42,173 nucleotides of DNA from Limisphaerales bacterium (GTDB taxonomy: Bacteria; Verrucomicrobiota; Verrucomicrobiia; Limisphaerales; UBA11358): NCBI GenBank assembly GCA_003134375.1, contig PLAY01000128.1, positions 1 through 42,173 of the forward strand. Direction: 5' to 3'. Within the stretch, counting starts at the first letter, position 1; the number at the start of each line of letters is the position of its first letter. Made by a program: the position numbers and the translations under genes. Below the pieces are notes generated by a model. That model was not told where the DNA came from, made no database searches, and saw only the letters and a list, made by a program, of their open reading frames with translations. Shown here piece by piece: positions 1 through 42,173 of the stretch.

Positions 1-116
1 TATTTACGGATAAGCTCTAAGGCTTAAAATACGAATGAACAGGGGCGCAGCTTGCCGAACGAGGTTCATCTGCACGGTTGCATCCCTGAAGAAGCATCGC
101 GTAAATTGTCCAGCCT

Positions 117-1883
117 GTGACCAAAGCAAATAACCGCCAACGCCCGTTGCGGGTGGGCCTGATTTCGCTCGGCTGCGCCAAAAATCTGGTGGACGCCGAA
201 ATCATGCTCGGCGCGCTGCTCCAGGACGGCGTGGAAATCACCAACGACCCCGCGCAGGCCGACGCCGTCATCGTTAACACCTGCTCGTTCATTGATGCTG
301 CGCAGGAGGAGAGCGTGGACGCCATCCTCGAATCCGCCGAGGTCCGCGCCGCTAAAAATCGCGGCCAAAGCCTGATTGTTTCCGGCTGCCTGCCGCAGCG
401 CTTCCGCGAGGAACTCCCGAAACTGTTGCCCGAGGTGGACGCGTTCATGGGCATTGACCAGGTCGCGCAGGTCGCGGACATCGTCAAACAGGCGGTGGCA
501 AGGCGCGCGGAACGAATTGGGAAACATCCAACATCCAACATCCAACATCCAACATCGAAAGAAAAAATCGCCGGGCGGTTGGCTGAATTGAACAAGGACG
601 ATGCCGCCTCCAATCCTGAAAACCCCCAATCGCTTCGTGGAACCAAAAAGGTTGGCAAAACCAAAACTATCGCTGAATCGGCGAGGCTCTCCTCCATCCT
701 CAATTCTCCATCCTCGCCGATATTAGACGTGACCCCGCACCCCACTTTCATTCCCGATTTCGGCACGCCGCGTTTCCGCCTCACGCCCAAACATTTCGCC
801 TACGTCAAAATCGCCGAGGGCTGCAATCATCCGTGCAGTTTTTGCATCATTCCCCGAATGCGCGGTTCGCACCGCAGCCGTCAGCCGGCCGACATCGTGG
901 CCGAGGCGAAAGCGCTGATAGCCGAAGGCGTGAAGGAACTGAACCTGATTTCACAGGACTCGACCTATTACGGTCTCGATTTGCGACCGGGCCACAGCCG
1001 TGCGATTTCGTCGCCGGAAAAATTTTCCGCCGCTGCAAAATCGCTTTCCGCCGCTGCCACGACCATTTGCACGCTGCTGCGCGAGCTGAACGCGCTGAAA
1101 GGCGATTTCTGGATCCGCCTGCTGTACACCCATCCGGCACATTGGACGGATGAACTCATTTCGACCATTGCCGAATGCCCGAAGGTGGCGCGTTACGTGG
1201 ACATCCCCCTCCAGCACATCCACGAAAACATGCTGGAACGGATGCGGCGCGAGACCTCGCAGCAATACATCGTGGACCTGCTCCAGAAAATCCGTGCCGG
1301 CGTGCCGGGCATCACGTTGCGTACGACGTTCATCGTCGGCTTTCCCGGCGAAACCGAAGCCAGCTTCAACGCGCTGCTCGATTTCATCCGCGAAACCAGG
1401 TTCGAGCGGCTCGGTGTGTTTGCCTACTCAAAGGAAGACGGTACGCGCGCCGGTGCGATGACCGGACAGATTCCCGACAAGGTGAAGCAGCGGCGTCGCA
1501 AGCTGGCGATGGCCGAGCAGCACAAAATCGCACGGCAGGTTTCCGAATCCTTCATCGGCCGCGCGCTGAAAGTCCTCGTCGAAGGCCGTGCGAATGAAGA
1601 ACAACTCCGCCAGGCCAATGTCAGTTCATGGGAGCACGGCCTCTTGCGCGAAAAGCAAACTCTCAACTCTTCCGCCTTCGCCTCCGGCTACGGCGCGACC
1701 GCGCCGAAACGAAGTGAAGGCGGGCAACTCTCAACCCTCAACTATCTGATTGCCCGCGGCGAGGCCGATGCGCCGGACATTGACGGCCGGGTTTATGTGC
1801 GTGGCAAATTGCCGATTGGCGAATTCGCCCGGGTCAAAATCGTCGGCCACACGGACTACGATTTGATTGCTGAGCCGGTTTAG
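117..1883 (+). CDS. rimO: Ribosomal protein uS12 methylthiotransferase RimO, with three repeat-derived insertions
   Basis: Radical-SAM methylthiotransferase that modifies an aspartate of ribosomal protein S12. An N-terminal UPF0004 domain carries three cluster cysteines (C20 in SLGCAKNLVD, C56 in NTCSF, C91 in SGCLPQ). The radical SAM core has C236, C240 and C243 in EGCNHPCSFC, and a C-terminal TRAM domain ends near GHTDYDLIAEPV. At 588 residues it is about 140 longer than usual for RimO. The excess lies in three places: about 134-200 (between UPF0004 and SAM domains), about 289-315, and about 497-542 inside TRAM. The first and third are built from 7-bp repeats seen elsewhere in the window. 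The start is GTG at 117, the only start that leaves a normal N-terminus. It converges with the AAA+ gene, 18 bp apart. The family call is secure; whether the insertions are tolerated is inferred from the intact frame and motifs. Confidence 0.95.
   Translation: MTKANNRQRPLRVGLISLGCAKNLVDAEIMLGALLQDGVEITNDPAQADAVIVNTCSFIDAAQEESVDAILESAEVRAAKNRGQSLIVSGCLPQRFREELPKLLPEVDAFMGIDQVAQVADIVKQAVARRAERIGKHPTSNIQHPTSKEKIAGRLAELNKDDAASNPENPQSLRGTKKVGKTKTIAESARLSSILNSPSSPILDVTPHPTFIPDFGTPRFRLTPKHFAYVKIAEGCNHPCSFCIIPRMRGSHRSRQPADIVAEAKALIAEGVKELNLISQDSTYYGLDLRPGHSRAISSPEKFSAAAKSLSAAATTICTLLRELNALKGDFWIRLLYTHPAHWTDELISTIAECPKVARYVDIPLQHIHENMLERMRRETSQQYIVDLLQKIRAGVPGITLRTTFIVGFPGETEASFNALLDFIRETRFERLGVFAYSKEDGTRAGAMTGQIPDKVKQRRRKLAMAEQHKIARQVSESFIGRALKVLVEGRANEEQLRQANVSSWEHGLLREKQTLNSSAFASGYGATAPKRSEGGQLSTLNYLIARGEADAPDIDGRVYVRGKLPIGEFARVKIVGHTDYDLIAEPV
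523..557 (+). repeat. Heptamer array (aacatcc)n inside rimO
   Basis: Four perfect tandem copies of aacatcc and one variant (aacatcg). Because 3 x 7 = 21, it is read as a 7-residue peptide repeat, TSNIQHP. A degenerate array of the same unit lies at 40615-40649. Confidence 0.95.
687..714 (+). repeat. Heptamer array inside rimO insertion 1
   Basis: Four 7-bp units (ctctcct, ccatcct, caattct, ccatcct) sit in the same inserted segment as the aacatcc array, just before the radical SAM domain. Confidence 0.75.
1658..1746 (+). repeat. Repeat insertion in the rimO TRAM domain
   Basis: Heptamers aactctc/aactctt (1658-1671) and aactctc/aaccctc/aactatc (1726-1746) bracket a GC-rich inverted repeat (ccgccttc at its left end, gaaggcgg at its right). 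A related GC-rich piece occurs at 17105-17150 and around 39608-39650, outside genes. Confidence 0.75.
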
Positions 1884-1901
1884 TGAAATTCCTCTGGAAT
1901 T

Positions 1902-3827
1902 TCAACCCGGTCTTGGCGCAATCCGCGATGAAGCTGGTTTGATTTCAGGAGGCGCGGGCATTCCGGATTCAAACTCGGCGGGCAAATCCTCCGGCAACAG
2001 CGTGGTGAGCGCGTCGCGGTCGCATTGCCCGCTGGCGACCAGCCGCGTGCTTTGATTGCGCACGGCGGCTTCGAACAGGTTCCGCATTTCGCGCGCGTTG
2101 CCAAACTGTGCGTTGCGCCCGGCGTGCAGGCTGGCGCAGATGGCCAGCACCTTTTTCTCCGTTTCCGGCACGCACACCAGTCCGCTTTGCGCAGCCATGC
2201 GATGAAAAATTTCCAGCAGTTCCTCCGGCCGGTAATCGGGAAAATTGAGATAATTCGTGAAGCGCGATTCAAGGCCGGGGTTCGAGGCGATGAATTGTTT
2301 CATCGGATCGTTGTAGCCGGCGACGATGACAATGAGCCGGTCGCGGTCGTCTTCCATGCGCTTCAGCAGCGTCTCGATGGCTTCGCTGCCGAAGTCTTCC
2401 GCGCCCCGACCGGCGAGCGAATACGCCTCGTCAATGAACAGGATGCCGTCGAGCGCCGAATCAATCACGGCATGGGTGCGCACCGCCGTCTGCCCGACGT
2501 ATTCGGCCACGAGCCGGCCACGGTCGCACTCGACGACGTGACCGCGCCGGAGCAGGCCGAGCGATTTGTAAATGCGCCCCATGAGCCGCGCGACCGTGGT
2601 TTTGCCGGTGCCGGGATTGCCGAAAAAAACGCTGTGCAAACTCGTCTGCACGACGGGTAATCCCTGCTGGCGGCGCATCACCTGCATCCGCGCGAAATCT
2701 GCGGCGCGGTGAACTTCCGCCTTCACCGGCTCAAGGCCGACGAGCACGTCGAGTTCCTTCAAAATGGCGTTGAGGTCTTCCTCGCTGACGCCGGGGTCGG
2801 CGGCGCGCGCGGTGAAATCCACGGCGTATTGCCGCGAAACCTCCGTGAACTGCGTGGAGATGATGGTGGAACGGCGGCGGCTGGCGTCGGACATTTCGCG
2901 GTCCATGTTGGCGAGCGTCGTTACGAGTGTTTGCAAATTCTGCCGGACAAATTCAATCGTCACCGGCTGCAAACCCAAATCCAGCGTGTGCCGCGTGAAC
3001 AGGCTGAAGATTTCGTCCAGCCCGTGCTTGTCCGCCGGCTGCAGCATGGTTTCCACGCGCTCCATCGCTTTGCGCCCGCCTTTCTCGAACCATTTAGCGA
3101 ACGCAGCTTCATCACCGTTGGCGGCGGCGTAACCGGATTCCAGCAGCGCCAGCGCGTCGTCCGCCTTCGCGGCCAGGCCCGCGATGCAAAGCGAAAGCGC
3201 GCCATAAGCCTGCAACTCCGATCCGTCGGTGGCCAGCCTTTGCCATAGCGCCAGTGTCAGCAGGCGGACCAAACCGTGCAGATCGTCAATCAAATCAAAT
3301 TCCTCGTCGCCGATGCGTTTGACGGTCTGCAAGGGCGGCGTGAGAATTTGCGCACATTCAATCAGCAGGCGCAATTGCAGCAGGCTGTGCAGGATGGCTT
3401 TCTCCTTGTCGGCTTCGTAACTAAAAACCTGCGCGCGCCAGTCGCTGTTGCGCTGCAATTGATAAAGCCGCCGCGCGTGCGCCTCGATGCTATTGCGCAA
3501 ACGCGCGGCGTCGTCCGGCGTGAACAGCGATTGCGACTGGTAATAATTCAGGAGGTAATCGCTCGTCATGCCGTCCAGTTCGGCCAATTCCTCGCGCTTG
3601 AACGACACCGTGCGTCCGGTTTTCGGATTGCGAAAAAGCGTGGTGAGAATTGAGCCGGGCAGGAATGATTCATGCAGCGGCACGACCGGTCGCAGCGCTT
3701 CCTTGACGCGTGGCAGATTGGCCGGCGCGCGCGTGACTTCCTCCAGCACCCGGGCGTAGCGAAGAAATTCCTCCAATTGCTGGCGCAGTTTGACTTCTTC
3801 CGATTCAGGCTGCTGGTTCGTTTCCAT
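1902..3827 (-). CDS. AAA+ ATPase of the CbbX/SpoVK type with long helical N-terminal region
   Basis: The C-terminal half is a CbbX/SpoVK-like AAA+ module: Walker A GNPGTGKTT at about 403-411, Walker B ILFIDEAYSL at about 462-471, a sensor region around IVAGYNDPM, and an arginine near LESRF. The first 350 residues are charged, mostly helical and not recognised. Relatives remodel protein complexes (CbbX activates Rubisco; SpoVK acts in sporulation), but neither job is suggested by the neighbours. It reads against rimO and diverges from the exonuclease gene at 3958. The start at 3827 is followed by a Q/E-rich N-terminus. Domain call firm, role unknown. Confidence 0.85.
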   Translation of the reverse strand: METNQQPESEEVKLRQQLEEFLRYARVLEEVTRAPANLPRVKEALRPVVPLHESFLPGSILTTLFRNPKTGRTVSFKREELAELDGMTSDYLLNYYQSQSLFTPDDAARLRNSIEAHARRLYQLQRNSDWRAQVFSYEADKEKAILHSLLQLRLLIECAQILTPPLQTVKRIGDEEFDLIDDLHGLVRLLTLALWQRLATDGSELQAYGALSLCIAGLAAKADDALALLESGYAAANGDEAAFAKWFEKGGRKAMERVETMLQPADKHGLDEIFSLFTRHTLDLGLQPVTIEFVRQNLQTLVTTLANMDREMSDASRRRSTIISTQFTEVSRQYAVDFTARAADPGVSEEDLNAILKELDVLVGLEPVKAEVHRAADFARMQVMRRQQGLPVVQTSLHSVFFGNPGTGKTTVARLMGRIYKSLGLLRRGHVVECDRGRLVAEYVGQTAVRTHAVIDSALDGILFIDEAYSLAGRGAEDFGSEAIETLLKRMEDDRDRLIVIVAGYNDPMKQFIASNPGLESRFTNYLNFPDYRPEELLEIFHRMAAQSGLVCVPETEKKVLAICASLHAGRNAQFGNAREMRNLFEAAVRNQSTRLVASGQCDRDALTTLLPEDLPAEFESGMPAPPEIKPASSRIAPRPG

Positions 3828-3957
3828 GTCGCATGGTTTTCAGGTTGAGAATGGCGCAAGTTGCCATCGGCGCGATTCGGAAAGCAAGACCCAAGTTCCA
3901 CACCGCCGGTTGAAAATAATACTTGGCGCGGGCGGCGACTTGGCGGTTAATTCCCGC

Positions 3958-4677
3958 GTGGCTACCATTGTTTTTGACATCGAGACTTCCGCGCTGCCGC
4001 TGGAAAATTATGACGAGGCGCAGCGGGAATATCTGTTTCGCGAGGCCGAAAAAATCGCCGACGAACCGGCCCGCGAAACCAAGCGCGCCGAAATCCGCCA
4101 GCAGTTCAATCTTTGGCCGTTCACCGCCCAGGTCGTCTGCGTGGCCATGCTCAACGCCGACACGCAGCGCGGTCAGGTGCTGTTTCTCGCCGAAGATTTT
4201 GAGGAGGCCGGCGCCGAGGCGGGGCCGGTCGAATTCATGCCCTGCGCAGATGAATTTGAATTGCTCACGGCGTTTTGGGATGTGGCCAAGCATTACGATT
4301 CGGTTGTGACCTTCAACGGGCGCGGATTCGACGTGCCGTTCATTTATCTCCGCTCGGCGTTGCTCAACGTGCCCATCTCGAAAAAGAACTGGCTGGGCTA
4401 TCGTTACGCCGTCGAACCGCATTGCGACCTGGCGGAACAATTCACATTTTACGGCGTGAGCGGGCGCGAAGGCGCGGCGCGGCGGTTCAACCTGGATTTT
4501 TACTGCAAGGCGTTCGGCATCGAATCGCCCAAAAGCCACGGCGTCACCGGCATGGACGTGAACACGCTGATGGCCGGGGGAAAATTCCGCGAGATTGCCG
4601 AATACTGCCTGCGCGACGTCCGCGCCACGGTGGAACTTTACCGCATCTGGAAGGAAAGGCTGGCGGGGATAAAATGA
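3958..4677 (+). CDS. RNase H-fold 3'-5' exonuclease (PolB-exonuclease-like)
   Basis: DEDD-type exonuclease domain. Motif I is [12 protein letters not shown] just after the start, motif [18 protein letters not shown] in the middle, and motif [23 protein letters not shown] near the end with its acidic residues in place. About 239 residues, essentially only the nuclease domain; no polymerase or helicase part is attached. I use GTG at 3958 because the conserved strand starts three residues later. The frame stays open upstream to 3790, but that extension overlaps the divergent AAA+ gene and looks non-coding. Substrate is not evident from context; DNA proofreading or repair is the family's usual role. 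Confidence 0.85.
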
Positions 4678-4696
4678 AATCTCTCGACTGAAAATA

Positions 4697-5476
4697 ATGG
4701 CTGGAAACGAATCTCCATTACCGGTGTTTTTATCAGGAATGAACCCACGGCGCGCATTCACCCTGATTGAATTGCTGGTGGTCATTGCGATCATCGCCAT
4801 TTTGGCCGCTTTGTTGTTGCCGGTTTTATCTGGCGCGAAAGCCCGGGCCAAGCGAACGGCGTGCTTGAATAATCTGAAACAAATCAATCTGGGCGTCCAT
4901 ATGTATGCCGGGGACAATGACGATACGTTGCCCAACACGGGCAATGCCACATATATTCTCTACAAAGAGGTCGTGAAAGGCCACGTCGGCTTGTATGGGC
5001 CGTCGTCGCCGTTGGACAAGATATTCGCCTGCCCGGCAGACACATTTCACTATAATGATTCTTCCCTTGCCTGTCTGCCGCATGGCCGTCACGAGCAGGG
5101 TGCTTATGATTTTTCAAGTTATGCGTTTAACGGCTGCAACCTGCTCACCACCAACTATCCCAATTTCGCTTACAACGGAGTCTTGCCCGGCGTCGGCGGC
5201 CAAAAACTCAGTGCGGTTAAAAATCCCGTCAAAACAGTTTTGGTTGAGGAAGCGTCGGCCCTCGAACCCTATTCATGGCATCAGCCGAAACCGCCGGTGT
5301 CTGGTGGCTGGCCGATGTTTAATGATGCCAGAAATATGGTTAGTTTTGTGGACGGCCACGTCAGCTACATCAAAATTTATTGGAACAGCACGATTGGTTA
5401 TCCCAATGGGGGCATCTCGGTAGCGGCTTATTACGATCCGCCCGCAGGATACGATTATCAATGGAGCGGAAATTAA
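4697..5476 (+). CDS. Type II-secretion pseudopilin-like protein, H-X9-DG type
   Basis: A short basic leader precedes the prepilin cleavage/methylation motif and one hydrophobic helix ([20 protein letters not shown]). Then come the usual [19 protein letters not shown] stretch and a globular domain ending near [12 protein letters not shown]. This is the architecture of the large Verrucomicrobia/Planctomycetes family of secreted pseudopilins with an H-X9-DG C-terminal motif; the histidine position is an asparagine here. Two starts are possible, 4697 or 4739 (MNPRRAFTL); the second gives the more usual short leader. It follows the exonuclease gene by 19 bp. A paralogue lies at 40867. Confidence 0.85.
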
Positions 5477-5507
5477 GCGGCAATTTATACCTTAAATCTT
5501 TCTCGTC

Positions 5508-6212
5508 ATGCACTTGCTCGTTTGCTTCGCCCTGAAAGAAGAAGCCGCGCCGTTTCGGAAAATGGCGGCGGGCAAATCTGGAATATCCATTCTCATCACC
5601 GGCATCGGACGCCGGAACGCCGAAAAATCCCTGCGCGAGTTTCTTGCCACCAATTCACCGGAACTGGTGCTGACCTGCGGTTTCGCCGGCGCGCTGAATC
5701 CGGATTTGAAACCCGGCGAAGTCGTTTTTGAACTAACCGATCGGAGGGGCGAGTTCCACGAGCCCCAAACTGAAAAGGAGTCAGGGGCTCGCAACGCTCT
5801 CCCCTCCGAAAGCTCCTCGCCCCTCCGGGAGAAATTGTTGGCTGCTGGCGCAAAACCGGCCAAGTTTTTCTGCGCCGATCACATCGCCACGACGGCTGTC
5901 GAAAAGAAAAAATTGCGCGCGGAAACCGGCGTGGACGCGGTGGAAATGGAATCGGGGGCGATTCATGCCATTTGCCGCGAGCGGGGGATTCCCTGTGCCA
6001 CCATCCGGGTGATTTCCGACACGGCAAACGAGGATTTGCCGCTGGATTTCAATGCACTGTCGAAGCCGGATTTAAGTCTGGATTACGGCAAACTGGCATG
6101 GGCAATTGCCAGGTCACCTGGAAAAATCAGCGCGTTGTTGAAGTTGCAGAAGCAAACCCGTTTCGCGGCGGAACGGCTGGCATCCGTTTTGGAGAAGATT
6201 GTTTCTGCTTAA
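5508..6212 (+). CDS. Nucleosidase/phosphorylase of the MTAN superfamily (HpnG-like), with an in-frame repeat insertion
   Basis: PNP/UDP-phosphorylase fold. The N-terminus CFALKEEAAPFRK carries the substrate-region glutamates; LVLTCGFAGALNPDLKPGEVV is the conserved glycine-rich part; VEMESGAIHAICRERGIP and RVISDTANED supply the catalytic and ribose-binding acidic residues. It could be an MTA/SAH nucleosidase or the hopanoid-pathway adenosylhopane phosphorylase HpnG. Proximity to hpnD/hpnK favours HpnG, but it is on the opposite strand and not in their operon. Residues 78-105 (TDRRGEFHEPQ to PLRE) are encoded by a palindromic repeat, leaving both conserved flanks intact. Confidence 0.8.
   Translation: MHLLVCFALKEEAAPFRKMAAGKSGISILITGIGRRNAEKSLREFLATNSPELVLTCGFAGALNPDLKPGEVVFELTDRRGEFHEPQTEKESGARNALPSESSSPLREKLLAAGAKPAKFFCADHIATTAVEKKKLRAETGVDAVEMESGAIHAICRERGIPCATIRVISDTANEDLPLDFNALSKPDLSLDYGKLAWAIARSPGKISALLKLQKQTRFAAERLASVLEKIVSA
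5742..5821 (+). repeat. Palindromic repeat inserted in frame in the nucleosidase gene
   Basis: Nested inverted repeats: cggagggg (5742-5749) with cccctccg (5801-5808), and cgagcccc (5759-5766) with ggggctcg (5784-5791). A diverged copy lies at 13910-13966, just upstream of yicC, and a half copy at 40781-40810. Confidence 0.85.
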
Positions 6213-6335
6213 ACGCAGAGACGCAGAGGACGCGGAGTGGCGCAAAGAACAGCGGTCAAAATGTCTTGCTGCCAAGCTGCTGCCTTCCCCAATCTCCGCG
6301 AACCTCTGCGTTCTCTGCGCCTCTGCGTTAAAAAT
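6209..6335. repeat. Intergenic inverted repeat of the acgcagag family
   Basis: A left arm of acgcagag-type units (6209-6236) and an inverted right arm (6302-6332) surround about 65 bp with no gene. They lie between convergent genes and could form a long hairpin in either transcript. Related units occur at 34680-34710. Confidence 0.75.
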
Positions 6336-6345
6336 TCCCCCAAGC

Positions 6346-6777
6346 TCATTTTACTCCTGTTTCCGACTGGCTAGTTGCCGGCACCGGCGGTTTTGATTTC
6401 GCCTTTTCACTGTAGCTGACGAGTGAAGCGCCGATGACGATCAACAAAATGCCCGCCCAACGCACCGCCGACACTTCCTCCTTCAAAATAAACTTTGCCG
6501 CGAACGCGGTGACGAGGAAGCCGAGCGCGGTCAGCGGCCAGATCAAACTTACGTCGCGTTGGGAAAGTAGATAAAGCAGCACGCCAAAAAACACCGCTTC
6601 CAGCGCCACGCCCAGCAGCACGCTTGGATTGGCCGCGCCTTTGGCGATGATGCGTCCGATTTCGCGCGCGCTGATGCTTTGCACTTCCCCAATTTGCTTC
6701 AGCCCTTTGCTCAAAAACACCACGCCGACGGATTCCACACACAGCGCAAAAATCAAAATAATTAGAATCTTTGTCAT
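6346..6777 (-). CDS. Small DMT/SMR-like membrane protein
   Basis: A 143-residue protein with four predicted transmembrane helices: a first helix at 5-25, one around 55-72 (VLLGVALEAVFFGVLLYLL), one around 80-95 (WPLTALGFLVTAFAAKFIL), and one around 107-122. A proline/serine tail follows. Size and pattern fit the EmrE/ArnE-ArnF half-size members of the drug/metabolite transporter superfamily. It starts 1 bp after the hpnK stop, so it is probably the last gene of the hpnD-hpnK operon and may move a lipid-linked or amphipathic product. Substrate unknown. Confidence 0.7.
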   Translation of the reverse strand: MTKILIILIFALCVESVGVVFLSKGLKQIGEVQSISAREIGRIIAKGAANPSVLLGVALEAVFFGVLLYLLSQRDVSLIWPLTALGFLVTAFAAKFILKEEVSAVRWAGILLIVIGASLVSYSEKAKSKPPVPATSQSETGVK

Positions 6778-6778
6778 G

Positions 6779-7609
6779 CTACAAATCCTGGTAGCGAATC
6801 AGTTCAATGCCGAGCTGGTTTATCTGTTCCTTCACGCGCGGACTCACGAGCGCGTCGAACTCGTGCTTAAATTCGTCGAGCGATGGGTGCGAGTAAAGCT
6901 CCGAATCGCCCGGCGGCAGTTCCGGCAGCAGTTTCAAAATGTATTCCTCGTCCACGCGCGCGTTTTGCAGCAGGCCGAAGGTGATTTGGGTGTGCTTGAT
7001 GCCGTGCTGGCGCAGCGGTTTGCAGGCGCGTTGCGACAACCATTTGTATATCAGCGCGTGTGAGGCGCGGTAGAACCAGCGTCCGTGGGCCATGCGCCGG
7101 CTGCGCGCAAAACAATCGCGGGTGAACCGCATCCGGCGGATGCCGAGTTTCTCCGCATCTTCCATCAAAATCCCGAAAACAACCGGATGCAGATGCAGGT
7201 GCAAATGGCCATTAACGTGGTCGAGCGGCAGGCCGGTGGCGTGGAACCTGGCAAATTGCGCGTGGATTTCCGCTCGCAGTGGTTCGCGCAGGCTGCGATT
7301 GAAAAAATAACGAAAACCGGCGCCGACGGGATTTTCAGAAAATTCGCCCCGCGGGTTGACGAGGCCGGGGATTTTTTCCGGCGGCAGCGCGGAGTGCCCG
7401 CACAGCAATGTCAAATGCAAGCCGACGCCGAGCTTTGGATTTTCGTTTGCCAGTTTAACCGCTTCGTCGCCCGCGGGCTCGTTCACCATCAGGCTGGTGC
7501 TGGTCAAAATGCCTTCGCGATGCGCGCGGATGACGGCTTCATTGATGGAATGCGAACGGCCAAAATCGTCCGCGTTGACAATCAGACGGCGCGCGCGTGG
7601 GTCAGGCAT
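6779..7609 (-). CDS. hpnK: HpnK-like YdjC/ChbG-family deacetylase
   Basis: YdjC-family carbohydrate deacetylase, here in the hopanoid-associated form. RRLIVNADDFGRSHSINEA carries the metal-binding DD pair, and DHVNGHLHLHLHP supplies the metal-binding histidines. The frame continues upstream to an ATG at 7675, which would overlap hpnD by 14 bp, but those 22 residues come from dispersed-repeat sequence. I therefore choose ATG 7609, right before the conserved strand. It lies directly downstream of hpnD and 1 bp before the SMR-like gene. The exact substrate of HpnK is not established; hopanoid association rests on gene context. Confidence 0.8.
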   Translation of the reverse strand: MPDPRARRLIVNADDFGRSHSINEAVIRAHREGILTSTSLMVNEPAGDEAVKLANENPKLGVGLHLTLLCGHSALPPEKIPGLVNPRGEFSENPVGAGFRYFFNRSLREPLRAEIHAQFARFHATGLPLDHVNGHLHLHLHPVVFGILMEDAEKLGIRRMRFTRDCFARSRRMAHGRWFYRASHALIYKWLSQRACKPLRQHGIKHTQITFGLLQNARVDEEYILKLLPELPPGDSELYSHPSLDEFKHEFDALVSPRVKEQINQLGIELIRYQDL

Positions 7610-7619
7610 CCTGCCTGAC
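7601..7619. repeat. Short palindromic repeat over the hpnK start
   Basis: An 8-bp perfect stem (gtcaggca/tgcctgac) with a 3-base loop; the preferred hpnK ATG at 7609 is within it. It sits beside an ggctggaagccggtcc palindrome-like piece at about 7636-7652. It could hide the ribosome site in mRNA, or simply be a mobile repeat. Confidence 0.7.
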
Positions 7620-7661
7620 GCTGGTTGAAAATGAGACGGGCTGGAAGCCGGTCCCACGTTT

Positions 7662-8531
7662 TCAGGGCGTGCCATAATCCGATTTGGTGGTTCCCATGGC
7701 CGAACGGCACCACGAACGCAGAATCAAAGTCAGTTTTTGGCCCGCATGAAGCCGGACGGGGCGGGGGCCAAAGACATTGAACCGCTGCCGTTCCAATTTT
7801 TGCAGCAACCGCCAGTAAACCGAGCCCATCAACTCGGCGGCGACCATGGAGCGCCGGTCTTCGGCGGGCAGTGTTTCCCGGGCGAGGCGATAAAAGTTTT
7901 TGGCGCGTTCGGCGACGCCGGCGGCGAGCTGCGCGAAGCGTTCGGAGTATTCGTGCCGCAAAATTTCGTCGGGCGACACGTTGAATTTTTTCAACTCGGA
8001 CAGCGGCAGATAAATCCGGCCGCGTCCGGCGTCGGTGCCCACGTCGCGCAAAATGTTGGTGAGCTGCAGCGCCTTGCCGAGATATACGGCGTAGTCGCGG
8101 CACGCGGGATTCTGGCAGCCGAAGATCTCAATGCTCAACAGGCCGACGACCGACGCGACGCGATGACAATAAAGTTCAAGTTGCTCAAAATTTTCATAGC
8201 GCTGGATGTCCAAATCCATCTCGCAGCCTTTGATCAATTCATCGAAGAGCGTGAATGGCAGATGATATTTGTGGATGATGGGTTGGAATTCCTGGTTGAT
8301 GACGAATTCCGGCGTCTGGTTTTCGCAAGCCCGCCGGATGTCGGTCCGCCAGTCAGCGAGTTGCTGGCGGCGTTTTTCAACCGGAACAGATTCTGCGTCA
8401 GCCGCGTCATCCACTTCGCGGCAAAAGGCGTAGAGCGCGGACATGGCATCGCGTTTGGCTCGCGGCAACACCACAAAGGCAAGCGCCAGATTTGAGGCGC
8501 TTTTGCGGGTGATCGCGCGGCTGTGATGCAT
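7662..8531 (-). CDS. hpnD: Squalene/phytoene synthase family, presqualene diphosphate synthase HpnD
   Basis: Head-to-head prenyl synthase that joins farnesyl diphosphates in the bacterial squalene route to hopanoids. The first aspartate-rich motif is in YAFCREVDDAADAE (about residues 31-44). The second is in LTNILRDVGTDAGRGRIYLP, whose DxGxDxxRGR-like pattern is typical of HpnD. At 289 residues it is the usual length. Its ATG directly follows the stop of the small membrane protein gene. The partner HpnC/HpnE and the cyclase are not in this window, so the complete pathway is only inferred. Confidence 0.88.
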   Translation of the reverse strand: MHHSRAITRKSASNLALAFVVLPRAKRDAMSALYAFCREVDDAADAESVPVEKRRQQLADWRTDIRRACENQTPEFVINQEFQPIIHKYHLPFTLFDELIKGCEMDLDIQRYENFEQLELYCHRVASVVGLLSIEIFGCQNPACRDYAVYLGKALQLTNILRDVGTDAGRGRIYLPLSELKKFNVSPDEILRHEYSERFAQLAAGVAERAKNFYRLARETLPAEDRRSMVAAELMGSVYWRLLQKLERQRFNVFGPRPVRLHAGQKLTLILRSWCRSAMGTTKSDYGTP

Positions 8532-8795
8532 TTACGATTGAGGTGCTGGTGGCGGCCGGCTGAAAGATTTTTCTTCCTGGCGAACCGGCGGCAGCCCGCC
8601 GTTTTGGGCGAGGGTGGGATTGGGCGAACGATGTTCATGGCGATGGTGGTGTTTGCGCCGTCGCCGTCCCGGCTTGCGAAAGAAAAAGGTCCAGATCAGC
8701 ACACCGATCCCCACCAGGGCAAAGGCACCGGTCATGAAAAAAAAACTCACCCATTCAGGTGTCATCCGGCCTATGGCTGGTAATGTGTTATCCAT
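8532..8795 (-). CDS. Small single-pass membrane protein
   Basis: 87 residues: a short N-terminus, one transmembrane helix (about 14-39, VSFFFMTGAFALVGIGVLIW), then an Arg/His-rich cytosolic stretch (RRRRKHHHRHEHR) and a proline-rich end. Its stop codon touches the hpnD start, so the two are probably translated together. No family recognised. The histidine-rich segment might bind metal, but this is speculation. Confidence 0.65.
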   Translation of the reverse strand: MDNTLPAIGRMTPEWVSFFFMTGAFALVGIGVLIWTFFFRKPGRRRRKHHHRHEHRSPNPTLAQNGGLPPVRQEEKSFSRPPPAPQS

Positions 8796-8839
8796 GGCAT
8801 CAAAATAAAATCAGTTCTCAAAAATTTGCCAGTTGAAAG

Positions 8840-10243
8840 TTACGGGCTTTCATCCGGGGTGCTGTCGCCGAAGTCCATATTCAGCCGTTGCATCCGGTAA
8901 CGGAGCGAATGCCGGCTTAGCTTAAGCCGTTCGGCGGTGCGCGTCAGGTTAAAATCGTTTTGTTCCAGCACGTTGGTGATTAATTCACGCTCCAGCCGCG
9001 CCAGCGCGTCGTCCAGCGATTCATTGGGTGCGGCTTGGGTGGGCGTGGTTTTTTGCAAACGCGTTTCGACCTGGAAATCCGGCAGGCTGGACGCCTGGAT
9101 CTCCTGCGTCGTTTCCAAAATCAGAGCGCGTTCGATGACGTTGCGCAATTCGCGGACATTGCCGGGCCACGTATGCGAAAGCAGTTTTTGGCGCGCGGCG
9201 GGCGTGATGGTGTTTACGTTTTTATTCATCGCGGCGCGGAACATTTGCAAAAAATGCCCGACCAGCAGCAAAATGTCCCCGTCCCGATCGCGCAGCAGCG
9301 GAAGACGGAATTGCACGACGTTCAGCCGGTGAAACAGGTCCTCGCGGAACTGGCTCTCGGCGATGGCTTTCACAATGTCGCGGTTGGTTGCGGCGATGAG
9401 GCGGACATTGACGCGAAGTTCGTGCGTGCCGCCGACCCGCGTGAACGTGCCGTCCTCCAAAAACCGCAGCAGCTTGGCTTGAAGCGGCTTGCTCATGTCC
9501 GCGATTTCATCGAGAAAAATCGTGCCGCCATCGGCTTCCTCAACGCGGCCGGGTTTTTGTTTCAGCGCGCCGGTGAACGCGCCCTTTTCGTGGCCGAACA
9601 ATTCGCTTTCGAGCAGGGTGTCGGGGATGGCGGCGCAGTTGATGCGGATGTAATTCGCCTCGCGCCGCCGGCTCAATCCGTGCAATGCGCCGGCGACCAG
9701 TTCCTTGCCCGTGCCGCTTTCGCCCAGAATGAGCACGCGCGCGTCAGTGGGCGCGACCGTTTGGATCAATTTCCGCAGCTCGCGGATTTTTTGCGATTCA
9801 CCAACGATCTGGTCAAGGCTGAAAGTTTCATTGGCGCGCGAACGCAACGCGGCGTTTTCCTGCAACAACCGGTAACGCTCGGCGCAGCGGGTGACGGCAT
9901 GAAGCAATTCCTCCGGCGCAAACGGTTTGGACAAGTAGTCCATCGCCCCGGCTTTGATCGCTTCCACGGCGAGTTTTGGCGTGGCGTAGGCGGTGAGCAT
10001 GAGCACCGGCAGGTCGGGCCATTGGTTGTGGATTTTGGGCAGGAGTTCATAGCCGCTCATGCCGCCGAGCCGGGCATCGGTGATGACCATGAAAAATTCC
10101 TCGCGCGCCAGCAGGGTCAACGCTTCCTCGGCGGATTCGACCGCGCGGGCGGCATAGTCTTCGTCCTTCAGCACCGTCTGCAAGGATAGGCGCATGTTCT
10201 TCTCGTCGTCCACGACGAGCACGGGTGGCAACGGTACGCTCAT
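8840..10243 (-). CDS. Sigma-54-dependent response regulator, NtrC/PilR type
   Basis: Receiver domain with phosphoacceptor D56 ([12 protein letters not shown]) and the DD pair at 11-12. An AAA+ sigma-54 activation domain follows, with Walker A GESGTGKE (about 171-178), the sigma-54 contact loop GAFTGA, and Walker [13 protein letters not shown]. The C-terminal Fis-type helix-turn-helix is [20 protein letters not shown]. 467 residues is normal. The start overlaps the stop of the upstream kinase gene by 4 bp, so they are co-translated and form a cognate pair. Regulated genes are not evident, though pseudopilin genes and the PilS-like kinase make surface appendages one possibility. Confidence 0.93.
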
Positions 10244-11628
10244 TTGGCCGGGTTCATTAACGCTTTCGCCGGGAAGATTAACGTAAATTTCGCACCTTTT
10301 CCAAGCTCGGATTCAACGCGCACATTGCCGCCGTAAAGTTCGACGTTGTGTTTCACGATTGCGAGTCCCAGACCCGTGCCGCGTTCTTTTGTGGTGTAGT
10401 AAGCCTCGAAAATCCGTTCGATTTTGTCGGGCGCAATGCCAGGGCCGTCATCGCGCACGGAAATTTCAATCGAATGATCACGGTGACTGTCGGCGGTGAC
10501 AAACACGTTTCCCTTTTCAACGAGCGCTTCCTGGGCATTCTTTAAAAGGTTCACGAACACTTCGGACAAATGGCCGCGTTGCATCAGTAATGGCGGAAAA
10601 CCGCGACCGTATGCGCGGTGGACTTGAACGCCCGTTGGCACGACGGACGGGAACACCTGCGCAATGGTGCGGTTGAGTTCCTCGACGACGTTGAGTTTTT
10701 CGACATGACATTCACTCAATTGCGCATAGCCCATGATTTGGGTGATGACCTGATCGGCGCGCGCGACCTCCTCCTGAATGATTCCGATTTGCTGCGTGAC
10801 TTCAGTTCTGGCGTCCCGCAGGGCGCGTTGCAGCGAAAAGGCGGTGCTGTTGATGACGGCCAGCGGATTCTTGATTTGATGCGCAAACTCTGCGGCCAGC
10901 CTGCCAGCGGAACGCAGTTGTCCTTCCCGCGCGGCGAATTCTTCCGCTTCCTCGGCTGCCAGCCGCTGACGTTCCAACAGCGCCTGGGTGCCGTAGCAGC
11001 AAACCGTCGTGAGCAAAAGCACCGTCAACCGCAGCACAAACGGCTCGCCCCAATCCTCGTGCGGGGTTATATCCAGCGCGCGTCGCGTGAACTCGTCCAG
11101 ATTTTGGGCAACGGAACGGTCCAGGGCGACAACCAGCACGTAGCAAAGGCTGATCGCAAAATTCAGGAACAGTTGCGAAAAACCCACCGGAACACTCACC
11201 GCATTGCGGATGATCAATGCGACAAACAGCCAGAATAAAATGCTGTCCAGGCCGCCGGTGATCAGCATCATTCCCGTGAGGAAAAGTCCATCCACCAAAC
11301 TGCTCGTGACCACCGTCCATTGCACCACCGCCAGCGGCAGCCGTCTAAGGTTCAGCAGCAATGCGGCCAATACGCCGCTGGCCAGCACGTAAAACCAGAA
11401 AATATACTGGACCGTTTCGACCGTCACATCCAGCATGCTCAACGTCAACCCAAACCACGGCGTCGAAACAAATGAATAAAAAATGATCCCTACGGCGACC
11501 GCCTTCACCGGCAGCGTGATATTCCACTCCATGATTTCGATGCGGCGAAGCAGGCGTGGCGGATCCGGCGCCGGGATTTCCAGCAGCGTGAACAACCGCT
11601 TCCACCATTGCCAAAGGCTTGGTTTCAT
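10240..11628 (-). CDS. Membrane sensor histidine kinase, PilS-like
   Basis: The N-terminal 210 residues form about six hydrophobic segments with no large periplasmic domain. The HisKA box has H250 in AEFAHQIKNPLAVI, followed by HATPase motifs: N-box VFVNLLKNAQEAL, G1 RDDGPGIAPDKI, F-box EAYYTTKERG and G2 GTGLGLAIVKH. Lack of an extracellular domain suggests sensing in or at the membrane, as in PilS. It overlaps the response-regulator gene by 4 bp and follows coaC after 25 bp. Confidence 0.92.
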   Translation of the reverse strand: MKPSLWQWWKRLFTLLEIPAPDPPRLLRRIEIMEWNITLPVKAVAVGIIFYSFVSTPWFGLTLSMLDVTVETVQYIFWFYVLASGVLAALLLNLRRLPLAVVQWTVVTSSLVDGLFLTGMMLITGGLDSILFWLFVALIIRNAVSVPVGFSQLFLNFAISLCYVLVVALDRSVAQNLDEFTRRALDITPHEDWGEPFVLRLTVLLLTTVCCYGTQALLERQRLAAEEAEEFAAREGQLRSAGRLAAEFAHQIKNPLAVINSTAFSLQRALRDARTEVTQQIGIIQEEVARADQVITQIMGYAQLSECHVEKLNVVEELNRTIAQVFPSVVPTGVQVHRAYGRGFPPLLMQRGHLSEVFVNLLKNAQEALVEKGNVFVTADSHRDHSIEISVRDDGPGIAPDKIERIFEAYYTTKERGTGLGLAIVKHNVELYGGNVRVESELGKGAKFTLIFPAKALMNPAK

Positions 11629-11653
11629 AAGCTCGCGGCCGGCGGGAAAATTT

Positions 11654-12202
11654 TCAGCGCAGCAGTTTCAGCGCGCGCCGGGCAATCGCCTCCACCGGCC
11701 ACATCCGGCCAATGCCTTCGTAACCGCACGAAAGCATCCCTTCATCCGGACCGATGAATTCCGCGCCGCGCGCTTTCAGCGTTTTCACATTCTGCTGCGT
11801 GGCCGCGTGCCGCCACATTTTGCCGTTCATCGCCGGCGCGATTAAAATTTTCGCCTTCGGATTCAGCGCCAGCGCCATGCACGTCAGCGCGTCGTTCGCC
11901 AGGCCGTGCGCCAGTTTTGCGATGACGTTCGCCGTCGCCGGCGCGACCAGCAAAAGGCCGGCCTCGTCTGCCATTTCAATATGCACCGGTTTCCAGCCCT
12001 CCTCCTCGTCGTAAAGACCGGTCACGACCGGATTACGCGAGAGCACCTTGAACGGCAATGAGGTGATGAACCGTTGCGCGTCGGCGGTCATCACCACGCG
12101 CACGCTGCACTTTTCTTTCGTCAACAAGCTCGCCAGATCCGCCGCCTTGTGCGCGGCAATCGAGCCGGTTACGCCGAGAATGATGTTTTTATTTCTGCTC
12201 AT
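11654..12202 (-). CDS. coaC: Phosphopantothenoylcysteine decarboxylase domain (CoaC, stand-alone)
   Basis: Flavoprotein of coenzyme A synthesis that decarboxylates phosphopantothenoylcysteine. Visible are the FMN-binding start ILGVTGSIAAHKAADLASLL, a histidine in KPVHIEMADEAGLLLVAPATANVIAKLAHGLAND, the conserved APAMNGKMW, and the substrate clamp with its cysteine in GMLSCGYEGIGRM. At 182 residues it holds only the CoaC half; the CoaB synthetase half normally fused to it is absent here and must lie elsewhere. It follows gmk, as in many bacteria where gmk, rpoZ and dfp are neighbours, but no rpoZ is seen. Confidence 0.9.
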   Translation of the reverse strand: MSRNKNIILGVTGSIAAHKAADLASLLTKEKCSVRVVMTADAQRFITSLPFKVLSRNPVVTGLYDEEEGWKPVHIEMADEAGLLLVAPATANVIAKLAHGLANDALTCMALALNPKAKILIAPAMNGKMWRHAATQQNVKTLKARGAEFIGPDEGMLSCGYEGIGRMWPVEAIARRALKLLR

Positions 12203-12282
12203 GGTTTGTCATGTTGCGTGCTGCGAGCAAGTAATGACCTGTCGTGCCGCTTGATGCAACATGCAATACACAGCGCGCCCTT

Positions 12283-12978
12283 TCAAAATTCCGGGGCTTG
12301 CGCCCTGGCCGCACGCATTTTCTCCGCCTCGACAATCGCCAGCATCCGCCGCAAATCCTCCGGGATGGTCGAGCTGATCAAAAGGTAATCGAAATGTTCC
12401 CACTGCGCGATTTCCTTCCGCGCGATGCCCAGCCGCTTTTGGATTTCCTCCGGCGCGTCTGAAGCGCGTTTTTTCAATCGTTCTGCCAACACGGTGATGG
12501 ACGGCGGAGTCAGAAATACCGTCACCAGCGCGCGTTTCAATTCCGGCTCGGCCAGCGCCCGGTCGCGAATTGTCGCCGCGCCTTGCACGTCCACGTTCAG
12601 CAGCACATCCTTGCCCCGCCGCAATTTGTCCAGCAGTTCGGAGCGCAAAAGGCCATAGCTGCGGCCGAAAACCGTTGCGTGTTCGATGAACTCGCCTGCC
12701 TGCACGCGCCGCTCAAATTCCGGCGGTCCAAAAAAATAATAATCCACACCGTCCTTTTCACCGGGTCGCAGCGCACGCGTCGTGCAGGTGATGGCGCGCG
12801 TCATGTCTGGCCGGGCGGCGAGCAACTGCTGGCACAACGTCGTCTTCCCGCCACCCGACGGGGCGGAGATCAAAATGAGCAGGGAGCTGCCTCCCGCCGC
12901 CTTTGGGGGCCGGCCCTCGACTCTCGACTCTCGACTCTCGACTTTCATGTCACTTGTCACCCGCCACTCGTCACTCAC
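12283..12978 (-). CDS. gmk: Guanylate kinase with repeat-encoded N-terminus
   Basis: Converts GMP to GDP. P-loop SAPSGGGKTTL at about 38-48; GMP-binding TTRALRPGEKDGVDYYF; lid and later segments (LLNVDVQGAATIRDR, FLTPPS) all present. The core begins around residue 33; everything before it (SDEWRVTSDMKVESRESRVEG) is encoded by a heptamer array. There is no ATG closer to the core, so translation must start at 12978 (ATGA overlap with the yicC stop), at 12948, or at a non-ATG codon. Either ATG gives a protein with a repeat-derived leader. Operon order is yicC-gmk-coaC. Confidence 0.93.
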   Translation of the reverse strand: MSDEWRVTSDMKVESRESRVEGRPPKAAGGSSLLILISAPSGGGKTTLCQQLLAARPDMTRAITCTTRALRPGEKDGVDYYFFGPPEFERRVQAGEFIEHATVFGRSYGLLRSELLDKLRRGKDVLLNVDVQGAATIRDRALAEPELKRALVTVFLTPPSITVLAERLKKRASDAPEEIQKRLGIARKEIAQWEHFDYLLISSTIPEDLRRMLAIVEAEKMRAARAQAPEF

Positions 12979-12980
12979 TC
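12918..12980. repeat. Heptamer array in the gmk leader and yicC end
   Basis: Nine consecutive 7-bp units in one phase: cgactct x3, cgacttt, catgtca, cttgtca, cccgcca, ctcgtca, ctcactc. It covers the gmk start and the last yicC codons. The catgtca/cttgtca units recur at 17211-17224. Confidence 0.9.
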
Positions 12981-13856
12981 GACGTTTTGCGCCTGCTCGC
13001 GGAACTTTTCCAGTTCCGCCTTCAGCGTCACGACGTCACGCGAAATCAGCGCGTCATTGGCCTTCGAGCCGATGGTGTTGATTTCGCGGTTCATTTCCTG
13101 CGCGAGAAAGTCCAGCGTCCGGCCCACCGGCTCCTTCGACTTCCGGCAGTCCTCGAACTGCTGGAAATGGCTTTGCAGCCGCGTCAATTCCTCCGAAATG
13201 TCCGAACGGTCGGCGAACAAAACGACTTCCTTCAACAACCGTTCGTCGTCCGGCGCGGGTGATTCCAGCCCCGCGCTTTTGATGCGCTCGATGAGCTGCT
13301 GGCGGTAACGCTCCGCCGTTTGCGGCGCGTGTTTTTGGATTTGCCCGGCGCATTTTCGCAGGATGCCGACGCGCGCGGCCAGATCCTGCGCGAGATGCGC
13401 GCCTTCGCGTTCGCGCATTTTCACCAGTGCGGCCAGCGCCTGCTGCAAGGCCTTTTCCACAATCGGCCAGATGGTTTCGGCCTCGACCAGTTCCTCGTCC
13501 GTCTGAAAAACCCCCGGCGCGCGGACAATTTGATCCAGCGTCACGGCACCGGACAGTTTTAATTGCTTCGCCAGGCGGGCCAGTTCCGTCGCATAAGCCC
13601 TGGCGAGCGGCAGATTGATGTGCATGCGTGCCGACAATTTGCCCTCGGCGGCGTGGATGGAAATCCGCGCCGTCACGCGTCCGCGCGCGATGTGCCGGTT
13701 GATGGCGTCGCGCACCGGCGATTCGAGCATTTCCAGTTCGCGCGGCAGGTTCACGGAAATTTCCGTCTGCCGGCGGTTCACCGCGCTGAGTTCCACGGTG
13801 ATTTTGAAGCCGTCCCGCGCACTCTCGCCCCGGCCATAGCCCGTCATGGATTTCAT
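12975..13856 (-). CDS. yicC: YicC family endoribonuclease
   Basis: Begins with the hallmark MKSMTGYGRGE and ends with the conserved FLAQEMNREINTIGSKA and the C-terminal VTLKAELEKFREQAQNVE. E. coli YicC is an endoribonuclease implicated in RNA turnover. The frame extends to 13976, but those 40 extra codons derive from a palindromic repeat (13910-13966), so ATG 13856 is chosen. This gives 293 residues, the usual size. The stop overlaps the first gmk start codon by 4 bp. Confidence 0.92.
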   Translation of the reverse strand: MKSMTGYGRGESARDGFKITVELSAVNRRQTEISVNLPRELEMLESPVRDAINRHIARGRVTARISIHAAEGKLSARMHINLPLARAYATELARLAKQLKLSGAVTLDQIVRAPGVFQTDEELVEAETIWPIVEKALQQALAALVKMREREGAHLAQDLAARVGILRKCAGQIQKHAPQTAERYRQQLIERIKSAGLESPAPDDERLLKEVVLFADRSDISEELTRLQSHFQQFEDCRKSKEPVGRTLDFLAQEMNREINTIGSKANDALISRDVVTLKAELEKFREQAQNVE

Positions 13857-13909
13857 TGGGGTGGAATATGCAAAAACCGTGCGTAACAGGCGAACAAATT
13901 TTCCATTTT

Positions 13910-13966
13910 CGGAGGGGCGAGTTCTGCGAGTCCCAAATTTCAGGGTCTCGTGGAACTCGACCCTTC
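13910..13966. repeat. Palindromic repeat upstream of yicC
   Basis: Same family as 5742-5821: begins cggaggggcgagttc and closes with an inverted arm (gaactcgaccct). It separates yicC from the divergent beta-lactamase-like gene and may carry part of either 5' leader. Confidence 0.8.
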
Positions 13967-14014
13967 GAGAAATCAAGCTAGACGCGGCGAAAATGGAGGT
14001 TTAGCGTCCGAACA

Positions 14015-15178
14015 ATGAAATCGTTTTTGGCATGGGTGATAATCCTTGTTGTCCTCTCTGGCTACGCGAAAAACCAAACCGCGACTAATAATATCAAGGA
14101 TTATCAATACACCGTTCCCCAAAAAACAAATGACGGATGGGAAACTGCTTCTTTGAACAGCGTAAATCTCGACGCCGGTTTGATCAGAGAATTGTTCGAA
14201 CGAATTGACGACAATAGTTACAAAAACATCCACAGCGTGCTTCTTGTCAAAAACGGCAAACTCGTCGTCGAAGAGTATTTTCCGGGTCGAGATAGCACGG
14301 GACAGTATCAGGCCTACACGCTGGACACGCTCCATGAGATACATTCAGCAACAAAAAGTGTTAACTCCATTTTGATCGGGATTGCGATTGATCAGCATTT
14401 GATTCGCAGCGTTGATGAAAAGATCTCCACCTTTTTCCCGGAATATTCCGACATCTTCACGAATAAGGAAAAGGGCGCGATTTGCCTGAAAAACTTGCTC
14501 TCCATGACGGCGGGCTTGTCTTGGGATGAGTGGACTTATCCATCATACACTGATCCTCGCAATGACGCCGCTATGATGGCCAGCAAAGCCGATTTTTTCC
14601 GATACGTTCTCGAAAGACCAGTCGCCACGACGCCCGGCACGAAATTCGTCTATAACAGCGGCATTTCTCTCATGCTGGGTGAAATCATCTACAAAGCCTC
14701 TGGATTGAGAGCAGACAAATTTGCCGAGCGCCATCTTTTTTTGCCGCTTGGCATCACAAACTATTCTTGGGGAAAGGCCCCCAATGGCGTCGTCAACACA
14801 TTGGGAGGCCTCGCATTGCGACCGCGTGACATGGCGAAAATTGGTTGTCTCTTTTTGAATGGCGGACGCTGGCAAGGAAAACAAATCGTGAGCGAAAAGT
14901 GGGTCAAGGATTCTACGAAACAACAAATTGGTGTGAGTCAGCTTCCGACGTGGTTTCTAGTCGATGGATATGGTTATCAATGGTGGCTCGGTTCATTTCA
15001 TGTGCGCGGTCAAACCATTGGGTCATATAGTGCGCGAGGCAGAGGTGGACAGTTTATTATTGTCTATCCAGCCCTGCAAATGGTCGCTGTATTCACCGGC
15101 TGGAATGACAATGAGTTGTTGGGACAACCACTCGATATGCTTCAGCGATACATCCTGCCAGCAGCTATTCGCAATTAA
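14015..15178 (+). CDS. Exported serine hydrolase, class C beta-lactamase/DD-peptidase family
   Basis: The signal peptide is the first 18 residues (MKSFLAWVIILVVLSGYA). The catalytic SxxK is S111-A-T-K114 in EIHSATKSVNS, the YxN-type tyrosine is Y213 in VYNSG, and a late glycine-rich RGRGGQFIIVYP stands in for the KTG strand. 387 residues. Similar proteins include esterases, DD-peptidases and the 6-aminohexanoate-dimer hydrolase group; substrate cannot be told. It is clearly AT-richer than the genes on both sides, with AAA/GAT/AAT-rich codon use, which suggests acquisition by transfer. It diverges from yicC. Confidence 0.85.
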   Translation: MKSFLAWVIILVVLSGYAKNQTATNNIKDYQYTVPQKTNDGWETASLNSVNLDAGLIRELFERIDDNSYKNIHSVLLVKNGKLVVEEYFPGRDSTGQYQAYTLDTLHEIHSATKSVNSILIGIAIDQHLIRSVDEKISTFFPEYSDIFTNKEKGAICLKNLLSMTAGLSWDEWTYPSYTDPRNDAAMMASKADFFRYVLERPVATTPGTKFVYNSGISLMLGEIIYKASGLRADKFAERHLFLPLGITNYSWGKAPNGVVNTLGGLALRPRDMAKIGCLFLNGGRWQGKQIVSEKWVKDSTKQQIGVSQLPTWFLVDGYGYQWWLGSFHVRGQTIGSYSARGRGGQFIIVYPALQMVAVFTGWNDNELLGQPLDMLQRYILPAAIRN

Positions 15179-15268
15179 CTGCATTGGCCATGGCCAACAC
15201 CCATTACCCCTTCAGTTTTGTCTTAAATTTTCAGCGCAGAAATTCCAACGCATCCAATAATTGCCGCT

Positions 15269-15655
15269 TCAAACAAACTCAAAATCCACATCGGGAAAGG
15301 TCTTGGTCCGGCGGCGGTCATTCGTCAGGTGGGGAAGATTCAACACCGCCGCCTGGGCGCGGATGAAAAAATCCGGCAGCACCGGATCGTCGGAATCCTT
15401 GCGGCGATATTGGCGGAACGCCATGCCCGCGCGCCAGGTGGCATTTGTATCCAGCGGGATTTTTTCAAAATCACGCAAATCTTCCTCCACCGCCTCGCGC
15501 GTGCGTCCGCCCGCCGCGAGTTCGCCATAAGTCACCGAACTGACGGCGAGCTGCCCGCGTTGCGCCCAATGTTCGATGGTCTTCACACAGGCGCGATGCT
15601 GCGGATGATTTTTGTCCAGCCAGGCCACGATTACCGAAGTGTCCACAAGAATCAC
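15269..15655 (-). CDS. vapC: PIN-domain toxin, VapC type
   Basis: PIN ribonuclease of a type II toxin-antitoxin pair. First acidic residue in MILVDTSVIVAWLD, a glutamate in VTYGELAAGG, and the later acidic pair in DSDDPVLPDFFIRAQA followed by TND. 128 residues, the usual VapC size. The start overlaps the antitoxin stop by 4 bp. Confidence 0.88.
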   Translation of the reverse strand: MILVDTSVIVAWLDKNHPQHRACVKTIEHWAQRGQLAVSSVTYGELAAGGRTREAVEEDLRDFEKIPLDTNATWRAGMAFRQYRRKDSDDPVLPDFFIRAQAAVLNLPHLTNDRRRTKTFPDVDFEFV

Positions 15656-15882
15656 GGACGGGTCCTCCGCAATAGTTCTTCACCGGAAATGTCCCCGTCC
15701 CAAGTTCCGGCGCGGGCGCGGATGTGTTCCACGATGGCGTTGCGCGCCGCCGGGTCATGGCGGACATAATTGGCCGCCGCCGCGCGCAATACCTCGGTGG
15801 GATTGGTTTTGGCGGCGCGGGTCTTGGCGCGAAAATCCCGTGCCAGCGATTTGGGCAGACGAATGGTCAGCGTCTCTGTCAT
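15652..15882 (-). CDS. vapB: Antitoxin of the vapBC-type pair (ribbon-helix-helix)
   Basis: Starts TETLTIRLPKSLARDFRAK, a ribbon-helix-helix strand and helix, followed by a charged toxin-binding tail ending ISGEELLRRTRP. ATG 15882 is preferred over 15903, which would add an unrelated SCYNSC leader. The overlap with the toxin gene and the order antitoxin-toxin fit autoregulated TA pairs. Confidence 0.82.
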   Translation of the reverse strand: MTETLTIRLPKSLARDFRAKTRAAKTNPTEVLRAAAANYVRHDPAARNAIVEHIRARAGTWDGDISGEELLRRTRP

Positions 15883-15949
15883 ACATGAATTGTAACACGA
15901 CAAAGCGACGGGTCAAGCCCGTAGGAATTTAATTCAGTGCATCACAAAA

Positions 15950-16112
15950 ATCCTCTCTCGCCCTGACCCTCTCCCCAAGGAGAGGGAACAGCCAGCGACA
16001 GTTCCGGTTTTGCGAAAGTCCACCCGGCCGATTCCGACGCACGACATCACACGAGACGGCGGATAATTCCCCTTCTCCTGGGGGAGAAGGCCGGGATGAG
16101 GGCGGGCATCCC
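15950..16112. repeat. Intergenic repeat with inverted arms
   Basis: The left arm (ctctcgccctgaccctctcc at 15953) and right arm (ccttctcctgggggagaagg, about 16071-16090, itself a hairpin) frame the gap between vapB and rluD. The same family appears near 35030-35080, within vsr. No gene seen. Confidence 0.7.
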
Positions 16113-16128
16113 TGCGCGCAAGCGCCAT

Positions 16129-17079
16129 TTAACTGTCCGCTCGCAAAGCTTTCAGCGCCTCGCGGAAATCCTTGGGCAGCGGCGCTTCAAAACTCATCTG
16201 TTCCTCCGTGCGCGGATGGATGAACGAGAGCTCGCGCGCGTGCAGCATTACCCGCGGCGCGGCGTAACTGGTCAATTCCTTCAACCGTGCATTCAGCCGC
16301 GCGCCATAGATTGCATCGCCAACCAGCGGATGGCCGATAAACTGGAAATGCACGCGCACCTGATGGGTGCGGCCCGTGTGGATTTGCACCTCGGCGAACG
16401 TAGCGGCGTTCAATCGTTCGAGCACGCGGTAACTTGTGTGCGCCGCGCGGCCGGAATCGTCGTCGCGCGCCGCCATGCGCTTGCGGTGTGACGGATGCCG
16501 GGCGATGGCGACGCGGATTTCGCCGGATTCGCGCGCGAGTTCGCCGCACACAATCGCATTGTAAATCTTTTGCACCTGCCGTTTGGCGAATTGCGCGGAA
16601 AGCGCGACGTGGGTTTCGTCGTTTTTGGCGACGACGAGACAACCGCTGGTGTCCTTGTCGAGCCGGTGGACGATGCCGGGCCGGGCGACGCCGCCGATGC
16701 CGCTGAGCGAACCCTGGCAGTGATGGAGCAGGGCGTTGACGAGCGTGTGTTCCTCATGTCCGGCACCGGGATGTACGACGAGTCCGGCGGGTTTGTTCAG
16801 CACAAGCAACGATTGGTCCTCAAAAAGAATGGTGAGCGGGATTTCCTCCGGTTGGGCTTCGGCGGGTATTGCCTCCGGCCAATGGACTTCAATTTGTTCG
16901 CCGGCGCGCGGGCTGTGCGTGGGTTTGACCGTGTGACCATTGACGAGGATGTGGCCCTGTTCCATCAGCCGTTGCAACGCGCCGCGCGAGGCGGCGGGAA
17001 ATTTTTCGCGCAAATAGGTGTCCATCCGCCCGTACGGGAGCGATTTTTCGACGGTGAATGTTTCCGTGCGCTCGGGCAT
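16129..17079 (-). CDS. rluD: 23S rRNA pseudouridine synthase RluD family
   Basis: An N-terminal S4 domain (YLREKFPAASRGALQRLMEQ to VNGHTVKP) is followed by the RluA/RluD catalytic domain. The catalytic aspartate is in IVHRLDKDTSGCLVVAK; conserved LLVLNKPAGLVVHPGAGH and HTGRTHQVRVHF are also present. ATG 17079 (MPERTETFTV) is preferred; the open frame to 17163 runs through repeat sequence. It lies downstream of lspA on the same strand, the common lspA-rluD arrangement. RluC/RluD distinction is by overall architecture. Confidence 0.92.
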   Translation of the reverse strand: MPERTETFTVEKSLPYGRMDTYLREKFPAASRGALQRLMEQGHILVNGHTVKPTHSPRAGEQIEVHWPEAIPAEAQPEEIPLTILFEDQSLLVLNKPAGLVVHPGAGHEEHTLVNALLHHCQGSLSGIGGVARPGIVHRLDKDTSGCLVVAKNDETHVALSAQFAKRQVQKIYNAIVCGELARESGEIRVAIARHPSHRKRMAARDDDSGRAAHTSYRVLERLNAATFAEVQIHTGRTHQVRVHFQFIGHPLVGDAIYGARLNARLKELTSYAAPRVMLHARELSFIHPRTEEQMSFEAPLPKDFREALKALRADS

Positions 17080-17104
17080 TTCTTTCAGCGTGACTGGTGA
17101 CCAG

Positions 17105-17238
17105 CCTTCGCCTCGCTTCCGCCTTCGCCCGGCTTCGGCGCGACAAGTCGGCACGGCAGGCAAGTGACAGGTGACATGGAGTGCCAGGTGGGCGGCGGTT
17201 GGAAATTGTTCATGTCACTTGTCACCTGTCACCTGTTT
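17105..17238. repeat. Repeat cluster between lspA and rluD: GC-rich unit plus inverted heptamer arrays
   Basis: The GC-rich unit at 17105-17150 resembles the one in rimO. Heptamers aagtgac/aggtgac (17162-17175) are answered by inverted catgtca/cttgtca/cctgtca/cctgttt (17211-17238). The right arm encodes the last residues of LspA (KQVTGDK), so lspA also ends in repeat sequence. Confidence 0.85.
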
Positions 17239-17748
17239 CGGCGTGTGTTCGGTTTTCCAGGTGAGGAGAAAAATCAGCCCCACGCCGGTGCAAATGGCGG
17301 TGTCGGCGACGTTGAAGGCGGGAAAATCAATGACGCGGCCGCCGCGTTGTTGCAGGTAAAAATAAAGAAAATCCACAACCGCGTGGCGGCCGGGCAACAG
17401 GCGGTCGGTGAGGTTGCCGGCGATGCCGCCGAAAATCAGGCCGAAGGCAATCTGGCCGGAGAGCGTGTGCGAACTGAAGTGATGGCGCGTGAGAAACAGC
17501 GCGATAAGCGCGAACAGGCCGACCAGGGCGAGTGCGGCGTTGTTGCCGCTGAAGAGACTCCACGCCGCGCCGGTGTTGCCCCAGTGGACCAATTTGAAAA
17601 AACCATCAATGACGATCTTTTCGTCGCCCAAAAACGGAAGGGAGTGCAGCACCAGCCATTTGGTGAACTGGTCGAGCGCAAACACCACCAGCGCGAGCGC
17701 GGCGATGCCGCGATTTGATTTTTGAAAGATGGTATTGGCGGTGGCCAT
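17215..17748 (-). CDS. lspA: Lipoprotein signal peptidase II
   Basis: Inner-membrane aspartic protease that removes lipoprotein signal peptides. Four membrane helices; conserved NTGAAWSLFSGN, GGIAGNLTDRLLPG with catalytic D115, and FPAFNVADTAI with catalytic D149. 177 residues with a slightly long C-terminal tail encoded by a heptamer array. First gene of the lspA-rluD pair. Confidence 0.95.
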   Translation of the reverse strand: MATANTIFQKSNRGIAALALVVFALDQFTKWLVLHSLPFLGDEKIVIDGFFKLVHWGNTGAAWSLFSGNNAALALVGLFALIALFLTRHHFSSHTLSGQIAFGLIFGGIAGNLTDRLLPGRHAVVDFLYFYLQQRGGRVIDFPAFNVADTAICTGVGLIFLLTWKTEHTPKQVTGDK

Positions 17749-17803
17749 GTCAAATTGACGGGCACTAACTTAGACGCAAGGGCACAATTAAACCATCAAA
17801 ATT

Positions 17804-17933
17804 GGAGCGCGGCTGTGTGCAAAGCGCCAGCCGCAGCATGTTGAAAAGTCCCGCGGCATCAGGCGTATTCCAGCAGGTTGGTTTTGCGAAGCAGCTGCGG
17901 CTGGTCCCGCTCAGCGGGACACAGCCGCGCTCC
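17804..17933. repeat. 130-bp nested inverted repeat
   Basis: The outer arms ggagcgcggctgtgt (17804-17818) and their complement (17919-17933) are perfect. An inner pair ccagccgcagc (17827-17837) and gctgcggctgg (17894-17904) nests inside, and a 6-bp hairpin follows (17905-17919). It lies between lspA and the stranded NYN start, 85 bp before the element, and is host-type repeat DNA. Confidence 0.88.
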
Positions 17934-18017
17934 GGAGCAGTGCCCCAATGCGCCCGGACAAAAGCGCAGATGGAATTTCCCTTTTCCCTTTACGCGGTAA
18001 AGGGCTACGATGCGCGC

Positions 18018-18068
18018 ATGGCGCTCGTGCGCATTTTGGTGGACGGCTACAGCCTGTTGTATAATTGA
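18018..18068 (+). pseudogene. Stranded native 5' end of the NYN-domain gene
   Basis: An ATG followed by MALVRILVDGYSLL, then two element-encoded codons and a stop. The sequence is the original start of the gene whose remainder is at 28861-29307; codon use is host-like. Joining codons up to the core here to the frame after the core at 28854-28860 rebuilds a 161-residue NYN protein without gap (VDGYSLLHNWPELAPG). Any transcript from the original promoter now runs into the element and makes at most a 16-residue peptide. Confidence 0.9.
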
Positions 18069-18075
18069 TATTATC
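18045..18075. other. attL: left junction of the integrated element
   Basis: Host gene sequence (ggctacagcctg) meets AT-rich element sequence after the shared core CAGCCTG (18050-18056). The element side reads ttgtataattgatatt. The joined attP would have loosely mirrored attatcaa/ttgata arms around the core. Confidence 0.82.
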
Positions 18076-18317
18076 TAAAATTTGATTTTCAGGCAATCCC
18101 ATTGTTTATGAGGGTTTCCGACTGTTCAGAGGGTGAAACCATACACCCACAAGGAAAGACCACAGACAGACCCTTTTGGCCGTCAACATTGTCAAACGGT
18201 TTAACCGTCACCGATACGCAACCGCACCAGCCTTGAATTGTCATTATGCGCCGTTGCAGTGACTTTGGGAACGGTGGCAGCGTAACAATTTACAATGCCG
18301 GTTCAAATCTTTGGCCT

Positions 18318-19205
18318 CTAAACAATGCCCGTTACCTTAATTTCTGGAATTGCAACGTATTCAGCCATTCGCCTAACGGCTCCGTCATTGCTTAAGATGC
18401 GAGCCTTGAACCAAAGTGCATCCCGAAGCAATAATACGTCTCCCAAAAGATTGCGTCTGTTTGGGGCGCTAAATTCATCCCGAGTTTTTTTGCCCACATC
18501 ATCCCGCTCTAAAAGAAGTGCTGCATAACAAAGTCCTGCAATGTTCATTGATGATCTATAATCCCTAAAACATCCAGCACTTGCCGAGTGGATATAATTG
18601 ATTATGTCAGATTTTTTTTGCTCTGTAACTTCTACTGGAGGTAAATTCGCAATGTCTGCCATTTCCAAACACGAAAGAATGTTTCCCCTTTCTCTTTGCA
18701 CTTGAGCCATACGTTCACGTTCCGATTCCACAAATTTAGCGTCAGTCTTTTTTAATCTTTCCCGTGACGCCTGCTTTAATTCTTTAGGGCTGATTCTCTT
18801 TAGGAGTGAATCGTAACGTTCAATTGCTAGACAGAATCCCACTTGAGGTGGTGCAGTAGTAAAAAAGAATATGTTTTCATTGCTATTGTTCACCTTTTTC
18901 CCAAAAAGGTTGCCATGCACATCGTCGGGTTCATCAAGGGCAGTATGCGGAATAATGAAAGCCTTGGATTGATTGCCAGTTTTGCCCGCTTCATTTTTCC
19001 AAGATGAATTACTGTCACACAAGAAACGCTCACGTTGCATTAACACATCAAGCAAGTTTTCTTTCCCAAAAGAGGGTTGCATTTGTTCGCCTGTGAAAGT
19101 GTGAAAACTAATCGGACACGCAGCATAATACTGTAAAAACTGGCAAAGAGGCTTTGATACTAAATTTTCATCCATATAGTTTCTTCGCCCATAATTTGTA
19201 TTCAA
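18318..19205 (-). CDS. Unrecognised 295-residue cargo protein with possible PIN-like C-terminus
   Basis: I do not recognise the whole protein. The C-terminal 40 residues (LGDVLLLRDALWFKARILSNDGAVRRMAEYV) resemble the last part of PIN-type nucleases, where an acidic residue before a helix is followed by a strand and (S/T)ND. No convincing first PIN strand with its aspartate was found, so this is tentative. The middle (about 150-190) is charged and probably coiled coil. Start at 19205 or 19175 (MDENLVSK). It lies 4 bp downstream of the trypco2-like gene, so the two are very probably co-transcribed. Confidence 0.6.
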   Translation of the reverse strand: MNTNYGRRNYMDENLVSKPLCQFLQYYAACPISFHTFTGEQMQPSFGKENLLDVLMQRERFLCDSNSSWKNEAGKTGNQSKAFIIPHTALDEPDDVHGNLFGKKVNNSNENIFFFTTAPPQVGFCLAIERYDSLLKRISPKELKQASRERLKKTDAKFVESERERMAQVQRERGNILSCLEMADIANLPPVEVTEQKKSDIINYIHSASAGCFRDYRSSMNIAGLCYAALLLERDDVGKKTRDEFSAPNRRNLLGDVLLLRDALWFKARILSNDGAVRRMAEYVAIPEIKVTGIV

Positions 19206-19209
19206 CCGA

Positions 19210-19536
19210 TTAAGGAATGCTTGAAGGTCTATTTTGTTTCAACCGGAACGCAATCGGAACCGAAAATTTTATTCTGCTAACCGTCACATCTGACTTGTTC
19301 GTTTTCCCTTGTGTGCCGATATTGAATGCACCCGCAAAAACGGCAATGCCGCCTTTTGATTCCGTTCCGCTTTCAAGCGTTACAGCAATATCAAATTCAA
19401 CATGGCTTTCTTTCTCTTTTGTGTATGACGACCCAAACGATGCGTTAACCGCCGATTCTTGGTTTTCTTTTTGAGCCTGCTCTACCCCTTGTATGATTTG
19501 GGTTAAACTCTCTGAAACAAATGTTTTTATATCCAT
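19210..19536 (-). CDS. Trypco2-like domain protein
   Basis: 108 residues: a helix (IKTFVSESLTQIIQGVEQAQ), then strands with VEFDIAVTLESGTESKGGIAVFAGAF and an end VSRIKFSVPIAFRL. The helix plus EFDIAVT...GGIAV...SRIKFSVP pattern matches the trypsin-co-occurring domain 2 family as I remember it. That domain is found as a small adaptor next to effector proteins in bacterial conflict systems. First gene of the left-end pair; the partner downstream would be the candidate effector. Family call from memory of the pattern, without a search. Confidence 0.65.
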   Translation of the reverse strand: MDIKTFVSESLTQIIQGVEQAQKENQESAVNASFGSSYTKEKESHVEFDIAVTLESGTESKGGIAVFAGAFNIGTQGKTNKSDVTVSRIKFSVPIAFRLKQNRPSSIP

Positions 19537-19569
19537 ACTTCAATAGAGAGATTTATTTTGAATAATTTG

Positions 19570-20160
19570 TTAATTGCTCTTTTCGTCAGCGAGTTCTGGA
19601 ACACCATACCAGTCAACTAAATTTACTGAGTAGCTTTTGAAATCCATCGGTTTTGTTATGTTAAAAGTAAAAGTTCCATCTGAAAAAGGGGCAATGTCCG
19701 TTTTTTGGTAATAGATTCGTTTGAAATTATTTTTTTCATCACTGCATTTGACATTTACTTCAATCATTTCTCCAGTTAGACGCCAACTTGTCCCGTTGTA
19801 GATGAATGTTTTCAAACCATCGTCCTCAAATACACTTCGTCCATCAATTTTTGATGCTACGCCGAGAATATCCATTTTAACTGGCTTAATTGCATTTGCC
19901 TCTGTAATGAGTGTCCAAGAGCCATCTTTATACAGGTATGCCTTTCCGGTTCCACCACGGTTAAACTTTATCAAAGCTTCTTCCTTTTTAATTACAGTCC
20001 CGCCCACGTTCACGCTTGATAAAGTCACTGTCTCTGCCGACCAATGTGGGATACGGTTAATGATTGCAAAAATTACTAAAGCGCAAAAAAGACCAATTAG
20101 TGACACCGCAGCTATTATCAATGTGTTTCGTATTTTCATAGATTCAATTTGGTTAAACAT
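19570..20160 (-). CDS. Membrane-anchored protein with extracytoplasmic beta-rich domain
   Basis: One transmembrane helix near the N-terminus (TLIIAAVSLIGLFCALVIFAI) and an outside domain of about 150 residues rich in strands and aromatic residues (WTLITEAN, GTSWRLTGEMIEVNVKC, YSVNLVDWYGVPEL). The end resembles small extracellular beta-sandwich domains, but no family is certain. ATG 20160 is chosen; the frame is open to 20253 but would overlap the DUF2059 gene by 74 bp. AT-rich, element cargo. Confidence 0.6.
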   Translation of the reverse strand: MFNQIESMKIRNTLIIAAVSLIGLFCALVIFAIINRIPHWSAETVTLSSVNVGGTVIKKEEALIKFNRGGTGKAYLYKDGSWTLITEANAIKPVKMDILGVASKIDGRSVFEDDGLKTFIYNGTSWRLTGEMIEVNVKCSDEKNNFKRIYYQKTDIAPFSDGTFTFNITKPMDFKSYSVNLVDWYGVPELADEKSN

Positions 20161-20179
20161 TGTGACAATACCGGAATTG

Positions 20180-20626
20180 TTATTTTTTATTTGCCTCTTG
20201 TTCCGCTTCAGTAGCCGCTTCCTTGCCCAATTTTTCGCCCCATTCCTGACCAATCTTCATAGCATCCTGCATTGCCATAGGGGCAACAACTAATAGCCTT
20301 TGTCCTGCGGGACTTTCGTAAAATGCATTTACCGCTTTAAGGTCTTCCAACGTATAATATTTATCGTAAATCGGCATTAGCTTTTCAATCAATTCATTAA
20401 CGTCCATTTTTTGCTCAAACTTGGTCCAAAATATTTCGGAAGCATCAGGGATTTCTTTTCTCAAAGCAGAAATAATTTGAGATTTCATCTGACCCATTAA
20501 TTTCTCCATTCCGGTCAAACGAAGCATTTTCTCTATTTCAACACGCTTTTCGTTGGACAACTCTGCATGAGCTACCGATATGCATGAGCAAATGATAATT
20601 ACGGTGATTATGAGAATATTTTTCAT
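20180..20626 (-). CDS. DUF2059-like exported protein
   Basis: Signal peptide in the first 21 residues (MKNILIITVIIICSCISVAHA), then an all-helical domain with LTGMEKLMGQMKSQI and the family-typical YYTLEDLKAVNAFYESPAGQRLL. 148 residues, ending in a Glu/Lys tail. DUF2059 proteins are small periplasmic proteins of unknown function. It probably starts the left cargo transcription unit, 19 bp upstream of the membrane-protein gene. Confidence 0.82.
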   Translation of the reverse strand: MKNILIITVIIICSCISVAHAELSNEKRVEIEKMLRLTGMEKLMGQMKSQIISALRKEIPDASEIFWTKFEQKMDVNELIEKLMPIYDKYYTLEDLKAVNAFYESPAGQRLLVVAPMAMQDAMKIGQEWGEKLGKEAATEAEQEANKK

Positions 20627-20737
20627 AGTGGAACGGATATTTTATTCTGTTGTCCCGTTAATAAATACAAATTTATACACCCCGGAAATTTTGCGTCAAC
20701 TCTGAAGGCGAAATGGAAACTGAATTTCCGACCAGTT

Positions 20738-20772
20738 AAAACTCCACCGGCCACAAAAACCGGTGGAGTTTT
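20738..20772. terminator. Bidirectional intrinsic terminator
   Basis: A perfect 13-bp stem (aaaactccaccgg / ccggtggagtttt) with a 9-base loop; A/T runs on both sides make it work in either direction. It closes the small-protein operon to the right and isolates the cargo genes to the left. Confidence 0.85.
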
Positions 20773-20966
20773 CATTTCAGCAGCCGGAATAATTGATTGG
20801 AGCCGCGACCAACGATTTTGCCGGTGCTGTCCCTTGTGATTTTTGTATCGGTTTCAAATCGCCCCAAAATATTGCCCGTGTTTGAGCGGAGGATTTCCCG
20901 CGTTGGCGAAAATGTTTCGTGGTAAGCGATGATTTTCAATTTTCCATCCCGAATTGGTGTATTCAT
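20772..20966 (-). CDS. Small protein of unknown function with TRDSxGKIVGRG motif
   Basis: 64 residues, ending SNQLFRLLK. A short tandem pattern (NTGNILGRFETDTKITRDSTGKIVGRG) looks like two beta-hairpin turns, often seen in small phage or element proteins. A good ribosome site (gaggt, six bases before ATG) supports the start. It follows the next upstream gene closely, so it is likely the last gene of that operon; the stop lies at the edge of the terminator stem. Confidence 0.65.
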   Translation of the reverse strand: MNTPIRDGKLKIIAYHETFSPTREILRSNTGNILGRFETDTKITRDSTGKIVGRGSNQLFRLLK

Positions 20967-20969
20967 TTT

Positions 20970-21239
20970 TTACCTCAATTTTCTGGCGAGCATTTGAAGG
21001 TTGTTCCCGATTTCGGCCATGGCCTTTGATTCCACGTTGAACCAATTTGATTTGGTGTCCTCAAAAATTCCGTCAAGGTCGTCATCGTGGGCAATCACAA
21101 TTGAATCCGGCTGTTCGCCGTCAAACGACGGAACGAACAGCAAGTTTGATTCTCCGGTGGTGCAGAGGATGAAAGCGGTAACGGTCTTTTTCGGTTTGTC
21201 GGGCAGTTTGTATTTCACGGTTTTCATGGTGTCTTTCAT
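20970..21239 (-). CDS. Small hypothetical element protein
   Basis: About 89 residues: a lysine-rich start (MKDTMKTVKYKLPDKPKK), a strand-rich middle (TAFILCTTGESNLLFVPSFDGE), an acidic turn (AHDDDLDGIFEDTKSNWF) and a C-terminal helix. No family recognised. ATG 21239 or 21227; the open frame to 21275 runs through a terminator hairpin and is rejected. It precedes the 64-residue gene by 3 bp. Confidence 0.6.
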   Translation of the reverse strand: MKDTMKTVKYKLPDKPKKTVTAFILCTTGESNLLFVPSFDGEQPDSIVIAHDDDLDGIFEDTKSNWFNVESKAMAEIGNNLQMLARKLR

Positions 21240-21243
21240 TTGA

Positions 21244-21274
21244 TGCCCGACTCCGCCAGGCGCGGAGTCGGGCA
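21244..21274. terminator. Hairpin after the small serine recombinase gene
   Basis: A perfect 13-bp stem (tgcccgactccgc / gcggagtcgggca) with a 5-base loop, 10 bp after the recombinase stop and just before the next start. There is no long T run, so it may attenuate or process the transcript rather than fully stop it. Confidence 0.65.
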
Positions 21275-21283
21275 ATTGTTAAT

Positions 21284-21949
21284 TCATGCGTTTTGGATCT
21301 TCAAAATGTTGCGGACAGTGGCCGGATACCAATTTTTCCCGTTGCGGGTGGGGATTCCACGGCGATTCAGACATTCACAGATGCCGCGGAGCGTTTGAAC
21401 ACCAGCGGATTTGATTTCTTCAATAATCGGAAACACCTTGGCGGCGAATTCCATCTTGGCGGTTTTGTTCGCCACTTTCATTGCGGCCACGGCCTTTTGA
21501 GGATTCGGCGTTCCCAATTTAATCCCCTTGTTTTTCAGTGCGGCTAAACCAAGCCGTGTGCGTTCCCCAATTAGTTCACGTTCCCGTTGTGCGACCAGTG
21601 CCAGAATTCCAACGGTGAATCGGTCTGCGTTCGGGCAATCGCAACAGACAAAATCGGCTCCACTGTTTTGAAGTCGTAAAAGGAATTCAGCGTTGCGGGC
21701 GAGCCTGTCCAATTTGGCAATGACCAAAGTGGCCTTGTTGCGTTTACAGTAATCCAAGGCTGCGGCCAACTGCGGTCTTTCGGAATCGGAATACTTTCCG
21801 CTCTCCACCTCACTGAATTTCATTTCCAAAACCCCGTGCTGGTTTTCAATAAACCGCCGAACGGTTTCCTGTTGTGCGGCCATTCCGTTGCCGGTCAGCC
21901 CCTGCTGTTGTGTCGAAACTCTGTAATATCCAACGAATTTTTTGTTCAT
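21284..21949 (-). CDS. Resolvase-size serine recombinase
   Basis: Catalytic serine S12 in GYYRVSTQQQ, with the conserved ESGKYSDSERPQLAAALDYC, LVIAKLDRLARN, and ERELIGERTRLGLAALKNKGIKLG regions. The C-terminal part (GICECLNRRGIPTRNGKNWYPATVRNIL) is a DNA-binding helix pair as in resolvases/invertases. About 221 residues; start at ATG 21949, with the longer 21967 start adding six unrelated residues. It has no zinc ribbon or coiled coil, so it is not itself a large integrase. It may resolve or invert DNA, or be the integrase of an older element. Upstream motif gacgggtca (21974-21982) recurs before the 22648 gene. Confidence 0.9.
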   Translation of the reverse strand: MNKKFVGYYRVSTQQQGLTGNGMAAQQETVRRFIENQHGVLEMKFSEVESGKYSDSERPQLAAALDYCKRNKATLVIAKLDRLARNAEFLLRLQNSGADFVCCDCPNADRFTVGILALVAQRERELIGERTRLGLAALKNKGIKLGTPNPQKAVAAMKVANKTAKMEFAAKVFPIIEEIKSAGVQTLRGICECLNRRGIPTRNGKNWYPATVRNILKIQNA

Positions 21950-22384
21950 AGCGATCCGGTAATCCACTTTCGGGACGGGTCAACGAGAAATTTAAAAAAT
22001 CTTAACGGAGGTAAAGAATTCGCTCCAGCCGCGCAAAAATTGCGTTTTCTGCGGATGTTGGTATGAAAATGCCGGAGTGCTGCTGCTACTTTTTTACCAG
22101 CCGCACTTTCTTTCAATAATGGGAAACCGCACTGGCCGACCGCACGGCGTTCGCCAGACGGTCAGGATGGTGGATTTGGACGCGGAGACGGTGGAACACC
22201 CTCAGTCTGAACCGAACTGCCAGACGCAATCTGGCGATAATTGAATACATGCGTATTTTTCCAAGAAATTCCTGACATCCCGATAAACGCCATGATACTT
22301 GGGGGGTGGCCCTCGTTTTTAGCCCCGCGACCAGAAGGCCACCGCCCGTATGGCAGTAGGGGAGAGGGGCTGGCTGGGTAATGG
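21950..22384. other. 435-bp gap without a convincing gene
   Basis: Contains an A/T-rich stretch (21985-22015) upstream of the recombinase gene that could hold its promoter, and a GC-rich host-like inverted repeat (gggtggcc at 22304-22311 against ggccacc at 22337-22343). An open frame here has poor composition and is not called. Confidence 0.6.
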
Positions 22385-22648
22385 TCAAACTTGCTCGTCT
22401 CTGTTACGCCGGATGACCTCGCGTGCTCTCTCTTTCATCTCCGCCCTTTTTCGGTCTTGGTTTTCCAGCCGTCTTTTTGTGATTTGAAAATCACGTTCGG
22501 CTTTTTCAGCCCGTAATTTTTCCATTTCTTCCGGCGGTGGAAATCCAATCCACGCTTTGCAGCCTGATTTCCGAAGTGTTTCCACAATCAATTGAGCCAA
22601 CGGGTCAACGGAGCCGCTGGCGTTTTGGGTTTCTGTAATCTGATCCAT
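22385..22648 (-). CDS. Small charged helical protein
   Basis: 87 residues. The first half is ordinary (PLAQLIVETLRKSGCKAWIGFPPPE), the second an almost continuous charged helix (EEMEKLRAEKAERDFQITKRRLEN) likely to form a coiled coil. No family recognised. A purine-rich ribosome site (cgaaagg) precedes the ATG. The motif gacgggtca at 22673-22681 is shared with the recombinase leader. Confidence 0.6.
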   Translation of the reverse strand: MDQITETQNASGSVDPLAQLIVETLRKSGCKAWIGFPPPEEMEKLRAEKAERDFQITKRRLENQDRKRAEMKERAREVIRRNRDEQV

Positions 22649-22859
22649 AATGCTAAACCTTTCGTTTTTGGTGACGGGTCATTCCACCACCGGATATAAA
22701 TATCTGTCAGCGCCGACAAGGTGCGGGATTTCAACGGCAAAAAAAACACCCCCCAGCCTTCGGGTCTCCCATGCGTTTATTTGCCGAAACTTTTCATGTG
22801 GTAAAGTCCCGTAATTTTATTTTGCGCCAAGTGTGGATTGTTTCGCTGAATCAATTCTG

Positions 22860-23694
22860 ACTGCGTATTTATTCCTGTGATGACGCTGTTATCGCATCAG
22901 GATTTAGAGAGTGTCGGCTTCAAACAGCGGTAAACGGGTCATCACAACCTTTCGGAAATTTGAACTGGCACTCTTTCTTTTTCGGAAGTGATGGATGAGA
23001 CACCGTGGCAGGTTACACAAGGACTCATTCAAAGAAATCCGGCAACCGCTGTAAGAATTGAAGCGTGGATTAACCGCCACGACGAAGATGCGGTAGAAAA
23101 CAAAGGATTGGTTTGATGCTGCCAGTTCTGCGAAAGCAGACGAACAAAAATATACGGATTAAAAACCCGTTTGATACCTAATACCAAAGTGGTTCACCGC
23201 AAGGTGAATGACAGCATTGCCGATGGTGAAAACAAACATGGAGCCGAAAGGCTTAAACATTCCAAGATGCTACCGGAAGTTTTAAGGACATATTTCTTCC
23301 GCCTCTGACCAACGAATTGAGAAGCGTTGGCATGAAGGCAATAGGCAATGGCTATCCCTTTAATGGGAAAGTGAAGCATCGCCGGAAAGTATCCCTGCTG
23401 CTCGGGGTAGGAAGAGCAGAATGCCAAGTGGAAAACAAATCTTTCAGACACAGTTACCCCGTTTATCGGGGTGACTGTGTCCTTCAGAGATTCTGCTAAG
23501 GGGAAAATTCTAATGAGAGCAGAGCAATTAAGCCGCGCATAAAACTTACACAGTGACGCCAACCGCACTTCGTTTTTATTCTGTAAAAAAGATTCAGTTG
23601 TCATCGGAAAACAGAGGGGCACAGGGACACTGAAGTTTCAAAGCAACCGTTACAAATAAAACGAGGCCCGTCAGTTTTAGTGACGGGCCTCTTT
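22860..23694 (+). ncRNA. Candidate large structured RNA of about 0.8 kb
   Basis: No credible protein is encoded on either strand between 22650 and 23746, yet the plus strand is packed with compact stems. A GAAA-capped stem is at 23127-23140, a GCAA-capped stem at 23193-23208, and a GAAA-capped stem at 23242-23253. A 5-bp stem lies at 23065-23082 and a short stem at 23355-23368. A 14-bp hairpin at 23447-23481 is enclosed by an 8-bp helix pairing 23415-23422 with 23490-23497. A long-range helix pairs about 22907-22914 with 22967-22974. The tetraloops are of GNRA type only when read on the plus strand, which sets the direction. A strong terminator ends it at 23694. The 5' end is approximate. Scale and setting recall GOLLD, ROOL and similar ornate RNAs, but I recognise no family signature. 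Confidence 0.55.
23663..23694 (+). terminator. Intrinsic terminator of the RNA candidate
   Basis: An 11-bp stem (gaggcccgtca / tgacgggcctc), a 7-base loop and a short T run. T-rich sequence on the opposite strand would also let it end the convergent clamp-like gene transcript. Confidence 0.85.
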
Positions 23695-23746
23695 GCGGCT
23701 CAAATTTCTTAAAGAATTAAACGACGCCAATTCCTTTTGGCATTGT

Positions 23747-24493
23747 TCATTCCTCAGTGTCTATTTCGACCAGATAATACTCGGAGTCCAAATCATCTTC
23801 TGAAAATGCAATTGATGCCAAACCAGCATCAGACACTTTCAAAATCGGGTCTTTGAACTCAGGGTTTGCTTTCAACGCTTCTTTCAAATGTCTGGCCGTA
23901 AAACTGAGTGGAGCTTTCACGGCATTTTTGTCATCCACAGTGTCGGGCTGAAAATAGAAGCTGTCGGGATAACCTCGTTCACGATAATTCAAAACAACTT
24001 CAAGATTTCCAGTTTGTTTGGACATGACCACTGTGAACAATGTTTCATGATCGCCAATTGCGGTGTAAGCACTCATAAACCAATCAATGAATTCGGCGTC
24101 CATTTTGATGGCGACGTTGAAAGGCGGAATGTTTTTCATCTCTGGAATACCGTTAATGGCATCTAGGCTCGAAGTCCCATATTGCATTTTACTTTTCGCG
24201 GCAGAAAACGTCAGGGCTGCCACTTCGCCTGTAGCGTGTTTCAAAATATCCATCGAAACATCTTCAGACGGTATGGCTTTCAATAATGCCAGAAGTTTCT
24301 TCGTGTCCAAGATGCCAATTTGTGCATCTTCAACACCGTCAAAGTCCTTCAATGTAACCCCGGCAAACAGCTTCTTGTCATCTGTCATTGCTTCAACCCG
24401 CAATGTCCCACTACCCTTAACCCAGATCGCCGAGTTAATTACGCCGTTCAAATGGTATTTGTTGATGAAACGTTCAATCAGATTTTTTTTCAT
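23747..24493 (-). CDS. Possible phage gp45-type sliding-clamp-like protein
   Basis: 248 residues. The first 75 (LIERFINKYHLNGVINSAIWVKGSG ... FDGVEDAQIGILDTKKLLALLK) follow the order of T4 gp45's start: helix, strand with glycine turn, FDV.I.DL..FL..L. The second half repeats a similar plan (MDAEFIDWFMSAYTAIG ... HLKEALKANPEFKDPILKVSDAGLASIAF), ending in an acidic EIDTEE. This two-fold strand-helix pattern is that of DNA clamps. No polymerase or clamp loader is present in the element, so it would have to act with host or co-resident phage proteins, or has another job. The fold call is from pattern only. Confidence 0.5.
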   Translation of the reverse strand: MKKNLIERFINKYHLNGVINSAIWVKGSGTLRVEAMTDDKKLFAGVTLKDFDGVEDAQIGILDTKKLLALLKAIPSEDVSMDILKHATGEVAALTFSAAKSKMQYGTSSLDAINGIPEMKNIPPFNVAIKMDAEFIDWFMSAYTAIGDHETLFTVVMSKQTGNLEVVLNYRERGYPDSFYFQPDTVDDKNAVKAPLSFTARHLKEALKANPEFKDPILKVSDAGLASIAFSEDDLDSEYYLVEIDTEE

Positions 24494-24522
24494 AATGATA
24501 TAATTTTAATGTTAGCTATTCA

Positions 24523-24566
24523 GCCTATCAGCCCGTTGGCTGCTCGATTTCAACGGGCTGATAGGC
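24523..24566. terminator. Long perfect hairpin between two element genes
   Basis: A 16-bp perfect stem with a 12-base loop in the 96-bp gap between the DUF3102-like gene and the clamp-like gene. No T run follows on the minus strand, so it may be an attenuator, a processing site or an RNA stabiliser rather than a simple terminator. Confidence 0.6.
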
Positions 24567-24589
24567 GTAGGCATTATTCAGAGACTTTT

Positions 24590-25444
24590 TTACGCAGGGG
24601 TCATTTCGGCAACTTCAACAGGCTGACGGTTTAGTTCCATTGAAAAAGGTGGAACGATGTCCATCAACTTTACTTCCGGTGTGACTTCCGGTTTGGTCGT
24701 TGTGTTTGCCAAGATGATTGTTGTTACAATTTCGGACAACACGATGCCCGCTTTGGCGCAAATCTCATCTTCATGGGTCAAAGATGTGAATTCACGCTTC
24801 GCAACCCAATTTCGCAAATCATGGAATAAGGCGGCGCCGAAATTTGCTCCGTCATCGGAACAGGGTTTGTTGTTCTTTATCGTCCATGTTGACAGGTTCC
24901 AATTGATTCGTTTTGAGGCGTCAATCGTATTGCGAACAAACGTTTGGATTTTTTGACGTGCCTCGTTCAACTTCGCATCATATTGACCCTTGTCCGTTTT
25001 CTTCATTTTTTCAGGTGTGATTTCACCCTCGGCATTTTCCGGCGTGGACTGTTCAGTGCCGGTTTGTTCCGTGTTGATCTTTTCTTTGATGATGCCAACA
25101 CAAATGTAAGCCTGACGGAGGCTTTCGGCTTCGGTCAAAAGCGCAATATATTGCGTTTCTGCTGCCTTCTTAGCCAACTTCATGTAGTTCTGAGCCGTCC
25201 GTATTGAGATACCCTTCACATTTTCCGACAACCATTTTTCCCAATCGTTATGTTTGACCAGCTTCTTGGCTTCAATCAGGACGCCCCCCGCCTTGAGAGC
25301 AAGCTCCAAGGCTGCCTTGCCGTGTTTGATGGACAGAGCGTCATTGGACTCAATGTCCGTTTGTAGCTGATTCAATTCTTCAGCGTATTGCTTGAGCTGT
25401 TGAATCTCGGTTTCGTTTAGTTTGGTATTACGTTTTGTACTCAT
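24590..25444 (-). CDS. DUF3102-like element protein
   Basis: About 284 residues. The N-terminal 110 contain HGKAALELALKAGGVLIEAKKLVKHNDWEKWLSENV and ISIRTAQNYMKLAKKA, the pattern of DUF3102 proteins from plasmids and integrative elements. The second half of that is helix-turn-helix-like. The middle is a charged Thr/Glu linker, and the C-terminal part (IQTFVRNTIDASKRINWNLS) is unassigned. ATG 25444 is chosen because the longer frame to 25492 reads through the tandem 18-bp repeats. A DNA-binding regulator or partition-like role is a reasonable guess. Confidence 0.75.
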   Translation of the reverse strand: MSTKRNTKLNETEIQQLKQYAEELNQLQTDIESNDALSIKHGKAALELALKAGGVLIEAKKLVKHNDWEKWLSENVKGISIRTAQNYMKLAKKAAETQYIALLTEAESLRQAYICVGIIKEKINTEQTGTEQSTPENAEGEITPEKMKKTDKGQYDAKLNEARQKIQTFVRNTIDASKRINWNLSTWTIKNNKPCSDDGANFGAALFHDLRNWVAKREFTSLTHEDEICAKAGIVLSEIVTTIILANTTTKPEVTPEVKLMDIVPPFSMELNRQPVEVAEMTPA

Positions 25445-25460
25445 TTTTTGTTTTTGTTTT

Positions 25461-25496
25461 AGGGCATGGACCATGCGTAGGGCATAGTTCATGCGT
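25461..25496. promoter_or_regulatory. Tandem 18-bp repeats upstream of the DUF3102-like gene
   Basis: Two adjacent copies (25461-25478 and 25479-25496) differ at three positions. The first holds a near-perfect palindrome gcatggaccatgc. Position 16 bp before the chosen start suggests paired operators in the leader, perhaps bound by the gene's own product. Confidence 0.6.
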
Positions 25497-25518
25497 TTTG
25501 TTTTTGGATGTTTTTCTT

Positions 25519-25539
25519 TGACCGGGAGCTACCCGGTCA
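25519..25539. other. Hairpin in the gap before the DUF3102-like gene
   Basis: An 8-bp perfect stem (tgaccggg / cccggtca) with a 5-base loop. On the minus strand it is followed by T-poor, then A-rich sequence. It lies between the recombinase fragment and the DUF3102-like gene and might end the upstream transcript. Confidence 0.5.
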
Positions 25540-25640
25540 CGGATTTAACTCAGTCGGCTCTCACTGTTACCGGCAGGGCCAACTGTGCGAGCATTTTATC
25601 AGAGTCAAGATAGAAGTAAAACCCTGTGCAAGTTGTCTAG

Positions 25641-26495
25641 TTAGCGTGCCCTAAGATGCCACTGGTCGTTGAGAAAAAACCACCGGCTTTCAAATAAAAC
25701 ATTCTGTTTTTTAGACTGGTCAAATTCCATCTTCCCCCAGTCACGGCCCCGTTTGATTCGCGGCTTTTTCCACCAATCGGGACGGATGTCCGGTAAAAGG
25801 CGTATTGGAGTGGTTGCGCCGTCTGTTGTGGTTATGGAGTATGATTGCTTTTCAAAGTTGATTGTAAGGCAGGTCACAAGGTTTGGAAGAAGCTGAACAA
25901 GTTTTGCCCTAACTTCGGGATTCCTCAAAGCCTGTTCTAACTGTTCAACCTTATTCCAGTCATTAACCGCTAACACTTTTTCTATGTCGGCAACTGCTGT
26001 TAGTTGGGTGCGTGACTTAATCAAGTCCGTAAAAAATAACATGAAAAAGTCAATTTCAACCGCGTCAATGCGAGCCATCGCTCTAAAATAGGCGCGGCAT
26101 TTAGCACTGCATCTGTAATACCGCCTCACGGTTGTTCCTTTATATGTATCTGCTCCGCCTTTGGTGTTGTGAGTGGTAACTGAAGCGCCACAGGCAGCGC
26201 ACCTGACACGATTGGGGAACAGATTTGAAATCCAGTCGTTCCCTCTCTTGCCACCTCTCCTGCCTTTGTTCTGGCTCAACTTGGCTTGAAGTGATGCAAA
26301 TTCTTCATCGGTTAGAACTTTGCGAACTAATTCAGACCTTAACTGGGGAGCAACCTGCCCTTGCGTCCATTGGATGCCGCCTCCAAAGCAAGGAACGTGT
26401 TTAGCGTTTAGGGCCTTCGCAATGTGCTGCATCGAATGCCCATCAATGTAGGCAAGGCAGATTTTCTTAACCGCACTGGATTTCTGATTGGACAT
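25641..26495 (-). CDS. Large serine recombinase fragment without catalytic domain
   Basis: 284 residues that correspond only to the middle and end of a large serine recombinase. A recombinase domain opens it (VKKICLAYIDGHSMQHIAKALNAKHVPCF), then a zinc ribbon with CAAC and later cysteines (VRCAACGASVTTHN ... RYYRCSAKCRAYF). The resolvase domain with catalytic serine is missing: upstream lie only a terminator and another gene. It has a proper ATG and an intact frame, so it may be either a decayed older integrase or a retained DNA-binding/directionality protein. The window's other small serine recombinase has exactly the catalytic part it lacks. Confidence 0.8.
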   Translation of the reverse strand: MSNQKSSAVKKICLAYIDGHSMQHIAKALNAKHVPCFGGGIQWTQGQVAPQLRSELVRKVLTDEEFASLQAKLSQNKGRRGGKRGNDWISNLFPNRVRCAACGASVTTHNTKGGADTYKGTTVRRYYRCSAKCRAYFRAMARIDAVEIDFFMLFFTDLIKSRTQLTAVADIEKVLAVNDWNKVEQLEQALRNPEVRAKLVQLLPNLVTCLTINFEKQSYSITTTDGATTPIRLLPDIRPDWWKKPRIKRGRDWGKMEFDQSKKQNVLFESRWFFLNDQWHLRAR

Positions 26496-26564
26496 GTATG
26501 TCTAATGGTTTCTTCTCAAGGAATCTCCAAAGTGTAAAGGCAAACATCGAACAATCGCACCAAA

Positions 26565-26586
26565 AACCCCGGACGAATCCGGGGTT
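26565..26586 (-). terminator. Intrinsic terminator of the 27009 gene
   Basis: A 9-bp perfect stem (aaccccgga / tccggggtt) with a 4-base loop, followed on the minus strand by a T run. It isolates the recombinase fragment from the gene upstream. Confidence 0.85.
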
Positions 26587-26604
26587 GGTATTTCTGCGGT
26601 TGCT

Positions 26605-27009
26605 TTACGCCGCTTTGATACTGAATTTGCCGTCATTCACCGTGAACACCGCCTTTGCGCCGGTGGATTTCTTTTTCAGGGTGTTTTTGACCTTCCAAGG
26701 CGTGAACACGCCGCCAACCGCCTTGACGATTTCATCCGCGCTCATCGGTTTGCCGTGCTCCGTAATGAGTTCACGGATTTTGTCATCAGCCCGTGGCTTC
26801 AACGGAGCGGGTTTCCATCCGGCGTCAAGACTGCGGATTTCGGTTTCCAAGGCCGAAAGTTCGCCCCTCATTTCCGCGTAACGGTCTTTGAGCGGTTGAG
26901 CCAAACCGATTCGCTGTTGGTTCAGCGCCTCAATTTGAGCGTTGATTTTGGCAAGTGCGGCCGTTGCGGTGTTTCCATTTCCAGTTTTGTTTCTTGTGTC
27001 AGTTTTCAT
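26605..27009 (-). CDS. Small protein with coiled coil and winged-helix-like C-terminus
   Basis: About 134 residues: a helix likely to coil (AALAKINAQIEALNQQRIGLA ... RGELSALETEIRSL), a linker with DAGWKPAPLKPRADD, and a C-terminal winged-helix-like domain (KIRELITEHGKPMSADEIVKAV ... TPWKVKNTLKKKS, then strand AVFTVNDGKFSIKA). Probably DNA binding. ATG 27009 (MKTDTRNKTG) is preferred; 27045 is possible, and the frame is open to 27147. It lies just downstream of the integrase gene and could regulate it or act as a directionality factor. Confidence 0.65.
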   Translation of the reverse strand: MKTDTRNKTGNGNTATAALAKINAQIEALNQQRIGLAQPLKDRYAEMRGELSALETEIRSLDAGWKPAPLKPRADDKIRELITEHGKPMSADEIVKAVGGVFTPWKVKNTLKKKSTGAKAVFTVNDGKFSIKAA

Positions 27010-27143
27010 ACGTTTTTGATTTTTTCGTGCCGATTCATTCGGCATCTGGATCGCTGACACAAGGGGCAATCCTGTCAACAGCGGAGGCGAAATATATTTC
27101 GTTTCTGGAAACGGAAGCGAAAGAGTGTGCAAATTGGTTTGCG

Positions 27144-28769
27144 TCAATTATACGAAATGGAATTTAGAAACACACCGTCTTTCCCAATTGTCAGGGAAAT
27201 CCTTTTCCCGTCCATAAACTGGCAAAAGGCTTTTGGCATATTGCCGAATTTAATCTGTATGCCATCAAAAACGCTTGGCATCATGTTCCTAATCCGTTGC
27301 CGTTCTTCCGTGGATTTAAGGTGTTCTTTGATTCGGGCCAATTCATCTTGCACCATTTTTTTACTGACGGCTTTGAGATGCAAAACACCATTGACCACCT
27401 GAGCATTCTTGTTGCTAAATTTGTCTCGCAACATTCCGACTGCCTTTGGTGTATTGCTAATGACAGACACCTTGGCTTTTTCCGCCTCAATACTTTTTAC
27501 CAATTGTCCCTTTTCCCCGTTTAACCGAGCAAGTTTTACAGACAGTTCTTTCATGTCGGCCAATTCGTCACTGTCCAACAATTCCATGCAACGGCCAATG
27601 CCGGTCTGAATTTTTGCGAGTTTATTTTCCAATTCATCCAAGACATCATTTGTCTGTGGGGTTTGATTGTTAAAATCATCCAGATTCAAAATGGCTTGGA
27701 AAATTCTTGCTTCAAATTCAGAAACAGAAACCCGCCCCTTGTTGGTGCAACCGCTTTTGTGTTTCACACCACGGCAAATATAATCCGCGTAGTGGTTCGT
27801 TATTCCTTTAACATTTTTGTATGAGCCGATTTTAGTTTCAATGACTTGGCCACATTCCAAACAGGTCAGCAAATTTTTGAATAAATTTCTGACAAGCCCG
27901 TATTTGCTGCCACCCCTGTTTTTGACGTTGAACGCCAATTTCTGCTGTGTGAGTTGAAAAACTTTCTCCGTTACGATTGCGGGAAAATAATTGTCCTGTT
28001 CAAAATCATTTATGCCTATCCAGCCGATGCAGTTTTTATTTTTGAGCAAGCACGCGACAGTTGAATTTGTCCAGATGCCATTTTTGAATTTTCGCAAAGT
28101 GGGTATTTTGGATTTATTCAGGTCGTTAGCAATGCGTGTGCAACTGTGGCCTGCCAAGTAATGAGCAAAGATGTTTTTTACAAGTTTCACCCTGTCGTCA
28201 TCCAAAACAAATTTGCCGTCCTTGAATCCGACAATCCAACTTGGTTTTTGAACCGCAAACCAAACTTTTTCCCCTTTGTTTGCTTTTTCAATTTTTGCCG
28301 CAATGACGGATTTTATCCGCTTGGATTTGGTTTCTGATTCATTGTTTGCCCGCGCAAATTCCACCAGCACGAGCATTAACTCCATTGGATTTTCCGTGAT
28401 GCTCTTGGTATCTAAAATTTTATTTTGAGAAATTACGCCGATAGATACCCTCTTGTTTATTATTTCAATAAATTTTGACAGGCAGGGAAGGATTGATTGG
28501 CGTGAAAGCCTGTCCATGTTTTCCACGATCAGAACGGAACCCGGCTCCACCTTTTCATTCTCCACCAACTTCAAGAATTGAGACAATGCGGATTCATTGG
28601 AAAAATTCTTTCCCTTGAATCCGCTAACCCCTTCATCCGTAAATGTGTCAACAAGGGTCAAACCGTGTTGTTTGCAAAAAACCGCTGCTGCACCGCTCTG
28701 GCGTTTGGTTGAATCCCCGCCCTTTTGTTTAATGGACGAGAACCTCTGATATGAGTATGCTTTTCTCAT
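27144..28769 (-). CDS. Large serine recombinase (integrase of the element)
   Basis: 541 residues in the order of phage-type large serine integrases. The catalytic domain has S11 in YSYQRFSSIKQKGGDSTKRQ and VLIVENMDRLSRQ. A recombinase domain follows (VKLVKNIFAHYLAGHSCTRIANDLNKSKIPTL), then a zinc ribbon (LLTCLECGQVIETKIGSYK ... DYICRGVKHKSGC) and a coiled-coil region (LDELENKLAKIQTGIGRCMELL). Its ATG at 28769 overlaps the ATG of the divergent NYN gene in the single tetranucleotide CATG. It is 85 bp from the attR core, the usual position for the enzyme that made the insertion. Confidence 0.95.
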   Translation of the reverse strand: MRKAYSYQRFSSIKQKGGDSTKRQSGAAAVFCKQHGLTLVDTFTDEGVSGFKGKNFSNESALSQFLKLVENEKVEPGSVLIVENMDRLSRQSILPCLSKFIEIINKRVSIGVISQNKILDTKSITENPMELMLVLVEFARANNESETKSKRIKSVIAAKIEKANKGEKVWFAVQKPSWIVGFKDGKFVLDDDRVKLVKNIFAHYLAGHSCTRIANDLNKSKIPTLRKFKNGIWTNSTVACLLKNKNCIGWIGINDFEQDNYFPAIVTEKVFQLTQQKLAFNVKNRGGSKYGLVRNLFKNLLTCLECGQVIETKIGSYKNVKGITNHYADYICRGVKHKSGCTNKGRVSVSEFEARIFQAILNLDDFNNQTPQTNDVLDELENKLAKIQTGIGRCMELLDSDELADMKELSVKLARLNGEKGQLVKSIEAEKAKVSVISNTPKAVGMLRDKFSNKNAQVVNGVLHLKAVSKKMVQDELARIKEHLKSTEERQRIRNMMPSVFDGIQIKFGNMPKAFCQFMDGKRISLTIGKDGVFLNSISYN

Positions 28770-29307
28770 GGCGCTGGTCCGTATTTTGGTTGACGGATAT
28801 AATTTGATTCACGAGTTGTGTCGTCAAGCTGAATCTAGGGATTATCAAAAGTCCAGCCTGCTGCACAACTGGCCGGAACTGGCTCCCGGCCGGCGACGTC
28901 ATTCGGCTCGCGCGCGCGAGGAATTGATTCATGTGCTCACGCGTTATCACGACGCGACGGGCACGCCGGTCACGATTTTCTTCGACGGTTCCGGCGCGCC
29001 GGCGGGAACGCCGCCACCGGAATCGAATCCGGCGGTTGAGGTTTTATTTTCGTGCGCCGGGCAGACCGCCGATGACATGATTGAGCGCGCGGCGCACCGG
29101 TTCGGCGACTACGGTGAAGTACTGGCCGTCACGGACGATGTTGCCGAGCGCGACACGGTCACGGGCCTGGGTGGCCTGGCGTCGAGTTGTGCGAATTTCA
29201 TTCGCATGGTTGAAAATGCGCTGACGGAATTGCAGGATGAATTGCAAAATCACAATCGGGCGGAACGGAACCGTTTTAACCGAAGTCACAAGTGCGATTT
29301 GAAATGA
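28768..29307 (+). CDS. NYN (PIN-like) domain protein with element-supplied 5' end
   Basis: YacP-like NYN ribonuclease domain. First aspartate in MALVRILVDGYNLIH; later acidic sites in TIFFDGSG, GQTADDMIERAAH and LAVTDDVAERD. 179 residues. Residues 1-29 come from the integrated element: 11 that repeat the native start, then 18 extra (NLIHELCRQAESRDYQKS). Native sequence resumes at SLLHNWPELAPG. Without the element the protein would be 161 residues. The extra segment follows the active-site loop and helix, so activity might be altered. The original promoter is cut off at 18018; expression must come from within the integrase gene's start. The VWA gene overlaps its stop by 4 bp. Confidence 0.88.
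   Translation: MALVRILVDGYNLIHELCRQAESRDYQKSSLLHNWPELAPGRRRHSARAREELIHVLTRYHDATGTPVTIFFDGSGAPAGTPPPESNPAVEVLFSCAGQTADDMIERAAHRFGDYGEVLAVTDDVAERDTVTGLGGLASSCANFIRMVENALTELQDELQNHNRAERNRFNRSHKCDLK
28842..28875. other. attR: right junction of the integrated element
   Basis: Element sequence (attatcaaaagtc) meets host NYN coding sequence after the core CAGCCTG (28854-28860). The next host codons read ctgcacaactggccg. The core is in the same reading frame at attL and attR (AGC CTG in both). Confidence 0.85.
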
Positions 29308-30404
29308 AGACACCAATGCACCAAAATCAAATGGCCCACCGCCCGTTCATTTTTGCGGTGCTGCTCGCTGGAATTTTTTTGGTTCCGGCGGTGCGGGCGC
29401 AACCGGCGGTACGGAATGTGAACAGCCGTTTTCTGCTCATTTTTGACACTTCGTCGGACATGAAGCGGCGCTTGCCGGCGGTGCAAAAGGCGCTCAACGA
29501 CATGCTGGCCGCCAGCACGAACGGGCAGTTACATCCGGGCGATACCATTGGCGTATGGACGTTCGACCAGGATTTGCGCAGAGGGCAGTATCCGCTGCAA
29601 CGCTGGGAGCCGGAGAACGCGGCAGTGATTGCGTCGAACATCAGCGCCTTTGTCGGCAGTCAGCGGTACTCAAAAAAAACCAGCTTTGATGCGCTGATGC
29701 CACTGCTGAATCAAATCGTGGAAAGGTCCGAGCGGTTGACGGTGCTGATTTTCTGCGACGGCCAGGGAGAAATCCACGGAACACTCTACGATGTTGGGAT
29801 CAATCAAAAAATTTTCCAACAACATCAAAGCAAATGGGAGAAAGCAACGTTACCAATCGTCGTCGGGTTGCGCTCGCAACGCGGCCAATACACCGGTTGC
29901 ATGGTGAGTTTTCCGCCCCAGCCTGTGAGTCTTCCGGCGTTTCCTCCCCTGCCCGAAGCCGTCCATGAGCCACCCACGGTTACGAATGCGCCCGCGCCAC
30001 GATCCAGCGCCCCAGCGCTTATTATTGTTGGCACAACCATCACCAATCATGTGCCGCCGCCCGCGCCGAAACCGTCACCCGTGCCAAAACCGGCGCTGAC
30101 CAATCCGCCGCCGATGGTCATAACCTCAACGCCCGCCCCCGCGGTTGCCAACGAGGTGAAACCGCCGGCGGTTGTGCCATTGGTGCAAACCAGCGCCGCT
30201 CCCGCTCAACCCCAAATTGCTGCTGTGCCACTGGCAACGACGAATGCCATCGCCCCGCCGCCCGAAAGTTCCAAGACCGGCCATAAAGATGTTTTGGCCA
30301 TTGGCGTGGCATTTCTGGCGGGCGGTCTGGCGGTTTTCATGTTCCGCCGCGTCCGCCGGCCCGGCGGCGACAAACCCAACGACCGTTCGGTGAAAAAGGA
30401 TTGA
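29304..30404 (+). CDS. Exported VWA-domain protein with proline-rich linker and C-terminal membrane anchor
   Basis: Signal peptide (FIFAVLLAGIFLVPAVRAQ), then a von Willebrand A-type domain: FLLIFDTSSDMKRRLPAVQ with a DxSxx-like metal site (DTSSDM), an IGVWTFDQDL strand and TVLIFCDGQGEIHGT. A long proline/alanine-rich linker follows (about 205-320), then a C-terminal helix VLAIGVAFLAGGLAVFMF with an Arg-rich cytosolic tail. VWA domains bind protein partners, often on the cell surface. ATG 29304 overlaps the NYN stop (ATGA). The linker and anchor recur in the next gene. Confidence 0.82.
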   Translation: MKTPMHQNQMAHRPFIFAVLLAGIFLVPAVRAQPAVRNVNSRFLLIFDTSSDMKRRLPAVQKALNDMLAASTNGQLHPGDTIGVWTFDQDLRRGQYPLQRWEPENAAVIASNISAFVGSQRYSKKTSFDALMPLLNQIVERSERLTVLIFCDGQGEIHGTLYDVGINQKIFQQHQSKWEKATLPIVVGLRSQRGQYTGCMVSFPPQPVSLPAFPPLPEAVHEPPTVTNAPAPRSSAPALIIVGTTITNHVPPPAPKPSPVPKPALTNPPPMVITSTPAPAVANEVKPPAVVPLVQTSAAPAQPQIAAVPLATTNAIAPPPESSKTGHKDVLAIGVAFLAGGLAVFMFRRVRRPGGDKPNDRSVKKD

Positions 30405-30448
30405 TTCCGCCCGTGACTTTTGACCACGCGTCTGGAAAATTCCCATTT

Positions 30449-31087
30449 ATGAAAGCAAGGATTTATATTTACGCCATCGTCTTTGCCGCTGGAATGCTGA
30501 CGGCCCCGGCCGACGAAACCAAAACCAACACGCAAACCGGCGCGACCACCAGCCTCCCCGCCAACACCAACCAGGTTGCTGTCCCGCCGCCGATGACCGC
30601 AACGTCGGCGCCCGCACCTGCGGTTGTCCGCAAGGTGAAACCACCGGTCGTTGTGCCATTGGCGCAAACCAGCACTGTTCCCGCCCAATCCAACAGCGCC
30701 GCTGCGTCCCTGACAACGACCAATGCCATCATCCTGCCGCCCACCAACACATCAACGTCCGCATCTGCGGTTGCCGGCGAAGTGTCATTGATTCAAACGA
30801 GTGCCGTTCCCGCTCAATCCAATATCACCACTGCGCCGCCGACCGAAAGTTCCGGGATGGGCTGGAAAGGTACTTTGGCCATAAGCGTGGCAATTCTGGC
30901 GGTGGCGGGCGGTTTGGCGGTTTTCATGCTGCGTCGCCCGGGCAAAACCGACCACGCCAGCCTCATCACGCGCGCGATGAACGAGCACAAAGACAAACAC
31001 AAAGACGAGGACAAGCACGAGGAAAAGCCGGAGGAAAAGCGCGAGGATAAGAAAGAGGCGAAAAAATTTCCGCCGCCGATGACTTGA
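30449..31087 (+). CDS. Mosaic membrane protein built from its two neighbours
   Basis: About 212 residues: signal peptide (IYIYAIVFAAGMLTAPADE), Pro/Thr/Ala linker, a transmembrane helix (GTLAISVAILAVAGGLAVFML), and a Lys/Glu-rich tail (EHKDKHKDEDKHEEKPEEK). It has no enzymatic domain. Its leader and 5' region match those of the downstream cyclophilin gene (AIVFAAGM.TA.ADETKTN), while its linker and anchor match the upstream VWA protein (VKPP.VVPL.QTS..PAQ). It therefore appears to be a fusion made by local duplication. ATG 30449 is chosen at the signal peptide. Confidence 0.75.
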   Translation: MKARIYIYAIVFAAGMLTAPADETKTNTQTGATTSLPANTNQVAVPPPMTATSAPAPAVVRKVKPPVVVPLAQTSTVPAQSNSAAASLTTTNAIILPPTNTSTSASAVAGEVSLIQTSAVPAQSNITTAPPTESSGMGWKGTLAISVAILAVAGGLAVFMLRRPGKTDHASLITRAMNEHKDKHKDEDKHEEKPEEKREDKKEAKKFPPPMT

Positions 31088-31141
31088 AATGTCCAATTCC
31101 GCGCGTGACTTTTGGCTGCGGGTCTGGAAAATTTTGCGCCC

Positions 31142-31759
31142 ATGAAGACATTTAACCTGATTTGCGCCATCGTCTTTGCCGCTGGAATGGTGACGGCTTT
31201 GGCTGACGAAACCAAAACGAACATCCCAACCACCGCAACCATGAGCACTCCCGCAAACACCAACGAAGTCGCCGTCATCAACACCACCGAAGGCGAAATG
31301 GTCATCGAATTCTGGCCCGAGGTCGCGCCCAAGACCGTCGAAAATTTCAAAACGCTCGCCAAAAAAGGCTTTTACGACGGCACCTGTTTTCACCGCGTCA
31401 TCAAAGGTTTCATGATCCAAGGCGGCGATCCGCTGACCAAGGACCCGGGCAAGGAAGACGTGTGGGGCACGGGCGGGCCGGGCTACCAGATCAAGGCCGA
31501 GTTCAATGACCGCTCGCACGTGCGCGGCGTCATTTCCATGGCGCGCTCGAACAATCCCGATTCCGCCGGCAGCCAGTTTTTCATCTGTCATGGCAGCCCG
31601 ACGTTCCTCGACCATCAATACACCACGTTCGGCAAGCTGATCAAAGGCGACGACGTTTTGGAAAAAATCGGCACCACGCCCACGCATCCGCAGGACCGCC
31701 CCGACAAACGCATGGGCATCATCAGCATCAAAATCGTTCCGCGCGACGCGGTGAAGTGA
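31142..31759 (+). CDS. Exported cyclophilin-type peptidyl-prolyl isomerase
   Basis: Signal peptide (LICAIVFAAGMVTALADE), a Thr/Ser-rich spacer, then a complete single-domain cyclophilin: FKTLAKKGFYDGTCFHRVIKGFMIQGGDP, SMARSNNPDSAGSQFFICHG and FLDHQYTTFGKLIKGDDVL carry the active-site F/H/R, Q and F residues. About 205 residues. It catalyses proline isomerisation in the periplasm. The 5' region is duplicated in the preceding gene. Confidence 0.93.
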   Translation: MKTFNLICAIVFAAGMVTALADETKTNIPTTATMSTPANTNEVAVINTTEGEMVIEFWPEVAPKTVENFKTLAKKGFYDGTCFHRVIKGFMIQGGDPLTKDPGKEDVWGTGGPGYQIKAEFNDRSHVRGVISMARSNNPDSAGSQFFICHGSPTFLDHQYTTFGKLIKGDDVLEKIGTTPTHPQDRPDKRMGIISIKIVPRDAVK

Positions 31760-32050
31760 TTTGTGGCCGGGACGGAGTGCGCCCGTCCTCGGGCGCAGCA
31801 ACTGGCTTCATTCAACTCACGGAAAATTTCCCCGCCGCCCGCCCGGACCACCTGGCTGCGGTCGGGACACCCGTACTCCGCCAACGCAGAAAGTCAACTC
31901 CGGGGTCCGGGTCAAATTTCTGTGCGCCAGTGACGGCGGCGAGCCAAACCGGCTCCGCGAATCCGATTCAACATCCGGCGTCCTTTTCTCAATAAATTCT
32001 TGTAACCGAAAAAAAATTTGGACAAAGTGCCGCGTTAAAATAAATTTGCC

Positions 32051-33508
32051 ATGCTGGAATTTAAAAACAAAATTCTGTTCGTCGGTTACGGGGCCGTGGC
32101 GCAATGCGCCCTCCCCATCCTGGTCAAACACCTCAAGACGCCGTATTCCAACATCACCGTCATGGATTTCGAAGACCGCCGTGGCGTGCTGGCGCCGTGG
32201 CTGAAGCGCGGCGTGAAGTTCGCGCGCAAACAGGTGACGCGCGGGAACATGGGCGCGCTGCTGGGCAAATATCTGGCAGCCGGCGACCTGCTGATTGACC
32301 TGGCCTGGAACATTGACTGCTGCGAAATTCTCCAGTGGTGTCACGACCGCGGCATCCTTTACATCAACACCTCGGTCGAATTGTGGGATCCCTACGAAAA
32401 CGCCAAGGGCGCGCCGCCGCAGAAGATGACGCTCTATTGGCGGCACATGAACATCCGCCGCATGATTTCAAAATGGGCCAAGCCCGGTCCAACGGCAGTC
32501 ATCGAGCACGGCGCGAACCCCGGCCTCATCTCGCATTTCACCAAGCAGGGTTTGATTGACATCGGCAACCGCGCCATCAAGGACAAGAAGGTCATGGGCC
32601 AGGCCGCCGCCGAAATCCGGCAGCTCATCGTGGAACAAAAATTCAACCGCCTGGCGATGAAACTCGGGGTGAAGGTGATTCATTGCAGCGAACGCGACAC
32701 CCAGATCACCAGCCGACCGAAGCAGGTGGACGAATTCGTCAATACCTGGAGCGTCGAGGGCTTCCGCGAGGAGGGCACGACCACCGCCGAGATGGGCTGG
32801 GGCACGCACGAGAAGGAGCTGCCGCCGCTGGCCTACGAGCACACCGAAGGCCCGCGCAACCAGATTTGCCTCGCCCGCATGGGCATCAACACCTGGGTTT
32901 CGTCCTGGGTGCCCAACTACTGCATCCACGGCATGGTCGTCCGCCACGGCGAGGCGTTCACCATTTCCGACCGGCTCACCGTCTGGAAAAACGGCAAGGC
33001 CATCTACCGGCCCACGGTGCATTACGCCTATTGCCCGGCCGATGTGGCCATCGTGTCGCTGAATGAGCTGCGCGGCTCCGACTACCAGCTTCCGAAAAAC
33101 CAGCGCATTCTCAATGATGAAATCATCAGCGGCTCCGACATTCTCGGTGCGCTGTTGATGGGCCACGCCTACAATGCCTGGTGGATGGGCAGCGATCTCA
33201 GCATTGGCGAATCGCGCCGGCTGGTGCCGCACCAGAACGCCACCACCATGCAGGTCGCCATTTCGGTCATTGCCGCCGCGATGTGGATGATTGAAAACCC
33301 GGCCAGGGGCGTCTGCGTGCCGGACGACCTGCCGCACGAGTACATCTTGAAGATAGCCAGGCCGTATCTGGGCAAATGGATTTCCCAGCCGTCCGATTGG
33401 ACGCCACTCAAACATTACACCAACGCGTTCAACGGACACAACAACCCGCAGATTGACCGGGACGATCCGTGGCAGTTCAAAAACTTCCTGATTACCGACG
33501 GAGACTGA
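32051..33508 (+). CDS. hss: Homospermidine synthase
   Basis: NAD-dependent enzyme that makes homospermidine from putrescine. An N-terminal Rossmann fold with KILFVGYGAVAQCALPIL, an acidic strand end (ITVMDFEDRRG), and conserved INTSVELWDPYENAKG, VIEHGANPGLISHF, and a late SDILGALLMGHAYNAWWMGSDLSI. 485 residues, as in known bacterial HSS. It is followed 1 bp later by a PLP decarboxylase gene, so the two form an operon supplying and using putrescine. Confidence 0.9.
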   Translation: MLEFKNKILFVGYGAVAQCALPILVKHLKTPYSNITVMDFEDRRGVLAPWLKRGVKFARKQVTRGNMGALLGKYLAAGDLLIDLAWNIDCCEILQWCHDRGILYINTSVELWDPYENAKGAPPQKMTLYWRHMNIRRMISKWAKPGPTAVIEHGANPGLISHFTKQGLIDIGNRAIKDKKVMGQAAAEIRQLIVEQKFNRLAMKLGVKVIHCSERDTQITSRPKQVDEFVNTWSVEGFREEGTTTAEMGWGTHEKELPPLAYEHTEGPRNQICLARMGINTWVSSWVPNYCIHGMVVRHGEAFTISDRLTVWKNGKAIYRPTVHYAYCPADVAIVSLNELRGSDYQLPKNQRILNDEIISGSDILGALLMGHAYNAWWMGSDLSIGESRRLVPHQNATTMQVAISVIAAAMWMIENPARGVCVPDDLPHEYILKIARPYLGKWISQPSDWTPLKHYTNAFNGHNNPQIDRDDPWQFKNFLITDGD

Positions 33509-33509
33509 G

Positions 33510-34652
33510 ATGATACCGCGCCGCACCCTGAAAAAACTGGCCGAACAAAACGGCACGCCGCTGTTCGTGGTGGACCACAACGAATTGCGGCGCAACTACG
33601 CCACCTTCAAAAAATACCTGCCGCGCGTCCAGGCCTACTATGCCGTCAAGGCCAACCCCGATCCCGCCATCGTCAAGACGCTGTTCGATGCTGGCGCGAG
33701 CTTCGACGTGGCCTCCATGCCGGAATTCCGAATCGTTTATGAATACATCAAGGACATGCCGGACAAACAGCGGCAGGACTGGATCTGGGACAAAATCATT
33801 TACGCCAACCCGATCAAGGCCAACGAGACGCTGCAGGAATTGAATCCATACAAACCGCTGGTCACCTACGACAATTACGAGGAAATCCGCAAAATCAAGA
33901 AGCACGCCCCGCAAGCCGGGCTCGCGTTGCGGTTGAAGGTGACCAACACCGGGGCGATGGTCGAGCTGTCATCCAAGTTTGGCGCCGCGCCCGGCGAAGC
34001 CGTGGACCTGATCCTCGCCGCGGACAAGGTGGGGTTGACCGTGGAAGGCATCAGCTTCCATGTTGGCAGCCAGACGACCAACTTCGGGAACTACGTTGCT
34101 GCCATCAACCTGGCCGCCAACATCTTCAAGGAAGCGAAGGACCGCGGTTACAGCAAAATGAACCTGCTCGACATCGGCGGCGGCTTCCCGGCGCCCTACG
34201 ACGACACGGTGAAACCGTTCCGCGAACTGGCCGGCATCATCAATCGCGAACTCAACCGGCTTTTTCCGAAGAACATCCAGATACTCGCCGAGCCGGGCCG
34301 GTTCCTTTGCGCCACCGCCGCCACCGCCGTCTCCAAAATCATCGGCAAGGCCGTGCGCGAGGGCAAACTCTGCTACTACGTCAACGACGGCGTTTATCAC
34401 ACCTTCTCCGGCGTCATCTTCGACCACTGCCACTACCACATGAAGTCGTTCAAGCGCGGCCCGACCCAGATCTGTTCGGTATTCGGACCGACGTGCGACG
34501 CGCTGGACGTGGTCTCGATGGCTGAGGAACTGCCGGGCGACCTGCAACTCGGCGACCTGCTTTACAGCGAACAAATCGGCGCCTACAGCCACGCATCCTC
34601 GACCTGGTTCAACGGCTTCCCGCCCGCGACCGTGGTGCACATCAACCAATAA
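33510..34652 (+). CDS. Alanine-racemase-fold PLP decarboxylase (ornithine/lysine decarboxylase type)
   Basis: Group IV decarboxylase. The PLP lysine is K47 in QAYYAVKANPDP; SFHVGSQTTNFGNY, LLDIGGGFP, and ILAEPGRFLCA are conserved PLP-phosphate and active-site segments; the catalytic cysteine lies in FGPTCDALD. About 380 residues. Ornithine decarboxylation to putrescine is the favoured activity because the upstream gene is homospermidine synthase; lysine or carboxynorspermidine cannot be excluded from sequence alone. Operon with hss. Confidence 0.88.
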   Translation: MIPRRTLKKLAEQNGTPLFVVDHNELRRNYATFKKYLPRVQAYYAVKANPDPAIVKTLFDAGASFDVASMPEFRIVYEYIKDMPDKQRQDWIWDKIIYANPIKANETLQELNPYKPLVTYDNYEEIRKIKKHAPQAGLALRLKVTNTGAMVELSSKFGAAPGEAVDLILAADKVGLTVEGISFHVGSQTTNFGNYVAAINLAANIFKEAKDRGYSKMNLLDIGGGFPAPYDDTVKPFRELAGIINRELNRLFPKNIQILAEPGRFLCATAATAVSKIIGKAVREGKLCYYVNDGVYHTFSGVIFDHCHYHMKSFKRGPTQICSVFGPTCDALDVVSMAEELPGDLQLGDLLYSEQIGAYSHASSTWFNGFPPATVVHINQ

Positions 34653-34980
34653 GATTTTCTTCGTCCTCGAATTTATTTAACCGCAGAGAGCGCAGAGAAC
34701 GCAAAGGTAGGGACGCACCGCCGGGGCGTCCGTTTTTAACATAAAACGCCGAAATTTATTTGTCGCAAAAAGGCGCACAAGACGCAAACGGTGGGGCGAG
34801 CGTCCTCGCGAGCCGAGCGCGGATTCATTTTAACCCCGTAAAGGGGCGTGGCCCCCACGGGGCTTTACGCCCGCAGCGAACGCAGAGAAAACAAAGGTGG
34901 GGACGCTGCGCCGCGGCGTCCGTATTCCGTCCATGCCCAACCCCTTGCCGGGTCGAAGCGCAGCGAAGACTGGTCAACCT
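34653..34980. repeat. Repeat-rich gap after the decarboxylase gene
   Basis: Holds acgcagag-type units (34680-34705) and a 32-bp stretch (34709-34740) that recurs exactly, inverted, at 42106-42137. Also a ggggcgtggcccccacggg palindrome-like piece near 34844-34862. Open frames here read only repeat sequence. No gene seen. Confidence 0.85.
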
Positions 34981-35574
34981 TTAACAATTTACCAACCTCC
35001 GCCGAATCCGCTTCATCAATCGCACTACACCCTCTCCGCCTCGACCGGGGAGAGGATGGCCGGAGGCCAGGTGAGGTGTCGAACGCTTGGCCTTACACTT
35101 CAGCCTTTGGCCTTTAGACTTTTGACTTTGAAGTTGGTGCTCCCAAATCCGCACTGCCGTCCACCCCGCGCGCCGCAAGGCGCGGTTCACGACCCGGTCG
35201 CGGGTTTTGTTCCCGGCCAGTTTGCGCCGCCAGAAAGCGCGATTGTTCGCTGGTTTTGTCGCGTGCCTGGGACAGCCATGCCAGAAACAGCCGTCCACGA
35301 AGATTGCCGTGCGTGATTTGGGGAAAACAAAGTCAGGACGCACGGCAAGTTGAGGGTTGGTTGTTGAGGGTTGAAGGTTTTTGCGTGGTTTCCGACCCTC
35401 AACCCTCAACCAACGACCCTCAACCGCGACGCGCACCAATTGATGCCGTTTCCATCCCGTTATCTTGTATGCGCGGAGCAACCCAACCATCGCCAGTTCC
35501 GTGTCCCGGTTGCCGCGCGAACGAATCCGCGACATCACTTCGGAACGCTTCGCTTTGGAAAAGACGTCAGGCAT
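34981..35574 (-). CDS. vsr: Very short patch repair (Vsr) endonuclease with two repeat-derived insertions
   Basis: Vsr nicks next to T:G mismatches arising at methylated cytosine. Start MPDVFSKAKRSEVMSRIRSRGN; catalytic region RPDFVFPKSRTAIFVDGCFW with D81, D94 and H99 (GCFWHGCPRH); end FWRRKLAGNKTRDRVVNRALRRAGW and RIWEHQL. Residues about 49-77 (VEGRWLRVEGRKPRKNLQPS) and the tail about 151-184 (KSKGQRLKCKAKRSTPHL...) are repeat-encoded. The first insertion splits the domain between the N-terminal helix and the first catalytic strand, so activity is uncertain. No cytosine methylase is visible in the window. Confidence 0.85.
   Translation of the reverse strand: MPDVFSKAKRSEVMSRIRSRGNRDTELAMVGLLRAYKITGWKRHQLVRVAVEGRWLRVEGRKPRKNLQPSTTNPQLAVRPDFVFPKSRTAIFVDGCFWHGCPRHATKPANNRAFWRRKLAGNKTRDRVVNRALRRAGWTAVRIWEHQLQSQKSKGQRLKCKAKRSTPHLASGHPLPGRGGEGVVRLMKRIRRRLVNC
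35086..35134. repeat. Heptamer array in the vsr tail
   Basis: Seven units in one phase: cttggcc, ttacact, tcagcct, ttggcct, ttagact, tttgact, ttgaagt. Every unit ends in T or C after a shared ct-like ending, with the rest free to vary. It is read in frame as the Lys/Gln-rich tail of Vsr. Confidence 0.8.
35350..35423. repeat. Inverted pair of heptamer arrays inside vsr
   Basis: Units ttgaggg, ttggttg, ttgaggg, ttgaagg (35350-35377) are answered by inverted ccctcaa, ccctcaa, ccaacga, ccctcaa (35396-35423). The 18-bp space and near-complementary arms give a hairpin; the whole is an in-frame insertion. Confidence 0.9.
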
Positions 35575-35611
35575 GGTTGCAATTTTCCGTCAGGGCTGTT
35601 AAATTCATTCT

Positions 35612-35821
35612 GTGAAACAAATGAACTACGTCATTTATCGGGAGGACGAATTTTTTGTCGCCCAGTGCCTGAACGTGGACGTGTCCAGCTTCGGATCCAC
35701 GCGGGAGGAAGCCGTGGCCAATCTGAAGGAGGCGGTTGAACTTTATTTTGAGGGCGAGACCGCCGGCAACTTTTCGCTCGTGAGTGAAGCGAGCGTGGGG
35801 CAGGAACTCGTTCATGCCTAA
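35612..35821 (+). CDS. hicB: HicB-like antitoxin
   Basis: A partial RNase H-like fold of HicB: YVIYREDEFFVAQCLNVDVSSFGSTREEAVANLKEAVELYFEG. About 69 residues, the small form without a separate DNA-binding domain. Start GTG 35612, or ATG 35621 (MNYVIYRE). The stop overlaps the HicA start by 8 bp. The antitoxin-first order is the hicBA arrangement. Confidence 0.88.
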   Translation: MKQMNYVIYREDEFFVAQCLNVDVSSFGSTREEAVANLKEAVELYFEGETAGNFSLVSEASVGQELVHA

Positions 35822-36023
35822 GCGCCTCGGCTCCAAAGAGGTCATCCGCGTGTTGCAAGAGCATGGATTTTCATTCGTCACCCAGCGCGGCAGCCACGCC
35901 AAATACAAGAATGCCACGGGTCGAATTGCCATCGTTCCCCATCCGAAAAAGGAATTGCCCATTGGTACCACGCGCTCCATCGTCCGCCAATCCGGCCTGA
36001 CGCCGCAAGATTTTGGATTCTGA
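35814..36023 (+). CDS. hicA: HicA-like mRNA interferase toxin
   Basis: 69 residues with the HicA dsRBD-like plan: LGSKEVIRVLQEHGFSFVTQRGSHAKYKN, catalytic histidine in RGSHAKY, and VPHPKKELPIGTTRSIVRQSGL. The start ATG 35814 lies within the hicB end, so the pair is translationally coupled. Confidence 0.9.
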   Translation: MPKRLGSKEVIRVLQEHGFSFVTQRGSHAKYKNATGRIAIVPHPKKELPIGTTRSIVRQSGLTPQDFGF

Positions 36024-36078
36024 CCGCGCCCACGAATCCGCGACATTACTTCCGAATGTTTGGCTTTGGCAAAAAACG

Positions 36079-36351
36079 TCACCGGTCTTTTTTGCCGAAG
36101 CAGTTTCCATCCTCATCAAGAACTGAACCGTCCGGCAAAACATCCACTGGCAAAATATAATCTTCGACTGTCATCGCGTCTTCAAAATCACGCTCGCCTT
36201 CAAGGAATTGGCGCAGCTTTTCCATCACATCATCGGCGATTTCTCGCTGGGCAGCTTCAAGAGTCGGATAGACAACCGGCAGCCGATTTTCGTCGTGCCA
36301 TGCCGGAACCTGACTGATAGTCCATAGACCTTTGCCCGAATTCGGCTTGGA
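36079..36351 (-). pseudogene. Small remnant gene with no start
   Basis: An open frame of about 90 codons with real coding character: GLWTISQVPAWHDENRLPVV, then LEAAQREIADDVMEKLRQFL, ending PDGSVLDEDGNCFGKKDR before a stop. An in-frame stop at 36352 and absence of ATG, GTG or TTG at a suitable place suggest the 5' end is lost or frameshifted; the +1 frame does have an ATG at about 36361. Similar small proteins occur in TA-rich loci, but I do not recognise the family. Confidence 0.55.
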
Positions 36352-36440
36352 CTATGAGTCATGCCGAAACGTGATTCTGTCCTCGCCCAACTCGGGCTGA
36401 ACGTCCGCAACCGACGCGAAATATTTTTCACATCCCGAAT

Positions 36441-37352
36441 TTATTTGAGCACAGGGATTCCGAGTTCAGACAGATAATTGAACGTCGGATCGTAGTAACC
36501 TGAACAACGTGTAGGATCAGCAAGTTCTCCCGGTGGAACGAAAATAACCATGCCTTGCCGCGCGCGTGTGAGCAAAACACGGTAGGCATTGCGTAGGTAG
36601 TTCCGATTTTCTGGTTTGTGAATGTCTGTCCATTTGTCGCCCCGAAAATCGTGATAGCTCCAGCCAGAGTTTGTGAAGCGCAAATCACCATCCCAAGTTA
36701 CACATGCCCAATCGAGTTCGAGGCCTTGAACCTGAAACTCAGTGGCTGCGTCTTCAAGATAATAGCTTGAACGAGTGTCTTCCCTTGGATTCAGAAACCA
36801 ATGCACGGGGTCAACGTTTACCCGAATATCGATTGCGTGTGGTTTCAACCTTTGGGCTTTCGACGAGGCCACCAATCCGAACTGTTCCGAACCTCTGGCA
36901 TGGGATCTAACCCATTGCTTTGCCAAATTCAGGTCTCGTGTGAGGGTAATTGGGTAGCGACTCGCAAATTTGGCAAACGTTTCGCGTGCTTGTTCCTTTT
37001 CGCAATCGAGAAGGGCTTTGACGAAAGCTGAAACATTCTCAGCCCTAAATGAGCGCATGGAAACAGCGAGATGCAGACTGTCGTCGAGATGTTTATCGTG
37101 GCGCTGGCTGATTTGCTCCAGTGCTTTGCCTGCCGCATATTCACTGTCGGTAAGCCGCGAGGAGATATACATGTGCCAATGCGGGAAGGCCGTGTTCACG
37201 GCTTCAAGCCAAGCGTCAATTCCAGCTTCGCCAATGTTTATTTCCTGTCCGCCGCCGACGAGACAAATGATAACCGCCCAATCTTTGTGGCGAGCCGAGG
37301 GTCGAGGGCTGGGACCAAAGGCTGAAGGCTGAAAGGGAGTTTCAAGTTTCAA
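36441..37352 (-). pseudogene. C-terminal fragment of a DUF2075/Schlafen-like helicase
   Basis: Superfamily 1-type helicase C-terminal half: motif III region WAVIICLVGGGQEINIGEAG at the beginning, then SSYYLEDAATEFQVQGLELDWACVTWDGDL and RNAYRVLLTRARQGMVIFVP (motifs V-VI). The nucleotide-binding Walker A and B parts are missing. The homology stops near 37290, where an 11-unit heptamer array begins; the first 20 residues of the frame are repeat-encoded. It is therefore a truncated remnant, more AT-rich than the host. Confidence 0.8.
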
Positions 37353-37375
37353 GTTTTCAGTGTTCAGTTGGTGAA
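37295..37375. repeat. Long heptamer array at the helicase truncation
   Basis: Eleven consecutive units keep phase over 77 bp: ccgaggg, tcgaggg, ctgggac, caaaggc, tgaaggc, tgaaagg, gagtttc, aagtttc, aagtttt, cagtgtt, cagttgg. Unit content drifts while the 7-bp phase holds. The ttcaag/ttcagt half recurs at 39557 and 40676. Confidence 0.88.
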
Positions 37376-37448
37376 ACGGCTCGCCGGGAGTCTCGCCCCA
37401 CCTTGGCGGCTTGGCGGTTAGAAGCGGCTCGAAGGGCAGTTTCTTTTC

Positions 37449-39344
37449 TTACGCCCAAAGCCGCAGGCCAATCAGTCCCCAGTAGGCGTAATAAATGGCG
37501 ACGGCCACCGCGCCCAGCCCGACTAGGACGGAATGCCAATATGTCTGGCGTTTCATCGGCGTATTGCGCTCGCGCCAGGCCACGTAGAGGCCCACCATCG
37601 CTACCAGCGGGAAGGTTAGGCTGGTGAGCATGATGCCGGCCGTCAGGGAATTGAAAGTGCCCAGACTGACATCAGGAAAGTATCTGGAGGTGGCGACTCC
37701 CCGAAACGCCCAGAGAATGAGAAGATCAAATGTCACCAGCAGGGCCGCGCTGGCCGCCGCCCAGGCCCGCACCAAAACCGGCCGCAGTTTATAGTTTTTG
37801 CAAAACAGTTTGCGGAAAATCCAGATGGGAGCCAGCACCAGCGAACTCAACATCAGCACGGAAACCAGTCCGGCCCCGATGAGCTGCGACCAAACCCGCA
37901 AGGCGGAGACTTTTTTGAAAGTACCGAAGCCGTATTGAATCAACGTTTCTCCATCGGCATCCGGCAGCAAGGCAACCATGGCGATGGTTTCATTCTCATG
38001 GCGGAACAGCCGATCGGACATGGGTACCCATCGGTTGCGCTGCCAACCGCAGGTGCTGGTCGAAAGTCCGCCGGCGTCGAAGGTGAGTTTCTTCACGGTT
38101 ATCAATCGTTCAAAGCCGTAAGCCCATTGCGGCGTGGGGCTGATGTATTGATAGTATCCCTGATAGTGCTGGCGCAGACCGGGCTGGACCGGCACGACGG
38201 GTGGCAAGGCCGGCGCAGCCAGATTATTGGTCATAAACCGGTGGAGGAGTTCTCCAATCCGGTACATGGCGTCGAAGCTTCCCGAATTGATCATGACGGC
38301 GTAACCGCGTCCCTGGTCGGGAAGATAGGCCATTTGAACGAAACCACCCATGACCGCCCCGTTGTGTCCGCGAAACACAAACGGGCCTTCGGCAACCGGA
38401 TAGTTGCAAAGGCCGTAATTGTACATGCTGCCCAATCCGGCTGACGGCATGGTTTCGGTGGTTTCCATGCGCTCGATGGATGCGGTCTGAAGCACCTGCG
38501 TGCCGTCCAGGCTGCCGCGTTGGAGATAAAACCGGAGGTAGTTGGCCATGTCCGTGGCAGACGCGTTCACGGCGACGGTGGGCCGGAGCGCAAAGTTCCA
38601 GTAAGGATAGGGCGTGACTCCGTCGGGATGATAGAGACGGGTCATTCGCTGTTCCACGGCCGGGGTGTGGAAATAACCGGCGGTGTCCATGTGCAGCGGT
38701 TTGAAGATGTGTTCCTGCACGTAATCTTCAAAACGTTCGCCGGTCGCTTTTTCAATGACGGCGGCCAGCACGGCCGGGGCGGCGTTGCAGTAAGACATCC
38801 GTGTGCCGGGCGGCCAGCGGCAGACCCGGCAGGCGACGTCATCGACCAGGGCATCCTTCAACGACACCGGCGTCGGGTCGTTCAGCGCAAATTCCCGCAG
38901 ATGCATATCGTCAAAACCGGAGGTCTGTTCGAGCAAATGGACGAGGCGCAACGGGTGCGTTGCCTCCCACGGATTGACAAAGGGCACGTCCGGCACCCAT
39001 TGCTTCACCGTGTCCGACAGCTTGAGCTTGCCCGCCTCCTGTAATTGGAGCGCGGCTATGGCGGCGAACGTTTTGGAGACCGAGCCGAGGCGGAACAGGG
39101 TATTGGTGGTGACGGGTTGGCTGGCGGCCACGTCGGCTTTTCCGATGCCCGCCACCCACTCGGCCTGGTTGCGGGAGACGATGGCGATGGCCGCGCCCGG
39201 TGTCCGGGTTTCTTTCAAGATCGTTTCAATCGCCGCCTGCAACTCCGGCATGGATTTGGGTCCGGTGTTGCCCTTGACCGCCGCTGCCGGCAGCGCGCTG
39301 GATAGAATCAGAAGTAAAACGAGTGGGAGAAGGAAGCCTTTCAT
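37449..39344 (-). CDS. Exported class C beta-lactamase-like protein with C-terminal membrane domain
   Basis: Signal peptide (FLLPLVLLLILSSALPAAA), then a serine hydrolase domain: SxxK is S88-V-S-K91 in FRLGSVSKTF, YxN is Y185-C-N187 in RMSYCNAAP, and HNG in FRGHNGAVMGG stands in for KTG. A linker domain follows (PWAYGFERLITVKKL region), then about five transmembrane helices in the last 150 residues (LIGAGLVSVLMLSSLVLAPI and later). 631 residues. The architecture fits peptidase-like or esterase-like penicillin-binding protein relatives anchored in the membrane, rather than a secreted drug-destroying enzyme. Substrate unknown. Confidence 0.88.
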   Translation of the reverse strand: MKGFLLPLVLLLILSSALPAAAVKGNTGPKSMPELQAAIETILKETRTPGAAIAIVSRNQAEWVAGIGKADVAASQPVTTNTLFRLGSVSKTFAAIAALQLQEAGKLKLSDTVKQWVPDVPFVNPWEATHPLRLVHLLEQTSGFDDMHLREFALNDPTPVSLKDALVDDVACRVCRWPPGTRMSYCNAAPAVLAAVIEKATGERFEDYVQEHIFKPLHMDTAGYFHTPAVEQRMTRLYHPDGVTPYPYWNFALRPTVAVNASATDMANYLRFYLQRGSLDGTQVLQTASIERMETTETMPSAGLGSMYNYGLCNYPVAEGPFVFRGHNGAVMGGFVQMAYLPDQGRGYAVMINSGSFDAMYRIGELLHRFMTNNLAAPALPPVVPVQPGLRQHYQGYYQYISPTPQWAYGFERLITVKKLTFDAGGLSTSTCGWQRNRWVPMSDRLFRHENETIAMVALLPDADGETLIQYGFGTFKKVSALRVWSQLIGAGLVSVLMLSSLVLAPIWIFRKLFCKNYKLRPVLVRAWAAASAALLVTFDLLILWAFRGVATSRYFPDVSLGTFNSLTAGIMLTSLTFPLVAMVGLYVAWRERNTPMKRQTYWHSVLVGLGAVAVAIYYAYWGLIGLRLWA

Positions 39345-39961
39345 GTCCGGTTATCGGTTGAGGAGGATTGGGGCTTTCGATGGCTCATCCTGTGATTTTG
39401 TTACGGATTAGACAGCGGTGTAAACACAACATCACGAAGTCCGCGTAAAGCTGCGCCACGCGGCAAGCTTTGTTCCCTTTGTTTCCTTCGGTGGGAAATG
39501 GCCGGCGCGCACGGAGTGACGCGCCCTACCGGGGGACAGAAGATAACGGGCAGAGTTTCAAGTTTTCAGTGTTCAGTAATCAGTCGAGGAAACGGCTCGC
39601 GCGGATCAGCCTTCGCCAAGGTTACGGCGCGATAGGCGCTCGCCCCACCATGGGCAGAATTCAGAAGCCAGAATTCAGGAGTCAGAAAAAAATCTGCGTT
39701 CATCTGCGGCATCTGCGGGAAAAACCGGCTGACCGCGGTTGCGCGACTATGGCGCGGTGTGACAGCGCCCTGAGCCAGCTTGGCTCATCCCGGACGATGT
39801 GCGTTCATGGATTTTACTGAAATGCCCCTAAAATGCATAAATGCACTCGTGGCATTTGGGGTGCTTGGCAGGATGCGCCACCACGCGCGGCTTGCGAATG
39901 GTCAACGGGCCGGGACGGTTTTGACCGATTGTTTCGCAATAACCAAAACGAAAGGATTGTC
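39345..39961. repeat. Repeat-filled gap upstream of the exported 201-residue protein
   Basis: Holds heptamer arrays at 39557-39584 (ttcaagt, tttcagt, gttcagt, aatcagt) and 39655-39689 (cagaatt, cagaagc, cagaatt, caggagt, cagaaaa), a GC-rich unit resembling the rimO insertion at 39608-39650, and a ctgcg(t/g)catctgcg repeat near 39693-39720. A ribosome site (aaagga) lies just before 39962. No gene seen. Confidence 0.85.
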
Positions 39962-40567
39962 ATGTTTAAACATTTTAGAGCCTTGGGTATTGCCGGATTA
40001 ACCACCCTCAGTGCCAGTCAACTCGCGCTCGCCGGGCCGGATAGTGTCCTGTGGTCGCAGAATAAAGAAAATACTGAAGTCATTGTTTCAGGAATCAAAG
40101 TGGCCGCCCGCACCATCAGCCGGCTCAATCAGCATCTCCCCCTGGTGCGATTTACCAGCAACGAAACGGGCGGCACCGCCCTGGTTCCTTTGTGGCCGTA
40201 TGCGGCGGATGACCGATGCTCGCCCGATTTTGATCCGGCTCCTTTCCATGCCGGGAAAGGCAATGAGGTCTGGGCAAATTTTGAATTCGTGAACATTGAT
40301 GAAAACGACCGGGACCTGCTGGCGTTTGCCATCAAGGCCGACAAGCCCGGCCGCAAAGACCGTTTCCGGGTGGATCACGACATCGGCTGTGGTCATTCGG
40401 GGAACGAACCTGCCCTGTGCGCAATGATTTCCCCACCGACGGAGGGAGATTATGGTTATTACTTCCTGGACCGGGGCATGCTTAAAACCGATGAGCTTCT
40501 GCATCGGAATCCCGGCGCGGCGATCAAGATGACCATTTCCAGCCACGCCCGCGGTCCAGTGGGTTGA
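39962..40567 (+). CDS. Exported protein of unknown function, 201 residues
   Basis: Signal peptide MFKHFRALGIAGLTTLSASQ followed by LALAG, then a mostly beta domain (NTEVIVSGIKVAARTISRLN, TALVPLWPYAADDRC) with a charged, glycine-rich middle (KADKPGRKDRFRVDHDIGCG) and three cysteines. No family recognised. ATG 39962 is chosen because it begins a signal peptide and has AAAGGA five bases before. It stands alone between repeat-rich gaps. Confidence 0.7.
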   Translation: MFKHFRALGIAGLTTLSASQLALAGPDSVLWSQNKENTEVIVSGIKVAARTISRLNQHLPLVRFTSNETGGTALVPLWPYAADDRCSPDFDPAPFHAGKGNEVWANFEFVNIDENDRDLLAFAIKADKPGRKDRFRVDHDIGCGHSGNEPALCAMISPPTEGDYGYYFLDRGMLKTDELLHRNPGAAIKMTISSHARGPVG

Positions 40568-40866
40568 GGCGGGGAGGGAAAAGGCTGAAGGCTGAAGTGA
40601 AGGCGGAAAAGGGGAACATCGAACATTCAACATCGAACGCTGAACATCGAAGGAAAGTGAAGACGACGGGGGCGTTTCAAGTTTTCAGTGTTCAGTGTTC
40701 AATTGGTGAAACGGCGCGACAGGCGCTTGCCCCACCTTTGCGATCTCTGCGTTCCATGCGGTTAAAATCTGTATTTGAAGTTTGGGCGTCGTAGAACTTC
40801 GCCCTCCGATGCGGATACCGCATTCAATTTACACTCGACAAATATGGCGGGCGGGGCGTTATTGGC
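40568..40866. repeat. Repeat cluster before the second pseudopilin
   Basis: A heptamer array at 40561-40651 (aggctga x2, agtgaag, gcggaaa, aggggaa, catcgaa, cattcaa, catcgaa, cgctgaa, catcgaa), another at 40676-40710 (ttcaagt, tttcagt, gttcagt, gttcaat, tggtgaa), and a half copy of the palindromic repeat at 40781-40810. Open frames here are repeat translations. Confidence 0.88.
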
Positions 40867-41709
40867 ATGGCTGCAATGAAAAGGCGCCATCAGGATGTCG
40901 GCAAAGCCGCGTTCACCTTGATTGAGTTGCTGGTGGTGATTGCCATCATCGCCATTCTGGCGGCGCTGTTGCTGCCGGTGCTTAACGGGGTCAAGGCCAG
41001 AGCCCTGGCCATTTCCTGTCTAAGCAATTCCAGGCAACTGGGCCTGGCGTGGCGCCTCTACACCGATGAACATGACGGGCGCCTGGTCAATAACTGGGTT
41101 TTTAACGGCTGGCCGACTTATGGAGGGCCGGAAACCGGCCTGCCCATTGAGAATCCGAATTGGGTTTATGGGATGATGGATTGGTCGGCTTTTCCGGATA
41201 ACACCAACCTGCAGCTTATTGCCAATGGATTGCTCTTTCCCTACACGCATGAGTACAAAATCTACAAATGCCCGGCCGACCGGTTTCTGTCACCGATCCA
41301 GGTCGCCAGCGGGTTTCCTGAGCGGGTTCGCAGTGTCTCCATGAACTGTTTCCTGGAGGGCGGTGCGCGCCCCGGCCTGTTTTGGGTTCCGGGATTCGCC
41401 GCGTATGGAAAAGAGGGCCAGTTGATGGCCCCTTCCCCGTCAGAGCTCTGGGTCTTTGCGGACGAAAACCCCGATACCATCAATGATGCCTGGCTGAACA
41501 CCCGGATGAACAGCCCGGACCTGTGGGACGACATGCCGGGCAGCTACCACAATGGCGCCTGCGTTTTTAATTTTGCCGGCGGTCACAGCGAAATCCACAA
41601 ATGGATGTCGGCCAAAACCTGCCCGGGCATCAGTTACGGCAGGACCGAAATCCGGGACCCGGGCAGTGTTGATATTCAATGGATGCACAACCACACGAGC
41701 GTGCCGTAA
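40867..41709 (+). CDS. Type II-secretion pseudopilin-like protein (second copy)
   Basis: Same plan as 4697-5476: basic leader ([14 protein letters not shown]), prepilin helix [20 protein letters not shown], then [20 protein letters not shown] and a globular domain. The C-terminal motif reads [17 protein letters not shown], i.e. H-X9-GG where the family has DG. 280 residues; start 40867 or 40876. It is probably exported and processed by a prepilin peptidase not in this window. Confidence 0.85.
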
Positions 41710-42173
41710 CCTCGGCGCCAACTGAAACGTGTCAATCACCGGGAGAGACGGGAGACCGAATCCACTCGCCACGGACCGGCGGCCAGTATTTTTCGGAGAT
41801 GCTCCGTTGCGCGCCCAGCGTCCTCGTAAAGCTTTGCCACGCGGCAGGCTGTGGACTATCGGCTGCAAGATTGCCGAAAACGCAGATGGAAGGTGGAAGA
41901 TTGAAGATGGCCAATGGGCGCGCGGCAGCACGGCCTTACCACAGACAGAAATCAATTCGTGTCCGTTTGTGTCCACCTGCTCGCGATTTATCGGAGTTCG
42001 CGGTGAAGATTTTTTGTTCCCTTCGTTTCCTTCTGTAAAAATGTACGGCCCGGCTTTGCGGTCTTTGCGCCTTTTGGCGGCAAAAAAGTTTTTGGATTTT
42101 ACTTTAAAAACGGACGCCCCGGCGGTGCGTCCCTACCTTTGCGCTTTTTGCGGTGTGCATCTCAATAGTTCCC
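41710..42173. repeat. Repeat-rich right end of the window
   Basis: 464 bp without a convincing gene. The section at 42106-42145 is the exact inverted mate of 34700-34740, and a ctttgcg/ctttgcgcctttt unit run follows it, of the same family as 34680-34710. Nothing else recognised. Confidence 0.8.

Follow-up and report, generated by a model that had tools for sequence, protein, structure and literature searches.

Large noncoding RNAs of mobile elements are few in number, and the role of the most ornate of them, GOLLD and ROOL, is not settled. ROOL is about 0.6-0.7 kb long, has a complex fold with long-range helices and is carried by mobile elements, whereas GOLLD is about 0.8 kb long, occurs in phages and prophages and in one case is expressed during lysis; both are of unknown function (PMC12286853). 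In phage ICP1, about 1 kb of gene-free DNA in a packed genome yields a transcript of about 800 nt that its authors likened to GOLLD and ROOL, illustrating that the most abundant transcript of a packed mobile genome can come from a gene-free kilobase (PMC7567579). Here we describe a gene-free stretch of a Verrucomicrobiota element that an earlier note had proposed as a new large RNA of this kind. We find the candidate better supported than at that first reading and a good lead, although a new RNA family is not established because there are only two sequences, one of them a partial counterpart.

The window, by which we mean the whole 42,173-nt stretch of DNA analyzed, belongs to a draft genome of 4.16 Mb. 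Between approximately 18 and 29 kb of the window G+C content is 0.38-0.50, down from about 0.58, and this segment is an integrated mobile element. Its minus strand encodes a large serine recombinase that is probably the integrase of the element (27144-28769; 87% identical in genome G012), a DUF3102 protein (24590-25492), a clamp-like protein of the DNA polymerase processivity factor family (23747-24493) and a small serine recombinase with Resolvase and Recombinase domains, here called rec1 (21284-21967). A further small minus-strand protein, p87 (22385-22648; 48-51% identity to its homologue in genome G010), forms a cassette with rec1 and is divergent from the candidate RNA, for which the clamp-like gene is the convergent neighbor. 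The interval between p87 and the clamp-like gene, about 1.1 kb (22649-23746), is free of genes.

Several other features of the element were observed. The clamp-like protein shows 28% identity over nearly its full length to a frame in the 484-kb uncultured phage LR756508, which hints at an origin in a large phage. The large serine recombinase and a YacP-like gene (NYN_YacP) start back to back at 28768-28769; in G012 (L078 2735-4874) the 87% identical recombinase adjoins a 65% identical YacP gene, which probably reflects an integration site common to both. The relative in G035, a sister species, is not beside a YacP match. The protein at 25641-26495, between the DUF3102 gene and p180, corresponds to a large serine recombinase in its C-terminal parts only: it has Recombinase and zinc ribbon domains but no catalytic domain. 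A 91-aa frame between p87 and rec1 (22113-22388) has no Pfam match and, judged by eye, looks repeat-derived and not like a gene.

Codon-usage scores for all six frames were around zero or below from about 22800 to 23740, and clearly positive for both flanking genes. None of the reading frames tested within the stretch gave a convincing match to a Pfam or PHROG family. These results bear out the proposal that no plausible protein is encoded here, and this absence of coding capacity is what a general test for a large structured noncoding RNA looks for. Degeneration of a former gene was rejected by the codon scan, which found no trace of earlier coding, and by comparison with the genes of G035.

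No Rfam 15 family reached its gathering score anywhere in the window, and a permissive search of 22640-23760 returned spurious sub-threshold matches only, in agreement with the expectation that the candidate lies outside known families. The covariance models for ROOL and GOLLD and those for domain V/VI of group II introns were among the models that found no match at either level. By the tests run, the candidate belongs to neither GOLLD nor ROOL, nor to any other family in Rfam; the likeness to these RNAs that the earlier note had drawn stands for size and mobile location but does not extend to membership. A tRNA search of the window found none; the setting is mobile, as for ROOL, but is not near a tRNA island.

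The candidate RNA is placed on the plus strand, with tentative ends, at about 22850-23600, its strand following from the GNRA loops and the syntenic counterpart described below. In its predicted 5' domain, a 15-bp helix pairs 22917-22931 with 23045-23064, the latter including a 5-nt bulge. A 12-bp helix whose two strands are separated by about 490 nt closes the 3' domain, and in it ACGAAG-A-TGCGGT (23082-23094) pairs with ACCGCA-CTTCGT (23562-23573, ACCGCACTTCGT); long-range pairings, as earlier claimed, are thus present. Hairpins within this domain carry a GAAA loop at 23127-23140, a GCAA loop on 7 bp at 23192-23209 and a second GAAA loop at 23241-23254. These three GNRA hairpins of at least 5 bp compare with none on the minus strand and with a mean of 0.23 in dinucleotide shuffles, only one of 500 of which reached three, which upholds the description of at least three GNRA-closed stems on the plus strand alone. 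Further downstream, a nested domain (23415-23497) consists of an 8-bp closing helix (23415-23422/23490-23497) around a hairpin (23447-23461/23467-23481; local z -7.5). The nesting and the 8-bp helix are as first described, and the hairpin is 15 bp long rather than 14.

Folding energy over the whole region gave z scores of -4.7 on the plus strand and -4.8 on the minus strand. Once the 15-bp hairpin and the terminator-like hairpin described next were removed, z was -1.7, within the range of coding neighbors (-0.6 to -2.8). Helices of at least 8 bp numbered 19 against 14.5 expected, a marginal excess matched by 11 of 100 shuffles. What lifts the stretch above chance is therefore its tetraloops, its nested hairpin and its absence of coding, and not bulk folding energy.

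The transcription signals at the locus were less favorable. In a terminator-like hairpin at 23663-23691 the T-run lies on the minus strand, the only strand on which a terminator scan called the full hairpin. This hairpin probably ends the minus-strand clamp operon. The position of the T-run weakens the earlier terminator claim, and a plus transcript ending at 23694 is for the same reason unsupported. Directly upstream of the stretch we found no promoter-like site.

Searches by blastn covered 49 genomes from the family, 320 from the order and 388 from the phylum, together with phages and plasmids, and found no close copy of the stretch; its own genome likewise holds no repeat copies elsewhere. 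Scanning genome contigs with the clamp-like protein recovered only G035, where other genes occupy the position of the RNA, whereas searching with p87 led to G010, a second species and the only counterpart found. IMG/VR searches with the clamp-like protein, the DUF3102 protein, the large recombinase, p87 and rec1 gave no relatives.

A number of candidate matches were rejected. A match to the R1 model in G010 (C66:52609-52782) and a 23-base blastn match in G039 each lie inside a long ORF, though the contig in each case also holds a p87 match, and an R3 match in G028 (L124) falls within an ORF of 899 aa. A 17-base hairpin motif was found in 17 IMG/VR contigs; in several of those with the longest match it falls inside one phage coding gene, and other contigs among the 17 carry tRNA arrays. 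The motif ACTGYGTC..AGAGATTCT occurs in 38 IMG/VR contigs with no similarity beyond the motif, and three matches of 21-31 bases to the G010 stretch likewise had no further similarity. G041 encodes a rec1 that is 80% identical but has neither p87 nor a similar stretch. Separately, a gene-free stretch in genome G273 (L067 4835-5560, minus strand) lies upstream of a rec1 of 51% identity. Its predicted fold contains three GNRA loops, and z is about -3 on either strand for 4835-6013; eight genomes of the same genus hold no copy of the stretch, which is possibly another large RNA.

Synteny with G010 is the best support for a structured RNA. In that species rec1 is 76% identical and p87 48% identical, within an element that otherwise differs: the integrase is a tyrosine recombinase, with a tRNA gene directly beyond it, in contrast to the large serine recombinase of the window, and the convergent neighbor is a DruA-like gene instead of the clamp-like gene. 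This DruA-like gene, of a Druantia component family, lies directly beside the RNA-like stretch (L042 12212-13441). DNA similarity between the two loci ends about 60 bases upstream of p87 (window 22706, L042 11298). In the same position and on the same strand, L042 has a gene-free stretch of about 700 nt (about 11500-12215) with no coding signal. Its folding z of -5.2 becomes -2.4 without its hairpin, as compared with +1.1 to -1.3 for coding neighbors. Rfam searches of this stretch gave no match, and related loci yielded tRNAs only.

Both stretches have a long hairpin within a closing helix near the 3' end, and both carry the motif ACTG(T/C)GTC..AGAGATTCT after this stem, followed by AACCGCAC. 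In each, the AACCGCAC segment, which in the window forms part of the 3' strand of the long-range helix, pairs with a site approximately 490-530 nt upstream. The G010 helix differs in sequence from that of the window, GAGAATCG-C-TGTG pairing with CGCA-C-CGATTCTC at nearly the same spacing; it was matched by 2.2% of shuffles and by 0.8% of other windows of the locus. When the 3' segment with the shared motifs was placed in G010, 30 of 1000 shuffles did as well (42 of 1000 in another run). With segments fixed by the stem, flank similarity exceeded that of all 5000 shuffles, a choice of segments made after looking. The two stretches are almost the same in base composition and in their content of unpaired A, with a purine bias that coding strands also show.

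Other comparisons were less discriminating. The closing helix alone was no better than chance in G010, and beyond the 3' domain the stretches do not align, though neighboring genes are about 70% identical in DNA. Full-length structural alignment scored 262, not separable from controls at 205-269, and a model built from the 3' domain of the window alone ranked the correct place in G010 second, with an E value of 0.6. Covariation in homologues, which the earlier note had named as a check on the stems, could be assessed in two sequences only: between the stem cores GACACAGT/ACTGTGTC in the window and GGCGCAGT/ACTGCGTC in G010 there are two changes, one compensatory and one single-sided, and the long-range helix is changed yet complementary. 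With so few sequences this is suggestive and not statistical proof. The tests of the G010 comparison are individually modest (p about 0.01-0.04), drawn from two sequences with several of the comparisons picked after looking. Taken with the shared position, they suggest that the two stretches are probably homologous.

Could the stretch work as DNA? It would then contain sites at which the small serine recombinase recombines DNA, an origin region of the element or what is left of an inserted repeat, and its several inverted repeats would be bound by proteins or form cruciforms instead of RNA helices. In favor of this, the genes for a small serine recombinase and for a clamp-like replication protein are close by, and the folding excess is equal on both strands. 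Yet GNRA loops occur on one strand only, blastn finds no repeat copies elsewhere in the genome, the window holds no 12-base antisense match, and G010 shares the long-range complementarity with changed sequence, which is not required of a protein-binding site. We regard a function as DNA as unlikely. Functionless spacer or decayed DNA between two modules, with chance structure from which the best hairpins were chosen, would explain why the folding excess drops to the level of the coding neighbors once two hairpins are removed, why the stretch is not found in other genomes by blastn and why the sister element in G035 has other genes at that place. This too seems improbable given the tetraloop excess, the lack of any trace of former coding and the presence at the same place in G010 of a structured gene-free stretch with shared motifs.

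A role in regulating the convergent minus-strand operon (clamp, DUF3102), as an antisense RNA or a long untranslated transcript, is very unlikely: the stretch is convergent with the clamp-like gene, as its counterpart in G010 is with the DruA-like gene, but this neighbor differs between the two elements, and no complementarity of at least 12 bases to the rest of the window was found. We consider a new structured RNA outside Rfam the likeliest interpretation, and on balance we favor a functional RNA encoded on the plus strand. The original proposal of a new large RNA thus gains from the absence of Rfam matches and from the syntenic stretch in G010, and is weakened in its terminator.

If the stretch encodes such an RNA, it would be a folded plus-strand transcript of about 0.7-0.8 kb that starts divergently from p87 and extends at least as far as the AACCGCAC motif near 23573. 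A 5' domain would be followed by a large 3' domain closed by the helix 23082-23094/23562-23573, containing the GNRA-capped hairpins and the long nested hairpin. The RNA would form part of a cassette with rec1 and p87 within otherwise different integrative elements, and would most likely act as a folded RNA or as an RNA-protein particle in the service of the element itself. Its association with rec1 and p87, seen twice in elements with different integrases, makes a role for the element likelier than one for the host and p87 the first candidate partner to test for binding. The RNA could act, for example, at excision or replication, but any specific role of this kind is far more tentative. More speculative, and in our view doubtful, is a new large ornate RNA family that travels together with p87 and a small serine recombinase as one cassette, evolves fast while mainly keeping its architecture, and forms a particle or cofactor for recombination or spread.

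Linkage of an RNA to a definite recombinase cassette would give direct access to its function, since genes for candidate partners are already available. Should the two stretches be homologous, such RNAs can diverge past sequence recognition within one genus, and present searches would therefore miss most of them.

Among described systems, group II introns, including circularly permuted ones (PMC8637638), resemble the candidate in being large, tetraloop-rich, mobile and sometimes ORF-less, but it matches no group II model at gathering or permissive threshold. With the ICP1 transcript it has in common about 1 kb of gene-free DNA in a packed mobile genome; host and phage are different, RNA-seq support belongs to the ICP1 transcript whereas the candidate is known from sequence alone, and the one sequence comparison that bears on ICP1, a search of the phage collection with the stretch, gave no match. 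GOLLD is similar in its size of about 0.8 kb and its habitat (PMC12286853), and differs in that the candidate has no Rfam match and no tRNA within or beside it. To ROOL the candidate is akin in size, in a complex fold with long-range helices and in carriage by a mobile element (PMC12286853), and it is set apart by its lack of an Rfam match and of an adjoining tRNA island.
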